NCBI RefSeq assembly: GCF_005144585.1
Contig: NZ_SSMQ01000006.1
Location: forward strand, 62,001 to 126,000
Direction: 5' to 3'
Length of the DNA: 64,000 nucleotides
DNA from: Polyangium fumosum
GTDB lineage: Bacteria; Myxococcota_A; Polyangia; Polyangiales; Polyangiaceae
Shown here in pieces: positions 1-64,000 of the stretch (position 1 is the stretch's first letter; each line of letters opens with the position of its first letter). The notes under the pieces are model-generated. The model did not search any database. It saw nothing but the letters and a program-made list of their open reading frames with translations, and was not told the DNA's origin. The position numbers and the translations under genes were made by a program.

Positions 1-80
1 ACGTCGGCCTCGATTACACGACCGGCAGGCCGCAAGGGACGCAGGGCGTGTTCCGCATCGAAAAGAGCAAGGCGAGGTGA
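1..80 (+). CDS. MbnP-like protein, C-terminal fragment (partial)
   Basis: Only the last 25 codons lie in the window, ending at the TGA at 78-80. They read in frame from base 3 and finish with GVFRIEKSKAR. The next gene starts inside this stop region (GTG at 77), so the two are translationally coupled. The di-haem protein that follows belongs to a family usually encoded beside MbnP (MXAN_0976/AZL_007920 type) copper-binding proteins, which end in a similar FRIE-like strand. The assignment rests mainly on that neighbour and is inference. Confidence 0.5.
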   Translation, partial: VGLDYTTGRPQGTQGVFRIEKSKAR

Positions 81-1261
81 GCCTGCGAGCGGCGTGGCGC
101 GCGTCGATGGCGCTCCTCCTCAGCGCGAGCGCGCTCGGGTGCAAGCCCTCCGCCGATCGCCCCGCCGAGGAGCCCTGGGTGTGGGATCTTCCACCAGGTT
201 TCCCGGCGCCGCTCGTGCCCGCGGACAACCCGATGAGCGCGGCCAAGGTCGCGCTCGGTCGTATGTTGTTTTACGACAAACGACTCTCCGCCAAGGAGAG
301 CCTTTCGTGCGCGACATGCCACCAGCAAGCGCTGGCCTTCAGCGATGGGCGCACGACGCCGGTCGGCCTGGAAGGGGACGCGCATCCGCGGAATGCGCCG
401 ACGCTCGCCAATGTCGTGTACGCTCCGCGGCTCAACTGGGCCGATCCGGGGACGAAGGCGCTGGAGGCACAGATGGAGGGGCCCCTGTTCGGGCACGGCG
501 CGCCCATCGTCGAGATGGGGCTCGTGGACGAGCCACGCCGCGAGGCGGCCCTCGCGCGGCTGCTCGCGGACGCGCGGTATCGCGAGGCCTTCGCGCGGGC
601 CTTCCCGGACACGGCGACGTACACGTTCGTGCATGTCGGGAAGGCCCTCGCGAGCTTCGAGCGCACGCTCGTCTCGGGCATGTCCGCGTGGGACCGCTAT
701 CGCGCAGGCGACGACGCCGCGCTCGGCCCGGCGGAGCGCCGGGGCATGTACATCACGCGGGATCACGTCGGCGGCGCCCTTTGCCACCATTGCCACGATG
801 GTTTCAACCTGTCCGGCCCCGTCAAGCACGTGGACGCGCCCTTCGACGAGGTCGTGTTCGTGAACATCGGCCTCTACAACGTGGGGGGCACGGGCGCGTA
901 TCCCGAGGGCAACCAGGGCCTCTACGAGCACACGAAAAACCTCTCGGACCGCGGGAAGTTCCGCACGCCCACGCTCCGCAACATCGCCGTGACCGGCCCG
1001 TACATGCACGACGGCAGCGTCGCGACGCTGGAGGACGTGCTCACCGTGTACGTGGAGGGAGGGCGCGTGATCGAGGCGGGACCCTACGCGGGGGATGGTC
1101 GCAAAAATCCGCACAAATCAGCGGGGCTGAGTGGGACCCCCTTGAGCGCCGAGCAGCGGCAGGATGTCCTCGCGTTCCTCGGCGCGCTCACGGACGAGGC
1201 GTTTCTCGTCGACGCGCGTTTCTCGAACCCGCACCCGGAAGACCCGCATTTCGGGGAATGA
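77..1261 (+). CDS. Di-haem cytochrome c peroxidase/MauG family protein (MXAN_0977/MbnH type)
   Basis: This 394-residue exported protein has two c-type haem motifs: CATCH at about residues 78-82, followed by an FSDG element, and CHHCH near residue 235. That layout is typical of the bacterial di-haem peroxidase/MauG superfamily. The N-terminus is a signal sequence ending SALGC, so it may be a lipoprotein. The GTG start overlaps the stop of the upstream gene, as expected for an MbnP-MbnH pair, where the di-haem enzyme oxidises a residue of its copper-binding partner. A C-terminal TPTLRNIAVTGPYMHDGS stretch matches the conserved peroxidase fold region. Family placement is firm; the MbnH-like role is inference from gene order. 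Confidence 0.85.
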   Translation: MSLRAAWRASMALLLSASALGCKPSADRPAEEPWVWDLPPGFPAPLVPADNPMSAAKVALGRMLFYDKRLSAKESLSCATCHQQALAFSDGRTTPVGLEGDAHPRNAPTLANVVYAPRLNWADPGTKALEAQMEGPLFGHGAPIVEMGLVDEPRREAALARLLADARYREAFARAFPDTATYTFVHVGKALASFERTLVSGMSAWDRYRAGDDAALGPAERRGMYITRDHVGGALCHHCHDGFNLSGPVKHVDAPFDEVVFVNIGLYNVGGTGAYPEGNQGLYEHTKNLSDRGKFRTPTLRNIAVTGPYMHDGSVATLEDVLTVYVEGGRVIEAGPYAGDGRKNPHKSAGLSGTPLSAEQRQDVLAFLGALTDEAFLVDARFSNPHPEDPHFGE

Positions 1262-1323
1262 GGGGAACCGCGCTGCGCGATCTTCCGAGCATCGAGCCGG
1301 TGGATGCTCTAGAGAGAAGCCCC

Positions 1324-2064
1324 ATGACACGTGTCTTGATCCTCGGTGCCACGTCCGCGGTCGCCGCGGAGGTCGCGCAGATTCACGCGAGCCGCGGCGA
1401 TCGTCTTCATCTCGTGGGGCGCAACCCCGAAAAACTCGCCGCGGTGGCGGCGCGATGCGCGGGCGCGACCGTCTCCACGGCGACCGCCGATTTCGGGGTG
1501 CTCGGCGCGAACGAGCGTGTCCTCACGGAGGCGATCACGACGCTCGGCCAGGTGGATGTCGCGCTCATCGCGCACGGCGACCTCGGCGATCAGCTCGCCA
1601 GCGAGCGCTCCTTCGACGAAGCAGAGGCCATCCTCCGGACGAACTTCACGAGCGTCGTCTCGCTGCTCATCCCGCTGGCGAATCACATGGAGGCCGGCCG
1701 GAAGGGGCGGATCGGCGTCATCACCTCGGTCGCCGGCGACCGCGGGCGCCCCCGCAACTACACCTATGGCGCGGCCAAAGGAGCGCTCCACGTGTACCTG
1801 CAAGGGCTCCGCACGCGGCTTTATGCTTCCGGCGTGACCGTGACGACGCTGAAGCTCGGCCCGGTCGACACGCCGATGACGCGGGACCACGAAAAGACGC
1901 TTCTCTTCAGCAAACCCGCCGCCGTGGCGAAGGACATCGTGCGCGTGATGGACGACGGGACGGCCGAGGCGTACATCCCCGCGCGCTGGGGGCTCATCAT
2001 GCCCCTCGTGCGGCGCACGCCCGAGGCCCTGTTCCAGAAGCTCCCGTTCCTCTCCGGGCGCTGA
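1324..2064 (+). CDS. SDR family oxidoreductase, DprE2-like
   Basis: A 246-residue short-chain dehydrogenase/reductase. A Rossmann nucleotide-binding stretch opens the protein (ILGATSAVAAEVA), and the catalytic YxxxK appears as YGAAK, preceded by the Ser of ITSVAGDRGR. The SVAGDRGR block is characteristic of DprE2-type reductases, which reduce the 2-keto sugar made by DprE1. It has the ATG at 1324 with an AGAGAAG ribosome-binding site. It lies tail to tail, nine bases away, with a second SDR carrying the same block and coupled to a DprE1-like oxidase. It may therefore be a paralogue acting in the same epimerisation or on another polyprenyl- or nucleotide-linked sugar. Confidence 0.8.
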   Translation: MTRVLILGATSAVAAEVAQIHASRGDRLHLVGRNPEKLAAVAARCAGATVSTATADFGVLGANERVLTEAITTLGQVDVALIAHGDLGDQLASERSFDEAEAILRTNFTSVVSLLIPLANHMEAGRKGRIGVITSVAGDRGRPRNYTYGAAKGALHVYLQGLRTRLYASGVTVTTLKLGPVDTPMTRDHEKTLLFSKPAAVAKDIVRVMDDGTAEAYIPARWGLIMPLVRRTPEALFQKLPFLSGR

Positions 2065-2073
2065 GGACGCGGC

Positions 2074-2814
2074 TCAGAAGCCGATCTTGCGCATCACGAA
2101 GCGCGGCAAAAAGCGAATCACGAGCATCACGAGCGCCCATATCGAGGGCGCGTACACGAGCGGCTTGCGCGCGACCATCGCGCCCACGACGTGCTTCGCG
2201 ACCGCGTCCGGCTCCCCGGCGAACGGCGGCGGCTTGAGCCCCGCCGTCATGCCGGTCTTGACGAATCCGGGTTTGACGCAAAGGACGGAGAGCCCCTTCG
2301 CGTGAAACTTGTGATCGAGCGATTCGAGGTAATGCGAGAGGCCGGCCTTGCTCGATCCATAGAGCGCGACCGGCTTGCGTCCCCGATCCCCCGCCACGGA
2401 CGAGAACACGGTGAGCTGGCCGCCGCCCCGTGCGAGGAGCCGTTTGCGCGCGTGCTCGCAGAAGACGACGGTATTCGTGTAGTTGACCGTGAGGACGCGG
2501 CGCGTGAGCTCGACGTCCGCCTCCAGCGCATCCTGGGTCGCGAACATGCCTGCCGTGACCACGACCGTATCGAACCCGCCGAGGGCCCGGTCGGCCTCGT
2601 CGAGCGCCGCCGCGAAGCCTTCGGGTTTTTCCAGGTCGCACAAGGCGTACCCCACGCGGGCGCTCTTCGATTGCCGCGCTTCGAGATCGGCCGCGCTCCG
2701 GGCGAGGTCGCCCGCGTCGCGCCCCATCAGGAAGACCTCGTCCCCCCGCTCCACGAGCCTGCGCGCGACCGCGCGCCCCATGCCTGCCGTGCCACCGAGA
2801 ACGACCGCCTTCAT
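2074..2814 (-). CDS. SDR family oxidoreductase, DprE2-like (partner of DprE1-like oxidase)
   Basis: A 246-residue SDR with an N-terminal VLGGTAGMGRAVA nucleotide-binding motif, the SSVAGDRGR block and catalytic YGSSK. The C-terminus carries a hydrophobic, basic tail (WALVMLVIRFLPRF) typical of DprE2 homologues that sit at the membrane. Its ATG overlaps the stop of the upstream FAD oxidase by four bases, so the two are translated together. In mycobacteria DprE1 oxidises and DprE2 reduces decaprenyl-phospho-ribose to the arabinose epimer. A myxobacterium may use the pair on a different polyprenyl-linked sugar. The longer open frame upstream is overlap with the oxidase gene and not used. Confidence 0.85.
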   Translation of the reverse strand: MKAVVLGGTAGMGRAVARRLVERGDEVFLMGRDAGDLARSAADLEARQSKSARVGYALCDLEKPEGFAAALDEADRALGGFDTVVVTAGMFATQDALEADVELTRRVLTVNYTNTVVFCEHARKRLLARGGGQLTVFSSVAGDRGRKPVALYGSSKAGLSHYLESLDHKFHAKGLSVLCVKPGFVKTGMTAGLKPPPFAGEPDAVAKHVVGAMVARKPLVYAPSIWALVMLVIRFLPRFVMRKIGF

Positions 2815-4133
2815 GCCCGATCTCCAAATAGCCGCACGGACTGCGCGCTCCGCAGGCGCCTGTGCGGATCCCATTTCTCGCGCGCCGCGAGGAAACGTTC
2901 GAGCCGCGGCTCCATCGCGCGAAAATGCTCCGGCCGCGTGAAACGATCCTTCGTCAGGTAGATCCGCCCGCCCACCTCGATGACGAACTCGTTCAGTTGA
3001 TCGACGATCCGCTGGATGTCCGGCGAGACCGCCATGTCCACGGCGATCGACGTCCCTTCGAGCGGGAACGAGAGCAGCCCCTCGCCTTCGGGCCCGCAGT
3101 CCTTGATCACGCAAAGCGGCGACGCGCCGCCGAGCCGCGTCAAGAGCTCCATGAACGCACGCACGGCCGCCGGCCCGCCCGCGCGCGGCAGGACGCATTG
3201 ATACTGCGTAAACCCCCGCGGGCCATACGCGAGGTTCCATTGCAGGATCGCGTCGAGCGGGTAGAAAAACGGCTCCGGCGCGACGAGCGTCTCCACGCGT
3301 TGCTGCGTGTGTCGCCAATAATAAGCCATGTTGAAGAGGCTCGCCGTCGTCGGGTTGAGCGCCCAGTTGGGCAGCTCGACCGGGAACGTCAGCTCGGGGC
3401 CCGCGCGCGGCGGCTCCTTGGGGGCCTCGTGTGGCTCGGCCCAGCGGCCGGCCATGAGGATGCCACGGCCCATCGATCGCCCTCGCTGGAGGCAATCGAT
3501 CCAGCCCATGGTCATGGGCCACCGGGGCGCGGCGCGGCCGAGGGCGGCGAGGAACTCGTCGATGTCGCGCACGCGCTCGCTTTCCATGAAGATCCACGGA
3601 CTCGCAATGCGGTGCAGCGTGAACTCGACCTCGAGGATATGCCCGAGCAAGCCCATGCCGCCGACGGTCGCGTGGAAGAGATCAGGCAGCTCCGTGCGCG
3701 AGCACGTGACGATGCTGTCGTCGGCGAGGCGCATGCGCAAGGAGCGAACATGCGCGCCGAAGCAGCCTTCGCAATGATGGTTCTTGCCGTGCACGTCGCT
3801 CGCGACCATCCCGCCGAGCGTGACGAATTTGGTGCCCGGCGTGACGGGCGGGAAAAAGCCGCGCGGCATGAACAATCGATTGAGCTCGACGAGGCTGAGC
3901 CCCGCCTCCGCGCGCACGACGCCCGTCTGCGCGTCGAAGGCAAGAATCCGGTTCGCGAGCCGCGTGGACACGACCCTGTCGGTGCCAAGGGCAGGCAGCG
4001 ACGAGTCGCCGTACGAGCGACCCATGCCCCTGGAAAGCGTGGTGCCGCGCGAGAGGGATTCGAGGTCTTCCCCGAGGAGCTCGACGCCCGGCAGGGCAAG
4101 TCGCCCCCACGCCGAGAGGGTCGCTTCGGACAT
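2811..4133 (-). CDS. FAD-dependent oxidase, DprE1-like
   Basis: A 440-residue vanillyl-alcohol-oxidase-type flavoprotein. GMGRSYGD at residues 36-43 is the FAD pyrophosphate-binding motif, and DVHGKNHH at 113-120 matches the DprE1 core. LSFPLEG then SIAVDM (363-368) and LTKD (393-396) align with the mycobacterial DprE1 active-site strand and catalytic lysine. The residue matching the benzothiazinone-target cysteine is Ala364, with the lysine 31 residues on (Lys395), the same spacing as Cys387/Lys418 in M. tuberculosis as I recall it. It should oxidise the 2-hydroxyl of a polyprenyl-phospho sugar. Coupled by a four-base overlap to the SDR downstream. Strong family call; substrate unknown. Confidence 0.88.
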   Translation of the reverse strand: MSEATLSAWGRLALPGVELLGEDLESLSRGTTLSRGMGRSYGDSSLPALGTDRVVSTRLANRILAFDAQTGVVRAEAGLSLVELNRLFMPRGFFPPVTPGTKFVTLGGMVASDVHGKNHHCEGCFGAHVRSLRMRLADDSIVTCSRTELPDLFHATVGGMGLLGHILEVEFTLHRIASPWIFMESERVRDIDEFLAALGRAAPRWPMTMGWIDCLQRGRSMGRGILMAGRWAEPHEAPKEPPRAGPELTFPVELPNWALNPTTASLFNMAYYWRHTQQRVETLVAPEPFFYPLDAILQWNLAYGPRGFTQYQCVLPRAGGPAAVRAFMELLTRLGGASPLCVIKDCGPEGEGLLSFPLEGTSIAVDMAVSPDIQRIVDQLNEFVIEVGGRIYLTKDRFTRPEHFRAMEPRLERFLAAREKWDPHRRLRSAQSVRLFGDRA

Positions 4134-4146
4134 GGCGCGCTGTCTC

Positions 4147-5166
4147 CTACGAGAGCTTCGACAGGAGCGCGTTCGCCGCCTCCGGGTGCTGCTTGTATTC
4201 GAGGAGCGCGCTGAGGAGCAGCGGCGCCACGATCGTCGCGTCCGACTCGATCACGAACATGGGCGTCTCCTTCGTGAGCTTGTCCCAGGTGATCTTCTCG
4301 TTCGGCGTCGCCCCCGAGTACGAGCCGTACGACGTCGTCGAATCCGAGATCTGGCAGAAGTACGCCCAGGGCTTCACGGGCTCTTCGAGGTCGTACTTGA
4401 TCGACGGCACGACGCAGATGGGGAAGTCCCCGGCGATGCCGCCGCCGATCTGGAAGAAGCCCACGCCTGCCCCGGCCGAGAGCTCACGATACTGGTCGTA
4501 GAACGCGGCCATGTACTCGATGCCGGATTTGACGATGCTCGCGTTGCACTCGCCGAACTTGACGTGGGAGGCGAAGATGTTGCCGAACGTCGAATCCTCG
4601 TAGCCCGGGACCACGATCGGGAGCTTGTGTTTCGCGGCGGCGAGCAGCCAGCACGCGTCCGGGTCGCCTTCGTGGAGCGACGGGTCGATGCGCTGGATGA
4701 GGTCGTAGAAGTATTCGTGCCAGAAGCGCCGCTCGCCGGCCGTGCTCGCGTTTTTCCACATGGGCACGAGGTACTTCTCGACGGCGCGGAACGCCTCGTC
4801 CTCGGGGATGCTCGTGTCGGTGACCCGGCGCATGCGGTCTTCGAGGATCTTCGTGTCGTCCTCTTTCGTGAAGTAGCGGTAGTCCGGGAAATCCTTGTAG
4901 CTCGCGTGCGCGACGAGCCGGAAGAGCGACTCTTCGAGGTTCGCCCCCGTCACGGACAAGCCGTGGATGAGCCCCGCGCGGATGGCAGGCGCGAGCGTGA
5001 TGCCGAGCTGCGCCGACGACATGGCCCCCGCGAGGGCCCAGAACATCCTCCCGCCGCTCTCGATGTGCCGAACGTAGGCGATCAACGCGTCACGCGTCGC
5101 GCGCGCATTGAAGTTCTTGTAGTTCTTCAGGATGAACTCGAAAATCGGCAGCGTGGGGGGCGTCAT
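4147..5166 (-). CDS. Deoxyhypusine synthase-like protein
   Basis: A 339-residue member of the deoxyhypusine synthase fold. It shows the NAD-site features GLSVTGANLEE and GGGIAGDFPICV, and a C-terminal EKITWDK segment where the catalytic lysine of deoxyhypusine synthase falls, followed by an ESDATIVAPLLLSALLE helix resembling the eukaryotic DADASLVFPLLV-type block. Bacteria lack eIF5A/hypusine, so the bacterial homologues are thought to act on polyamines (for example homospermidine formation). I chose the ATG at 5166 because the extra upstream frame is proline/arginine-rich and unlike the family. It lies 13 bases downstream of the DprE1-like gene's start on the same strand order. Role is inference. 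Confidence 0.82.
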   Translation of the reverse strand: MTPPTLPIFEFILKNYKNFNARATRDALIAYVRHIESGGRMFWALAGAMSSAQLGITLAPAIRAGLIHGLSVTGANLEESLFRLVAHASYKDFPDYRYFTKEDDTKILEDRMRRVTDTSIPEDEAFRAVEKYLVPMWKNASTAGERRFWHEYFYDLIQRIDPSLHEGDPDACWLLAAAKHKLPIVVPGYEDSTFGNIFASHVKFGECNASIVKSGIEYMAAFYDQYRELSAGAGVGFFQIGGGIAGDFPICVVPSIKYDLEEPVKPWAYFCQISDSTTSYGSYSGATPNEKITWDKLTKETPMFVIESDATIVAPLLLSALLEYKQHPEAANALLSKLS

Positions 5167-5435
5167 GAGAAGTCTTTCCGTTCCGTCGGTCGCGTGAGGG
5201 CCGGGCCATCGAGGTCGGCTGCGTGCCGCCCGAGGCGTAGCACGCGCTGGCCATGACCTGCCACATCCCGCTGACGGTCCGTCACCCGTTCCGGAGGGCC
5301 AAGACGTGGCCCACCTCACCCCCGAGCGCGCTGCTCGCGGCGGGTCGGACGGTCACGGGCCCGACGGGCGGTCGCAGGAGACGAGCATGAGGTTCGCGGT
5401 CTCCGCGTCGTGAGGGCAAAGGACGGGGCGCGAGG
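5167..5435. other. Intergenic region without a supported gene
   Basis: This 269-base gap separates the CobW gene from the deoxyhypusine-synthase-like gene, both on the minus strand. Short frames exist, including one overlapping the 3' end of the CobW gene with two cysteines, but none has convincing start signals or a recognised motif. I see no clear terminator. It probably holds the promoter of the downstream gene. Confidence 0.4.
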
Positions 5436-6719
5436 TCAATGGCGTGTCCACATCGACGCGACGCGCGGATCACCGGGTGGCGTGTCCTCGTCCTCGTCGC
5501 CCTCGGTCAGATCCCAGGGCGGGAACGGGTCCTCGCATCGCAAAACGCCCTCGGGGCCGAGCGCCATTTCCTCGTCCGAGAGCAGGCACGCTTCGAGCCG
5601 CGCCCGCATTCCCTCGCGCTCCTCGGTCCCGATGATCACGATCTCCTGCCGGCGATCGCCGAACGCAGGATCCCAATCCGCCTCGATCCTTTGCCGCGCG
5701 TCGTCCTCCTCCGGCCATTCCTCCTTCGCTTGCGCGGCCCACCATTTCCCCACGACGCCGAACCGGCACGCGCCTCCCGCTTGGGACCACTCCGCCACCC
5801 AATCGGGCCGCGACGCGAGCCAGAAAAACCCCTTCGATCGGATCACGCCCGGCCACACCTCGTGGAGGAGCTTGAAAAACCGCGCCGGATGCAAGGGGCG
5901 CCGCGCGCGAAACACGAAGCTGCCGAGCCCATATTCCTCCGTCTCCGGGATGTGCTCGCCGCGCAGCTCCGCCATCCAGCCCGGGGCCTCCCTCGCCTTT
6001 TCGAGGTCGAACAGGCCCGTGCCCATGATCGTATCGATCGGCACGTCCCCGAACCTCGCCCGCACGATTCGCGCCCGCGGGTTCAATCGGTGCAGCGTGG
6101 CTTCGAGCTTCCCGAGCTCCACTTCGGCGACGAGATCCGCCTTGTTCAGCACGATCACATCGCAGAACTCCACCTGATCCACGAGCAGGTCGACGACGCT
6201 GCGATCGTCCTCCGCGGACGCCGCGACGCCCCGGTCCACGAGGTCCTCGGCCGCGGCGAAATCCTTCGAGAAATTGTAAGCGTCGACCACAGTCACCATC
6301 GTGTCGAGCCGCGCCACGTCCGCGAGGCGCGCGCCGGTGTCGTCCTCGAAGCCAAACGTCTCGGCCACGGGCAAGGGCTCGCTGATCCCCGTCGACTCGA
6401 TGAGCAGGTACTCGAAGCGGCCCTCGCGCGCGAGCTTCTGCACTTCGATCAGGAGGTCCTCGCGCAGCGTGCAGCAGATGCAACCGTTTGTCATCTCGAC
6501 GAGGCGCTCTTCGGTGCGGCTGAGCGCGGCGCTGCCGCCCCGCACGAGCTCGGCGTCGATGTTGACCTCGCTCATGTCGTTCACGATCACCGCGACCCGC
6601 TTGCCTTCGCGGTTCTCGAGCACGTGATTGAGGAGCGTCGTCTTTCCGGCGCCGAGGAAGCCGGAGAGCACCGTGACGGGGAGACGGCGATCGGATCCCA
6701 ACGGGGCAACGCCATTCAT
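5436..6719 (-). CDS. CobW/COG0523 family GTP-dependent metal chaperone
   Basis: A 427-residue G3E-family GTPase. [10 protein letters not shown] near residue 18 is the P-loop, [11 protein letters not shown] is the diagnostic CXCC metal-binding loop, [11 protein letters not shown] is switch II and LNKADLV is the base-recognition motif. The C-terminal CobW_C domain ends in an acidic tail rich in E/D, a common zinc-binding feature. Its ATG overlaps the stop of the rpmG gene by four bases, so it is translated with a zinc-independent L33 paralogue. That pairing and the palindrome before the operon indicate the ZagA/YciC-type branch, which delivers zinc to essential clients under starvation. Specific metal is inference. 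Confidence 0.9.
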
Positions 6720-6886
6720 TTCGCGCCGCCCTTGGAGATCTTCCCCTCGACGAACACGACGTGCTTGCGGGCGATCGGATCGTACTTCTTGATCTGGAGC
6801 TTCTCGGTCGTCGTCCGCTTGTTCTTCGTCGTGTAGTAGCAATACCCGGTGCCCGCCGACGAGACGAGCTTGATCGTGTCGCGCAT
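6716..6886 (-). CDS. rpmG: 50S ribosomal protein L33, zinc-free (C-minus) paralogue
   Basis: A 56-residue protein absent from long-ORF lists. It begins [14 protein letters not shown] and carries [13 protein letters not shown] and [11 protein letters not shown], the L33 signature. The two CXXC pairs of zinc-binding L33 are missing; only one cysteine remains. Such C-minus paralogues replace the zinc form to free zinc. A strong ribosome-binding site (AGGAAG, six bases from the ATG at 6886) is present. The stop overlaps the CobW start (ATGA). A perfect palindrome lies 29 bases upstream of the start, so zinc-repressed expression is likely. Identity is secure from sequence. Confidence 0.93.
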
Positions 6887-6914
6887 GGCGCACTTCCTAC
6901 ATCACCAACTTATC

Positions 6915-6935
6915 AGATGCAACAGTGTTGCATCT
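6915..6935. promoter_or_regulatory. Putative Zur operator (21-bp perfect palindrome)
   Basis: Arms AGATGCAACA and TGTTGCATCT flank a single central base, giving a perfect 10-1-10 inverted repeat. It sits in an AT-richer patch 29 bases upstream of rpmG and overlaps the expected promoter; a GATAAG -10-like element follows on the minus strand. Zur boxes are dyads of this size with ATG/CAT half-sites, and the two genes downstream are classic zinc-starvation genes. It is also 107 bases before the divergent VOC gene. Operator identity is inferred; the palindrome is directly visible. Confidence 0.75.
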
Positions 6936-7041
6936 TTATCCGCTCCGGCAGCCTCGACCGTGCTCTGGGCAACAGCTTCATGCCGCACAATTTCGACGCG
7001 AGGGACCGATGAGTTTGTGCTCGGCCTCGGGTCTAAGGACC

Positions 7042-7542
7042 ATGCAGAACAGGTTTCAGCGCATCACGCCGTTTCTCTGGTTCGACACGCAGGCCGAGGA
7101 GGCCGTCGCGGTTTACACCTCGATCTTCCCGAACTCCCGGATCGTGACGACCACCCGCTACAACAAGGAAAGCGCGCAGGTCTCCGGCCGGGCGGAAGGG
7201 TCGGTCATGACGATGGCCTTCCAGCTCGACGGGCAGGATTTCACCGCCATCAACGGCGGCCCGCAGTTCACGTTCAGCGGGGCGATTTCGTTCGTCATCC
7301 ATTGCCAGACGCAGGAGGAGGTGGACCATTACTGGAATCACCTCGGCGAGGGCGGCGATCCGAAGGCCCAGCAATGCGGCTGGCTTCGGGACCGCTTCGG
7401 CGTGTCCTGGCAGGTGGTGCCCACGCAGCTCGTCGAGCTGCTCGCCGATCCCGATCCGAACCGAGCGCGCCGCGCCACGATGGCCATGCTCGGCATGAAG
7501 AAGCTCGACATCGCCGCGCTGCAAAAAGCCGCGGCGGGCTGA
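7042..7542 (+). CDS. VOC family protein (PhnB-like)
   Basis: A 166-residue glyoxalase/bleomycin-resistance-fold protein of the PhnB/3-demethylubiquinone-methyltransferase-like group. The diagnostic ITPFLWFDTQAEEAVAVY opening, the SIFPNS turn, FTAINGG and the GWLRDRFGVSWQVVP block all match. Such proteins have no metal ligand set that I can confirm here, and most have unknown substrates. I chose the ATG at 7042 (AAGGA just before it) because the family starts close to this point; an in-frame ATG at 7009, behind GAGGG, would add eleven residues. It is divergent from the zinc operon and could share its control region. Confidence 0.85.
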   Translation: MQNRFQRITPFLWFDTQAEEAVAVYTSIFPNSRIVTTTRYNKESAQVSGRAEGSVMTMAFQLDGQDFTAINGGPQFTFSGAISFVIHCQTQEEVDHYWNHLGEGGDPKAQQCGWLRDRFGVSWQVVPTQLVELLADPDPNRARRATMAMLGMKKLDIAALQKAAAG

Positions 7543-7666
7543 GCGCGCGCCCCGCCCCCTTCGATTCGATTTCGATAAGGAGGCCGGACGGGCCGAAAAA
7601 ACCCTGCCCTCGCGTGGCGACGCCGCCGCTTGACGGCTTTCGAGCGCGGCGCCAAGGAATCCCCCC

Positions 7667-8221
7667 ATGTCCGAGCGCGACCGAATGCTGGCCGGGGAGC
7701 TCTACCGACCCGACGACCCCGAACTCACGAGCGCCCGCACCCGCGCGCGCCGCCTCTGCCGCGCCTACGACGAGGTGCCCGAGGACGAGCCCGCGCGCAG
7801 GCGCGAGATCCTGGAGGCGCTCTTCGGCACGCTCGGCGGCGGCGCGTTCCTCGAGCCGCCCTTCCGCTGCGATTACGGCGCGCATATCCACGCCGGCGAC
7901 GGGCTCTACATGAACTTCGGCTGCGTGCTGCTCGATTGCAACCGCATCGACATCGGCCACCGCGTCCTCTTCGGGCCGGGCGTGCACATCTATGCCGCGA
8001 CGCACCCGCTCGACGCGGCGCTGCGATCGTCGGGGCGCGAGCTCGCGCGGCCCGTGCGGATCGGCGACGACGTCTGGCTCGGCGGCGGCGCCATTGTCCT
8101 GCCGGGCGTGACCCTCGGCGACAGGGTCGTGGTCGGCGCGGGCAGCGTCGTCACGAAAGACGTGCCGCCGGGCTGGGTCGTGGCGGGAAACCCGGCCCGG
8201 CTCGTCAAGCGCACCGAGTAA
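7667..8221 (+). CDS. maa: Maltose/galactoside O-acetyltransferase family protein
   Basis: A 184-residue left-handed beta-helix acetyltransferase of the LacA/NodL/Maa group. The N-terminal MSERDRMLAGELYRPDDPEL helix is the maltose-acetyltransferase N-domain. Hexapeptide turns follow, with ATHPLD carrying the catalytic histidine and VWLGGGAIVLPGVTLG the C-terminal coils, ending AGNPARLVK. It should transfer acetyl from acetyl-CoA to a sugar hydroxyl in the cytoplasm. Length matches the family. It stands alone, with gaps of over 120 bases on both sides and no partner hinting at the acceptor. Confidence 0.88.
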   Translation: MSERDRMLAGELYRPDDPELTSARTRARRLCRAYDEVPEDEPARRREILEALFGTLGGGAFLEPPFRCDYGAHIHAGDGLYMNFGCVLLDCNRIDIGHRVLFGPGVHIYAATHPLDAALRSSGRELARPVRIGDDVWLGGGAIVLPGVTLGDRVVVGAGSVVTKDVPPGWVVAGNPARLVKRTE

Positions 8222-8407
8222 CGATTCCGCACGCGGAGCAAGCCGAACATCCCCTCCGGCGAGACGGACGCCCGCGTCGAGCCGTCTCCCTCTTTGCCCC
8301 AACCCGGGAAAACCCTGCGCGACGCGCGCCTCGGACCGCGCACGCCCCGTCGTTTCCTCTTCCAATCCGGACGGATGCGTGCGACAGGGGCTACGGGTGG
8401 CAGTTCT

Positions 8408-9286
8408 ATGAGTGGTTCTGAAGAGATGGTTGACGCGGCCGGAGGACCTGGAGGGGGATCGGAAGAGGACCGCGCGCTGGTGCGGACGCTCGAAGAGAAG
8501 GTGCGGGCGCTCGAGGCGGAGCTGCGTTTTTTCCGCACGCTCGCCGACGAGCTGCCGCTCAGCCTTTACCACAAGGACCGTGAAGGGCGTTGCGTATGGG
8601 CCAACGCGGCCCTGCTCGCGAGCGTCGGATCCGGGCTCGACGAGGCGCTCGGCAAGACGGTATTCGATTATTACCCGCGCGCGCTCGCGGAGAAATACGA
8701 CGCCGACGACCGGCGTGTGGTCGAAACGGGCGTGACCCTCAAGGACGTCGAGGAGCACAAGGCGCCTACCTCCGAGGGATCGCGTTATGTGGAGGTCAAA
8801 AAGGTCGCCGTGCGGGACGCGGAGGGCGCGGTCACCGGCTCGATGGGCATCTACTGGGACGTCACCGGCGTGCGCCGCGCCGAACGCCTGGAGGAGGAAC
8901 GACAAGCCCAAGCCGCGACATTACGCGAGCTCGGCGCGCCGCTCCTCCCGCTCGCCGAGCGGGTCCTCGCGATGCCCCTCATCGGCCGCATCGACGGAGC
9001 CCGCGCCGCACAAGCGCTCGATTCGTTGCTCCATGGCGTCTCCGAGCGCCAGGCCGCCGTGGTGCTGCTCGACGTGACGGGTGTCACCGCCATCGACGAC
9101 GACGTGGTGCGCCTGCTCGTCGACGCCGCCGGGGCCGTGCGGCTGCTCGGCGCGCGTGTGGTGCTCACCGGCGTGAAAGCGGCGATGGCGCAGGCCATGA
9201 TCGAAATGGATGCCCGCCTGGAAGGAATCGTGACGCTGTCGACGATGCAGGCAGGTGTCGCGTGGGCGCTCGCGCGGCGCGGATGA
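8408..9286 (+). CDS. PAS-STAS domain protein (RsbR/stressosome-like)
   Basis: A 292-residue soluble protein. A coiled segment (about 15-45) leads to a PAS domain (about 45-165; LYHKDREGRCVWAN, GSMGIYWDVT), then a linker helix and a C-terminal STAS domain (about 180-290; VVLLDVTGVTAID and [13 protein letters not shown]). Single-polypeptide PAS-STAS proteins of this sort are common in Sorangium-type myxobacteria and resemble RsbR sensors of stressosomes. The residue where RsbS Ser59 or RsbR Thr205 is phosphorylated is aspartate here (codon 9098-9100), so it may mimic the phosphorylated state. An in-frame ATG at 8375 lacks a ribosome-binding site. No haem or flavin ligand is evident. Confidence 0.82.
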   Translation: MSGSEEMVDAAGGPGGGSEEDRALVRTLEEKVRALEAELRFFRTLADELPLSLYHKDREGRCVWANAALLASVGSGLDEALGKTVFDYYPRALAEKYDADDRRVVETGVTLKDVEEHKAPTSEGSRYVEVKKVAVRDAEGAVTGSMGIYWDVTGVRRAERLEEERQAQAATLRELGAPLLPLAERVLAMPLIGRIDGARAAQALDSLLHGVSERQAAVVLLDVTGVTAIDDDVVRLLVDAAGAVRLLGARVVLTGVKAAMAQAMIEMDARLEGIVTLSTMQAGVAWALARRG

Positions 9287-9319
9287 GGTTGGCCGGCGAT
9301 CTCCGCCGGCCGAGCCGCG

Positions 9320-11668
9320 TCACGGCACGACGGTCAGCGCCGGCAGTTGGGTGACCTCGAAGGAGAGCCCCGCGCCCGAGCCTGCGCCGTTCAGATCACA
9401 ATAGGTCCACCGCGTCCCGTCGAGGGTCATGCGGTAGGCATACCGGTACGCGCCTGGAAGGGCGGGCGCGAGGAACGAGCCCTTGTATTCGTCGTCGTTC
9501 CCCATCTGCGCATTGTAGGTGGCCGGGAAGAACTGCCAGCCGCTCTGCGTGGTGGGGTTGATGTTGGCCGGGCCGAAGCCCACCTCGACCTTCAACGTCA
9601 CGCTCGCGTCGGCGGCCTCGGTCACGCCCGCCTCGTATGCCCGACCGTAGATCACGGGCGTCATCGCCGATGCGGAGACCGTCAACGAGACCGGGCTCTG
9701 TACGTTGCAGAAATCGAGCTCGTACGGCTGGTCCGATTCATTGCCCGTGATGTCGCCCGCGCAGGCGCAGGCGCTCGCCATGGTCGCCGAATTTCGCGGC
9801 GCGACCGAGGCCGTCGCGAAGTCGGCCTTGTTGTCGCCGGTGTCGGTGCACGCGGCGGCGAGGCGCTGGGTCGACTGCGCGGCGCTCGACGCCCCCGGCG
9901 CCACGCCGCTCCCTTTGAAGCAGGTCGCCGTGGTCCCATACCCCACGAAATCCAGGATCTTCGCGCCGCTGGGGCAGCCGCCGCTGAGCGCGGCGGTGGC
10001 GTTGACGAGGGCAATCTTGCCCGCCGAGGCGCTCATGTTCGTGGTGCCCGTCGCGTCGGACGCCGGCAAGGCCATGCCGCTCGACCCGCCGGCCTGCTGC
10101 ACCAGGAAATAACCGCCCGGCGCGAGGGTGCCGCTCAGGTTCGTCACGAGCCACGTCGTCCCTGTCGCGCTCGCATATTGCACCGACCAACCGGCGAGGT
10201 TCACCGCGGTGCCGCCGCGGTTGTGCAGCTCGATGAAATCATTCTTGTACGTGGCGCCGGAGTTGCCGCCGCCGCCATAGATCTGGCTTATCACCACCGA
10301 ACTCGCGCAGGGAGCGGAGGTCGGCGGCGTGGCGGTGCCGAAGCCGACGCTCGAGGTATACGCCATCGCGAGCGCCGTTCCGTCGGTCCCCTTGGCCGTC
10401 GCGGCGACACGAACGCGGTAGGTCGTGCCATAGGAGAGCGCCGGAGACGGGGTCCACGTGGCCACGGCGCCATTGCCGGACATCACGGGCAGCGCCGCGG
10501 CGAAGCCGAGGCAGGTGGCGAATCCATCGGTCGAGACCTGGACCGCGCCGGTGCAGGGTCCGACCGTGGTCTGCGCGGCGAGCGTGGCCGGATCCATGGC
10601 CCCGCTGAACGTGACCGCCACCGTGGAGGTCACCGGCGCGCCGGTCGTCGCGTCGGCGGGCGACGTTGCCACCACGGCGGGCGGCTGGCAGAGGCCGGCG
10701 GTGCAGAGGCCGCTGTGGCAATCGGCCGGCACGAGGCAGCTCTCGCCCACCCCGCAGGGCGGACACCCGGCGCCGCCGCAATCGACGTCCGTCTCGGACC
10801 CGTTCTCGACGCCGTCGGCGCAGCTCGCGGCCTTGCAGACCCCGGCCGCGCAAACGCCGCTCGGGCATTGCGCGCCGGCATTGCACTGGACGCACAGGCC
10901 AGCGCCGTTGCAGACCTTGCCGCCGCTCTGGTTGCACGCCGCGTCGAGGGCGAGCGGCGGGTTGGAAGGCGCGCCGGCGGCGCAGACGTCGGCCGTGCAT
11001 GCATTCCCGTCGACGGGCACGTCGCTGTCGTCGACCTCGGGCGAGGTGCCGCCGGAGCCGTCGCAGACCGTCTGCGTGCAATCGCCGGGCATCTGCGAGG
11101 GAAGGGGCGTCCCCGCGGCCGCATTGTCGACGCCGCACACCCCCATCACGCAGGTGCGGGACTGGCACGTGGTGTCCGACCCCGGGCAATCGGCCGCGGT
11201 GAGGCACTCGACGCAAGCGCCGTTGCCATCGCAGATCGATCCGGCGTCGCCGCAGGCCGTACCCGTCGCGACGGGCGGGTTCGAGCCGATGCCGCTGGTG
11301 CAGACGTCACTCGTACACGGGTTGCCGTCGACCGGCACATCGCTGTTCTCGGCGACCGGGATCACCTCCCCTGCCCCGTCGCATTGCTGGACCACGCAAT
11401 CGCCCGCCTTCTGCTCGGGCGTGGGCGCGCCGGCCGGTACGGGCGCGGCTGCGCACGCGCCGTCCTCGCAGATCGCCGTCTCGCACGGGTTCGCCGGGGG
11501 CGAGCAATCGTCGGCCTTCCGGCAGGACGCGCTGCCGCCCTGGCCGCCTTGGCCCGCTCCCCCGTCGCCGTCGGGAGGCGAACCCTCCGCGCACGCGCTG
11601 CCGAAGGCGGCGAGCGCTCCCAAGACCATCGCCCTGACAATCCTCTTCTTCATACCCTCGTCTTTCAT
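9320..11668 (-). CDS. Cell-surface lipoprotein with Cys-rich repeats, Big_5-like and lamin-tail domains
   Basis: A 782-residue predicted lipoprotein. The signal ends FGSAC (lipid Cys about 26), followed by the GGAGQGGQGG linker common in myxobacterial lipoproteins. Residues about 40-350 hold cysteine-rich repeats (CDGAGEVIP, CTSDVC, CVECLTAADC types). A Big_5-like strand set (SPADATTGAPV, VTFSGAMDP) comes next, then a lamin-tail domain (VVISQIYGGGGNSGATYKND, FIELHNRGG, NLAGWSVQY) and a C-terminal beta domain. A role in surface display or adhesion is likely but unproven. Start: ATG 11668 behind GAAGG places the signal peptide first. A strong AGGAGG before an in-frame ATG at 11794 would add 42 residues ahead of it. 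Confidence 0.8.
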   Translation of the reverse strand: MKDEGMKKRIVRAMVLGALAAFGSACAEGSPPDGDGGAGQGGQGGSASCRKADDCSPPANPCETAICEDGACAAAPVPAGAPTPEQKAGDCVVQQCDGAGEVIPVAENSDVPVDGNPCTSDVCTSGIGSNPPVATGTACGDAGSICDGNGACVECLTAADCPGSDTTCQSRTCVMGVCGVDNAAAGTPLPSQMPGDCTQTVCDGSGGTSPEVDDSDVPVDGNACTADVCAAGAPSNPPLALDAACNQSGGKVCNGAGLCVQCNAGAQCPSGVCAAGVCKAASCADGVENGSETDVDCGGAGCPPCGVGESCLVPADCHSGLCTAGLCQPPAVVATSPADATTGAPVTSTVAVTFSGAMDPATLAAQTTVGPCTGAVQVSTDGFATCLGFAAALPVMSGNGAVATWTPSPALSYGTTYRVRVAATAKGTDGTALAMAYTSSVGFGTATPPTSAPCASSVVISQIYGGGGNSGATYKNDFIELHNRGGTAVNLAGWSVQYASATGTTWLVTNLSGTLAPGGYFLVQQAGGSSGMALPASDATGTTNMSASAGKIALVNATAALSGGCPSGAKILDFVGYGTTATCFKGSGVAPGASSAAQSTQRLAAACTDTGDNKADFATASVAPRNSATMASACACAGDITGNESDQPYELDFCNVQSPVSLTVSASAMTPVIYGRAYEAGVTEAADASVTLKVEVGFGPANINPTTQSGWQFFPATYNAQMGNDDEYKGSFLAPALPGAYRYAYRMTLDGTRWTYCDLNGAGSGAGLSFEVTQLPALTVVP

Positions 11669-11818
11669 GGAACCTTCGCGTCGACCTCGATCGCTCGCCC
11701 GGGTGGCAGCGACTCCCATCGCAACGAATCGCCGACGAGCGTCGAGATCCGGTGCTGGCGCCGCCGCGATCGAAACGACAAGAAGATCTCGCATGAGCAT
11801 ACCTCCTGGGGCAGGAAT

Positions 11819-12298
11819 TCATCCGGATGTCGAGCCGACCGCGCCCGGACGCCGGCCGGCGTTGAGCACGACCGTGCGCAGGTCGTCGACATCAAAAGGT
11901 TTGTCGAACACCGCGAAGGCACCCGCGGCCCGCGCGCGCGCGTGCGTCGCCGCGTCGCCGAACGCCGTCGTCAGCACGAAAGGCGTGCGCCACCCGACCT
12001 CGCGCAAGGATGCGAGCACGTCGAGCCCGCTCTTGCCGGGCATGCGGATATCCGAGACGATCACGTCGGGCGGGCTCTCGTCGGGCGCGCCCTGCGCGAC
12101 CGCGCGCAAAAAATCGAGGAGCTGCGTCCCATTCTCGATCTCGATCACCGTATGCCCGTCCTTGCGCAGGGCCTGCGCGAGGAAGAAGCGCACCTCCAGG
12201 TCGTCCTCGGCGAGGACCACGCGCAAGGGCTCTCGACGTCGCGGATCGTCTCCGCCAGCCGCGAGGTCCCACGCCGCGCTCGATGTACGTCGCGCCAT
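11819..12298 (-). CDS. Single-domain response regulator (receiver protein)
   Basis: A 159-residue CheY-like receiver. After a short unstructured N-terminus come VVLAEDD (acidic pocket), VSDIRMPGKSG (phosphoacceptor Asp), a TTA switch threonine and FDKPFD with the conserved Lys. There is no output domain, so it should act by protein contact or phosphorelay. The ATG at 12298 is preferred to a TTG at 12316, although neither has a strong ribosome-binding site. It lies between the NtrC-type regulator upstream and the large lipoprotein gene, whose upstream Shine-Dalgarno begins within 30 bases of this stop. Confidence 0.87.
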   Translation of the reverse strand: MARRTSSAAWDLAAGGDDPRRREPLRVVLAEDDLEVRFFLAQALRKDGHTVIEIENGTQLLDFLRAVAQGAPDESPPDVIVSDIRMPGKSGLDVLASLREVGWRTPFVLTTAFGDAATHARARAAGAFAVFDKPFDVDDLRTVVLNAGRRPGAVGSTSG

Positions 12299-12424
12299 TG
12301 CGCCCGGGAATTGCAAGGGGCGCGCCAGGCGGATCCGCGCCGAAATCGACCGGGATCGGGGGCCGACCGCGCGCCCACGTGCGCCGTGTTTCGCGGCGCT
12401 GTTGCATTCTGCGACGGAGGCGCC

Positions 12425-13798
12425 TCAGTCGCTCGTGCCGTACCGCGCCAGCTTGCGGTACAACGTGGCGCGATCGAGCTTCAGGAGCTCCGCCGCCCGC
12501 GTCTTGTTGCCGCGCACCGCTTCGAGGACCCGCAGGATGTACCGGCGCTCCACGTCTTCGAGCGGCAAAAGCTCGGCGGGATCGTCCGTGGCCACCACCA
12601 CGTGCTTGGCCTCGTGGGCGCGGATCTTCTCGGGCAGATCCTCCGCGCCGATCTGCTCGTACGTGGCGAGGGCGACGGCGCGCTCGATGCAATTGGAGAG
12701 CTCCCGGACGTTGCCCGGCCACGCATACCCCATGAGCTTGTCGGCCGCCGCGGGGGACAGCCCCGTGACGGGGCGCCCGGTCGTCGCGGCGAACTTCTCC
12801 ACGAACCGCTGCGCGAGCAGCAAGATGTCCGTGCCGCGCGAGCGCAGCGGCGGCATCTCCACCTGGACGACGTGGATCCGATAATAGAGGTCCTCCCGGA
12901 ATCGGCGCTCCTCCACGGCGGCTTCGAGATCCCGGTTCGTGGCCGACACGATGCGCACGTCCACGGCCACCTCGTCATCGCCGCCGATGGGACGCACGGT
13001 CCGCTCCTGCAGGGCCCGCAGGAGCTTCGGCTGCAGGCCGATCGGCATGTCGCCGATCTCGTCGAGGAAGAGGGTCCCCCCGTGTGCCTTTTGAAAGAGG
13101 CCCGTGCGCGCCGCGCGCGCGTCGGTGAAGGCGCCGCGGACGTGGCCAAAGAGCTCACTTTCGAGCAACGCCTCGGGCATCGCCGCGCAGTTGATCGCGA
13201 CGAACGGCCCGCTGCGCCGCGCGCTGCGCCGATGCAGGGCGCGCGCCGCGAGCTCCTTGCCCGTACCACTCTCGCCCGTGATCAGCACCGAGGTATCGAG
13301 ATCGGCCACCCGATCCAGCAGATCGGTCGCCCGCTTCATCGCCGCGCTCGCCCCGACCATCTCCTCGAACTCGCGCGCCTCCGCCGCCGCGCGCCTGAGC
13401 CGCCTCACCTCGTCGCGCAGCGCCCGGTGCCGCACCGCCCGCTCCACCGCGATGCGCAGCACTTCGAGCTCGAAGGGTTTGGGGAGGAAATCGTACGCGC
13501 CCGCGCGGATGGCCGCGATCGCCGTGTCGAGGCTGCCGAACGCGGTGATCACGATGACGGGCACGTCGGGCCGCGTCCCGACGATCCGCTCGCACAAGGT
13601 GAGGCCGGTCATTCCCTTCATTTGCAGGTCGGCCACGACCACGTCGAAATCCTCGGTCGCGAGCAGGTCGAGCCCCTCCTCGCCGCTCGTCCGGTACGAC
13701 GTGGAAAACCCGCGCTTCTTGAGCCCTGCGTCCAGCAGATCGCAGACGTCGGGCTCGTCGTCGATGATCAGGACACGCCCGGGGATGCTCGGCGGCAC
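12425..13798 (-). CDS. Sigma-54-dependent response regulator, NtrC family
   Basis: A 457-residue bacterial enhancer-binding protein. The receiver (1-120) has LIIDDEP and phosphoacceptor Asp57 (VVVADLQM). The AAA+ core has Walker A GESGTGKE (175-182), the sigma-54 contact loop as GAFTDA (222-227), Walker B LFLDEIGDM and an arginine-finger region. A Fis-type helix-turn-helix (KTRAAELLKLDRATLYRKL) closes it. It should activate sigma-54 promoters when phosphorylated by the histidine kinase encoded just upstream. The start is a GTG at 13798, inside the last codons of the kinase gene, so the two overlap by 31 bases. Targets are unknown. Confidence 0.93.
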   Translation of the reverse strand: MPPSIPGRVLIIDDEPDVCDLLDAGLKKRGFSTSYRTSGEEGLDLLATEDFDVVVADLQMKGMTGLTLCERIVGTRPDVPVIVITAFGSLDTAIAAIRAGAYDFLPKPFELEVLRIAVERAVRHRALRDEVRRLRRAAAEAREFEEMVGASAAMKRATDLLDRVADLDTSVLITGESGTGKELAARALHRRSARRSGPFVAINCAAMPEALLESELFGHVRGAFTDARAARTGLFQKAHGGTLFLDEIGDMPIGLQPKLLRALQERTVRPIGGDDEVAVDVRIVSATNRDLEAAVEERRFREDLYYRIHVVQVEMPPLRSRGTDILLLAQRFVEKFAATTGRPVTGLSPAAADKLMGYAWPGNVRELSNCIERAVALATYEQIGAEDLPEKIRAHEAKHVVVATDDPAELLPLEDVERRYILRVLEAVRGNKTRAAELLKLDRATLYRKLARYGTSD

Positions 13799-15258
13799 AA
13801 GGGCAGGTATACGCGAAACCGGCTGCCTTGGCCCGCCTCGCTGTCGACGCGGATAAACCCCTCGTGCTCCCGCACGATGCCATAGGAGACCGAGAGCCCG
13901 AGCCCGGTCCCCTCGCCCACGTCCTTGGTCGTGAAAAAGGGCTCGAAAATATGGGCCACGACGTCGGGCGGCATCCCCTCGCCCTCGTCGACGACCTCGA
14001 TACAAGCGTACGTGGCCTCGTCCCCGCCGATGTCGCCGGGGGGCGCCGCGCATTCTTCATGGACCTTCACGCAGAGCCGCCCGCCCGCTTTCATGGCCTG
14101 GATGCCGTTGACCACCAGGTTCGTCAGCGCCTGCTGGATCTGCTCGGCGTCGGCGTCCGCCTCGATGGGCGCTTCGCCGGTCTCGATCTCGATCGACACC
14201 GTCCGCTTGTCGGCGAGCGGCTTGAGGAGGGACACGGTGCGCCGCGTGATGGCGCGGAGGTCGAGGCGCGACTTCTCGGCGCCTCGCCGGCGCGCGAAAT
14301 CGAGGAGCTGGCGCACGATGCGGATGATGCGATCGGCTTGCTCGGCGATGGTGCGCGCGTTCCTCTCGACCTCCTCGGGGCTCGTCCCGTCCTCGCAGAG
14401 CATACGCGCGCGGCCCGAAATGACCTGGAGCGGCGCCCCGAGCTCGTGCGCGATGCCCGCGCCGAGCTTGCCCACCGTCGCGAGGCGATCGGCGTGGCGG
14501 AGCTGCTCGAGCGCGCTGATCCGCGCGTCCGTCTCCCGCGCCGCGCGCGCGTTGGCCTCCGCGAGGCGGTCGCACATGAGGTTCATCTCGTGCGCGAGCT
14601 GGCCAATCTCGTCGCGCTGGGAGAGCGCGAGGCGCGCGGAGAGGTCACCCGCGCCGACGCGGCGCGCCTGCGCGATGAGGCTCTGCATCGGCCGGCCGAC
14701 GAACCATACGCCGAGCCCCGTGGCGATGAGCCCGCACACGAGCGCGACCGCGAGGTTCGCGAGGAACGTGTTGAACAGCGCCGTCCGCACGTATTGCTTC
14801 TCGCCCGCGAGCGACTCCGCGAGCTCGATGGCGCCGAGGGATCCTCCACCCTCCGCGACCACGGGCACGAACGTGACGAGGTGCTCCTCGTGCACGTCGT
14901 CGAGGCGCGGGAGCCTGAGCACGACCTCCTCGCCCCGCGCGACGGGGTCGAGCTCGGCACGGGGCGCGGCGGGGGCGTCGGCGCTGTCCGCGGGCACGTC
15001 GAGCGAGACCCAGCGAATGCGGACATGGTTCTCGCGCTGGTTGGCGAGCTGCACGACGGCCCGAGCGCGCTCGCGCCCGTCGGCGTGAACCATCTCGGCG
15101 ACGGCCGCGGCGAGGACACGGCCATAGACGTGCGAGTCGTGGCGAATGTCCGTCTCGAAGAGCGCGACGAGCCGCCGCACGCGGGTGTAGGCGTGCACGG
15201 CGACGACCGCGAAGACGCCCAGGATGAGGGCGATGGCGAGCTTGCGGGCGAGCTTCAC
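13768..15258 (-). CDS. Membrane sensor histidine kinase (NtrB-like partner)
   Basis: A 496-residue two-transmembrane histidine kinase. TM1 is about 6-25, a periplasmic domain of roughly 135 residues follows, TM2 is about 164-187, then HAMP (188-240). The DHp helix carries the phosphoacceptor His271 in GAGIAHELGAPLQ. The ATPase domain shows N-box NLVVNGIQAM, VVDEGEGM (G1), FEPFFTTK (F-box) and GTGLGLSVSYGIV (G2). The GTG start at 15258 puts a basic MKLARKLA ahead of TM1. It is the cognate kinase of the overlapping NtrC-type regulator. The periplasmic domain gives no clue to its signal. Confidence 0.93.
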   Translation of the reverse strand: MKLARKLAIALILGVFAVVAVHAYTRVRRLVALFETDIRHDSHVYGRVLAAAVAEMVHADGRERARAVVQLANQRENHVRIRWVSLDVPADSADAPAAPRAELDPVARGEEVVLRLPRLDDVHEEHLVTFVPVVAEGGGSLGAIELAESLAGEKQYVRTALFNTFLANLAVALVCGLIATGLGVWFVGRPMQSLIAQARRVGAGDLSARLALSQRDEIGQLAHEMNLMCDRLAEANARAARETDARISALEQLRHADRLATVGKLGAGIAHELGAPLQVISGRARMLCEDGTSPEEVERNARTIAEQADRIIRIVRQLLDFARRRGAEKSRLDLRAITRRTVSLLKPLADKRTVSIEIETGEAPIEADADAEQIQQALTNLVVNGIQAMKAGGRLCVKVHEECAAPPGDIGGDEATYACIEVVDEGEGMPPDVVAHIFEPFFTTKDVGEGTGLGLSVSYGIVREHEGFIRVDSEAGQGSRFRVYLPLCRRASPGVS

Positions 15259-15300
15259 CGCGGGATCGTACCATGGCGTGGCCCCGCGCCCGCGTCCCTC

Positions 15301-15990
15301 TCACCGCCCCGCGATCCAGCCGTCGAACGTCCCCTCCCCGCCCGCGCTCCCTGCGTCGACCTTGATCCACAGATTGAGGAACGCCGTCCCCGCCGTCCTT
15401 TCGGGGTATTTCCGGTACGTCGCCGGCACCCGCGCCCCGAGCCCGTGGAACGTCACGATCCGCGTGCCCACCGGCAAAACGTCGAGCGCCGCCTCCACCC
15501 GCGCCGTGTCCTCGCGAAAGCGCGCCTCGGTCAGCGGAATCGCGTCGTCGAGCCGCCTCGCCTCGGGGAAGATGTTTTCCTCGAAGGGGTTGCAGAAATA
15601 GTACGCCCGATACGCATCCCAATCGATATCGGCGAGCGTGCCCGGCCGCACCTCGGCGCGGCCTGCGAGCCCGAGCGCGTCGATCACCTCCCTCGCGGTC
15701 TCGACGAGGGCCGCGCGGTGCTCGATTCCATGGAACACCGCGTCGGTCGTGAGCGCGCCCGCAATGCAGAGCTTGCCCACGCCCGCGCCGACGTCGAGCA
15801 CGGGGCCGCCTGCCTCGGCGAGGAGGCGGCTCACCTTGCGCGCGACGACGAGGGGGGTCCAGAAGCGCGACGAGACGCGCCGGATGGGCTCGGGGAAGAG
15901 CTGATCGAAGGCGCGATCGGAGACGGGGTGCCCCGCGCGGACATCGCCTACCATCTTGTGGAGATCGGCGTCGAGTCGGGGGCGCGTCAT
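15301..15990 (-). CDS. Class I SAM-dependent methyltransferase
   Basis: A 229-residue Rossmann methyltransferase. Motif I is VLDVGAGVGKLCIAG; an acidic residue after the second strand (HGIEHR) should bind the SAM ribose, and YYFCNPFEENIF is a motif IV-like NPF loop. Substrate is not evident: the NPF loop could suit a polar amine or guanidine group, but that is speculation. The ATG at 15990 is preferred to longer upstream frames, which overlap the next gene. It lies seven bases downstream of the NlpC/P60-like gene and just upstream of the histidine kinase on the same strand. Confidence 0.8.
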   Translation of the reverse strand: MTRPRLDADLHKMVGDVRAGHPVSDRAFDQLFPEPIRRVSSRFWTPLVVARKVSRLLAEAGGPVLDVGAGVGKLCIAGALTTDAVFHGIEHRAALVETAREVIDALGLAGRAEVRPGTLADIDWDAYRAYYFCNPFEENIFPEARRLDDAIPLTEARFREDTARVEAALDVLPVGTRIVTFHGLGARVPATYRKYPERTAGTAFLNLWIKVDAGSAGGEGTFDGWIAGR

Positions 15991-15997
15991 GCGAGGG

Positions 15998-16369
15998 TCA
16001 GAAGCCGGTATACCGCAGGAACGCGTCCGGCTTCTTGCCGCCGTACGAGCCGTTCCAGTAGCCCTTCTTGTAGTTCGCCTCGGCCACACCCGTCGAGGTC
16101 TGCGAGCCGATGAACGTGCCCTGATCCGGGTCGAGCACGATACCGATGTGCCCCGGCCAGTGGACGAGATCACCGGCCTGGGGCTCGGTCACCTTCTGGA
16201 AGTAGGGCGAACTGCCGAAGTCGTTCGCCAGCATGTAAGGGAACTTCGGGTTCACCGAAGCCCGCAGCACCGCGACGACGAACTGGTTGCACTTCATCTC
16301 GGAGTAGGAAATCTCCCGGCCTTGCATCTGCTCGTAGTTCCGGGCCACCTGCGCAATGTCGTATCCCAT
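15998..16369 (-). CDS. Small NlpC/P60-like (CHAP-like) amidase without signal peptide
   Basis: A 123-residue single-domain protein. KCNQFV with Cys27 resembles the nucleophile helix, and AGDLVHWPGHIGIV with His74 resembles the PGDLVxWxGHVGIV strand of NlpC/P60 cysteine peptidases; a polar residue near IGSQ may be the third catalytic position. There is no signal peptide, membrane segment or wall-binding domain. A GGGAGGA ribosome-binding site precedes the ATG at 16369. It could be a type VI-type amidase effector, a prophage remnant or a cytosolic hydrolase. No candidate immunity gene adjoins it: the neighbours are a methyltransferase and a glycosyltransferase. Confidence 0.7.
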   Translation of the reverse strand: MGYDIAQVARNYEQMQGREISYSEMKCNQFVVAVLRASVNPKFPYMLANDFGSSPYFQKVTEPQAGDLVHWPGHIGIVLDPDQGTFIGSQTSTGVAEANYKKGYWNGSYGGKKPDAFLRYTGF

Positions 16370-16450
16370 GGAAGAGTCCTCCCGCTTCGCGAAGAATGGC
16401 GGGAGTTTACACGCGCCTCGCCGAGATGAAAACCCCCTTTTGGTGAATTC

Positions 16451-17551
16451 TCAGGGCAAACGCGCACGGAGCAGCGCGGCAAGGCCCGGGGCCGCGTCGG
16501 GCAAGGGCCCGCGGCACGCACGACGCGCGGCGTCGAAGAGGGCCTCGGGGCGCGATAACGCGGCGCGCGCGTCCGCCTCGTCCGCGAGCCGAACGCCGAG
16601 GCCGAGCGCCTCGACGTCGAGGGCGAGGCGCACCGACTCGGGGCTCTCGTGCAGCGGAAAGACGGCGAGCGGCACGCCGGCGAGCGCGGCCTCGGCGAGC
16701 GTCGAATACCCGGCCTTCGCGAGGACGAGATCACAAGCACCGAAATAACTCTGCGGGTCGGGCGTGATGGCAGGGAAATGGACGAGCGGGCCACGCGGCG
16801 GCGAATCGGCGTGGGAGGGAGCGAGGAGCCGAACGCCCGAGGCAGGCGCGGCGGCGGAGAGGACGTCGTAAAGGACGGCGTCGAGGCTGCCGCCGAGGCC
16901 GAAGCCGAGGAGAAGGTCCCCTTCGGCGACGCCGAGCTCGCGGCGAACCATCGCGCGATCCCGGCGCGGACGGCGCGCGAGGACGCCGTCGATGTCGTGC
17001 AGGGTCGAAAGGCCGGCGAGCGGCATTGCGCCGAGGCGAAGGCGATACCCGACGCGCGCGCGGGCATAGGCGTCCGCGAGAATCTCGTCGAGCTCGCTGC
17101 CGAATCGACCGGCGTACATGTCGAGCCAGGTGAAGTTCGAGCAAACGACGGCGGGCACGCCCACGCGCTCGGCCGCGAGGATCGCGGCGGCAGGGACGTC
17201 GGCGACGACGAGCGCGGCGCCGAGGGACACGAGGCGCTCGGCCTCGATCGCGACGAGGCGGGGCAGATCCGCGCGCCACGCGGCGAGGGCCTCGCGGGAG
17301 CGGTCGAGGTCGAAGTCGAGGGCGCCGGCGCGCGGCGCGAGGCCGGGATCGAGCGAGGCGACCACGACGTCGACGGGCGCCGGGAGCAAGGGCAAGGCGG
17401 CGCGGATCATGGGCGCCGCGGCGCCGACGCAGAGCGTGACGGAGGCGCCGTCCTCGGCGAGGCGCGACGCGAGCGCGAGCATGCGGGCGGCATGACCGAA
17501 GCCATGATCGGAGGCGTAGACGACGATACGAGCGGGAGGCGCCGCGGGCAT
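16451..17551 (-). CDS. Glycosyltransferase, GT28/MurG-like fold
   Basis: A 366-residue GT-B protein. The N-terminal VYASDHGFGHAARMLALASRL is the glycine-rich donor/acceptor loop seen in MurG-like enzymes. The C-domain has DLVLAKAGYSTLAEAALAGVP, the nucleotide-sugar-binding signature, then VFPLHESPESVRLALDVEALG. No transmembrane segment is obvious. Acceptor and sugar are unknown. The ATG at 17551 is the first sensible start; the longer frame upstream runs antisense through the divergent NIF3 gene. About 60 bases separate the two divergent starts. Confidence 0.78.
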   Translation of the reverse strand: MPAAPPARIVVYASDHGFGHAARMLALASRLAEDGASVTLCVGAAAPMIRAALPLLPAPVDVVVASLDPGLAPRAGALDFDLDRSREALAAWRADLPRLVAIEAERLVSLGAALVVADVPAAAILAAERVGVPAVVCSNFTWLDMYAGRFGSELDEILADAYARARVGYRLRLGAMPLAGLSTLHDIDGVLARRPRRDRAMVRRELGVAEGDLLLGFGLGGSLDAVLYDVLSAAAPASGVRLLAPSHADSPPRGPLVHFPAITPDPQSYFGACDLVLAKAGYSTLAEAALAGVPLAVFPLHESPESVRLALDVEALGLGVRLADEADARAALSRPEALFDAARRACRGPLPDAAPGLAALLRARLP

Positions 17552-17611
17552 GGCCCTCTGGTAGCGCAAATCGGCGCGGCGGGGACGGGCTTTGTGATAA
17601 GAGCAGACCTC

Positions 17612-18418
17612 ATGCGCCTCTCCGACGTCCTCCCCGTGCTGGAATCGATCGCCCCTCTCCGGTTCGCCGAGGGCTGGGACAACGTGGGCTTGCTCGTCGG
17701 GGATCCGGCCGCGGAGGTCCGCGCGGCGCTGCTCTGCATCGATTACACGCCCGGCGTGGCGGCCGAGGCGCGGGAGAAGGGCGTCGAGTTCGTGTATTCG
17801 TACCACCCGCCGATCTTCGAGGCGATGAAGCGGGTGGTCTCGCCGGGGCCGATCTTCGAGGCGATCCGCGACGGGATCGCCATTTATTCGCCGCACACGG
17901 CGCTCGACGTCGCCGAGGGCGGGACGAACGATTTCCTGGCCGACCTCCTCGGCCTCGGCCGCAGCCTGCCCGCGCGCCGCCCGATGCGCGCGCCGGGCGC
18001 GAAAAGCGGGCCGGCGCCGGAGGGCGAATCGCTCGGGCTCGGGCGTATCGGCGAGCTCGAAGCGGAGGTGCCGCGCGACGAGCTTTTGGAGCGCATCAAG
18101 CGGGGCCTCGGAATCGAGGCGCTGCTCGTGGCAGGGCCGACGACGGGGAAGGTGCGCACGGTGGCGGCGAGCGCAGGCGCCGCGGGCGCCATGGTCGAGG
18201 ACGCGCTCTCCCAGGGGGCGGAGCTTTACCTGACGGGCGAGATGCGGCACCACGACGCGCTGCGGGCCGCGAAGCTCGGCATGACGGTCGTGTGCGCGCT
18301 GCATTCGAACAGCGAGCGGGCCGTGCTGCCGCGGATCCGGGAGCGGATCGCCGGCGCGCTGCCGGGGCTCTCGGTGTTCGTGAGCGGGGCGGATCGGGAT
18401 CCGTTCGTCGTGCGGTGA
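17612..18418 (+). CDS. NIF3-like dinuclear metal-centre protein
   Basis: A 268-residue NIF3/YbgI family protein. The family's metal ligands are visible: SYHPPIF (His), SPHTALD (His and Asp), GEMRHHD (His) and ALHSNSE (His and Glu). The first motif has Tyr-His where bacterial YbgI has His-His, as in the animal NIF3L1 branch. Members are cytosolic and conserved, but their function is unsettled; GTP cyclohydrolase-like activity has been proposed for some. Start is the ATG at 17612, divergent from the glycosyltransferase. A hairpin with a U-rich tail follows the stop. Confidence 0.88.
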   Translation: MRLSDVLPVLESIAPLRFAEGWDNVGLLVGDPAAEVRAALLCIDYTPGVAAEAREKGVEFVYSYHPPIFEAMKRVVSPGPIFEAIRDGIAIYSPHTALDVAEGGTNDFLADLLGLGRSLPARRPMRAPGAKSGPAPEGESLGLGRIGELEAEVPRDELLERIKRGLGIEALLVAGPTTGKVRTVAASAGAAGAMVEDALSQGAELYLTGEMRHHDALRAAKLGMTVVCALHSNSERAVLPRIRERIAGALPGLSVFVSGADRDPFVVR

Positions 18419-18423
18419 CGAGG

Positions 18424-18444
18424 AAAGCCGCCGGCTTTTCTTTT
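18424..18444 (+). terminator. Rho-independent terminator after the NIF3 gene
   Basis: Six bases after the NIF3 stop there is a stem AAAGCC/GGCTTT with a GCC loop, followed directly by TTTCTTTT on the plus strand. A U-tract terminator is unusual in such GC-rich DNA and separates the housekeeping genes from the restriction-modification operon that starts at 18536. Confidence 0.75.
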
Positions 18445-18535
18445 CGTACGGAGGGCTCCAAGTGGCTTCCCCTCGTCGCCAAGGTGTGTTGTTCCATAAA
18501 CGAACGACATCACTTCTGTCTGCCGAGGCTCGCCC

Positions 18536-21500
18536 GTGCCCCCTACCCTATCGCCGAACTTCGCCTACCTCGCGCACCACGACCCGCTCCTCGGCATCCT
18601 CGGCACCCAGGCCGAGCGGTACTTCGCTGACGATCCGAATACCTGTCTCATCAAGCTCCGGCAGTTCGGCGAGCGCCTCGCGAAGCACGCGGCCGCGCGC
18701 CTCGGGCTCTACACGTCACCGGCCGAGGACACGCAGGCCATCCTGATCAACCGGCTCCACGATCGCGGCGCGCTCGACGTCCGCACGAAGCAGCTCTTCC
18801 ACGATCTGCGCCTCCTCGGGAACAAGGCCGCGCACGAGGTCCAGGGCTCGCACCACGAGGCGCTGCACCAGCTCAAGATGGCCCGCGAGCTCGGCGTCTG
18901 GTTCCAGCGCTCGTTCGGCAACCATCGCAAGTTCGACCCGGGCCCCTTCGTCCCGCCTCCGGGGCCGAATGATGACGCCGAGCTCGCGAAGGAGCTCGCC
19001 GCGCTCCGCGAGGAGCTCGCGAAGAGCAAGGTCGACGTCGAGGCCATGCGCGCCGCGGCCGAGGCGGAGGCGCGCAAGCGGCTCACGGCGGAGCAGATCG
19101 CGCAGAAGGAGGCCGACGAGCGGGCCCTCTGGGAGGCGCTCGCCACCGAGGAGGCCGAGCGGCGCGCGAAGGACGTGGAGGCCGTCGCGAAGCAGAAGGC
19201 CGCGATCGAGACGGAGCTGGCTGCGCTCCAGGCCAAGGCCGCCGCTGCTCCGGCCGAGACGATGCAGTTCCTCACGCGCGCGGCCGAGGCGTCGCGCGAT
19301 GTCTACCTCGACGAGGCCGCGACGCGCCGGCTCATCGACGAGCAGCTCCGCGCCGTCGGGTGGGAGGTCGACTCCGAGCGGCTCTCGTACAAGCGTGGCG
19401 CGCGGCCCGAGAAGGGGAAGAATCGCGCGATCGCCGAGTGGCCCACGGAGAATGGCCGGGCCGATTACGTGCTCTTCGTCGGCACCGTGGCCCTCGGTGT
19501 CGTCGAGGCGAAGCGGTTCCACAAGGACGTCGCCGGCAAGCTCGATCAATCGGCGCGGTACAGCGTCGGCATTCTCGCGAAGGACGGCGTGGCGTTTGCC
19601 GGCGGGCCGTGGGGGAAAGGGAAACACCGGGTGCCGTTCCACTTCGCCACGAACGGCCGGCCCTACCTCGAACAGCTCCGGGAAAAGAGCGGCATCTGGT
19701 TCCGCGACGCGCGCCGGGACGAACATGCGGGCAAGCCGCTCCAGGGCTGGTATTCGCCGGAGGGCCTCGAAGCCCTGCTGAAGCAGGACATCGGCGCGGC
19801 GCACGACAAGCTCCGCCACGAGCCGACGGGCTACCTCGGCCTACGCGCGTATCAGATCCGTGCGATCCAGGCCGTCGAGGCCTCGATCGAGGCAGGAAAC
19901 CCGAGCTGCCTCGTCGCGATGGCCACGGGCACCGGCAAGACGAAGACCGCCATCGGGCTCGTGTATCGGCTCATCAAGGCCAAGCGCTTCCGCCGCGTGC
20001 TTTTCCTCGTCGATCGAAGCGCGCTCGGCGAGCAGACGCGTGATGCGTTCAAAGAGACGAAGCTCGAGAACCTGCAAGCGTTTCATCAGATCTTCGACAT
20101 GAAGGAGCTCGGGGACATCAAGCCCGAGGGAGACACGAAGCTCCACATCGCCACGGTGCAGAGCCTCGTGAAGCGGGTCCTCAATGCCACGGATCCCGCC
20201 GACGTCCCGCCGGTCGATCAATACGACTGCCTCGTCGTCGACGAATGCCACCGCGGCTACACGCTCGATCGGGAGCTCTCGGAGACCGAGCTCGGCTTCC
20301 GTGACTTCGACGACTACATCTCCAAGTATCGGCGTGTCCTCGACCATTTCGACGCGGTGAAGATCGGCCTCACGGCCACGCCCGCGCTGCATACGACCGA
20401 GATCTTCGGCGCGCCTGCGTTCCGTTACTCGTACCGCGAGGCCGTGATCGACGGGATGCTCGTCGACCACGAGCCGCCGATCCGCATCGTGACGGAGCTC
20501 GCGCAGAAGGGGATCCAGTGGGCCAAGGGCGAGGACGTCAAGGTCTACGATCCGGGCAAGGCGCAGCTCGACCTGATTCACCTCGCAGACGAGGTGAAGA
20601 TCGAGATCGAGGGCTTCAACCGCGCCGTCATCACGGAGAACTTCAACCGCGCCGTCTGCGAGGAGCTCGCGAACCACATCGACCCGATGGGCGACGCGAA
20701 GACGCTGGTGTTCGCGGTGAACGACGACCACGCCCAGCTCGTCGAGCGCCTGCTCCGTGAAGCGTTCACCACGAAATACGGCGCGCTCGACAACGACGCG
20801 GTCAAAAAGATCACGGGCAGCAGCGACAAGCCACTCCAGCGCATCCGCGAGTACAAGAACGAACGCCTGCCGAATGTGGCGATCACGGTCGACCTGCTCA
20901 CGACGGGCATCGACGTCCCGCGTATCTCGAACCTCGTCTTCCTCCGCCGCGTCAAGAGCCGCATTCTTTACGAGCAGATGCTCGGCCGCGCGACGCGGTT
21001 ATGCCCCGAGATCGGAAAGACCGTCTTCCGCGTCTTCGACGCCGTGGAGCTCTACGACGCTCTTTCGCAATACACGGAGATGAAGCCCGTCGCGCCCTCG
21101 CCGACGGTCACCTTCGCGCAGCTCGTCGCGGAGCTCGGGCACGCGGACCCCGAGGCGCGCAAGCTCGCGCTCGACCAGCTCGTCGCCAAGCTCCGGCGCA
21201 GGGCACCGGCCCTGAAGGGCGAAGACCTCTCGCGCTTCGAGGGCATTGCCTCGATGTCCCCGCCTTCGCTCGCCGCGATGCTCCGCCGGCAGAGCCCCGA
21301 GGAGGCCGCGGCGTGGTTCGGGCAGCATGGGTATCTCGTGCCGGTGCTCGACGGGCGGTTCGGCGAGACGCGGCCGCTGCTCGTCTCCGACCACGCCGAT
21401 CGGGTCGTGGCCGTCGAGGTCGGTTATGGCAAGGGGACACGCCCGGAGGATTATCTCGACAGTTTTTCCGCGTTCCTGCGGGAGAACATGAACAAAATCC

Positions 21501-21949
21501 CGGCGCTCGTGGTGATCACGCAGCGCCCGCGGGACCTCACGCGCGCGGCGCTGCGCGAGCTGCTCCTCGCGCTCGACGCGAAGGGGTACACCGAGGCGGC
21601 CTTGCAGGCGGCGTGGCGGCAGGCGTCGAACGCGGACATCGCGGCGTCGATCATCGGCTACATCCGCAAGGCCGCGCTCGGCGATCCGCTCGTCCCGTAC
21701 GAGGAGCGGGTGGCGCGGGCTGTGAACAAGATCCTCGCGCGGCCGGGCTGGACGTCGATCCAGCGGCAATGGCTCCAGCGGATCGGCAAGCAGCTCGAAC
21801 GGGAGCGGGTCGTGGATCCCGCCACGATCGACGAGAGCGAGGCATTCAAGTCGAACGGCGGGTTCAAGCACCTCGACAAGGTGTTCTCCGGCAAGCTCGA
21901 CGCGATCCTCGGGGATCTGCGGGAAGAGGTCTGGAAGGACGCGGGGTGA
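18536..21949 (+). CDS. hsdR: Type I restriction-modification, restriction subunit HsdR
   Basis: A 1137-residue HsdR. An N-terminal DUF4145-like domain (about 5-135) and a charged coiled coil (about 140-240) precede the nuclease domain, where VVEAKR near residue 322 holds the E-x-K of the PD-(D/E)xK site. The motor has Walker A MATGTGKTKT (about 461), VVDECHRG (about 567), GLTATPA and, at the C-terminal helicase lobe, LYEQMLGRATRL. An EcoEI-type C-terminal domain follows. It translocates DNA and cuts when the complex meets unmethylated sites. Start is a GTG at 18536 behind a GAGG. It opens the hsdRMS operon. Confidence 0.95.
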   Translation: MPPTLSPNFAYLAHHDPLLGILGTQAERYFADDPNTCLIKLRQFGERLAKHAAARLGLYTSPAEDTQAILINRLHDRGALDVRTKQLFHDLRLLGNKAAHEVQGSHHEALHQLKMARELGVWFQRSFGNHRKFDPGPFVPPPGPNDDAELAKELAALREELAKSKVDVEAMRAAAEAEARKRLTAEQIAQKEADERALWEALATEEAERRAKDVEAVAKQKAAIETELAALQAKAAAAPAETMQFLTRAAEASRDVYLDEAATRRLIDEQLRAVGWEVDSERLSYKRGARPEKGKNRAIAEWPTENGRADYVLFVGTVALGVVEAKRFHKDVAGKLDQSARYSVGILAKDGVAFAGGPWGKGKHRVPFHFATNGRPYLEQLREKSGIWFRDARRDEHAGKPLQGWYSPEGLEALLKQDIGAAHDKLRHEPTGYLGLRAYQIRAIQAVEASIEAGNPSCLVAMATGTGKTKTAIGLVYRLIKAKRFRRVLFLVDRSALGEQTRDAFKETKLENLQAFHQIFDMKELGDIKPEGDTKLHIATVQSLVKRVLNATDPADVPPVDQYDCLVVDECHRGYTLDRELSETELGFRDFDDYISKYRRVLDHFDAVKIGLTATPALHTTEIFGAPAFRYSYREAVIDGMLVDHEPPIRIVTELAQKGIQWAKGEDVKVYDPGKAQLDLIHLADEVKIEIEGFNRAVITENFNRAVCEELANHIDPMGDAKTLVFAVNDDHAQLVERLLREAFTTKYGALDNDAVKKITGSSDKPLQRIREYKNERLPNVAITVDLLTTGIDVPRISNLVFLRRVKSRILYEQMLGRATRLCPEIGKTVFRVFDAVELYDALSQYTEMKPVAPSPTVTFAQLVAELGHADPEARKLALDQLVAKLRRRAPALKGEDLSRFEGIASMSPPSLAAMLRRQSPEEAAAWFGQHGYLVPVLDGRFGETRPLLVSDHADRVVAVEVGYGKGTRPEDYLDSFSAFLRENMNKIPALVVITQRPRDLTRAALRELLLALDAKGYTEAALQAAWRQASNADIAASIIGYIRKAALGDPLVPYEERVARAVNKILARPGWTSIQRQWLQRIGKQLERERVVDPATIDESEAFKSNGGFKHLDKVFSGKLDAILGDLREEVWKDAG

Positions 21950-22036
21950 AGGGGAACCCGACGACGGGCGTGCGCTGCAAGCGCCCTTTACCTCCGCGCC
22001 GGACTCGCGTAGTTCTTCCGCCGGAACCCCCCCGCC

Positions 22037-23458
22037 ATGTCCACCACCGACATCGTCCAGAAGCTCTGGAACCTCTGCCACGTCCTGCGCGACGACGGCA
22101 TCACTTACCACCAGTACGTCACCGAGCTGACCTACCTTCTCTTTCTCAAGATGATGAAGGAGACGGACCAGGAGAAACACCTGCCAAAGGGCTATCGGTG
22201 GGGGGATCTCGAAACGAAGGACGGCATCGAGCAGCTCCATTTCTATCGGGCGCTGCTGCTGCACCTCGGCACGGAGGGCTCGGGGCGGGTGCAGGCCATC
22301 TTCGCGAATGCGACGACGTCGCTCAAGGTGCCGCGGAACCTGAAGAAGCTCGTGGACGCGATCGACGGGCTCGACTGGTATTCGGCGCGGACCGAGGGGC
22401 TCGGGGATCTTTACGAGGGGCTGCTCGAAAAGAACGCGGCGGAGAAGAAGTCGGGGGCGGGGCAATACTTCACGCCGCGGCCGCTCATCGATTCGATGGT
22501 GCACCTCGTGAAGCCGCAGCCGGGGGAGAAGGTGCAGGACCCGGCGGCGGGGACGGCGGGGTTTTTGATCGCGGCCGACCGGTACATCAAGGGCGAGACG
22601 GACCAGCTCTTCACGCTCGACGCGAAGGAGCAGGCGTTCCAGAAGAAGAAGGCGTTTTACGGCGTGGAGCTCGTGCCGGACGCGCATCGGCTCGCGCTGA
22701 TGAACCTGATGCTGCACGACATCGAGGGCGAGCTTTCGCTCGGGGATACGCTCTCGTCGCTCGGCACGCAGCTCGACAAGGCGGACGTGATCCTGACGAA
22801 CCCGCCCTTCGGCACGAAGAAGGGCGGCGGGCTGCCGACGCGGGACGATTTTACCTTTCCGACGTCGAACAAGCAGCTCGCGTTTTTGCAGCACATCTAT
22901 CGAGGGCTGCGGCCGGGTGGTCGGGCGGCGGTGGTGCTGCCGGACAACGTGTTGTTCGAGGAGAATACGGGGACGGAGATCCGGCGGGACCTGATGGAGA
23001 AGTGTGATCTGCACACGATCCTGCGGCTGCCGACGGGGATTTTTTATGCGCAGGGGGTGAAGACGAACGTCCTGTTCTTCACGCGCGGGGCGACGGACAA
23101 GGGCCACACGAAGGCGGTGTGGGTGTTCGACATGCGGGCGAACATGCCTTCGTTCGGGAAGCGGACGCCGCTCGGGCGGGATCATTTTGCCGAGTTCGAG
23201 GCGGCGTTCGGGAAGGATCCGCTGGGGAAGAGCAAGCGGAAGGATCAGGGGGAGGCGGGGCGGTTCCGGAAGTTCACGCGGGAGGAGATTCGGGGGCGGG
23301 GGGACAACCTCGATATTGCGTGGCTGAAGGATGAGAGTGTCCGGGGCGCGGATGATCTGCCGGAGCCGGAGGAGATTGCGGACGAGATTTTGGAGAGGTT
23401 GCGGGTGGCGGTGGCGGAGATTGAGGGGTTGCGGGCGGAGTTGGAGGTTGGGGCATGA
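22037..23458 (+). CDS. hsdM: Type I restriction-modification, N6-adenine methyltransferase HsdM
   Basis: A 473-residue HsdM. An N-terminal helical domain (LWNLCHVLRDDGITYHQYVT) precedes the methylase core, with motif I DPAAGTAGFL (about 167) and catalytic motif IV NPPFG (about 255), plus GAGQYFTPRPLIDSMV. It methylates adenine in the sequence chosen by HsdS and is required for restriction. The gap to hsdR is 87 bases, and the stop overlaps hsdS by four bases. The 3' third has unusually G-rich codon runs compared with hsdR. Confidence 0.96.
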   Translation: MSTTDIVQKLWNLCHVLRDDGITYHQYVTELTYLLFLKMMKETDQEKHLPKGYRWGDLETKDGIEQLHFYRALLLHLGTEGSGRVQAIFANATTSLKVPRNLKKLVDAIDGLDWYSARTEGLGDLYEGLLEKNAAEKKSGAGQYFTPRPLIDSMVHLVKPQPGEKVQDPAAGTAGFLIAADRYIKGETDQLFTLDAKEQAFQKKKAFYGVELVPDAHRLALMNLMLHDIEGELSLGDTLSSLGTQLDKADVILTNPPFGTKKGGGLPTRDDFTFPTSNKQLAFLQHIYRGLRPGGRAAVVLPDNVLFEENTGTEIRRDLMEKCDLHTILRLPTGIFYAQGVKTNVLFFTRGATDKGHTKAVWVFDMRANMPSFGKRTPLGRDHFAEFEAAFGKDPLGKSKRKDQGEAGRFRKFTREEIRGRGDNLDIAWLKDESVRGADDLPEPEEIADEILERLRVAVAEIEGLRAELEVGA

Positions 23459-25005
23459 GTGAACTTCCGTCTGGCTGGAGTGCAGTCAAACTGCGGGATG
23501 TCGCTCCGAGCATTACTTATGGCCATACCGCATCGGCCACGGAACAGAGGATAGGTCCACGCTTCCTAAGAATTACGGATATCCAGGACGACCATGTTGA
23601 ATGGGCAACCGTTCCGTTCTGTGGCTGTGACGACGTCGAGAAGTACCAGCTCGCTTCGGGTGACATCGTCGTGGCGAGGACGGGGGCGACGACAGGAAAA
23701 AGCTTCCTGATCAAGACCCTACCTGAGCAGGCCATTTTTGCTTCGTATCTCATCCGCATACAGCCAGGGCGCGCCGTGCAACCGGAATACCTTGGCTGGT
23801 TTATGAGAACCCCCGCGTATTGGGAGCAGATTACGACGGTCAGCAAGGGTACGGCGCAACCAGGCGCCAATGCCTCCCTTCTTGGGGAACTGGACGTCCC
23901 ACTTGCGCCCGTAGCCGAACAACGCCGCATCGTCTCCAAAATCGAATCCCTCACCACCCGGAGCCGCCGCGCCAAGGAAGCGCTCGACGCCGTCCCCGAT
24001 CTCCTCGAACAGTTCCGCCAGTCCGTGCTCGCCGCCGCGTTCCGCGGGGATCTGACCGCCGCGTGGCGCGAGAAGAACCCCGACGTGGAGCCGGCCGAGG
24101 TGCTCCTCCAGCGCATCCGCGCCGAGCGGCGGCGGCGGTGGGAGGAGGCGGAGTTCGCGAAGATGCGGGCGAAGGGGAAGGTGCCGGGGGATGATCGGTG
24201 GAAGGCGAAGTACGAGGAGCCGGAGCCGGTCGATGCGAGTGAGCTGCCGGAGTTGCCGGAGGGGTGGTGTTGGGCGCCAGCTGCTGCGATTGTCGCCGGT
24301 GACGCCGATATCGTTTATGGCATAGTCCAGCCTGGCCCTGTAGTGGAAGATGGTATCCCCTACGTAAGGGGGATGGATATCGAAGATGGCGTAATACTCG
24401 AGCATCAGCTCCTACGCACAGCTCCTGAGATAGCGGCTCGTTATGACCGCGCGGCGCTACGAGGTGGAGATGTTCTTCTTGGGATCATTCGTGCGACAAA
24501 GGTTGCCATCGTTCCCCCCACGTTGGACGGAGCGAATATCACACAGGGTACTGCCCGGTTCCGGCCTGCAGCCGGGATATTGACGGAAGTTCTGGCCGGA
24601 TGGCTTGAGAGTCCACTTGCGCAAGAGTCACTGCACGCGATGTACCGTGGTATTGACATGCCAGGACTGAACTTGCGCGATGTGCGCCGTCTGCCAGTAC
24701 CGGTAATTCCACTTGCTGAACAGGAAGTGCTGGCTGCCGTGCTGCTGAAGTTCAAATCGCGTGAGCGAGCACTGCGGGATCACATGTCCGAAATCCTCCG
24801 CGCGGCAGCATCCGTCGACCGCGCCATCCTCTCCAAAGCCTTCCGCGGCGAGCTCGTCCCCCAAGACCCCACCGACGAACCCGCCTCGGCCCTCCTCGAA
24901 CGCCTCCGCGCCGAAGCCACCGATCCGACCGGCAAGAAGCCCAAGGGCGGCAAACGGCGCGGCGCCGAGGGGCGCAAGGGCACGGCGGCGCGCGTGTCCG
25001 ATTGA
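23455..25005 (+). CDS. hsdS: Type I restriction-modification, specificity subunit HsdS
   Basis: A 516-residue HsdS with two target recognition domains (about 1-155 and about 270-430), each followed by a conserved helical spacer: LAEQRRIVSKIESLTTRSRR and LAEQEVLAAVLLKFKSRER, with AAAFRGDL and SKAFRGEL repeats. The two domains read two half-sites and set the recognition sequence. Both are clearly less GC-rich than their spacers and the rest of the operon, as expected when domains are swapped by recombination. A charged insertion (RAERRRRWEEAEFAKMRAKG) lies before the second domain. Specificity cannot be read from sequence. Confidence 0.95.
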   Translation: MSELPSGWSAVKLRDVAPSITYGHTASATEQRIGPRFLRITDIQDDHVEWATVPFCGCDDVEKYQLASGDIVVARTGATTGKSFLIKTLPEQAIFASYLIRIQPGRAVQPEYLGWFMRTPAYWEQITTVSKGTAQPGANASLLGELDVPLAPVAEQRRIVSKIESLTTRSRRAKEALDAVPDLLEQFRQSVLAAAFRGDLTAAWREKNPDVEPAEVLLQRIRAERRRRWEEAEFAKMRAKGKVPGDDRWKAKYEEPEPVDASELPELPEGWCWAPAAAIVAGDADIVYGIVQPGPVVEDGIPYVRGMDIEDGVILEHQLLRTAPEIAARYDRAALRGGDVLLGIIRATKVAIVPPTLDGANITQGTARFRPAAGILTEVLAGWLESPLAQESLHAMYRGIDMPGLNLRDVRRLPVPVIPLAEQEVLAAVLLKFKSRERALRDHMSEILRAAASVDRAILSKAFRGELVPQDPTDEPASALLERLRAEATDPTGKKPKGGKRRGAEGRKGTAARVSD

Positions 25006-25608
25006 CACCCGCGTGCCCACGGCGAGGCATGCGCGCCAGGACACCCACTGCGCGCGGCCGGAGGCAAGATTCCACCGGTCCACCTCACGACCCGCCGCCG
25101 GCTGCGCCCGCTGCCGCTCGCCGCTCCCGATTCGCCTCCGCCCCCCGCCTCCACCGTTGCTCTCGCGTCTCCGAACGTCCCGACCGCCGCGCGTCACCGT
25201 GACGCGTGCCCGTTCGCGTCTTCGAACACCCTCGCGTCACGCTCTCCTCCCGGGTCTCCGAAGCTTCGAACACCCACGCGTCACGTTTCCCTGCGCCCGT
25301 TGGAACGACCGATCCCCCTCGCGTCACCGTCTCCAGCGGGTCTCCCCACGTTCGAACACCCTCGCGTCACGGTGACGCGTGCCTTGTTCGGACGTTCGAA
25401 CACCCTCGCGTCACGCTCTCCCGCGACCCTTCGAACGTTCGGGCACCCTCGCACGCCCGAAACCTGCTCGTCCACCGCAGATGGGAGAATTCAGGCGACG
25501 GAGAGGGCAGACATCCCCTGGCGAGCGGATCGGGGCATTCCTCGGCATTCGTAGGAGGAAGCTTCCCGTCAGGCCGGAGGGGCCGATACCCTCCGCGCGG
25601 GAGTTCCC
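25006..25608. other. 603-bp intergenic region, largely a tandem repeat array
   Basis: No gene is supported between hsdS and the AHH-toxin-like gene. The overlapping open frames merely translate the repeat units in different frames. The first 130 bases are proline/arginine-type sequence without signals. The middle holds the 43/44-bp repeats listed separately. The last 150 bases should contain the promoter of the gene at 25609, with GTAGGAGGAAG near 25550 as a purine-rich element too far away to be its ribosome-binding site. Confidence 0.7.
25178..25460. repeat. Degenerate 43/44-bp tandem repeat array
   Basis: Units begin at about 25178, 25221, 25265, 25308, 25351, 25395 and 25438, giving spacings of 43, 44, 43, 43, 44 and 43 bases. 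The best-kept core is TTCGAACACCCTCGCGTCAC; the other half is variable pyrimidine-rich sequence. Two units (25191-25205 and 25364-25378) contain the palindrome GCGTCAC-N-GTGACGC. The even spacing of close to four helical turns would place the cores on one DNA face. There are no cas genes, and the variable halves are related to one another, so this is not CRISPR. Confidence 0.85.
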
Positions 25609-26934
25609 ATGCGCCGTGGTGTCTTCACCTCGTTCCTGCTACCGCTGCCCCTTCTCCTCTTCTGCGCCTCGCCCGCGCACGCGCTGGAGTTCCGTGTCTG
25701 CGTCAAGCCGCCGGACGTCCCGCCCGGCATGACGGTGTGGGCCTATGAGAATGGGTCGGCACAGGTGTGGACGACGCGCAGCCGGGTGGAGTTCACGCGC
25801 AAGGTCGAGGGGCGCGCCACCTATCTTTACGACCCTCATGCGCCGCCAGAGAGCGTCCGTGTCCTACCGATCCCGTACAACTTGCTGAAATGCCCGCCGC
25901 CGCCGCCGCGACCGAAGCCGGCGCCGGCGAAGGAGCCGCCGAAGGAGAAAAAAGCGGACGACGGGAGCGCGAGCAAAACGCCTGGCGAGCGCGGCGGGGA
26001 CGAGGACAGCGTCGAGAAGCGCGTCGAGGAGCATCGCGTTCCGCAGCCAAAGGAGGGCCCGCCGCCGCCGCGTGCTTCGGCCCCGGCCAAGCAGAAGGAT
26101 CCGGTCTTGCCGCGGGAAGGCGTCTTATCGAGCGAGCCGATCCTCCCGCAGCGAGAGGCGAAATGGGCGGACAAGGAGCACGGGCTCGTCGATCGAGGCG
26201 GCGCGCTCCCGCAGCTCGTGGACACGGCGGACCGGAAGCCGCTCAGCGTCACGTCGTGCGAGCAGACGGAGGAAGGTTGCCCGGCGCGGCCGAAGAAGAC
26301 GCGGGCGGGGGCGATCCTGGAGCAGGTGGTGATCGCGGGGGCGATCTTCAACCTGCAAATGAACGAGGATCTCCATCGGGCCGACGGCAAGGAATACGGG
26401 ATCGTCGGCGGGATGAATGAAGGCGGGCCAAACGACCCGCGGCTTCAGGCGGCGGCCGCGGCCGTGATGTTCTCGCCGGTGGCGATGGCGCTGGGGAACA
26501 AGTTCATGAAGGCGGCCGCCGAGGCGAGCAAGGCGGGGGAGAAGCTTGTTCTCAAGGACGTGCGTGAGCTGTCGGAGGAGGCGGCGGAGTACCTGGCGAA
26601 GGAGTATGGAGAGGAGCTGACGCAGGCGCTCGCGGAGGCGGGGGTGATCGGGCCGTTTCGGGTGATGCAGAAGTTCACGCTGGGGCATGAGCGGAAGTGG
26701 CAAGCGCACCATGTCTACGAGGTCAAGAAGATGATGGAGATCGGCCTCGATGCGCTGGATGGGCCGGCGGTGATCCTTTCGGAGGAGGCGCACACGGTGA
26801 TGACGAACAGGCTGCGCGAGGCTACGGGTAAAATCCCTGGTACAAGGCCGAAGGAACTCTGGGAAGCATACAAGAAAGTCTACGAGCTGAACCCCGAATG
26901 GCTCAAGGCGATTGCTCACTATTTCGGGGAATGA
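25609..26934 (+). CDS. Secreted putative polymorphic toxin with C-terminal AHH nuclease-like domain
   Basis: A 441-residue exported protein. The signal peptide (1-25) ends in AHA, so signal peptidase I cleavage is expected; the nearby Cys19 lacks a lipobox. A small domain (26-95) is followed by a P/K/E-rich linker (95-200), a helical region with SSEEAAEYLAKEY-like repeats, and a C-terminal domain with KWQAHHVYEVKK (His367, His368) and EEAHTVMTNRL (His395). That pattern is the HNH/endonuclease VII-like AHH toxin motif. The gene 30 bases downstream encodes a double-CXXC protein resembling SitI6-type immunity proteins. A nuclease toxin for kin discrimination is the best reading; activity is inference. 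Confidence 0.7.
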   Translation: MRRGVFTSFLLPLPLLLFCASPAHALEFRVCVKPPDVPPGMTVWAYENGSAQVWTTRSRVEFTRKVEGRATYLYDPHAPPESVRVLPIPYNLLKCPPPPPRPKPAPAKEPPKEKKADDGSASKTPGERGGDEDSVEKRVEEHRVPQPKEGPPPPRASAPAKQKDPVLPREGVLSSEPILPQREAKWADKEHGLVDRGGALPQLVDTADRKPLSVTSCEQTEEGCPARPKKTRAGAILEQVVIAGAIFNLQMNEDLHRADGKEYGIVGGMNEGGPNDPRLQAAAAAVMFSPVAMALGNKFMKAAAEASKAGEKLVLKDVRELSEEAAEYLAKEYGEELTQALAEAGVIGPFRVMQKFTLGHERKWQAHHVYEVKKMMEIGLDALDGPAVILSEEAHTVMTNRLREATGKIPGTRPKELWEAYKKVYELNPEWLKAIAHYFGE

Positions 26935-26964
26935 GTGGTTGTTCGTTGCGCCAGCAGGACCACG

Positions 26965-27864
26965 ATGCGAACCAAAAGCAAAATCATATTCAACGCGCAC
27001 GGTATTCCGGGTCGAGAGCAGCCCATTCTTTCAGCAGCACGCTGTGATGCCGATGTGGCTGTCGTCAGCGACTTTCATTTGAACGGCAAGCGCTCGGTGA
27101 CTGTATTTGTCACCCTCGACGTCGAGGACCCTCGCCTGGCCCTCTTGCAGAAGCTCCTCGTCGCGTACAAAGTCGACTGGCTGGATCAGCGCTGGGACGA
27201 ATACACGGACGAGGAATATGATGCCGCGCCCTTGATCGTCATGCAGGCGCTTGCGGACAACCACGTCATCGGAGGCCCCCGCTTCTACACCGAGTATGAT
27301 CTCTCCAATGCCTGCCCGGCGTGCGGCGCGGGGATGCGGCAGACCGGTGTGTACATGCTCGACGGCGCAGGTCCAAGCATGGTGGGGCTCGGCCAGTATC
27401 GCGCCGTGTCCAGCTACAGCGAGATCATCGTCGATCCGCCGCTCGCCGAGGCGCTCGCGCGCGCCCATCTCACCGGGCTCTCCCTCCGGAGCGTGCACGC
27501 GTACCAGCCGAACGAGGCGCTGATCGAGCTGATCTGGAAGCAGATGTGGGCGTCGCACACCCTGCCCCCATTGTCGCCGCGCTCGACCGGGATCGACTTC
27601 GAGAGCGCGTGCAAGACCTGCAAGCGCGGCAAGATCGACACGACGAGCCCCGAGCGTTTCGTCTACCGCGCCCGGGACCTCGAAGGGGCAAAGGACGTGA
27701 ACCGGATGTGGGAGCATTTCGGGTACGTTCGATGGAACGGTGACCTGAAGACGGCCGTCTTGTGGCAACCGTACTTCGTCGTCACCCCCAAGGTCTGGCG
27801 CATCTTCAAGGACGCAGGCGTGACCGGGTTCCAGTGGCTGCCCATCCGCGTCGTCGAGGACTGA
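26965..27864 (+). CDS. Double-CXXC motif protein, putative SitI6-like immunity protein
   Basis: A 299-residue cytosolic protein with no signal peptide. Two zinc-ribbon-like knuckles are visible: CPACG at 117-121 and CKTCKRG at 216-222. This spacing and the mixed alpha/beta surroundings match the double-CXXCG family expanded in Myxococcus, which includes SitI6 immunity proteins. The ATG at 26965 has AGGA five bases before it and is preferred to a GTG at 26935 that abuts the toxin stop. Position directly after the AHH-type gene on the same strand supports an antidote role. The 5' part has lower GC than neighbouring genes. Confidence 0.7.
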   Translation: MRTKSKIIFNAHGIPGREQPILSAARCDADVAVVSDFHLNGKRSVTVFVTLDVEDPRLALLQKLLVAYKVDWLDQRWDEYTDEEYDAAPLIVMQALADNHVIGGPRFYTEYDLSNACPACGAGMRQTGVYMLDGAGPSMVGLGQYRAVSSYSEIIVDPPLAEALARAHLTGLSLRSVHAYQPNEALIELIWKQMWASHTLPPLSPRSTGIDFESACKTCKRGKIDTTSPERFVYRARDLEGAKDVNRMWEHFGYVRWNGDLKTAVLWQPYFVVTPKVWRIFKDAGVTGFQWLPIRVVED

Positions 27865-27881
27865 CGCGGCCGAATGTCGGG

Positions 27882-27907
27882 CGCTTCCGCTTCCGCTTCC
27901 GCTTCCG
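27882..27907. repeat. CGCTTC hexamer microsatellite
   Basis: About four copies of the hexamer CGCTTC stand between the convergent double-CXXC gene and the next minus-strand gene. A related pyrimidine-rich run (GCTTCCGCTTGCCGCTCCCG and on) occurs near 29986-30030 on the other side of the second module. They are simple repeats; a role as recombination seams is only a guess. Confidence 0.6.
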
Positions 27908-27943
27908 TGCGTCGAGGGTTGTTGATCCGCGGAGCTTGCGCCG

Positions 27944-28789
27944 TCACTTATCGGGACGCTTCGGCTTCGGCATGGGTGTTCCCGTGAAGGGGTTGATGAG
28001 CGGATCCGGCAGCGGCGGCTCGGGGGGAAGCTCGGGCGAGCCGGGCCAGGTGATGCCCACATGTTGCAGGCGCCGTTGAATGGCGAGCAGTTGCTTCGGC
28101 TCGGGCGGCTTGGCGAGGAGCGTCGCGAGCTCGTCGGGCGTGAATTCGGTGGGGCCCTGCAACCGCCGATCGACCACGGCGTCGATGATGGCGTGGATCG
28201 GTGCGTCTTTCGTTCGGGCGCGCTCGGCTCCCATGGCGGCAAGCTCCCCCAGTAAGGAGAAGGGGAGTCGACCGTTTTGGAGCATGCCCCAGGGGATGAG
28301 TCGCTTGACGCCGGGGCCTTTCGGGTCGTCGAAGAGCGTGCCCCCGACACGATCGCCGTGCAGCCAAAAGCCGACGCTCGCTATCTTCTCCAAATGGTTT
28401 CCATCGCTGAGCACGCTGGTGGCTATCACGAGCGCGGGCTCCAGCTCGGCGGGAAGGCCCGGCACGGCCCCGCGCACGTCGTCAGGGCCATGGGTTATCG
28501 CGTCGAGTGGCAGCTTGAACTGCTCGACCGGACCCCACCCGAGCTCGTACGCGAGACCGACGACGCCCGCCTCGGTCCAGGCCACGACCTCGTAGTCGCC
28601 ACATCCGCTGTCGGTCCGCAAGGCTCCTCGATGCACGTCTCCCGTCCAGGTCGAGTAGTCGCAGACGGGCAACCACAGACCGCTCCCCATTCTTGCCACG
28701 CGGGCTTCCACGTAGGCGCGCAGCGCGGCGCGCACGATGGCATCACGGTCGAAGGCGAGGCGTCCGCGGGGATGGTTGCGCAGGACCAT
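27944..28789 (-). CDS. Uncharacterised protein, candidate immunity partner of the HNH lipoprotein
   Basis: A 281-residue soluble protein I do not recognise. It has no signal peptide or membrane segment. A mixed alpha/beta N-terminal half (WLPVCDYSTWTGDVHRGALR, VIATSVLSDGNHLEKIASVG) leads to a helical C-terminus (ELATLLAKPPEPKQLLAIQR) and a proline-rich tail. It follows the HNH-type lipoprotein gene by 45 bases on the same strand, with a GAGG element before the ATG at 28789. That order, effector first and small cytosolic protein second, is the usual toxin-immunity layout, which is the only evidence for its role. Confidence 0.55.
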   Translation of the reverse strand: MVLRNHPRGRLAFDRDAIVRAALRAYVEARVARMGSGLWLPVCDYSTWTGDVHRGALRTDSGCGDYEVVAWTEAGVVGLAYELGWGPVEQFKLPLDAITHGPDDVRGAVPGLPAELEPALVIATSVLSDGNHLEKIASVGFWLHGDRVGGTLFDDPKGPGVKRLIPWGMLQNGRLPFSLLGELAAMGAERARTKDAPIHAIIDAVVDRRLQGPTEFTPDELATLLAKPPEPKQLLAIQRRLQHVGITWPGSPELPPEPPLPDPLINPFTGTPMPKPKRPDK

Positions 28790-28834
28790 GGGCCTCGCCT
28801 AGACCACGTTTGTCCGAGCGTCAACGTGGGCGCG

Positions 28835-29830
28835 TCACGGCGCGTAGGATTTCGCGGCGTTGACCCGTTTTACTTCCTCGACCGGCGGGTTGGTGTTCGA
28901 GAGATACCGGTTGAGCTGGTTCGAAATAACGGCGGCGTTCTTGTTCGAGTTCGTGCCCCAGTCGCAACTGCGCTGGTCCTTCATGGGCACGACGTGGTTC
29001 ACCTCCGCGAACTGACCAGGGTCGAAGGGCGGGGGGTCGATCTCCTGCTCGTAGAGCACGAGCGGCTCCTCGCACTCTGCGGGCACTTTTTCGCAGTTCG
29101 CGTTGTACACATCGCAAGGCCACTTGAAGCCCGCGAGATCGGAGTGGATCTGGCCGCCATGCGCTTTGCGGTTGACCTGGAGGATATACTTGTGCTGGTA
29201 GAGCGGCGTGCCGTCGGCGGCGAACACGCCGCTGAAGCAGTTGTTGAACTTATGCCCCGGCCCGACCGTTGGCGGCTCGGGCAAGTCGCGATACGGCCCG
29301 CTCACCTCCACCAGCACCCCGTCGACCTCGACGAGCGGCGTCTGCCTGGGCGCTGGCTCGAACGTGACGAAGAGCTTGTTTGCGGGATCCGAGCCGATCT
29401 GCAGCGTGTAGTCACCGTTGCCGACGGGCTGGCACTCGTACCCCTGGGCGTACGGCGCATTCCCCGATACCTCGCCGATCTTCGCCGCATCTTCACACGC
29501 TTTCTCCCACGTCTTGTAGAGGCAGTTGAACGTACTCGGGGTTGTGTCGGACATGTAACAAGCGTCGCGGAACGCTCCGATGTACTTCTTGCGCAGCTCG
29601 AGGTCCATGGTCGGGTTTCCATCGAGCGGGATGCGGTAACGCATGCACGGATCGGGCATCGTCGCCGTACATTCGGCCTTCGTGTCAGTCGAGGTGTCGG
29701 GTAGAGCCGGGCATGACTTGAGAGGCCCCGGATCGAGAGGCGGCCCGCACGCGCCCGTCATCGCTGCCCCACCGAAGCCCGACACCAGGACGCCCAGCAT
29801 AGCCGAGCGGAGTCTCGTCCTTGCTTGCAT
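28835..29830 (-). CDS. Lipoprotein with C-terminal HNH nuclease-like domain (putative SitA-type toxin)
   Basis: A 331-residue predicted lipoprotein. The signal sequence ends AMTGAC with the candidate lipid Cys28, followed by a P/L-rich linker. The central part is cysteine-rich. The C-terminus has GGQIHSDLAG, EVNHVVP (His279) and WGTNSNKNAAVISNQLN, which parallels the R-S-D, D/N-H-x-x-P and N-x-x-N pattern of toxin-type HNH nucleases. Myxobacterial SitA toxins are lipoproteins transferred between kin cells by outer-membrane exchange, with the toxic domain at the C-terminus, and this protein fits that layout. The base composition is lower in GC than the neighbouring helicase. Nuclease activity is inference. 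Confidence 0.62.
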   Translation of the reverse strand: MQARTRLRSAMLGVLVSGFGGAAMTGACGPPLDPGPLKSCPALPDTSTDTKAECTATMPDPCMRYRIPLDGNPTMDLELRKKYIGAFRDACYMSDTTPSTFNCLYKTWEKACEDAAKIGEVSGNAPYAQGYECQPVGNGDYTLQIGSDPANKLFVTFEPAPRQTPLVEVDGVLVEVSGPYRDLPEPPTVGPGHKFNNCFSGVFAADGTPLYQHKYILQVNRKAHGGQIHSDLAGFKWPCDVYNANCEKVPAECEEPLVLYEQEIDPPPFDPGQFAEVNHVVPMKDQRSCDWGTNSNKNAAVISNQLNRYLSNTNPPVEEVKRVNAAKSYAP

Positions 29831-30070
29831 GGTGTAGTGAATCGCAGGGCCATCGGCTGGGGGGCAACGGAAAACCAGCCAGGGGCTCACGATGCGCCCG
29901 TGAACCGGGCGTCCCATGATGGTAACCGGGTCGGCGGGATCCGGCGGGAGCCGCGGGAGCGGTACACAATCAGATCTCTCTTGTCGCTTCCGCTTGCCGC
30001 TCCCGCTCCCGCCTCCGCCTCCGCTCCCTCGCGTGCGCCTTCCGCCGTCCGCGCTACGCTCGCTCCCGCC

Positions 30071-32419
30071 ATGATCGGCTCCGCGGTCACAGCCGTGCTC
30101 GGCCCGACGAACACCGGCAAAACGCACCGGGCCGTCGAGCGCATGCTGGAGCATGCGTCCGGGATGATCGGCCTGCCGCTCCGGCTCCTCGCGCGCGAGG
30201 TCTACGACCGCATCACCGCGCGCCTCGGCGAGCAGCGCGTCGCGCTCGTGACGGGCGAGGAGAAGCGCATCCCGCGCGGCGCGCAATACTGGGTCTGCAC
30301 GGTCGAGGCCATGCCGCGGAACCTCGACGTCGAGTTCGTCGCGGTCGACGAGATCCAGATCGCCGCGCATCCGCAGCGCGGGCACGTGTTCACCGAGCGC
30401 CTGCTCGATGCCCGCGGCACGAAGGAGACCTGGTTCATGGGGGCCGCGTCGATGCAGCCCCTGATCGCCGAGCTCCTGCCCGCGGCGCGCATTCAAACGT
30501 TCCCGCGGCTCAGCCGGCTCGCGTTCGCGGGGGCCGAGAAGCTCGCGCGGCTGCCGCAGAGGAGCGCGATCGTCGCGTTTTCCATGCAGGAGGTGTACGA
30601 GGTGGCCGAGCGGCTGCGGGCCACGCGCGGCGGCGCGGCCGTGGTGCTCGGGGCGCTCTCGCCGCGCACGCGCAATGCGCAGGTGGCCATGTTTCAGTCG
30701 GGCGAGGTCGAGTACATCGTCGCGACCGACGCCATCGGGATGGGGCTGAACCTCGACGTGAAACACGTGGCGTTCGCCGCGCTGCGCAAGTTCGACGGCC
30801 GCGACGTGCGGGACCTCGAAGCGGCGGAGATCGGGCAAATCGCCGGGCGCGCCGGGCGCTATACGAGTGATGGATCGTTCGGCACCCTCGCGCCCCTCAC
30901 GCTGCCGCAGGGCCTCGCGAACGCCGTGGAGGGGCATCGGTTCCCCGCGGTGCGGCGGCTCGTCTGGCGGAACGCCGATCTCGATACGGGCTCGATCGAA
31001 GGCCTGCTCGCTTCGCTTCGGCGCTCGCCGGGGCGGCGCTCGCTCTTGCTCCAGGAGAGCGCCGAGGACGCGGCGGCGCTCGCGCGAATGGCACAGGACC
31101 CGGCGATCCGGGCGCGGGCGCAGGGGCGGGAGGCGGTCGAGTTGCTCTGGGAGGTCTGTCGGATCCCCGATTACCGCAAGCTGCTCTTCGAATCCCACGT
31201 CGCGCTGCTCGCGGAGATTTTTGCCCACCTCGCGGGGCCACGGGCGTGGCTCGACGAGGCGTGGATGGATGAGCGCGTGCGGGAGATCGACGAGCCGGCC
31301 GGGGACATCGATACGCTCATCGCGCGTATCTCGGCCATCCGGACGTGGACGTACGTGTCGCACCAAGGCCGCTGGGTGAAGGATCCGGCGGCGTGGCAGG
31401 AGCGGACCGCGGCGATCGAGGATCGGCTGAGCGACGCGCTGCACGAGCGATTGGTGCAGCGGTTCGTCGAAAAGAGCGGCGGCGGGAGCAAGGCGCGGCC
31501 GCAAGGAAATTCGCGCAAAGCGGCGCCGACACGGGCGGAGCTTCGCGCGATGGATAAGGCGAATCCATTTGGAAAACTCGCGGCATTGAAGGCGCCGCAG
31601 GCGCGCGAGGCGGGCGGGGCGTCCTCGGACGAGGCGCGCTGGGTGGAGGCGGTCGTCGCGGCGCGGCACGTGTCGATGGAGGTGGATGCGTCGGGGCGCA
31701 TCACGTTCGAGGACGGGCGCGAGCTCGGGCGGCTCGTACGGGGATCAAGCTTGCTTTTGCCGGACGTGAAGCTCGCGCCCGTGCTGGAGTTCGGCGCGGG
31801 GGCGCAGACGCGCATCACGCGGCGGCTCGTGGCGTTCGCGCGCGACCTCGTGGAGGAGCTCTGTGCGCCGCTGCGGGCGCACGCGCCGCGCGGGCTCGGG
31901 GCCGCGGCGCGCGGGATCCTTTATCAGCTCGAACAGGGGCTCGGGACGGCGCGGGCCGAGGACGCAGCGGCGCAGATCGCCGAGCTCGCGCTGGAGGACC
32001 GAGACAAACTCGCGGCGGCGGGCATCGTGGTGGGCGCGCGGGTGCTCTATGTGCCGGCGATGCTCAAGGGCGGGGCACTTTTGCGGCGCAGCGCGCTCGT
32101 TTCGGCATTCGCAGGGGCGAAGGCGCCACGAGCGCCGGGGCCGAGCGTGGTGTCGGTGCCGGTCACGCGCCCCGCGGACGCGCCGCTCCATACGGCCCTG
32201 GGATATCCGGTCTTCGGGCCTCGCGCGGTGCGGGCAGACGTGGTCGAAAAGGTGCTCGCGGCGATCGAGGCGGAGGGGGGCCTTCCGCCGGCGGGAAAGC
32301 TCGCGGGATGGCTCGGGTGCCCGGCGAAAGAAGCGGCGAAGGTGGGCGCGGCGATCCTGGGCGACACGCGCGGCGAGCCGCAGGCGGCCCCGGCGCCCGC
32401 GGATGCGGCGAAAGTGTAA
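30071..32419 (+). CDS. SUV3-like DExH RNA helicase
   Basis: A 782-residue superfamily 2 helicase. The start at the ATG 30071 places GPTNTGKTH (Walker A) at residues 11-19, as in SUV3. VDEIQIA is the DExH box, FMGAASMQP is motif III-like, and IGQIAGRAGRYTSDG is motif VI. The SUV3-type C-domain follows, and a long Ala/Arg-rich extension (about 480-782) has no domain I recognise. Mitochondrial SUV3 is an RNA helicase of the degradosome; bacterial homologues occur mainly in Alphaproteobacteria and some Myxococcota. A longer open frame to 29825 is low-complexity sequence and is left out. Confidence 0.85.
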   Translation: MIGSAVTAVLGPTNTGKTHRAVERMLEHASGMIGLPLRLLAREVYDRITARLGEQRVALVTGEEKRIPRGAQYWVCTVEAMPRNLDVEFVAVDEIQIAAHPQRGHVFTERLLDARGTKETWFMGAASMQPLIAELLPAARIQTFPRLSRLAFAGAEKLARLPQRSAIVAFSMQEVYEVAERLRATRGGAAVVLGALSPRTRNAQVAMFQSGEVEYIVATDAIGMGLNLDVKHVAFAALRKFDGRDVRDLEAAEIGQIAGRAGRYTSDGSFGTLAPLTLPQGLANAVEGHRFPAVRRLVWRNADLDTGSIEGLLASLRRSPGRRSLLLQESAEDAAALARMAQDPAIRARAQGREAVELLWEVCRIPDYRKLLFESHVALLAEIFAHLAGPRAWLDEAWMDERVREIDEPAGDIDTLIARISAIRTWTYVSHQGRWVKDPAAWQERTAAIEDRLSDALHERLVQRFVEKSGGGSKARPQGNSRKAAPTRAELRAMDKANPFGKLAALKAPQAREAGGASSDEARWVEAVVAARHVSMEVDASGRITFEDGRELGRLVRGSSLLLPDVKLAPVLEFGAGAQTRITRRLVAFARDLVEELCAPLRAHAPRGLGAAARGILYQLEQGLGTARAEDAAAQIAELALEDRDKLAAAGIVVGARVLYVPAMLKGGALLRRSALVSAFAGAKAPRAPGPSVVSVPVTRPADAPLHTALGYPVFGPRAVRADVVEKVLAAIEAEGGLPPAGKLAGWLGCPAKEAAKVGAAILGDTRGEPQAAPAPADAAKV

Positions 32420-32520
32420 TTCATCGAAAACGTGCCGAGGACCGGGAAGCCGCCTTGTGGTACGGGGCGTTCGCATTTATAGTCCGGTGCCTGCTTATTT
32501 CCTTCGTTGAGGTTCGGCGC

Positions 32521-32700
32521 ATGCGTGACGCGTGGATGCGTACGGATTTGCTTTGGTGCGGCGTCGTGGGGATGGCCGTGGGCTGCTCCCAGGAGGACCG
32601 CGCCACGGCCACGGGCGATACCACGTTCGTCGACGTGGGCGGCTCCGGCGGCGGCCAGGCCGGTCACCCCGTGCCCCACGAGACCTTCGATACGCCGTGA
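32521..32700 (+). CDS. Small putative lipoprotein
   Basis: A 59-residue protein. A hydrophobic signal ends GMAVGC (candidate lipid cysteine 22), and the rest is a Gly-rich, low-complexity tail (VDVGGSGGGQAGH). A TGAGG element precedes the ATG at 32521. The next gene, a beta-helix lipoprotein, starts 14 bases after its stop, so the two are probably co-transcribed. No function can be assigned. The reading frame continues far upstream as overlap with the helicase gene, so only the signal sequence and ribosome-binding site argue for it. Confidence 0.55.
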   Translation: MRDAWMRTDLLWCGVVGMAVGCSQEDRATATGDTTFVDVGGSGGGQAGHPVPHETFDTP

Positions 32701-32714
32701 AAGGGAGAACGACC

Positions 32715-34184
32715 ATGACGAATCGATTGCATTTCGCATCTCTGGCTGCCTTGCTCGCCGCGCTGCCGATCGCGGGCTGCGGGGGTTCGGACGCGCTGGC
32801 CACGCCGGACTGCGGCACGTACGCCGAGGCGCCCGAGAAGGCGTCCGGCGTGGTGTACGTGTCCGCGTCCTGCGGCGCGCGGGACGGGGACGGCTCGGTC
32901 GAGCGGCCCTTCGCGTCGATTCAGCAAGGCATCGACGCCTCGGTCGGGGGCGGCGCGGTGCTCGTCGACGCCGGGACGTATGCCGAGAACCTGAGCATCA
33001 CGAAGCCGGTGCAGGTCCTCGGCGCGGACAAGGCCGGCGACCCGAACAACGCGAGCATCATCGTGCAGGCGCCGTCGGCGTACGCGATCACGGTGGAGGG
33101 CGCGTCGGACGTGCTCCTGCGCGGGATCATCGTGCAGAAGCCCGAGGGCGCGGGGATCCGGGTGCAGAAGAGCGGCAGAGCCGTGATCGAGGGATCCCGC
33201 ATCGAGGGCGCGATCGCGGTGAACGAGGACGGCCACGGGGTGATGGCGTCGGACAACGCCAGCATCATCGTCCAGCGGACGATCATCGTGCAATCCGAGG
33301 GCGCGGGTGTACACGTCAATGCGGCGTCGGCGCAGGTCGAGCGCAGCATCATCGTGCAGAGCGGCGCCCTCGCGGGGATCTGGGTGCAAAACGCGCTCGA
33401 CGAGGTGTCGCTCGTCGGAAACGAGATCCGCGAGAATGTCTCGGCGGGCATCTCGATCCTCGGCTCGCGCGCCATCATCGTGCAGAACCAGGTGAAACAC
33501 ACGAAGAGCCGCGCCCCCGGCGGGGTGGCGGACGGCATCCGGGTGCTCGGCGACGGCGTGATGGGCGAATCCTACGTGGAGATCGGCGGCGACCTTCCCG
33601 AGAGCACGAACATGATCGAGGGCAACGACCGGGCCGGGATCGTGTTCTCGGGCGAGCGCGCGCGCGGGATCATCGTGCAAAACGAGGTGATCGGCAATGC
33701 CGACGACACCACGCGCGGCGCGGGGATCTGGGTGCAATCGAAGGCCGGCACCGCGCCGAACGACGACCAGAGCGTGGGCATCCGGATCGAGCAGAACCGG
33801 ATCGAGGCGAACCATTTCCTCGGGATTGGCGTGACGTCCGGGGCCCGCGCGATCATCGTGCAGAACCAGAGCATCAACGGGACGATCGCGGGGGACATCA
33901 AGGTGAACGGGCTCCCCGTCAAGATCGGCGACGGGCTCGGCGTGTACGCCGGCGCGAGCGCGCACGTCGACCTCAACACGTTCGCGGGCAACGCGCGCGT
34001 GGGCGCGCTCTTCGACGGGTCCGCGTCGACCTGCGTCTTGACGAACAACACGTTCGAGAAGAACACCGCCGGCGCCATCATCGTGCAGAACGTGAACGGG
34101 GCGTTCGATTACGGGGACAACAAGGGCGATATTTCGGTCGACCCTCCGGTGGCCCCCATCCTCAGCGACCCCTCCGAGCTTTGA
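32715..34184 (+). CDS. Right-handed parallel beta-helix lipoprotein with IIVQ repeats
   Basis: A 489-residue predicted lipoprotein (signal ending LPIAGC). After a short linker, PFASIQQGIDA and VLVDAGTYAENLSITKPVQV are the DUF1565-like opening turns of pectate-lyase-type beta-helices. The solenoid then runs to the C-terminus. The tetrapeptide IIVQ recurs nine times, usually as IIVQN or IIVQS, and GIRVQ/GIWVQ variants mark other coils. The ribosome-binding site is GGAG eight bases before the ATG at 32715. No catalytic acid cluster is obvious, so binding or structural display on the surface is more likely than lyase activity. Confidence 0.8.
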   Translation: MTNRLHFASLAALLAALPIAGCGGSDALATPDCGTYAEAPEKASGVVYVSASCGARDGDGSVERPFASIQQGIDASVGGGAVLVDAGTYAENLSITKPVQVLGADKAGDPNNASIIVQAPSAYAITVEGASDVLLRGIIVQKPEGAGIRVQKSGRAVIEGSRIEGAIAVNEDGHGVMASDNASIIVQRTIIVQSEGAGVHVNAASAQVERSIIVQSGALAGIWVQNALDEVSLVGNEIRENVSAGISILGSRAIIVQNQVKHTKSRAPGGVADGIRVLGDGVMGESYVEIGGDLPESTNMIEGNDRAGIVFSGERARGIIVQNEVIGNADDTTRGAGIWVQSKAGTAPNDDQSVGIRIEQNRIEANHFLGIGVTSGARAIIVQNQSINGTIAGDIKVNGLPVKIGDGLGVYAGASAHVDLNTFAGNARVGALFDGSASTCVLTNNTFEKNTAGAIIVQNVNGAFDYGDNKGDISVDPPVAPILSDPSEL

Positions 34185-34193
34185 GCCCACCCC

Positions 34194-34223
34194 GGCGGGC
34201 GCCGTCGACGACGCGCGCCCGCC
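34194..34223. terminator. Hairpin between convergent genes
   Basis: A perfect nine-base stem GGCGGGCGC/GCGCCCGCC with a 12-base loop lies between the convergent stops at 34184 and 34235. It has no U-tract. It could slow polymerase from either side, but a bidirectional terminator role is only suggested by position. Confidence 0.45.
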
Positions 34224-34234
34224 TCCCCTCGCGA

Positions 34235-38293
<4,059 letters not shown>

Positions 38294-38488
38294 CCCACCG
38301 GCGCCGAGGCGCTTGATGATCTGGTACTTCTGCCCGAGGACCGTGCCGGGGGTGAGTTTTGCCGTGTCGATGACGCCCCTCGCGAGCCCCGCGAGACCAT
38401 CCCCCGATCCCCGTGGGCTGTTGCCGCTCGTCGTACCATACCGGTGCGCGCGGCGTCACGCGGGTCCTTTCGCGCGAGGGCGAGCGGC

Positions 38489-39442
38489 TCACTGAAAGAG
38501 AAACGAATGCCAGTACGCGAGGACCTCGCGGACGATGAACCACGGCTCTTTCAAGAGGCGCCGGCTCATGCGCGCGGGCACCGTGTACACCGCCACGCCC
38601 GCGCGCTCGAAGAGCATCTTCACGCGCGGCTCGTGATAATAATGCGTCACCGCGATCGCCCGCGAAAACCCGTGGCGGCGCATCAAGAGCGCCCCGTTCC
38701 GCGCCGTCCACGAGGACGTGACGCCCTCTTCGTCGAGGATCACGGAGGCCTCCGGCACGCCCGCCGCGACAGCACGCGCGCGCATCACCGCGGGCTCCGA
38801 AATCCCATTGTGCTCGTCGATGGCGCCGCTCATCACGATCGCCCGCACGAGGCCCTGCTGGTGCAACCAGATCGCCTCGTCCACACGATCCGAGAGCGCG
38901 AGCGAAGGCGTGCCGTCGTCCCACACACGCGCCCCGAGCACGATCGCGCAGTCCGCACGGCGCTCGTACCGCGTCGGCCCTAGGGTGACCATGAGCAGGA
39001 GCGGCATGGCCACGAAGCTCGCCGCCGTCACGGCCGCACACACGGCCGCGCGCCCGAGCGTCCATCGAGGACGCTCTGTGCGATCCGTCGCGACGTTCGC
39101 CGCGAGCGCGCCGAGACAAACCAGGACGACCAGGGAAGCCGGGACAAACGCCGGGCCGTGGATCGCGCCGCGCGCGAGGACGCCGTAAAACGTGGCGACG
39201 TCGAGCGCGGCGAGCAAGGCCCCGATCCCGAGGACGATCGCCCCGCCAAGGCGCGCCCACGCCAGGCGGATCGGCCGCGCCGCATGCCAGAGGAGCGTGA
39301 CGGCCGAGACAAGCTCCAGGGCGCGGAAGATCGGCCGCGGAAGATCCGCGTCGCCGAGCCAGGTGTGTGTGGAATCGAAGGGAGGCCGCACGGCCTCGCC
39401 CGCGAGGTTCATGAGGGCGAGAAGGCCGACGGCGAGGCCCAC
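38489..39442 (-). CDS. YdcF/SanA-like (DUF218) membrane protein
   Basis: About 317 residues. Four or so hydrophobic segments at the N-terminus (AVTLLWHAARPIRLAW, IVLGIGALLAAL, ASLVVLVCLGALAA, VAMPLLLMVTLG) precede a DUF218 domain with CAIVLGARVWDDG, ALSDRVDEA, AIVMSGAID and SWTARNGALLM, followed by THYYHEPR. Such proteins are linked to envelope or exopolysaccharide handling; YdcF binds SAM but its reaction is unknown. The stop is secure; the start is not. I give the GTG at 39442; an ATG at 39412 would remove part of the first helix. It follows the globin gene on the same strand. Confidence 0.75.
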   Translation of the reverse strand: MGLAVGLLALMNLAGEAVRPPFDSTHTWLGDADLPRPIFRALELVSAVTLLWHAARPIRLAWARLGGAIVLGIGALLAALDVATFYGVLARGAIHGPAFVPASLVVLVCLGALAANVATDRTERPRWTLGRAAVCAAVTAASFVAMPLLLMVTLGPTRYERRADCAIVLGARVWDDGTPSLALSDRVDEAIWLHQQGLVRAIVMSGAIDEHNGISEPAVMRARAVAAGVPEASVILDEEGVTSSWTARNGALLMRRHGFSRAIAVTHYYHEPRVKMLFERAGVAVYTVPARMSRRLLKEPWFIVREVLAYWHSFLFQ

Positions 39443-39492
39443 GCCGCGCAAGGCAAAGGCGGCATGGGCGCGGAGACGAGACGCGCGCGAAC

Positions 39493-40143
39493 TCAGGAGA
39501 TCGTGGGCGGGTTCGAGATGCGGGGCAGACGGGTGCTCGGCGACGCGCCGCTCTTCGAGGAGGGCGCCGACTGCGAGCTCGCGCCGCCGTAGAGCGCCTG
39601 AATCGAGGCCGGCATGCGCGAGCCGGGCGGCATGGACGGGCGGCCCATCGGCGGGCGGTACGAGGGGCGCTTGACCGCGGGCAGGCGGTGCGCGCTGCCG
39701 CGACGCGAGAGCGGCGTGCGGAGCGAGAGCGGCGCGACCTCGTTCGCCGCGTCTTTCATGACCTTCGCGAGGATGCCGTAGACCGTGGCCCACGCTTCCT
39801 TGACCTCGGGCGTGAACGCCTCGCCGAGGCCCTTTTCCAGCGTCCACAGGAGCGCCGCGCCGACCGTGTCGTAGTGATCGTCGCGAACACCGTACGCGAG
39901 GTGGCGGCGACCGAGCGCCTGGACGGTCGGGATCAGCGCATCGAGACGATCGAGCGCCTGAACCGCGACCTTCAGCGTGGACATGAGCTTCTTGCCCTGG
40001 TCCTTCATGTCGCCCCGGAAGAGGGGCTTGAGTGACGGATCGACCTCGAAGAGCCGACCATAAAACAGTCCGGCGGCCACGTCCGCGATCGGAGCGACCA
40101 TCTCGAAGGTCTTCTGGACCAGAAGCTTCTGCTCGTTGTTCAT
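39493..40143 (-). CDS. Single-domain globin (VHb/flavohaemoglobin-type) with disordered tail
   Basis: A 216-residue protein. The globin fold occupies about 1-135: Phe42 at CD1 (LKPLFRGD), Gln49 at E7 and proximal His81 at F8 (LGRRHLAYGV). The E7-to-F8 spacing of 32 equals Gln53/His85 of Vitreoscilla haemoglobin, so it belongs to that class rather than to truncated globins. No reductase domain is attached. The remaining 80 residues are a Pro/Ser/Arg-rich tail (SYRPPMGRPSMPPGSRM) likely to be disordered. Haem binding and oxygen or NO chemistry are expected. The tail may tether or regulate it. It is followed by the YdcF-like gene. Confidence 0.88.
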   Translation of the reverse strand: MNNEQKLLVQKTFEMVAPIADVAAGLFYGRLFEVDPSLKPLFRGDMKDQGKKLMSTLKVAVQALDRLDALIPTVQALGRRHLAYGVRDDHYDTVGAALLWTLEKGLGEAFTPEVKEAWATVYGILAKVMKDAANEVAPLSLRTPLSRRGSAHRLPAVKRPSYRPPMGRPSMPPGSRMPASIQALYGGASSQSAPSSKSGASPSTRLPRISNPPTIS

Positions 40144-40413
40144 CGTTTCCTCACGGCCAGCCCTGTTATCCGGGCGGAGAGATGCTTCGGCGACCACCAG
40201 CAGCGAAGACCTCTATCCAAGATCTGCGCCGACGTTTCACCCTAGCATGGGTCGGGCGCGTACCGACAGGATTTGTTGCGGGGACGCCAAGCGCGTGGTG
40301 TCCGTGATGCATCGGCAGCGCCCCGACGAGAAGCCCGCAACGTTTGCACCCGAACGACATGGATGTCGGTCCGAGGACGGAAACGCGGCGCAGGATCGAG
40401 GGGGCGCGGGGGT
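40144..40413. other. Intergenic region without a supported gene
   Basis: This 270-base gap lies between the carboxylase gene and the globin gene, both on the minus strand. It should hold the globin promoter. I see no strong hairpin, terminator or conserved operator in it. Short open frames here are arginine-rich shadows. Confidence 0.4.
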
Positions 40414-41979
40414 TCAGACAGGGATGATGCCGCGCTTCTTGAAGGGCCGCTCGATGCGCTTGTGCCGCGCGAGCTCGAGGCCCCACGCGACGGCGCGCCG
40501 CGTGTCCCGAGGATCGATGACGTCGTCGATGAGGCCCCAGCCAGCGACCTTCATGATGTCGATGTTCTTCTGGAGCATGTCGACCATCTGCTGCTTGAGC
40601 TCCGGCGGCGGCGGCGCGTCGCCGAAGAGCTTGCGCGCGGCGATGCCGAGCATGCCCTCGGGGCCCATCACGCTGATCTCGCCGGTCGGCCATCCGACAA
40701 TGAGATCCGGCTCGTAGGCGCGACCGCACATCACGTAATAACCGGCGCCATACGCCTTGCGCACGACGACCGTGACCTTGGGGACGGTCGCGGCGCTCAT
40801 CACGTGCAGCATCTTCGCGCCGTGCCGGATGATGCCCTCGTGCTCGACCTTCGACCCGATCATGAAGCCGGGTACGTCCTGGAGGAACACGAGCGGGATG
40901 TTGAAGGCGTCGCAGATCTGCATGAACCGCGCGGCCTTGTCCGAGGAGTCGACGTCGAGCACGCCGCCCATGTGATTGGGCTGGTTCGCCACGATGCCGA
41001 CGCTCTGGCCGCCGATACGCGCGAGGCAGGTGATGATCTGCCGCGCGAAGCGGGGCTTGATGTCGAAATACTCGCCGTGGTCCACGATCGCCGCGATGAG
41101 CTTGTACATATCGTACGCCTTGCGCGGGTTCTCGGGGAGCAGGTCGAGCAGCGATTCCTCGCGCCGATCCGTGGGATCCGTGGCGGCGATGCGCGGCGGC
41201 TCTTCCTCGCAATGGGACGGGAAGAACGAGAGGTATCGTTTGATGGCCGCGATGCAGTCGGCGTCGTTCTTGTATTCGCCGTCGCCGACGCCGCTCTTCG
41301 TCGAATGGACCTTCGAGCCGCCGAGCTCCTGCTCGGAGATGTCCTCGCCGGTCATGGCCTTGACGAGCGGCGGGCCGCCGAGGGCCATCGAGCCGATGTC
41401 CTTCACCATCGGCACGAAATCAGCGAGACCCGGGATGTAGGCCGTGCCCGCGGCGCCGGGGCCGACCATGGCCGCGACCTGCGGGACGACGCCGCTCATG
41501 ATGACCTGCTCGCGGAAGAGGTGGCCGCTGCCCGCAAAGAGCGAAATCGAGTCCGGGTGGCTCGCTCCCGGGTCGATACGCGCGCCGGCCGAATCGATGA
41601 ACCACACGATGGGCCAGCGGCCGCGCAGAGCCATCTGGCGGAGGCGCGTGACCTTCTCCTCGCCGGTATGCCCGATGCTGCCGCCTTTGACCGTGAAATC
41701 GTAGGCGGCGGCGCAGACCATGCGGCCGTCGACCTTGCCGAAGGCGCAGACGACGGCGTCGGCAGCCGGCCGATCCTTGCCGTCGCCGGCAGAGAGGCCC
41801 ATCTGCGTGCCGTGCATGCCGACCTCGAAATGGACGCCGTCGTCGAAGAACGCGGCGAGCCTCTCGCGGGCGGTCAGCTTGCCGCGCGAATGTTGCTTTC
41901 CGACCTTGTCCTCGCCGCCCATCTTGCGCACCTCGGCGCGCCGGGCCTCGAGGTCCTTCAAGAGCTCACGCATGTCCAT
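40414..41979 (-). CDS. Acyl-CoA carboxylase, carboxyltransferase (beta) subunit
   Basis: A 521-residue carboxyltransferase of the propionyl-CoA/methylcrotonyl-CoA carboxylase type. The N-terminal RGKLTARERLAAFFDDG and the N-lobe loop VGPGAAGTAYIPG, then the C-lobe VFLQDVPGFMIGSKVEHEGI and RKAYGAGYYVMCGRAYEPDL, form the two oxyanion sites. It should carboxylate an acyl-CoA using biotin carried by a partner; the biotin carboxylase/BCCP subunit is not in this window. It ends an operon behind MarR, BKACE and enoyl-CoA hydratase, three bases from the latter. Propionyl-, methylcrotonyl- or geranyl-type substrates cannot be told apart from what I can see. Confidence 0.88.
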   Translation of the reverse strand: MDMRELLKDLEARRAEVRKMGGEDKVGKQHSRGKLTARERLAAFFDDGVHFEVGMHGTQMGLSAGDGKDRPAADAVVCAFGKVDGRMVCAAAYDFTVKGGSIGHTGEEKVTRLRQMALRGRWPIVWFIDSAGARIDPGASHPDSISLFAGSGHLFREQVIMSGVVPQVAAMVGPGAAGTAYIPGLADFVPMVKDIGSMALGGPPLVKAMTGEDISEQELGGSKVHSTKSGVGDGEYKNDADCIAAIKRYLSFFPSHCEEEPPRIAATDPTDRREESLLDLLPENPRKAYDMYKLIAAIVDHGEYFDIKPRFARQIITCLARIGGQSVGIVANQPNHMGGVLDVDSSDKAARFMQICDAFNIPLVFLQDVPGFMIGSKVEHEGIIRHGAKMLHVMSAATVPKVTVVVRKAYGAGYYVMCGRAYEPDLIVGWPTGEISVMGPEGMLGIAARKLFGDAPPPPELKQQMVDMLQKNIDIMKVAGWGLIDDVIDPRDTRRAVAWGLELARHKRIERPFKKRGIIPV

Positions 41980-41982
41980 GGG

Positions 41983-42771
41983 TCATTTACCCGTCCATTT
42001 GGGGGTGCGTTTTTCCAGGAACGCCATCAGGCCTTCCCGCGCGTCGTCCGTCGAGAGCACGGCGCCGAGCCGCTCGCGCAGAAACGGCAAGGCTTGTTCG
42101 AGCGAGAGATCGGCCTGCGCCGCGAACGCTTCGAGCCCGAGCTTCACGGTGATCGGGCTCTTCTGCGCGATCTGCCCCGTGATCCGCGCGACCTCGGCGT
42201 CGAGCCCGTCCGCGTCGACGGCCTTTCCGACGAGGCCGATCGCCGCCGCCTCGTCGGCGTCGAGTTTGTCGCCGAAGAGCATCATTTCGAGCAGGCGCCG
42301 CTGCGGCACGACACGCGCGAGCACGGCCATGATCATCATCGGGAAGAGGCCCCGGTTGATCTCGGGCGTGCCGAGCTTGACCCCGCGCGCGGCGACCGCG
42401 AAATGGCAAGCCGCCACGAGCCCGACGCCGCCGCCCATCGCGACCCCGTTCACCCGCGCGACGAGCGGCTTCGGCGAACGCGTGAGCGCGAGCAGGAGAT
42501 CGGCATAATCCCCCTTCGGCGGCAACTCCGCCGAGGGACCGGACGAGCTCATCTGCGTGAAATCACCGCCCGCGCAGAACGCGTCGCCCGCGCCGGTCAG
42601 GACGATCGAGCGCACCGAATCGTCGTTCGCCGCGTCTTCGAGCGCCCAGAGCAGCTCGTTCACCATGGCCGGGCCAATGGCGTTTTTCTTGGGCGGGTTT
42701 TTCAGGGAGATCCAGAGGGCGCCGTTTTCCTTCGGCGCGACCTCCAGGAATCCATACGCGCGCGTCGTCAT
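41983..42771 (-). CDS. Enoyl-CoA hydratase/isomerase family protein
   Basis: A 262-residue crotonase-fold protein. NPPKKNAIGPAMVNEL is the CoA-binding entry, FCAGGDFTQM and VNGVAMGGGVGLVAACHFA hold the oxyanion hole, and KLGTPEINRGLFP carries the glutamate at the second catalytic position. Length matches monofunctional hydratases. Its ATG overlaps the stop of the BKACE gene by four bases, and the carboxylase follows three bases after its own stop, indicating a single catabolic operon with translational coupling. It may act on an unsaturated or carboxylated acyl-CoA in the same route. Confidence 0.87.
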   Translation of the reverse strand: MTTRAYGFLEVAPKENGALWISLKNPPKKNAIGPAMVNELLWALEDAANDDSVRSIVLTGAGDAFCAGGDFTQMSSSGPSAELPPKGDYADLLLALTRSPKPLVARVNGVAMGGGVGLVAACHFAVAARGVKLGTPEINRGLFPMMIMAVLARVVPQRRLLEMMLFGDKLDADEAAAIGLVGKAVDADGLDAEVARITGQIAQKSPITVKLGLEAFAAQADLSLEQALPFLRERLGAVLSTDDAREGLMAFLEKRTPKWTGK

Positions 42772-43667
42772 CGGGGTGCTCCGAGCGAGAGGATCTCCCG
42801 AGCCTCCTCGACCGTCGCCGGCCGCCGGCCCACGTCGCGCACGAGGCGCACCGCGGTCTCGACGAGCGGGCCGTTCGAGGTCGCCATCTCGCCGTTCGGC
42901 AGATAAAGATGATCTTCGAGCCCGCAGCGGATGTTGCCGCCGAGCACGAGCGCCGCGGCGATCATACGCCAGGCGCCGTGGCTGATCCCGATGACCTCCC
43001 ACTCCGATCCGGCGGGCATGATCTTCGTCTGGAGCTGGAGCGACTCGACGTGCCCCGGAATGCCGCCGAGCACGTTCATGATGAACGAGAACTGGAGCGG
43101 CGGCCGGAGCACGCCCATGTCGAGCAGCGGCGCGATCCCGTTCGTGTGCCCCGTGTCGAAGCACTCGAGCTCGGGCTTCACGCCGACCTCGTTCATCACC
43201 TCCAAGAGCTTGATGATCTTCGAATAGGTGTTCGGAAACACCATGTCGAAATCGAATTGCTTGCGCTTGGGCGAATATTTCGCGTAGTTCATCGTGCCCA
43301 TGTTGAGGGCAGCGATCTCGGGCTTGCTCTCGCGCACGTACGTGCATTGATCGGTCACGTCGTCGAGGATCGTGCCCGTCGAGAAATTGAGGATGATCGG
43401 ACAGCGGGCGCGAACTTCCTCTTTGATGCGGGCGAAGACGGCCGGGGAGAACGTCGGGCCGCCGTCGTCGTTGCGGGCGTGGATGTGCACGACCGAGGCG
43501 CCCGCGTCATAGGCGCGCTTGCATTCGTCCGCGATCTCCGCCGGCGTGTACGGGATGCCCGGGTTTTGCCTGCGATTGGCGAGGACGCCCGTGACGGCGC
43601 AGGTGACGACACAGATGTCGGGATCACGCACGCCGGGCTTCTTGGTCTCGCCTGTGAACGATTTCAT
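42768..43667 (-). CDS. Beta-keto acid cleavage enzyme (BKACE, DUF849)
   Basis: A 299-residue TIM-barrel enzyme of the 3-keto-5-aminohexanoate cleavage (Kce)/BKACE family. VVTCAVTGVLANRR opens the barrel, VVHIHARND supplies two zinc-ligand histidines and ELECFDTGH is the glutamate-containing active-site strand. These enzymes exchange a beta-keto acid with acetyl-CoA to give acetoacetate and a new acyl-CoA. Overlapping start and stop with both MarR and hydratase genes makes it the second gene of the operon. The keto-acid substrate is not apparent; with a hydratase and carboxylase downstream an amino-acid or branched-chain pathway is plausible. Confidence 0.9.
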   Translation of the reverse strand: MKSFTGETKKPGVRDPDICVVTCAVTGVLANRRQNPGIPYTPAEIADECKRAYDAGASVVHIHARNDDGGPTFSPAVFARIKEEVRARCPIILNFSTGTILDDVTDQCTYVRESKPEIAALNMGTMNYAKYSPKRKQFDFDMVFPNTYSKIIKLLEVMNEVGVKPELECFDTGHTNGIAPLLDMGVLRPPLQFSFIMNVLGGIPGHVESLQLQTKIMPAGSEWEVIGISHGAWRMIAAALVLGGNIRCGLEDHLYLPNGEMATSNGPLVETAVRLVRDVGRRPATVEEAREILSLGAPR

Positions 43668-44179
43668 GGCTTGTCCTCCTCCTCTCCCGCGCGGGGAGCG
43701 CCTTGCGCCTCGGATACGCGGCCCTCGACGTGCGAGACGACGCGCTTTTGCAGCTTGGTCAGGACCCGGAGCAAATGCTCGAGATCGCTCTGTGACAGAT
43801 CCGTCAGCGCGCTCCGGAAGATCTCCATGGGCTCGACCTGAATCTCACGCGCGAGCTTCTGGCCCTTTTCGCTCAGCCGGATGTAAACGACGCGCCGATC
43901 CGTGGTCGAGCGCTCGCGCTTGACGAGCCCCTCGCGCTCCATGCGGTCGATGATCCCCGTCACCGTGCTGTTCTGCGCGCGGATGCGCTCGGACAGGGAC
44001 GACAAGGACAGGTCCCCGAGCTCCTGCAAGAGCTTGATGACGGTGAGCTGCGGGCCTGTGAGCCCGAACTGCGCCGCCAGGCCCTTCGTCAGGCGGCGCG
44101 ACTCGGTATAGAGGTAGATGATCGTCTCGACGATCGCATCCACCTCGGGCTTGGTGTCGGGAGGGAGGGAGGCCGCCAC
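43664..44179 (-). CDS. MarR family transcriptional regulator
   Basis: A 171-residue winged-helix repressor. FGLTGPQLTVIKLLQELGD begins the DNA-binding domain, LSLSSLSERIRAQNSTVTGI is the recognition region and TTDRRVVYIRLSEKGQKLA the wing. Helices at both ends make the dimer. It starts with a GTG at 44179 and overlaps the BKACE gene by four bases. A palindrome just upstream of the start (44182-44201) is the expected autoregulatory operator. MarR proteins are released by small aromatic or acyl-CoA ligands, which would suit control of the CoA-catabolic operon. Confidence 0.9.
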   Translation of the reverse strand: MAASLPPDTKPEVDAIVETIIYLYTESRRLTKGLAAQFGLTGPQLTVIKLLQELGDLSLSSLSERIRAQNSTVTGIIDRMEREGLVKRERSTTDRRVVYIRLSEKGQKLAREIQVEPMEIFRSALTDLSQSDLEHLLRVLTKLQKRVVSHVEGRVSEAQGAPRAGEEEDKP

Positions 44180-44181
44180 GG

Positions 44182-44201
44182 ATGTTTCGTGTACGAAATA
44201 T
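44182..44201. promoter_or_regulatory. Putative MarR operator
   Basis: Arms TTTCGT and ACGAAA flank the central GT (44185-44198); the dyad extends to ATnTTTCGT/ACGAAAnAT with one mismatch pair. It lies three bases upstream of the MarR start codon in an AT-richer stretch and has the size of a MarR site. Autoregulation is inferred from position. Confidence 0.6.
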
Positions 44202-44246
44202 TCGCGGAGCGGCCACTTGTCAAGGGTGGAGTTTTAGCAAGCGCGC

Positions 44247-44882
44247 TCACGCCCCGAACGGCCGGAGCCCCCGCGCCCGCGTCCGGGCGAGCCGATCGAG
44301 GAACTGCTTGCGGGTGAGGACGATGGCGCCGAGCGCCTTCATGTGCGGCGTCATCACCTGGATGTCGATCCAATCGCAGCCCGCCTCGCGGAGGTGATCC
44401 ACGAGATACAAAAGCGCGATCTTCGACGCATTCGGCGTGAGGTGAAACATGCTCTCCGCGGAGAAATACCCCTCGACGCAGACGCCATAAATGCCCCCCA
44501 CGAGCACGTCCTCCGCGTCCCATACCTCGACGCTGTGCGCGAAGCCGAGCCGGTGCATCTCCTTGTAGGCGTCCATGAGCTCCTCCGTGATCCACGTGCC
44601 ATCCTGCCCAGGCCGCGGGACCTCGGCGCAGCGCTCGATGACCGCGTCGAATCCCCGGTTCACCGTGCAGCGGAGCGGGGTCTTCCGGAGTTCGCGGCGG
44701 AGGCTGCGCGAGAGGTGGAGGAAGGAGAAATCGAGGACCGCCCGTTCTTTCGGGCAAAACCAGGGCAGGACCTCGAGCCCGTCGATCGGCCAGGGAAAAA
44801 CCCCGCGCCGGTACGCCTCGACGAGCACACGCGGCTCCAAGCTGCCGCCCACGGCCACGATGTCGTCGGCGTCGATGCTCAT
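44247..44882 (-). CDS. aat: Leucyl/phenylalanyl-tRNA-protein transferase
   Basis: A 211-residue Aat enzyme of the N-end rule pathway. It transfers Leu or Phe from aminoacyl-tRNA to proteins with N-terminal Arg or Lys, marking them for ClpAP. YRRGVFPWPIDGLEVLPWFC, FDAVIERCA, GTWITEELMDAYKEMHRLG and the FGAESMF-like SAESMFHL core are typical. The ATG at 44882 has GGAAG before it; an upstream in-frame ATG at 44912 would add ten residues without family support. The gene stands alone, 67 bases from the MarR gene and divergent from the SRPBCC gene. Confidence 0.93.
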   Translation of the reverse strand: MSIDADDIVAVGGSLEPRVLVEAYRRGVFPWPIDGLEVLPWFCPKERAVLDFSFLHLSRSLRRELRKTPLRCTVNRGFDAVIERCAEVPRPGQDGTWITEELMDAYKEMHRLGFAHSVEVWDAEDVLVGGIYGVCVEGYFSAESMFHLTPNASKIALLYLVDHLREAGCDWIDIQVMTPHMKALGAIVLTRKQFLDRLARTRARGLRPFGA

Positions 44883-44975
44883 GCTCGGTCTTCCAGGACG
44901 CGGGCCATCCAAGCGCCAAACCCCCCGCGGGTCAAGCCTTTGCCACCGGCCAAATCCAGCTTATAGGCCAGCATC

Positions 44976-45425
44976 GTGCCCGTCTTCGAGAAACGTACCC
45001 GGATCCAAGCCCCGCCCGAGGTGGTCTTCGCCTTCCACGAGCGCCCGGACGCGCTGAACCTCCTCCTGCCACCGTGGGAACATGCCCGCGTCCTCGAACG
45101 GACCGGAGGCCTGGAGAAGGGCGCACGGACCGTGATCGAGACGTACATCGGGCCCGTGAAGCAGCGCCTCGTGGCCGTTCACACGGCATTCGAACCAGGG
45201 CGGATGTTCCAGGATACGGTGATCGAAGGACCGTTCGCCCGGTGGGTTCACACGCACACGATGGAGCCGGACGGAGAAGGCGGGACGTTCCTCATCGACC
45301 ATATCGAGTACGCGCTGCCGCTCGGCCCGCTCGGCGCCCTGTTCGGCGGCGCGTTCGCGCGGCGGAAGCTCGAAAAGATGTTCGAGTACCGCCACGCCGT
45401 GACGAAAAAAGCCTGCGAGGGTTGA
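44976..45425 (+). CDS. SRPBCC (START-like) family protein
   Basis: A 149-residue ligand-binding fold: KRTRIQAPPEVVFAFHERPD is the opening strand and helix, a beta-sheet follows (VIETYIGPVKQRLVAVH, FLIDHIEYALP) and the long C-terminal helix is RRKLEKMFEYRHAV. Members bind hydrophobic ligands or act as cyclases. No catalytic residues are recognisable. A GTG start at 44976 fits the family length. It is convergent with the TPR lipoprotein gene, which ends six bases away. Confidence 0.85.
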   Translation: MPVFEKRTRIQAPPEVVFAFHERPDALNLLLPPWEHARVLERTGGLEKGARTVIETYIGPVKQRLVAVHTAFEPGRMFQDTVIEGPFARWVHTHTMEPDGEGGTFLIDHIEYALPLGPLGALFGGAFARRKLEKMFEYRHAVTKKACEG

Positions 45426-45431
45426 GGGACG

Positions 45432-46652
45432 TCAGCGTTTGTCCGGCGAACCGGCGCTGCCTCTTTCGATCGCCGAGAGCTCGAGGAGCACGGCCTTGAC
45501 GCGCGGATCCTCGGGATCGAGGGCCTGGGCTTTTTCGTACGCCGCGCGCGCCTCCGCGAGCTTGCGTTGCTTGGCGAGGGCATTGCCGAGGTTCACCCAC
45601 GCGCTCACGAGCGCTGGATCGAGCGCGAGGGCCTCGCGGTAGATGACCTTCGCGCGTTCGAGGTCGCCCTTCTGCGCCGTCGCATACCCGAGGTTCGAAC
45701 GGTACGTCGCGCGGCGCGGATCCCGCGCGACGGCCGTCTCCAAACACCGGATCGCGCGATCCGTGTCGTTCAGGGTGAGCAGCGCGGTGCCGAGGTCGTT
45801 CTGCACGCGGGCGTCGTTCGGCGCGAGGCGCGCGGCGCGCTCGTACGCGCGGACGGCCTGCTCCCGCCGGCCGAGCGCGAGCAGCGCGGTGCCGAGGTTC
45901 GTCTGTCGTTCGGCCACGCCGGGCTCGATTTCGGCGGCGCGTTCGAGCTCGCGGACCGCCGGGTCGAGTTGCCCCATGGCGACGAGCCCGACCCCGAGCG
46001 CGGAGTGCGCCTCGGCGTCGTTCGGCGAAAGCTCGGTGGCCTTGCGCAAGGCGGCGAGCGCGGCCTCCGCGCGGCCGAGGACGAGGAGCGCGCGGCCGAG
46101 CTCGAGGTGCGCGGGCGCGTAGGAGGGCTCTTTTTGAAGGATGCCTTCGAGGTCCTTCACCGCCTGGATCAATCCGGGGTGCGTGGGCGCGGCGCCGTAA
46201 TCGACGGGCGCGTCCTCGGCGGAGAGGCGCGTGCGGACGAGGCCGACGATCGGCGCGGGATCCTTGGGCGCGAGCGCCTTCGCCTTCTTGTACGCCTTCT
46301 CCGCCGCTGAAAAATCCCCCCGCGCGTGCGCCTCGTCGCCCTCGGCGAGCGCCTTGTCCGCGGGCGTCCCCGTCCCGCGCGCGAGCTTCGCCGGCGGCGG
46401 CTGCGGGGCCTCCTCGCTGGAAATGGGCGCGTCGAGCGGGACGCCGGAGCCCGGAGGCGGCGCCGCGGGCGCGGGCGTGGGTGCAGGCGCGGGCGTGGGT
46501 GCGGACGTGGGTACGGAAGCGACTCCGGAAGCACTTCCGTAAGTGGCAGGCGGCAACGGCTCGCGAGGCGGCAGAGGGGGCGGCGTGGCGGGGCCGCAGG
46601 CGGCGACGATCACGAGCGTGATCACGCCGCCGCGGCATCTTCGGGTCTTCAT
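45432..46652 (-). CDS. TPR-repeat lipoprotein
   Basis: A 406-residue predicted lipoprotein. The signal ends VIVAAC (Cys19). A Pro/Ala/Thr-rich linker (about 22-80, with APTPAPAPTPAPAAPPP) leads to at least seven TPR units of 34 residues (for example APAHLELGRALLVLGRAEAA, AEAHSALGVGLVAMGQLDPA, VSAWVNLGNALAKQRKLAEA). It should be a periplasmic or outer-membrane scaffold. The ATG at 46652 shares its A with the stop of spoVR (TGATG), so translation is coupled, tying this scaffold to the YeaH/SpoVR system. A GTG one codon earlier is possible. Confidence 0.85.
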   Translation of the reverse strand: MKTRRCRGGVITLVIVAACGPATPPPLPPREPLPPATYGSASGVASVPTSAPTPAPAPTPAPAAPPPGSGVPLDAPISSEEAPQPPPAKLARGTGTPADKALAEGDEAHARGDFSAAEKAYKKAKALAPKDPAPIVGLVRTRLSAEDAPVDYGAAPTHPGLIQAVKDLEGILQKEPSYAPAHLELGRALLVLGRAEAALAALRKATELSPNDAEAHSALGVGLVAMGQLDPAVRELERAAEIEPGVAERQTNLGTALLALGRREQAVRAYERAARLAPNDARVQNDLGTALLTLNDTDRAIRCLETAVARDPRRATYRSNLGYATAQKGDLERAKVIYREALALDPALVSAWVNLGNALAKQRKLAEARAAYEKAQALDPEDPRVKAVLLELSAIERGSAGSPDKR

Positions 46653-48214
46653 CACAACTTGTACGGGGTCATCGAATGCTCTTTGCCGTCGTAACGCAGG
46701 AGCACGGGCTTGTTGTCGAGCCGCGTCGCCACGGACACGGGCCGCTTCCAGCAGCGGACGAGCGAGACGAGCGTCTCGCGCGCGTAATCGGCCCGGAGGT
46801 CCACGCCGCCGTGCTGGTGCTCAAGGAGCAGCTCGCCGCGGTTCTGGTGGTTCGCGTCGATCACGCGGATGTAGGGATCGCCGAAGTTCGTGAGCGAAAA
46901 GAGGAGCTTCTCCTTCACGTCGCGGAACTGACGGCTCTCGATCTCGAACCGATCGTTTCGCCCTGAAAAACCGAACGTGTAGAGCTTCTGCTCCAGCACG
47001 AAATCGGGGGTCAAGAACTCGTCGATGAACGTGACGTCGTTGTAGAGCGCGCGGACCTGGAAGATCTTCTGGCGGCCGAGGCCGAGGCGCATGTCCCAGC
47101 TCCGCTTCGCGTCGAGGTCGTTGCACTCCTCCCACTCGCGGCCGAAACGCCCCTTGTTCCAGCGCTCCTCGATGTACCGGAACAGCTCGACCCCGACCTT
47201 GTACGGGTTCAGCCGGCCCGGCGCCGTGGCCATCACGCCCGCGTTGTTGTCGGCGTAATCGATGATCTCCGAGGCATCGAGGATCTTCTCCGTGAGGATC
47301 TTCGAATGCCAGTACGCCGCCCACCCCTCGTTCATGATCTTGGTCTGGCGCTGCGGCACGAAATAAAGGGCCTCGTCCCGGATGACCTCCAGAACGTCGC
47401 GCTCCCAGCGCTCCAGAGGCGCGTGATCGAGCAAAAAGCCGAGCACGTCCCGCTCCGGCCGCTCGGGGACCTTGCGCTCGGGTTTGTCCCTCGCGAGCTG
47501 CTTCTTCTTGGCCTCGATGTACTCCTCCGGGTTGATGAAGGATTCCATGTATTCCTTCGCCCGGAGCCGCGGCACCTCGATCGGCTTCTCGTCCTCCTCC
47601 TCGTCGCCCTTCTTCGTCGTGCCGCGGCCCGAAAACGGCTGCCACGGGTCGATGAGGTTCTCCAGCGAGAGGCATCGATCGATGAAATCCTCGACCTTGT
47701 TGATGCCGTGCCGCTCGATGTGCCGCGCGACGCGCGAGCCGTGGTTCGCCATCTTGTCGATCCAGCGCCGATCAGGATCGTAGGGGCTCGTCTTGCGCAC
47801 CGGATCGATGATGTTTCCCTTTTGATCGAGGTCGGTCGAGCGGAAGCAGAAGTTGTTCTTGAAGAAGTCCACGTGCGCGTACACGTGGGCCATCACGAGC
47901 TTCTGATCCGTGAGCGAGTTCCCTTCGAGCAAATAGGCGTACGAGGGGTTGTTGTTGATGACCATCTCGTAGATCTTCGAGAGGCCATATTCGTAGCTCT
48001 TCGAAAGCTGCTCGTACTCCATGCCGTACCGCCAGTGCGGATACCGGCTCGGGAAACCGCCGTACGCGGCGATCTCGTTCATCTGGTCGTACGTCAGGAT
48101 CTCGAAAATCACGGGGAAGAAGTCGAGGCCATACTCGCGCGCAACGGCCTCGACGCGCTCCTGCTCGGCCCGCAGGTAGCGGGGGAGCGCGGTGTTCAGC
48201 GCAAACTTGCTCAT
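46652..48214 (-). CDS. SpoVR family protein
   Basis: A 520-residue SpoVR-like protein. [57 protein letters not shown] and [15 protein letters not shown] are hallmark conserved segments. [11 protein letters not shown] and [18 protein letters not shown] complete the core. Its biochemical role is unknown; it accompanies YeaH and the kinase PrkA in many bacteria and affects sporulation cortex in Bacillus. It follows the YeaH-like gene by 19 bases and is coupled to the TPR lipoprotein gene. In a myxobacterium a link to fruiting-body sporulation is tempting but inferred. Confidence 0.95.
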
Positions 48215-48233
48215 CTCGCCTCTACGCCCCCTC

Positions 48234-49343
<1,110 letters not shown>

Positions 49344-49575
49344 CTCGGAAGTGTAGCAGATCCGATCCAAGGGAGGCTCTTTCTGCCCGACGAACTGCGC
49401 GGCCGCCAAGCACGTTCCCCGCACGTCCAGCCTGGTCCAAGCATGCCCGCGTCGCTCCGCCCGCACGCTCGATCGTCGGGTCGCTCACGCGCGCTCGATG
49501 CAAGCACTCCGTAAACGGCGCGATCCAGCGGCGAATTGGGCGTCCAGGACAGCGCCTGTGATACGCTCTCGGGCG

Positions 49576-51288
49576 ATGTCGCGGGGCACTTATTCCATAA
49601 GGATGCTTTGGTTCGTGCTGTCGCTCGTGGCCCTCGGATGCGGGGGGCGGGCGGAGCTGCTCGGGCCAGGACAAGGCGAGGACGGCCAGGGCGGCCAGGG
49701 CGGCCAGGGCGGAGGCATTCCCTGCCTCGAAGACGGGGTCCCCTGCCAGGACGGGAGCCCCTGTTGCAGCGGCACCTGCCAGAACGGCGTTTGCGGCCCG
49801 TCGACCTGCCTGCCCGACCAGGCGCCTTGCATGGACCCGAGCGAGTGCTGCGCCGGCATCTGCGCGAACGAGCGCTGCGGCTTCACCACGTGTTCCCCCG
49901 ACGGCTTCGGCTGCGTCTCGGGGCTCGAATGCTGCAGCGGCATCTGTCAAAACGGCGCCTGCGGGTTCGGCCCGTGTTTGCCGAACAACGCGAGCTGCAT
50001 CGAAGGCAGCCAGTGCTGCAGCGGCGGCTGCTTCGAGGGCCTCTGCAGCGACACATGCCTGCCCGACGGCTCGTCCTGCTTCGACAACGTCCAGTGTTGC
50101 AGCGCCGTCTGCAACGGCGGCGTGTGCGGGTTCAACCAGTGCGTGCCCGACGGCGGGGGCTGCATGTCGAGCTTCGATTGCTGCAACGGCTCGTGCAGCA
50201 ACGGGGTCTGCGGCATCGGGCAGTGCACGGGCAACGGCCTCATGTGCAGCTCGCCCGACGAGTGCTGCTCCGGCCTCTGCTCGAACGGCGTTTGCCTCGG
50301 CAAGCCCTGCACGCACGACGTCTGCGTGGTCGGAACCGCGCTCGATCCCGGCTGCGGGCCGTGCGCCGCGTCGATCTGCCAGCTCGACCCGTTCTGCTGC
50401 AACGGGATCTGGGACGGGCTCTGCGTGAACGCCGTGGACTCGGTCTGCGGGCTGAAATGCGGCGAGTGCACGGAGGATGGCCTGCCGTGCATGTCGGGCG
50501 ATTCGTGCTGCTCGCAGGTCTGCAACGCGAACGGGACCTGCGGCCCGCTCGTCTGCGCGCCCGACGGCAAGCTCTGCCAGACCGGCGGCGAGTGCTGCTC
50601 CGGGCAATGCTCGAGCGGCGTCTGTGGTCCGCCGGCCTGCAAGCCGGACGGCGTGCCCTGCATGATCGCCGGCGAGTGCTGCACGAACCAGTGCTCGAAC
50701 GGCGTCTGCGGCCCGCCGGTCTGCAAGCCCGATGGCCAGATGTGCGCGGGCGCCGGCGAGTGCTGCACGGGCCTCTGCTCGGACGGCGTCTGCGGCCCGC
50801 CCAAGTGCCAGCCCGACGGCAACGCCTGCATGACGGCCGGCGACTGCTGCACGGGCGTCTGCACGAACGGCGTCTGCGGCAAACCCGTCTGCCAGATGGA
50901 CGGCGTTCCCTGCAACGTGCCGAGCGATTGCTGCTCGGGCCTCTGCTCGGACGGCGTTTGCGGCCCGCCGCAGTGCCAGCCCGACGGCAGCATGTGCATG
51001 AACGGCGCCGCGTGCTGCTCCGGGCAGTGCACGAACGGCGTCTGCGGCGCGCCGGCCTGCCCGTCGGACGGCAGCGTGTGCGGCAACTGCGTGGCCCAGA
51101 GCTGCTGCAACCAGCTCCAGAACTGCATCAACAACCCCACCTGCCAGAACAACGTGCAGTGCTTCCTCACGTGCGTGGCCGGCGGATCGAGCCCGGGCCC
51201 GTGCTTCTTCCAGTGCGTGAACAGCCCGCAAGCCGTGCAGCTCCTCGTCTGCCTCGGCTCGAACTGCGGCCAGGGCACCTGCTTCTAG
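49576..51288 (+). CDS. Lipoprotein with 14 knottin-like cysteine repeats
   Basis: A 570-residue predicted lipoprotein (signal ending VALGC, Cys22, then GQGGQGGQGGG linker). Fourteen repeats of about 28 residues follow the pattern C-x-P-D-G-x-x-C-x5-C-C-x-G-x-C-x-N-G-V-C-G, as in ACKPDG / GECCTNQCSNGVCG. Between units seven and eight lies a different segment (CGPCAASICQLDPFCCNGIW). The C-terminus has further cysteines ending NCGQGTCF. The six-cysteine spacing suggests disulphide-knotted modules outside the cytoplasm. The ATG at 49576 is used; an ATG at 49603 preceded by ATAAGG also leaves the signal intact. It is two bases from the next gene. Confidence 0.82.
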   Translation: MSRGTYSIRMLWFVLSLVALGCGGRAELLGPGQGEDGQGGQGGQGGGIPCLEDGVPCQDGSPCCSGTCQNGVCGPSTCLPDQAPCMDPSECCAGICANERCGFTTCSPDGFGCVSGLECCSGICQNGACGFGPCLPNNASCIEGSQCCSGGCFEGLCSDTCLPDGSSCFDNVQCCSAVCNGGVCGFNQCVPDGGGCMSSFDCCNGSCSNGVCGIGQCTGNGLMCSSPDECCSGLCSNGVCLGKPCTHDVCVVGTALDPGCGPCAASICQLDPFCCNGIWDGLCVNAVDSVCGLKCGECTEDGLPCMSGDSCCSQVCNANGTCGPLVCAPDGKLCQTGGECCSGQCSSGVCGPPACKPDGVPCMIAGECCTNQCSNGVCGPPVCKPDGQMCAGAGECCTGLCSDGVCGPPKCQPDGNACMTAGDCCTGVCTNGVCGKPVCQMDGVPCNVPSDCCSGLCSDGVCGPPQCQPDGSMCMNGAACCSGQCTNGVCGAPACPSDGSVCGNCVAQSCCNQLQNCINNPTCQNNVQCFLTCVAGGSSPGPCFFQCVNSPQAVQLLVCLGSNCGQGTCF

Positions 51289-51290
51289 TG

Positions 51291-52226
51291 GTGCCGGCCC
51301 TGCCTGCCCGCATCGCCGCGGCGTTTTCCCTCTTCGTCTCGCTTCTCCACGCGGGAAACGCCGCGGCCGAGCCGCCTTCCCGCGCGGAGTCCGCGCTCCT
51401 CCACGACCTCGTGAAGATCGTCGAGTCGAAGGCCAACGCGGGCTGGAAGATCGATCGATACGAGTTCGAGACGATGATGCCGGACGCGCTGGAGAGCGTC
51501 TGCGGCGCGCCGGAAAAGGTGCGGCTCGCCGCGCTCGCGAGGCAGGCGCGCACGGTGGAGTCCCTCGGCGGGCCGATCACCGAGGCGTATCGAAAGAACG
51601 GCGGGAAGCTCAGCGGGCTCTCGGATCTACTCGCGGCCACACGGGTGCACGCGCTGCTCACCGAGGCGCTCCAGCGCGCGCCCGCCGAGTGCCCGTTCTG
51701 GATCACGCCGAGCCCCGCGTTCCGCGGCGTGCAGACGGACGCCTATCGCTTCACGCTGAACCTCGAAACCGACGGGATCTTTCTGCTGCGACGAACGGAA
51801 GGCACGTTCCTCCCCGGCGCAGGCGCCGGCGGGCGGCTGCTCCTCGGGCGCGGCTTCTCCCACCAATGGTCGATGCTCTTCGGCCTGGAGTTCGGCGGCT
51901 GGGCCATCATCGAGCAGAGCGAAGAGGCGACGAACATCCCGCTCGAGTTCATCGGGGCCGTGCCGCTCATCGTGCGCCACGTGCGCGAGACGTGGCAGTT
52001 CGACCTGGAGCTCGCCCCCGTCGCGTTCCTCACGCAGTCGGATCTAAGGCCAAGCGCCGGCGGCCGCGTGGGCGTGTCGATCGGCGTCTCGACGTTGCGC
52101 ATCCGCCGCATCATGCCGTGGGCCGGCCTGCACCTCTCCGCCGAGCTTTACCCGGCGAACGACGTGCGCGGGACGGTCACCGTAATCAAAGGCGGCGGAC
52201 GCTTGGGCTTCGACTGGGACTTTTAG
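51291..52226 (+). CDS. Exported protein, probable outer-membrane beta-barrel
   Basis: A 311-residue protein. The GTG at 51291, two bases after the preceding stop, gives a signal peptide ending NAAA. The first half is helical (RAESALLHDLVKIVESKANA). The second half has alternating amphipathic strands (AYRFTLNLETDGIFLLRR, GGRLLLGRGFSHQWSMLFGL, TWQFDLELAPVAFLTQ, HLSAELYP) and ends with the aromatic FDWDF, a typical outer-membrane barrel C-terminus. It is probably co-expressed with the knottin lipoprotein and may export or anchor it; that link is only by position. Confidence 0.65.
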   Translation: MPALPARIAAAFSLFVSLLHAGNAAAEPPSRAESALLHDLVKIVESKANAGWKIDRYEFETMMPDALESVCGAPEKVRLAALARQARTVESLGGPITEAYRKNGGKLSGLSDLLAATRVHALLTEALQRAPAECPFWITPSPAFRGVQTDAYRFTLNLETDGIFLLRRTEGTFLPGAGAGGRLLLGRGFSHQWSMLFGLEFGGWAIIEQSEEATNIPLEFIGAVPLIVRHVRETWQFDLELAPVAFLTQSDLRPSAGGRVGVSIGVSTLRIRRIMPWAGLHLSAELYPANDVRGTVTVIKGGGRLGFDWDF

Positions 52227-52733
52227 CTACCGGGAGAACGAGAGGCCCCACCACGCGATCACGCGCGGCGCGCCGCCCTGATCGAAGATCACGGGGCCGA
52301 TGCCGAGGCCGGGCGTGATGGAGCGCAGTTCGTCGCGGAGCGCTCGCACGGGCCACGCATGCCCCTGCGCAGGATCGTCATACCGGAACACGAGCGTCGG
52401 CCCGCCATCGAGCGACGACTCGGCGCGCTCGACGCGGAACGGCGCGACGCGGCGGCCCCCCTTGAGGAGGTTCCACCCGATCTCGCTCTCGATGGCCTTG
52501 CCCTCCCACGGCAAGAGATCCGTCGCGAGGAGCCGAACGAGGCTCCGAACCGCGAGGAACGCGCCGGGCGCCGCGACGAGCGCGAGCACGCGGCCGCGGC
52601 CTTCCCCGATGGACGAGGGATCGAGGGCGCTCCCGGCCGCATAGATGCGGCGGAGCGACTCGGGATGCGCGCCGACGAGCTCGTCGAGCGACCGAACCTT
52701 CGAGACGACGCGACCGGGCTCCACTGCCTGCAT
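52227..52733 (-). CDS. Uncharacterised protein
   Basis: A 168-residue protein I do not recognise. It has one moderately hydrophobic stretch (VLALVAAPGAFLAVRSLVRL) that may be amphipathic rather than membrane-spanning. Features include SLDGGPTLVFRYDDPAQGH and a C-terminal APRVIAWWGLSFSR. The ATG at 52733 is chosen; the upstream in-frame ATG at 52769 runs into the repeat element. Its stop directly abuts that of the convergent outer-membrane-type gene. Confidence 0.55.
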   Translation of the reverse strand: MQAVEPGRVVSKVRSLDELVGAHPESLRRIYAAGSALDPSSIGEGRGRVLALVAAPGAFLAVRSLVRLLATDLLPWEGKAIESEIGWNLLKGGRRVAPFRVERAESSLDGGPTLVFRYDDPAQGHAWPVRALRDELRSITPGLGIGPVIFDQGGAPRVIAWWGLSFSR

Positions 52734-52791
52734 GCGCCGCAGGTTGCATGGTTTCGGAACGCGCAGCAACGCGGAAGGGTCTCTTCGTGGA

Positions 52792-53139
52792 GGCGTTGCG
52801 CTGGGGCTTTGCCCCAGGCCCCACCCGGGGCTGTCCGCCCCGGGACCCGGACCAGCGAGGCGCTGGACCCAGGTCGATGAACTGCGCGATGCGCAGTTCG
52901 TCGAACAGCCAGGGTCAAGACCAGCGACGACCTTGTCAGCAGAGACCGCAGCGCTGCTGGTTCAACCAGCAACGTACCCGTTGCCAGCTTGGAACCCACC
53001 TCGATGGTCTTGCCACCGGCCCGTTGGAAGAACTGCGCGATGCGCAGTTCTTCCATCCCCGGTCCAGGCCGTGCCTGGTCCGGGGTCGAGGGGGCGGACA
53101 GCCCCCCGCGGGGTCCGGGGCAGCGCCCCGGCGCAACGG
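52792..53139. repeat. MITE-like nested inverted-repeat element
   Basis: The ends (about 52792-52853 and 53079-53139) are imperfect inverted repeats of each other of about 60 bases, roughly 80 percent identical by eye, with the shared GGGGCTGTCCGCCCC block. Inside lie two copies of the hairpin AACTGCGCGATGCGCAGTT (52880-52898 and 53031-53049) and a GCTGGTTCAACCAGC palindrome (52956-52970). There is no transposase. The arrangement suggests a dispersed non-autonomous element or a structured RNA. Confidence 0.75.
53025..53055. repeat. Perfect 14-bp stem hairpin
   Basis: The second inner hairpin extends outwards as TGGAAGAACTGCGC/GCGCAGTTCTTCCA with a GAT loop, giving a perfect 14-base stem. No U-tract follows on either side. 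The first copy (52880-52898) has the same inner stem but diverges beyond it, so this block has been duplicated and kept able to pair. Confidence 0.75.
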
Positions 53140-53149
53140 CTGCGAAAGG

Positions 53150-54472
53150 TCAGGCGCGCGGCGGGCGGGGCGGAGGTGTGCTTCGCGAGGGGACCTGCTG
53201 GGGCGGCTGCGCGGACGGGGCCGCGAGTGCGGGTGCAGGCGCGCTTGTGCCAAGGCGGCGCGCGACGTCCGTGAGATCGAGCCCCGTGGCTGCGCGGATT
53301 TGCTCGGTCACGGCGATCGCCTTGCGTGCAAGCGAGGCGTCGTCGCCCGACGGGAGCACCGAGAGCGTACCGATCTTCGTCGGCGTGCGGGCGCCTGCGA
53401 TGTGCGGCAGGAGCGGCATCATCTGCTGAAGTGCGAGGATCTCCAGGGCGCCTGGCCCGGCCTTGCGGATCTCGTCGACGATGCGGTGCAACGCCTCGGC
53501 CTCGGCCTTGCCGAGCTCGATGATCTTCGCTGCGTCGCCGCGCGCTTGCTCTTCGAGGTTCCGCCGCTCGGCGTCGTGCGGCTGGATCACGTCGGCGAGG
53601 AGCTGCCGCTCGACCTGGAGCGCGCGGGCCTTCTGGCGGTTGATCTCCGCCTTGACCTGCGCGATCTGCGCGAGCACCTGGCCCTTGGCCTCCTGGATCA
53701 TGGCCTCGCGGCGGCTCAACGCGTCCTTGACGCGCTTCTGCGTCTCCTGCCGCGCGATCGCGAGGTCCGCGTCGATCTTGGCGACCTCGCTCTTCGCCCA
53801 GTTCTCGGCCTTCTGCTCGGCCGACTCGGCCTGCGTCCTGGCCTCGACGATGCTCGCATCCATGCGGACGCTCGCTCCGCGCATGCGGCCGATCGAGTTC
53901 AGGTAGTTCGCGTCGTCGGCGACGTTCTGGATCTTCAGCGTGTCGAGCACGAGGCCCATGCGCTGCATGTCGTGCTCGGCTTCTTCGAGCAGCTTGTCGG
54001 CGAACGCGGTCTTGTCCTGGTTCACCTGCTCGGGCGTGAGCTGCGCGAGCACGCCGCGGACGTTGCCTTCGAGCGTCTCGCGCGCGATCGCCGCGATCTC
54101 GTCACGTGACTTGCCGAGGAAGCGCTCGACCGCGTTCGAGAGCCGCGGCTCCTCGCCGGGGAGTTTTACGTGCGCGACGCCTTGCACGTTGAGCGGGATG
54201 CCGCCCTTCGAGTAGGCGCCCTTCACGGAGATGTCGACCGGGATGTTGTTGAGATCCATGCGGTCGACGCGCTCGAGCAGCGGGATGCGCACGGCGCGGC
54301 CGCCGCGCACGGAGCGATAACCGACCGCGCGCGAGCCCACCTGATGCGACCCGCCCGAGAGGATGAGCACCTCGTTCGGCGAGCTCACGAGCAGCAGGTT
54401 CTTCAGCGTGTAGACGACGAAGCCCACCACGACGAGCGCGGTCAGGCCGAGGACCATGATGATCGGGATCAC
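53150..54472 (-). CDS. SPFH/flotillin-like membrane protein 2
   Basis: A 440-residue SPFH protein. One N-terminal transmembrane helix (IIMVLGLTALVVVGFVVYTL) precedes the SPFH domain (SPNEVLILSGG, VPFLE-like RIPLLERVDRMDL, AYSKGGIPLNVQGVAHVKL). A long coiled coil rich in A/E/Q/R (about 190-330) is followed by a Pro-rich tail (PAPALAAPSAQPPQQVPSRS). It is a paralogue of the gene before it and is coupled to it by a four-base overlap. Flotillins form membrane microdomain scaffolds with NfeD-type partners; here all three are in one operon. Confidence 0.88.
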   Translation of the reverse strand: MIPIIMVLGLTALVVVGFVVYTLKNLLLVSSPNEVLILSGGSHQVGSRAVGYRSVRGGRAVRIPLLERVDRMDLNNIPVDISVKGAYSKGGIPLNVQGVAHVKLPGEEPRLSNAVERFLGKSRDEIAAIARETLEGNVRGVLAQLTPEQVNQDKTAFADKLLEEAEHDMQRMGLVLDTLKIQNVADDANYLNSIGRMRGASVRMDASIVEARTQAESAEQKAENWAKSEVAKIDADLAIARQETQKRVKDALSRREAMIQEAKGQVLAQIAQVKAEINRQKARALQVERQLLADVIQPHDAERRNLEEQARGDAAKIIELGKAEAEALHRIVDEIRKAGPGALEILALQQMMPLLPHIAGARTPTKIGTLSVLPSGDDASLARKAIAVTEQIRAATGLDLTDVARRLGTSAPAPALAAPSAQPPQQVPSRSTPPPRPPRA

Positions 54473-55836
54473 GAAGCCCTCCCGTGCGATCCGAGGATCT
54501 GCTGGATGTCGATGCCCATCGCGCGCCCCGTCTCCTGAAGGACCCGCGTGACCGCGGCCGGGTACGCTGCGACGAGCGCGCTGAAGGCCTCGACGTCGTT
54601 GCCCGCCACCACGTTGACCTCACCGATCTGCGTCTGCGCCACGCGCGCCGCCGCGGCCGTGACGAGCTGCCGGAGCTGCTGGAGCACGTACGCGTCCTTC
54701 GCGAGCTGCCCTGCGGCCGCCCACTCCTGCGCCACGAGGCGAAGCGCCTCGGCCGTCGCCTTGCCGTTCTCCACCGTGGGCGCCGCCTCGCCGCGCGCCT
54801 TGAGCTCCTGCGCCTTGCGGTTCGCCTCGGCCGGCAGGATGACGTCGCAGTTCAGGCGGAGCTTTTCGAGCTCGGCGCGCAACGCCTGCAGCTCCTGCTC
54901 GGCCACGGCGCGCTCGGTCTCGGCCGCGATCTCGGCCTCGTTCTCGATCTGCTTGGCCTCGGCTTCGAGCTTTGCGCCTTCCGCACGGTAGTTGTTGCGG
55001 CTCTGCACGATCACCGTCTCGGCGCGCTTCGCTGCCGTCTCGGCTGCCTGCCGCGCCGCCGCCTGCGCCTCGGCCACGGCCTGGTTCGCCGCGTTCTCGG
55101 CGTTCGCCGCGTCGCGCAGCATCGTCGCGATCCGGCCGCGGCCGAGGTTCGCGAGGTAGTGCTGATCATCGGAGACGTGCTGGACCTTGAGCACGTCGAG
55201 CTCGAGCCCGAGCTTGTCGAAGTCGTCGCGCGCGTTCTCCACGAGCGTCTCGGCGAACTTCAGCCGATCCTCGTTCACCTCCTCGGGCGTGAGCTGGGAG
55301 ATGACCTCGCGGAGCACGCCTTCGAGCGTCTGCTGCGCGGCGATGGCGATCTGCGTGGGCGTGGTGCCGAGGAAACGCTCGACGGCGTTGCGCACGGCGG
55401 TGTCGTTGCTCGCGACCTTCACGTTCGCGATCGCGTGCACGCTGAGCGGGATGCCGCCCTTCGAGTACGCGTTGTGCACCTGGACCTCGACGGGGAAGAG
55501 CCGCATGTCCATGCGGGCCACGCTCTCGAGGAAGGGCACGCGGAAGCCGCGGCCGCCGTGCAGGATCTTGTAGCCGCTCACGGTGCCGTCGGGCAGGACG
55601 TGCTTGCGGCCGCTGAAGACCAGGATCTCGTTCGGCCGGCAGATGAACAAGAACTGCCGCAGGACCGCCACGAAGATCCCGAAGAGCAGGATGATGCCGC
55701 CCGCGGCGAGCAGCACGAAGACGGCTTGATCGAGGTCGGGCGTCCCCACACCCGAGGCCACGTCGGTCGAAGGGCGCGTGCGCCGCTGCGCGTCGATGGA
55801 CGCGAAGAGGACACTGCCGAGATGATGATACCCCAT
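54469..55836 (-). CDS. SPFH/flotillin-like membrane protein 1
   Basis: A 455-residue SPFH protein. A transmembrane helix (AVFVLLAAGGIILLFGIFVAVL) lies at about 38-60, then the SPFH domain (RPNEILVFSGRKHVLPDG, RVPFLESVARMDMRLFPVEV) and a long alanine/glutamate-rich coiled coil (NAANQAVAEAQAAARQAAET and on). The C-terminus ends DIQQILGSHGRAS. The ATG at 55836 is used; an upstream in-frame ATG at 55893 lacks family support. It lies 74 bases after the NfeD-like gene and overlaps the second SPFH gene. Hetero-oligomers of the two are likely. Confidence 0.88.
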   Translation of the reverse strand: MGYHHLGSVLFASIDAQRRTRPSTDVASGVGTPDLDQAVFVLLAAGGIILLFGIFVAVLRQFLFICRPNEILVFSGRKHVLPDGTVSGYKILHGGRGFRVPFLESVARMDMRLFPVEVQVHNAYSKGGIPLSVHAIANVKVASNDTAVRNAVERFLGTTPTQIAIAAQQTLEGVLREVISQLTPEEVNEDRLKFAETLVENARDDFDKLGLELDVLKVQHVSDDQHYLANLGRGRIATMLRDAANAENAANQAVAEAQAAARQAAETAAKRAETVIVQSRNNYRAEGAKLEAEAKQIENEAEIAAETERAVAEQELQALRAELEKLRLNCDVILPAEANRKAQELKARGEAAPTVENGKATAEALRLVAQEWAAAGQLAKDAYVLQQLRQLVTAAAARVAQTQIGEVNVVAGNDVEAFSALVAAYPAAVTRVLQETGRAMGIDIQQILGSHGRAS

Positions 55837-55910
55837 GCGGCGAGCGTAGCAGGCAAGGCGGCACGCCCGGTGCGTGATCGGACACGCGATCACGCGATTT
55901 CAGCATCTGG

Positions 55911-56516
55911 CTACGCGAGCTCGGAGGGGCGCCGCGACACGCGCGCCACGTCCCCTTCCACGTCCTCCACGAGGACGTGGTCGCCGCGCGCGATGTCCTC
56001 GCCGTCGCTTCGGGCGAGCAGGTCGACGCTCTGACCCTTCAAGACGATACGAATCTTGCCGACCTTGTCCTTGCCGACGGGCACGAGCACACGCCCGACC
56101 GAGCCGCCGGCGTGGTTGACGTCCGCCGACGTCGACGCCGAACCTTGGGCCACAAAACGAAACGCGAGCTGCGCGAAGAGGCCCGACGAGAGGCCGGAGC
56201 CGGCCGCGAGCACGAAGATCACGACGGGCCCCGCGAGCGCGAAGAAGTGCAGCAGCGAGCCCGACATGCCGAAGCCGAGCAACGTGAACACCCAGAACCG
56301 GAGCGAGAGGAAAAAGGCCACGAGGTCGCTCGCGCCGGTGCCCGCGGACGTCGTGGCGAGCGCCTTGCCGGAGACGTCCTTCGCGAGATCCTTGCCCCCG
56401 CCTTCGCCCGCGTCGTGCCCGTCACCGCCATCGGCGTCGCCCTTGCCCCCCGAGACGATCTGCACGAGCAAGATGCCCAAGCCCACGACCAGGGAGAAGA
56501 GGTAGACGAGGCCCAT
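55911..56516 (-). CDS. NfeD-like/YqiJ-type membrane protein with OB fold
   Basis: A 201-residue membrane protein. Helices at about 1-22 (VYLFSLVVGLGILLVQIV), 70-85 and 93-115 flank a Gly/Asp-rich loop, and the C-terminal OB fold (GGSVGRVLVPVGKDKVGKIR, VKGQSVDLLARSDGEDI, GDHVLVEDVEGDVARV) is the NfeD signature. NfeD/YqiJ proteins pair with SPFH proteins in one operon, here the two genes downstream. The acidic loop could bind a metal, but that is a guess. The ATG at 56516 avoids an unlikely cytosolic extension to 56594. Confidence 0.82.
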   Translation of the reverse strand: MGLVYLFSLVVGLGILLVQIVSGGKGDADGGDGHDAGEGGGKDLAKDVSGKALATTSAGTGASDLVAFFLSLRFWVFTLLGFGMSGSLLHFFALAGPVVIFVLAAGSGLSSGLFAQLAFRFVAQGSASTSADVNHAGGSVGRVLVPVGKDKVGKIRIVLKGQSVDLLARSDGEDIARGDHVLVEDVEGDVARVSRRPSELA

Positions 56517-56553
56517 CGACGAGAGAGTATCTCGTCCCCAAGCCCGAACGATA

Positions 56554-56748
56554 CGGATCGGCACCCGAGCGACCTCCGGGGAGGCGATCCGCACGATGCG
56601 GAGCGGCCCCCCGGCCGCCGCGGAGGCGCTCCGTAACCTACGGAGCGGCCACCCGGCCGCCGCGGAGGCGCTCCTACGTTACGGAGCGGCGCCCCGGCCG
56701 CCGCGGAGGCGAGCGCAACGATGCGGAGCGGCTCCTCGGCGGCCGCGC
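56554..56748. repeat. 42-bp tandem repeats between glnE and the NfeD-like gene
   Basis: Four clear copies begin at about 56599, 56641, 56682 and 56724 (spacings 42, 41, 42) with the core CGGAGCGGCC, CCGGCCGCCGCGGAGGCG; a more diverged copy begins near 56554. Each can fold on CGGAGCG/CGCTCCG. The last copy runs to the glnE stop codon. They may stop transcription from glnE or be spread by slippage. No open frame across them is convincing. Confidence 0.8.
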
Positions 56749-59723
56749 TAGCTCCCGCGCAGCACGACCTCGTAGACCTCGCGCACGCGACCCGTGACCT
56801 CCCGATACCGCGCGAGCAGCTCCCCGGCGGCCTGCGCGCCCGGGCGATCACGAATGCCCATCCGCCGCGCCAGAGGCCAGAGACCCGGCGCGCTCTCTTC
56901 GAGCAGGTGCGACGCGTCGGCGTGCACGATACGGATGCGGCCGCCGAGCTTGCGCAGGAACGCATATCCATCCCGCAGCGCCTCGGCCTGCTCCGGCGTG
57001 AGCTTGCCCGACGCCGCGAGCGCCTCGATCGCGAGCGCCGTCTCCGTGGTGCGAACGCCCGGATCCGCGCCGCTGAGCATCTGCAAGAACTGCACGCAGA
57101 GCTCGATCTCGAAGAGCCCGCCGCGCCCGAGCTTGAGGTCGTACCGGCCGCGCCGCTCCAGCGAGAGCTCTTGCTCCATGCGACCCCGGAGCCGGCGGAG
57201 CTCCTCGGCGACCTGCGCAGGATCGCCCGGCATCGCGTAGGCCGCCGCGTGCGCGATCTCGATCGCCCGCGCCCCGAGCTCGACGTCGCCCGCGACCGCG
57301 CGCGCGCGCAAGAGCGCGAGGCGCTCCCAGGCCGCGGCCTCGACGTGCGGCGTGTCCGGCCCCTTCGCGTGGTAGCGCGCGAAGGCGTCGATCGACGTGA
57401 CGAGCAAGCCCTGGTTGCCCGAAGGCCGGAGGCGCGTGTCGAGCTCGTAGCCGGGCCCGGCCGGGTGCAGGATCGAGATCAAGCGGATCACGCGGCGCGC
57501 CGAGCGAGCGAAAAACGCGTCGGGATCCGCGCCGGGAGGAGCCTTCTCCGGGTCGAAGAGGAAGAGGACGTCGAGGTCCGAGCCGTAGCCGATCTCGCGC
57601 CCGCCGAGCGTGCCGACGGCGAGCACGGAGAGGCCACGCACGGGCTCGCCTTCGGGCGTGCCGAGCGCGTGCCGTGTCGCCGCTTCGAGCGACGCATCCG
57701 CGAGCGCCGAGAGCACGTACCCGACCTCGCGCGGGCCGAGCTCACTCGCGAGATCCGCGAGGCCCACGTCGATCACGACACGCGCCTTCGCCTGGCGGAG
57801 CGCGCCGACGAGCTGCTCGTCGGGATCCTCGTCCACCGCCGCGGCCTCGCGCTTGGCCTGATCGAGCTCCGCGCGGGCAGACGCAGGCGTCGGGACGCCA
57901 CGCGCGAACAGGATGCGATCGCCGAGCTCGGGGTGCTGCACGAGCGCCTCGGCGAGGAACGCGCTGCCGCCGATGGCCTCGACGAGCCTGCGCACGAGGC
58001 GCGGCTCGTCGCCGAGGAAACGCAGGTACACGCCGGGATGCCGGAGCCGCGCGAAGAGCCTGCGGAGCGTGCGCGCGGCCTGCTCGGGATTGGCCGCGTC
58101 GGCCACGGCGTCGAGGACCGCCTCGCCGAGGCGCGGATACGCCTCACGGCTGCGGGCGCCGAGCGCCGCGTCCGGGCGGCGCGAGAGATCAAAGAGATCC
58201 CGCGCGACGTCGCCCCACCGCTCCACCGCTTCGAGCGCGTCCGGCGCTTCGGGCGTCGCGACGGGCAACGAGAGCTCTGCGACGCGGCGGAACGCAGCCT
58301 CGAACGCCACGGCGTCGCCGTCGTCGAGCGCGGCGAGGGCCTCGGCCCAGCGCGAAGGCGCAAGCGCGCCGTCGGGCACGAGCGAGCGGAAGCGCGCTTC
58401 CACGCGGCCGAGGTGCTTCGCGAGATCGACCTCGAACGCCTCGGCCGACGCGAAGCCGAGCACCCGCGCGAGCCTGCCCGCAGACTCGGCGTCGGCAGGC
58501 CACACGTGCGTTTGCTGGCCCGTGGCGAGCTGCACGGCGTGCTCGGCGCGGCGGAGCGCGAGGTACGCTTCGGCGATCTCGCGCGCCTCGCGATCCGTCA
58601 CGAACCCGGCCGCGCGCAAGCGCCGGAGGCCGTCGAACGTGCCCCGCGCGCGGAGGCGCGCCTCGCGCCCGCCCCATACGAGGAGGAGCGTCTGCACGAA
58701 AAACTCCGCCTCGCGGATGCCGCCCGATCCGAGCTTCAGATCGCGCCCCGGCTCCCGGGAGAGCTCGGTCCGCGCGCGCTGCACGAGCTTCGTCATCTCG
58801 ACGGCGATCGTCGGATCGACGCGCCTCCGCCACACGAAGGGCTCGAGCGCGGCGAGCACCTCGTCGCCGAAGTCGAGATCCCCTGCGATGGGCCGCGCGC
58901 GCACGAGCGCCGCGCGCTCCCACGTCCGCCCGAACGACTCGTAGTACCGCTCGGCGGCCGCGAGCGAGTTGACGAGCGGCCCGCCTCGCCCCTCGGGCCG
59001 CAGGCGGAGATCCACGCGCCACACAAAGCCGTCCGCGGTCACGTCCTCCAGCGTCGCCGTCACGCGCCGCGCGACGCGCGTCCAGAAGTCGTGCAGCGGC
59101 AAGGTCTCGCCGCCGCCTTGCGCGCATCCGCCCTCGTCCGTGTCGTAAAAGAACACGAGATCGACGTCGGATCCGACGTTGAGCTCGCCCCCGCCGAGCT
59201 TGCCCATGCCGAGCACCACGAACCGCGCGGGCGCCCCGCTCTCGCGCCGCGGAGGACCGAACCGCAACGCGAGCTGCGTGATCGCGTCCTTCACGGCCGC
59301 GTCGATCGTCACCTCCGCGAGCGCCGCGATCTCCTGCGACGTCACGTCGACGTCGGCGCCCCCGAGCGAAGGCGGCAAGAGCTCGCGCAGCGCCACGCGG
59401 ATCCGCTCTTCCCGCGCGAACCGCCGCAGCTCCCGCGAAACCCGCTCGCCGTCGTCGCCGTCCCCGAGCCGCGCCCGGAGCCGCGCGGCGAGCCCTGCGC
59501 GATCCCGCGCGGCCTGGTGCCCCTCGGCGGCGATCGTCTCGACGATCTCGGGCGACACTTCGAGCGCGGGGGCGAGGGCCGGATACGCGCTCGCGAGCAG
59601 CACGGCGAGCGCAAACCCGACCGTGCCGGGCTCGATCCGCTCGGCGAGGCGCGCGGCGTAGATCTCGGCGCGGCGACGATCGATCCGCTGCGCGAGGGCG
59701 AGGAGCCGGGAGCGGCGGAGCAT
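56748..59723 (-). CDS. glnE: Bifunctional glutamine synthetase adenylyltransferase/deadenylylase
   Basis: A 991-residue GlnE with two nucleotidyltransferase domains. The N-terminal deadenylylase domain carries GMGKLGGGELNVGSDVDL at about 172-189; the C-terminal adenylyltransferase domain has GTLGGREIGYGSDLDVLFLFD near 710. Helical PII/glutamine-responsive segments lie between and after. It adjusts glutamine synthetase activity by AMP addition to a tyrosine. Length matches the family. The gene is monocistronic: divergent metallophosphatase on one side, tandem repeats on the other. Confidence 0.96.
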   Translation of the reverse strand: MLRRSRLLALAQRIDRRRAEIYAARLAERIEPGTVGFALAVLLASAYPALAPALEVSPEIVETIAAEGHQAARDRAGLAARLRARLGDGDDGERVSRELRRFAREERIRVALRELLPPSLGGADVDVTSQEIAALAEVTIDAAVKDAITQLALRFGPPRRESGAPARFVVLGMGKLGGGELNVGSDVDLVFFYDTDEGGCAQGGGETLPLHDFWTRVARRVTATLEDVTADGFVWRVDLRLRPEGRGGPLVNSLAAAERYYESFGRTWERAALVRARPIAGDLDFGDEVLAALEPFVWRRRVDPTIAVEMTKLVQRARTELSREPGRDLKLGSGGIREAEFFVQTLLLVWGGREARLRARGTFDGLRRLRAAGFVTDREAREIAEAYLALRRAEHAVQLATGQQTHVWPADAESAGRLARVLGFASAEAFEVDLAKHLGRVEARFRSLVPDGALAPSRWAEALAALDDGDAVAFEAAFRRVAELSLPVATPEAPDALEAVERWGDVARDLFDLSRRPDAALGARSREAYPRLGEAVLDAVADAANPEQAARTLRRLFARLRHPGVYLRFLGDEPRLVRRLVEAIGGSAFLAEALVQHPELGDRILFARGVPTPASARAELDQAKREAAAVDEDPDEQLVGALRQAKARVVIDVGLADLASELGPREVGYVLSALADASLEAATRHALGTPEGEPVRGLSVLAVGTLGGREIGYGSDLDVLFLFDPEKAPPGADPDAFFARSARRVIRLISILHPAGPGYELDTRLRPSGNQGLLVTSIDAFARYHAKGPDTPHVEAAAWERLALLRARAVAGDVELGARAIEIAHAAAYAMPGDPAQVAEELRRLRGRMEQELSLERRGRYDLKLGRGGLFEIELCVQFLQMLSGADPGVRTTETALAIEALAASGKLTPEQAEALRDGYAFLRKLGGRIRIVHADASHLLEESAPGLWPLARRMGIRDRPGAQAAGELLARYREVTGRVREVYEVVLRGS

Positions 59724-59900
59724 CGGAAGGCCGCAACGTAGCAGCGACGCGCGTCAAACGCTTGGGGGCGACGCGCGGCACGCCCGCGGATCTGCGTTTT
59801 TTCCTTCCTCGGGCCCGCGCCGAGCAGGCGGGGCGGACGTGTTCACGGATCTCCCGACCCTCGGCCTCGATGCGCCTTGGCGAGGCTCCGCCCACCTCCT

Positions 59901-60578
59901 ATGCTCCGCGGCGTGCGTCTCCTCTGCCTGTCCGACATTCATGGACGCGCGGATGCGCTCTCCGCCGTACTCGCGGTGGCCGAGCGCCGCGGCTATTCGA
60001 AGATCCTCGTCGCCGGGGACCTCTGCTTTCCCGGCCCCGATCCGCTCGAGACGTGGCGTCGGCTCACGCAGATCCAGGCCATCTTGGTCCAGGGCACCGG
60101 CGATCGCGCGCTCGCGACGCTCGACATCAGCAAGGTCGTCCCGAAGAGCCCCCACGAGCGCTCGCGGCTCGATCGCCTCTCCGCGGTGCGCACCGAGCTC
60201 GGCCAGCTCATCCTCGCGCGGCTGGGCAGGCTGCCGACGACCCATCGAATGAACCTCGAAGACGGCAGCGAGCTCTTGCTCGTCCACGGATCCCCGGTCG
60301 ATCCGTTCGAGCCGTTCTGCCACGACATGACGGACGAGGAGATGGCGGCCCTGCTCGGCGACGATCCGGCCGACGTGATCGTCTGCGGCGGCTCGCACGT
60401 GCCTTTTGATCGCATGGTCCAGGGCGTGCGGATCGTGAACGTGGGCAGCGTCGGCGAAGCCCCGGGCGGCGAGGGCGCAGGGCAAGGCTTTTCGCACGCC
60501 GACGTCACGCTCCTCGAAACCAGCATCGCCGGCGTCGAGGTCGAGCAAATCGCCGTCCCCCTCGGGAAGGCGGCCTAG
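59901..60578 (+). CDS. Metallophosphatase (YfcE-like) with altered ligand motifs
   Basis: A 225-residue calcineurin-like phosphoesterase fold. CLSDIHGR supplies Asp and His, VAGDLCFPG the bridging Asp, and LLVHGSP a His. However, where GNHD/GNCD is usual it has GTGDRA, and where GHTHxP is usual it has GGSHVPF. One metal site may therefore be changed or weak. The ATG at 59901 is used; a TTG at 59877 would add eight residues. It starts 177 bases from glnE on the opposite strand. Substrate is unknown. Confidence 0.8.
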   Translation: MLRGVRLLCLSDIHGRADALSAVLAVAERRGYSKILVAGDLCFPGPDPLETWRRLTQIQAILVQGTGDRALATLDISKVVPKSPHERSRLDRLSAVRTELGQLILARLGRLPTTHRMNLEDGSELLLVHGSPVDPFEPFCHDMTDEEMAALLGDDPADVIVCGGSHVPFDRMVQGVRIVNVGSVGEAPGGEGAGQGFSHADVTLLETSIAGVEVEQIAVPLGKAA

Positions 60579-60715
60579 TGCGGGCGTGGCAAACGAGCCC
60601 CCCTCCGGTCGGCTGGCTTTCTTTCGATCCCTTGGAACTCCGAGAAACCACCCAGGCCTGCACGGTTCACCGTTCCCAAGCGACGGCGTGCAGCGCTATG
60701 ATGTAGTTTGGCAGC

Positions 60716-61645
60716 ATGAACAGCGGGCCGCCTGACGACGATATCGAAGCCACGCGGGTCGCCCACGTGAAGGAGCTCCAGGACGAGCTCAGGGCTCGAT
60801 CGCAGCGTGATCGCGCCTATCTCATCGTGCTCGTCGGCTCGAACGTCGGCGAGATGTTCGAGGTCGAGTTTCCGGAGACCGTCCTGGGCCGCGGGGCAAA
60901 CGCCACGGTGCGTCTGAACGACGACGGCATCTCGCGTCGCCACGCGCGGCTCGTCCGCGCCGGCAACGACGTGGTGCTGGAAGATCTCAACAGCTCGAAC
61001 GGCACCTCGGTGAACGGCGAGAACATCAGCCAGCGCATCCTGCGCGACGGCGACAAGATCCGCCTGGGATCGACCACGATCCTCAAGTTCACCTACCACG
61101 ACCACCTCGACGTCAGCTTCCAGCAGCAGATGATCGACGCGGCGCTGCGGGACGGGCTGACGAAGGCGTTCAACAAGCGCTACTTCCTGAGCCGCCTGGA
61201 GACCGAGATCGCCTACGCGAAGCGGCACCGCGCGCCGCTCTCGCTCGTGATGTTCGACGTCGACCACTTCAAGCGCGTGAACGACACGTACGGCCACCTC
61301 GCCGGCGACTACGTGCTCACGAAGATCTCGAAGCTGACGATGAACACGGTGCGGACCGAGGACGTCTTCGCGCGTTACGGCGGCGAGGAGTTCGGCGTGA
61401 TCTGTCGTGGCGTGTCGCTGGGCAACGCGGGCATCCTCGGCGAGCGGCTGCGCTCGGCCGTGGAGACCGCGACGTTCGAGCACGAGGGGACGCGCATCCC
61501 GATCACGATCAGCGTCGGCGTCGCCGCGAGCCCGGATCTGCCGGTGGAGACGCCCGAGCAGCTCATCGCCGCCGCCGACGAGGCGCTCTACCAGGCGAAG
61601 CGGACGGGCCGAAACCGCGTCCTCCTGAAGCACGGGACAGGCTAG
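60716..61645 (+). CDS. FHA-GGDEF diguanylate cyclase
   Basis: A 309-residue cytosolic c-di-GMP synthase. The FHA domain (about 35-125; GRGANATVR, SRRHARL, NSSNGTSVN) binds phosphothreonine peptides and has its key Arg, Ser and Asn residues. The GGDEF domain (about 140-305) shows the active-site GGEEF at 222-226 and the inhibitory I-site RTED at 213-216, so catalysis and product inhibition are expected. Regulation by a Ser/Thr kinase through the FHA domain is a reasonable inference. Its stop TAG interlocks with that of trpA (CTAG). Confidence 0.93.
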   Translation: MNSGPPDDDIEATRVAHVKELQDELRARSQRDRAYLIVLVGSNVGEMFEVEFPETVLGRGANATVRLNDDGISRRHARLVRAGNDVVLEDLNSSNGTSVNGENISQRILRDGDKIRLGSTTILKFTYHDHLDVSFQQQMIDAALRDGLTKAFNKRYFLSRLETEIAYAKRHRAPLSLVMFDVDHFKRVNDTYGHLAGDYVLTKISKLTMNTVRTEDVFARYGGEEFGVICRGVSLGNAGILGERLRSAVETATFEHEGTRIPITISVGVAASPDLPVETPEQLIAAADEALYQAKRTGRNRVLLKHGTG

Positions 61646-62478
61646 TCAGGCAAGTCGAGCGCGCGTCGTAGCTCGCCGACGAAGGTGCGGACGGCGCGCC
61701 GTTGCTCGTCGCCGCTCGCGGCCTGCTCGATGCGCCGCGCGAGTGCGGTGCCGACGACGACGCCATCCGCGCCGCCGGACACCTCGCCCGCCGCGAGCTT
61801 CGCGCTCGCGCCGCTGTCGATGCCGAAGCCCACGAGCACAGGTCGATCGAACGCGCGGCGCATCCCCTCGGCGTCACGTGCAGCCGCAGCGAGATCCGAC
61901 GGGCTCGCCCCTGTCACGCCGGTCATCGAGATCGAGTACACGAACGCGCGCGGCGCGCCGTCGAGCGGCGTCGAAGCGCGCCGGATCGCCTCGATCCGCG
62001 CCGCGTGGCTCGTCGGCGAGACGAGCGGCACCACACCGAGCCCCTCGGCCGCACACGCGTCCCGGAGCGGCGCCGCCTCCTCGGGAGGCAGATCCACGAC
62101 GAGCAGCGCGTCCACGCCGGCCGCTCGCGCGAGCCGCGCGACCTTTGCCTCCCCCACGACGAGCACAGGGTTGTAGTACGTGAACAACACGAGCGGCACC
62201 TCCGAGCGAGCGCGCACGCGCGACGCGACGTCGAGCACGCGTTCGAGCGTCGCGCCCGCCGCGATCGCTCGTTGCGCCGCGCGCGCGAGCGTCGGGCCGT
62301 CGGCCGTCGGATCACTGAACGGCACACCGAGCTCGAGGAGGTCGGCGCCCGCGTCGATCGCTTCGAGCGCGAGGAACCCCGACGCTTCGAGCGACGGATC
62401 TCCGACGCAGAGGTACACGCAGAGCGCCTTCCGGCCCGCGCGCCGGAGCTCGACGAAGCGCTGATCGATCCGGTGCAT
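61642..62478 (-). CDS. trpA: Tryptophan synthase alpha chain
   Basis: A 278-residue TrpA TIM barrel. LLELGVPFSDPTADGP places the catalytic Glu49 and Asp60 at their usual numbers; VVDLPPEE and FVYSISMTGVTGA follow, then PVLVGFGIDSGA, the phosphate-binding region. It cleaves indole-glycerol phosphate and passes indole to TrpB. The ATG at 62478 shares a base with the trpB stop (TGATG), so the two subunits are coupled. It converges on and interlocks with the diguanylate cyclase gene. Confidence 0.95.
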   Translation of the reverse strand: MHRIDQRFVELRRAGRKALCVYLCVGDPSLEASGFLALEAIDAGADLLELGVPFSDPTADGPTLARAAQRAIAAGATLERVLDVASRVRARSEVPLVLFTYYNPVLVVGEAKVARLARAAGVDALLVVDLPPEEAAPLRDACAAEGLGVVPLVSPTSHAARIEAIRRASTPLDGAPRAFVYSISMTGVTGASPSDLAAAARDAEGMRRAFDRPVLVGFGIDSGASAKLAAGEVSGGADGVVVGTALARRIEQAASGDEQRRAVRTFVGELRRALDLPD

Positions 62479-63680
62479 CACTTCCCTCCGCCGTAAGCCG
62501 TGATCGTGTCCAGGTCCTTGTCGCCGCGACCCGAGAGGCACACGAGCATCCGCGCGGGCCGCCCCCGCGCCTCGGCCTCGCGCCGCGCGATCGCCCCGAG
62601 CGCGGCGAACGCGTGCGCCGTCTCCAGCGCGACCACGATGCCCTCCGCGCGCGCCACCTCGCGCGCCGCATCCAGCGCCTCCGTGTCCGTCGCGGAGACG
62701 TACGTCGCGCGCCCTGTGTCGCGGAGCCGCGCGTGCTCCGGCCCCACGCCCGGATAGTCGAGCCCCGCGCTCACCGAGTGCGCTTCGATCACCTGCCCCG
62801 CGTCGTCGCAGAGTACATACGTCTTCGCTCCGTGCAGCACGCCGACGCGCCCGCGCGAGAGCGTCGCCGCGTGCTTGTCCGTATCGAGCCCGAGCCCCGC
62901 GGCCTCGACGCCGTAGAGCGACACGCTCGTATCGCCCTCGAACGCCTTGAAGATCCCGATCGCGTTCGATCCGCCGCCCACGCACGCGACGACGGCGTCC
63001 GGCAGCGCCCCGCGATCGAGGCACGACGCGCGCGCCTCGTCGCCGATGATCCTTTGCAGCGACGCGACGAGCGTTGGATACGGATGCGGCCCTGCCGCGC
63101 TGCCGACGCAGTAGTACGTCGTCCGCACGTTCGTCACCCAGTCGCGCAGCGCCTCGTTCATCGCGTCCTTCAGCGTCCGCGACCCCGACTCCACCGGCAC
63201 CACGCGCGCCCCGAGCAGCCGCATGCGCGCGACGTTCGGCGCCTGCCGCTCCATGTCGAGCGCGCCCTGGTAGACCTCGCACGGAAGGCCGAGCAGCGCC
63301 GCCGCCGTCGCCGTCGCCACGCCGTGCTGCCCGGCTCCCGTCTCCGCGATGATCCGCGTCTTGCCCATCGCCTTCGCGAGCAAGAGCTGGCCGAGCGCGT
63401 TGTTGATCTTGTGCGCCCCCGTGTGACAGAGGTCCTCGCGCTTGAGCAGGAGCTCCGCGATCGCGTCGCCGTCGGGATCGATCCGCCGCGCGAGCCGCTT
63501 CGCCTCCGTCAGGGGCGTCGGCCGCCCGACGTAGCTCCGCAAGAGCTCGTGGAGCTCCCCCTGGAACGCCGGCGTCGGAAGGACGTCCTGCCGCGCCCGA
63601 TCGAGCTCTTCGAGCGCGGGCACGAGCGTCTCTGCGACGAAGCGCCCTCCGAACGGTCCGAAGTAACCTGCGCCAAGCAC
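62478..63680 (-). CDS. trpB: Tryptophan synthase beta chain
   Basis: A 400-residue Trp[20 protein letters not shown] is the family opening, HTGAHKINN holds the PLP lysine (Lys91), [13 protein letters not shown] and [12 protein letters not shown] complete the cofactor site. It makes tryptophan from indole and serine. Start is a GTG at 63680; no ATG suits. A 12-bp hairpin ends eight bases before it and contains the AGCAGG that would be its ribosome-binding site. The rest of the trp pathway is not in view. Confidence 0.96.
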
Positions 63681-63688
63681 GCGACAAG

Positions 63689-63720
63689 CCTGCTCGCCCG
63701 TGTGTTACCGGGCGAGCAGG
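63689..63720 (-). promoter_or_regulatory. Hairpin covering the trpB ribosome-binding site
   Basis: A perfect 12-base stem CCTGCTCGCCCG/CGGGCGAGCAGG with an eight-base loop lies between the M13 peptidase stop and trpB. On the minus-strand RNA its 3' arm ends AGCAGG, eight bases before the GTG start. No U-tract follows. It could serve as a Rho-dependent-type end of the upstream gene or hold trpB translation in check. Confidence 0.6.
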
Positions 63721-63763
63721 TCCTTCCTGAAACGCGCGTCGAGCGCCCCCCGTGGCGAGGACG

Positions 63764-64000
63764 TCACCAGACGGAACAAACCTTGGCCGGGTGCATCGGC
63801 GTGCCCTCGGCGCACGAGAACGCCTGGGCGAACTCGGGCGTGTTCACGAGCGGACCGTTCACACGGAAGCGGGGCGCCGAGTGCGTGTTCGTCTTCGCGT
63901 GGAGCCGCGCGTACTCGTCGCGGCTCTTGGCGCACCAGGCCTGCGCGTGCGCCAGGAAGAACTGCTGATCCTCGGTGAAGCCGCCGGCGACGGTCATGTT
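63764..64000 (-). CDS. M13 family metallopeptidase, C-terminal part (partial)
   Basis: The last 78 codons are in the window; the rest lies beyond base 64000. The sequence FTEDQQFFLAHAQAWCAKSR, then RFRVNGPLVNTPEFAQAFSC and the final CSVW are the closing segment of neprilysin/PepO-type zinc peptidases, which end in C-x-V-W. The HExxH site would be upstream, outside view. It is an exported or lipoprotein peptidase in most bacteria. A hairpin follows 43 bases after its stop. Confidence 0.92.
   Translation of the reverse strand, partial: NMTVAGGFTEDQQFFLAHAQAWCAKSRDEYARLHAKTNTHSAPRFRVNGPLVNTPEFAQAFSCAEGTPMHPAKVCSVW

Follow-up and report, generated by a model that had tools for sequence, protein, structure and literature searches.

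The stretch at 52792-53139 of the window, by which we mean the whole 64,000-nucleotide segment of Polyangium fumosum DNA analysed here, is best explained as an old MITE copy of an IS4-family, Tn5-like insertion sequence (IS) of Polyangium, a reading to which we assign a probability of about 0.72. The initial annotation had proposed a non-autonomous mobile element typical of its lineage, and that proposal is supported by the present results, namely dispersed copies, empty orthologous sites, transposon ends with 9-bp duplications in sister copies, a matching IS and a distribution nearly restricted to one genus within its family. The transposase of the IS would act in trans on the MITE ends.

The inverted repeats described initially are real: the outer pair (52791-52841 / 53091-53141) spans 51 nt with 82% complementarity and continues inward (52846-52869 / 53061-53084) for 24 nt with 79% complementarity. 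Their description as a terminal repeat of about 60 bp can be refined: in each half, four hairpins follow one another and together form an arm of ~120 nt. Both AACTGCGC hairpins are present, at 52874-52904 (13 of 14 pairs) and at 53025-53055 (a perfect 14-bp stem with a 3-nt loop), and the palindrome GCTGGTTCAACCAGC lies at 52956-52970. Consistent with the reported lack of an internal transposase, no ORF of at least 60 aa lies wholly within 52792-53139, and several ORFs cross its edges. Read from the left, the copy comprises a type B arm, ~110 nt of spacer and a type A arm in inverted orientation, with the following features.

52227..52769, minus strand: downstream ORF without a Pfam match; the start given by our home-made gene caller is 52724
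52769..52786, plus strand: left transposon end remnant, 11/18 of CTGAGCATTGGTCTCATC, with GGTCTC and the final TC kept
52792..53139, no strand: MITE core, comprising B arm, spacer and inverted A arm (repeat and copy searches)
52792..52910, plus strand: B arm, four hairpins (arm profile match at C167:114792-114910 of the own genome)
52801..52817, plus strand: hairpin 1 of the B arm, CTGGGGC-TTT-GCCCCAG (hairpin map)
52824..52844, plus strand: hairpin 2 of the B arm (hairpin map)
52852..52866, plus strand: hairpin 3 of the B arm, in other copies the main IS landing site (hairpin map)
52874..52904, plus strand: hairpin 4 of the B arm, 13/14 pairs (repeat search)
52956..52970, plus strand: spacer palindrome GCTGGTTCAACCAGC, poorly kept among copies (78% of cells paired)
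53019..53139, minus strand: A arm, four hairpins (arm profile match at C167:115019-115139 of the own genome)
53025..53055, minus strand: hairpin 4 of the A arm, perfect 14-bp stem
53064..53078, minus strand: hairpin 3 of the A arm, containing on the minus strand GGCACGGCC, the 9-bp target of nested insertions elsewhere
53090..53106, minus strand: hairpin 2 of the A arm
53115..53131, minus strand: hairpin 1 of the A arm, with 7 stem pairs invariant in 46 aligned copies
53150..54472, minus strand: upstream gene with an SPFH/Band 7 domain, ending in a stop codon ~10 nt away from the core

The element thus lies between two genes of the same direction, the Band 7/SPFH gene and then the downstream ORF. 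Elsewhere in the window (49498-51288), a long ORF contains a recurring cysteine-rich unit with the pattern C..DG..C....CCSG.C..G.CG.

A DNA search of the own genome gave at least 40 matching places, counting the window copy itself (40 being the number scored among 355 first-look candidates), and the best of the others is 91% identical to the window stretch. The exact hairpin GAACTGCGCNNNGCGCAGTTC occurs 248 times in this genome and 177, 183, 431, 480 and 37 times in five congeners (G001-G005). The repeat is present in all six Polyangium genomes and, at a single site, in one of 102 other genomes of the taxonomic family. In a wider collection, whose scan may have left out the own genome, 75 of the 80 stretches listed (from 97) came from Polyangium sp. 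15x6, 6x1 and y55x31, and the other five came from unrelated records with one site each, which we take as chance. A catalogue of 265 unique copies, from which five non-Polyangium loci (L209, L221, L236, L260 and L275) are excluded, comprises 173 pairs and 92 single arms. In 163 of the 173 pairs, an A and a B arm face each other as an inverted doublet, and the general plan is that of inverted arms A and B, of four hairpins each, around a variable spacer.

Several variants of this plan were observed. Three composite copies in G001 (C1:6197950-6198930, 6301350-6302320 and 6316080-6316990) contain a repeated arm and, between the arms, an additional module of ~400 nt. In the one-arm copies G002 C24:146220 and G004 C66:142345 and 165100, hairpin 4 is replaced by a hairpin of the type TGCATCG(G/C)CCGC, and stems of GACTGCGC, AAACCGCGC or GACAGCGCGC occur in other copies, with complementarity retained in each case. 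Tandem TGAGC repeats adjoin the element in the flanks of L005, L007 and L039 and near position 198300 of the own contig C167. Among the matches listed, positions 1-2316378 of G001 C1 (a 13.2-Mb contig) contain one of the 177 exact hairpins, and it is possible that copies avoid one part of this chromosome.

The link to a transposon comes from the termini of the younger copies, which are bounded by the 18-bp sequence CTGAGCATTGGTCTCATC and flanked by 9-bp duplications. The own genome contains 73 such ends with at most two mismatches, and the 18-mer is found with at most one mismatch in 6/6 Polyangium genomes. Among 171 paired copies, six have both ends (≥15/18), 14 have one and 151 have none. 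Four of the six two-ended copies show a perfect 9-bp duplication; in L174 the duplication is read out of step by one base, and no target duplication was seen at G001 C1:6085166. The copy at C167:143799-144190 of the own genome has CTCACCGCT on both flanks, and the empty site in G003 has this 9-mer once. Overall, 13 units have a duplication of at least 8/9, comprising six MITE cores, four Polyangium ISs, two units with other contents and one distant IS from another genus.

In G001, these ends also delimit a 1504-bp element (C1:6280185-6281688) with a 481-codon open frame, whose first Met is codon 7. Its predicted protein contains the Tnp_DNA_bind, DDE_Tnp_1 and Dimer_Tnp_Tn5 domains, matches the IS4-family transposase model NF033590 (254.8 bits; cut-off 160) and matches Tn5 transposase structures (E 4.6e-36). 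Transposases of the IS50/Tn5 type of the IS4 family carry a Y-(2)-R-(3)-E-(6)-K signature. With at most 14 candidates scored per genome, four full IS copies were found in G001 and one 84% copy in G003, together with partial, more distant copies in G004 and G005; in G002, which holds 183 hairpins, none of the 14 candidates scored gave a transposase match at E 1e-20. The own genome has IS fragments of 98% and 87% identity at contig ends. Target duplications of the IS are 9/9 at L342, L343 and L345 and 8/9 at L344; a clean one of 9 bp is absent from L346, the G001 copy used as reference. Because this IS shares its ends with the repeat and encodes a Tn5-like IS4-family transposase, the repeat is best read as its MITE. 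Many contigs of the own genome end ~60-300 bases inside an IS or MITE copy (e.g. C14:92, C15:92, C16:92, C20:107, C47:107 and C68:94), and the draft assembly therefore seems to break at collapsed copies.

The window copy itself is old. Its left remnant sits at the expected distance from the core, and 8 of 336 distant control flanks also reach at least 11 matches; on the right flank no recognisable end was found (best 8/18). Since intact ends are missing here, the case for movement of this particular copy is drawn from sister copies and from empty orthologous sites. Target-site duplications, proposed at the outset as a check, are a property of sister copies with ends, where they measure 9 bp, and around end-less copies (n=116) they do not rise above shuffles. 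In 111 A and 145 B ends without a transposon end, conservation breaks off abruptly ~14 nt to the outer side of the hairpin-1 GGGG. Partial traces of the transposon end are in excess among 272 ends, 13 of which hold a 7-mer of it vs none for the reversed control and 41 a 6-mer vs 15, counts whose CTGAG share is confounded by nearby TGA stop codons and TGAGC repeats. This excess is limited to a minority, so that movement by the IS-end route is demonstrated copy by copy for only a small part of the family.

As 151 of 171 paired copies are without clear ends, an older spreading route has to be weighed, in which the core would be a REPIN/BIME-like palindrome that spread by other means, and of which one sublineage later acquired IS ends and is now moved as a MITE. 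The abrupt edge and the missing duplications at the 116 end-less copies fit this account, as do the predominance of such copies, the resemblance of the inverted A/B pairs (163/173) to REPINs and the existence of one-arm copies (92 of 265 unique copies). Against it, no Y1 (RAYT-type) transposase was found in three of the six genomes, which nevertheless carry 177-431 hairpins, and the Y1 gene of the own genome lies in a 3.4-kb locus without a core arm; mobilization by RAYT/Y1 was rejected as the general motor. The excess of IS-end traces at end-less copies also speaks against it, and because intergenic flanks change fast between congeners, lost ends are to be expected in any case. We consider this account unlikely, while ranking it first among the alternatives.

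Comparison of orthologous sites supports the MITE reading and points to turnover of the core. At the window site the element is present in G001 and G004 and absent from G002, G003 and G005, and further sites, among those listed, are filled in one congener and empty in another. The arm order at the window site is reversed in G004, as it is at a second site (C167:180824 of the own genome vs G004 C66:159838). When orthologous partners were ranked by similarity among the copies of the target genome (85 of the 173 paired copies used and six of eight chosen pairs compared), they reached ranks 8/21, 14/21, 5/7, 5/6 and 6/7, and the window pair of the own genome and G001 reached 1/21. With the exception of this window pair, orthologous copies are thus mostly as unlike as random copies, as would result from gene conversion, or from recombination following a nested landing, which would also flip the orientation. 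By either route, the ends of old copies would have eroded as the core was renewed.

Nested landing is seen in the own genome. After flanks identical over their last 40 bases had been collapsed into one and those shorter than 30 bases discarded, 66 distinct end flanks remained, belonging to the IS (21), to MITEs (40) and to other units (5). Seventeen of the 21 IS flanks were flagged as lying in a core and two more (L315 and L335) were assigned by reading, giving 19/21, with L197 and L316 outside; hairpin 3 holds 16 of these 19. As each IS copy contributes two flanks, the 21 flanks represent about ten copies. Among the MITE flanks, six of 40 were flagged in a core and L179 and L199 were added by reading, and two of the five other-unit flanks were flagged. 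In the congeners, three of the four full IS copies in G001 and the single one in G003 also lie within a core, by reading. The typical target is GGCACGGCC in the loop of hairpin 3. Given that the core makes up 0.8% of contig C167, landing of the IS there amounts to a strong preference.

Other units with the same ends follow this pattern. A 2.09-kb unit in G001 (C1:6314037-6316126, in L144), which carries a long passenger ORF, is nested in hairpin 3 of a core with a 9-bp duplication of GGCACGGCC, and a 252-bp unit of the own genome (C167:180898-181149, L182), unrelated inside, is nested in hairpin 3 with the duplication GGCACAGCC. In another genus of the family (G056), a distant IS (L305) has similar ends, with six mismatches in total over both, and its 9-bp duplication, CTTCAGAAG, is centred in a plain hairpin, which hints that landing in hairpins may predate the genus Polyangium. 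Across 13 rebuilt target sites the mean stem score is 6.3 vs 3.3 at random (random 95th percentile 6). As a rule for free insertions, whose rebuilt sites favour hairpins only weakly, targeting of hairpin loops was set aside as suggestive at most, the high scores belonging to nested units, L305 and L170.

These observations can be joined, tentatively and at rather less than even odds, into a self-seeding system. The MITE would spread hairpins behind genes, and the IS and new MITEs would land in those hairpins, which would thereby serve as their own safe harbour. Recombination between old and new arms would renew the core, erase the ends and flip the orientation, so that orthologous sites come to carry unrelated copies, and complementarity would be kept by DNA-level processes (cruciform correction, template switching or whole-hairpin exchange) and not by selection on RNA.

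The location of the copies relative to genes was assessed with gene calls from a home-made codon model for 219 search-returned copies of the 265 unique ones, a non-random sample that includes orthologs and from which 46 copies were skipped for short flanks or a missing neighbour. Convergent gaps hold 128 copies, tandem gaps 76 and divergent gaps 15, in comparison with expectations by intergenic length of 12%, 45% and 43%, respectively; by gap number (n=1081), there are 181 convergent (17%), 634 tandem and 266 divergent (25%) gaps. Within tandem gaps, 54 of 76 copies are no more than 30 nt away from the upstream stop codon, in comparison with 17% expected if placement were uniform. Because a copy that splits a gene is called tandem (as at L185 and L170), these placements cannot show that no gene is hit; four of the 219 copies were weakly flagged as spanning an open frame.

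Of 23 loci with end-bearing MITE copies, five (L192, L309, L313, L323 and L341) could not be placed; with the element removed, the remaining 18 comprise six inside a called gene, four convergent, five tandem, one divergent (L308) and two with one neighbour only. Among the six intragenic copies, L185 and L320 lie well inside the gene, L170 lies 37 nt from the gene end, and L172, L177 and L318 have an approximated far end. With 6/18 end-bearing copies intragenic, some part at least of the 3′ bias in the whole set stems from purging and not from targeting; insertion preference and purging are probably both at work, with a larger role for purging than would be judged from the old copies by themselves. 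The hairpins may in addition terminate transcription from both sides, which would render insertions behind genes harmless.

A stronger form of this last idea would have the copies domesticated, that is, kept as bidirectional transcription terminators or 3′ protectors. The strong bias towards gene 3′ ends, the very stable folds on both strands and the pairing of local stems in 96.6% of cells all accord with such a role, and G003 and G005, which are elementless at the window site, have a plain 12-bp hairpin there instead. Purging of harmful insertions, however, would yield the same bias, copies at orthologous sites mostly resemble each other no better than randomly chosen ones, and the stems show almost no G-U intermediates. 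At C167:205794 of the own genome, moreover, a plain terminator-like hairpin is retained next to the element. We regard domestication as doubtful, somewhat more so than the older palindrome route.

Preservation of the stems themselves was measured on an alignment of 46 copies, in which 96.6% of the local hairpin cells are paired and 75 are double-changed vs 16.8 in shuffles, a count of sequences and not of events, such that a few inherited hairpin variants could explain many of them. When the spacer helix is set apart, the hairpins show 73 double-changed cells, a single wobble cell and 53 unpaired ones; 31 of these unpaired cells come from one pair of A-arm hairpin 2, at which a difference in length puts the alignment out of register. 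In the spacer helix itself, changes on one side number 27 and unpaired cells 60. Arms A and B of the window copy are also able to pair with each other; as a conserved structure this long-range pairing was rejected, with 39 double-changed cells vs 21.7 in shuffles and 16 pairs with double changes vs 12.8, a value reached by 57 of 500 shuffles. As long-range pairing covaries little beyond shuffles, the local hairpins are what is kept. An RNA under selection should retain more G-U intermediates, as are seen in the spacer helix; their scarcity points to upkeep at the DNA level (cruciform-type correction or template switching) or to exchange of whole hairpins, and we infer that the hairpins are held complementary as DNA.

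The structured RNA offered by the initial annotation as an alternative fares poorly, and we consider it very improbable that the core encodes one: the window stretch folds with z = -12.0 on the plus strand and local hairpins covary, yet the minus strand folds about equally well (z = -11.6; 0/100 shuffles as stable on each strand), no Rfam family matches at gathering thresholds (only far-below matches, with E up to 5), tandem copies are entered by transcription from the A-arm side in 26 cases and from the B-arm side in 25, and the proposed covariation check returned double changes almost without G-U intermediates (73 vs one wobble cell outside the spacer helix). An RNA gene was accordingly rejected as the main reading.

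Set against known systems, the Polyangium family resembles bacterial IS-derived MITEs in being short, non-coding and multicopy, with ends in common with an autonomous IS and a target duplication; it differs in its core of eight GC-rich hairpins plus spacer and in that most copies are without recognisable ends. The IS shares its transposase domains, similar protein length and 9-bp duplication with the IS50/Tn5 type of the IS4 family. Its insertions, in contrast, are concentrated in one repeated hairpin, a preference that Tn5 is not known to have.

Among the REP-targeting ISs, ISRm22 (IS4 family) of Sinorhizobium meliloti lies in REPs in 10/10 cases in the table of the report concerned and in nine copies in its text, and ISPpu9 (IS110 family) in 7/7 (PMC1525189). 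The shared feature is an IS landing in a dispersed palindrome; the difference is that the Polyangium palindrome is a MITE whose younger copies share the ends of the IS. REPINs, described as inverted REP doublets tied to RAYT genes, with 93% of 430 doublets inverted (PMC3116915), share with the present family the inverted hairpin pairs with a spacer and the many extragenic copies. The present family differs in that no Y1-type gene was found in three of the six Polyangium genomes and that the younger copies carry DDE-type ends and 9-bp duplications. The sections of PMC1525189 and PMC3116915 consulted describe no MITE serving as the landing site of its own IS, and among the open-access papers listed for Polyangium and myxobacterial repeats no title or abstract opening deals with this family, an absence that, given the open-access scope, proves little.

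MITEs, REP-like palindromes and palindrome-targeting ISs are usually separate stories, and here they are joined in one Polyangium family. The MITE of a Tn5-like IS is that IS's main landing site (in the own genome, and for few copies in two congeners), and its old copies collect behind genes. Covariation within repeated hairpins, as seen here, need not imply a functional RNA. With many copies per genome and six congeneric genomes, the family offers a way into the origin of palindromic repeats, the maintenance of their complementarity and their accumulation at the 3′ ends of genes.
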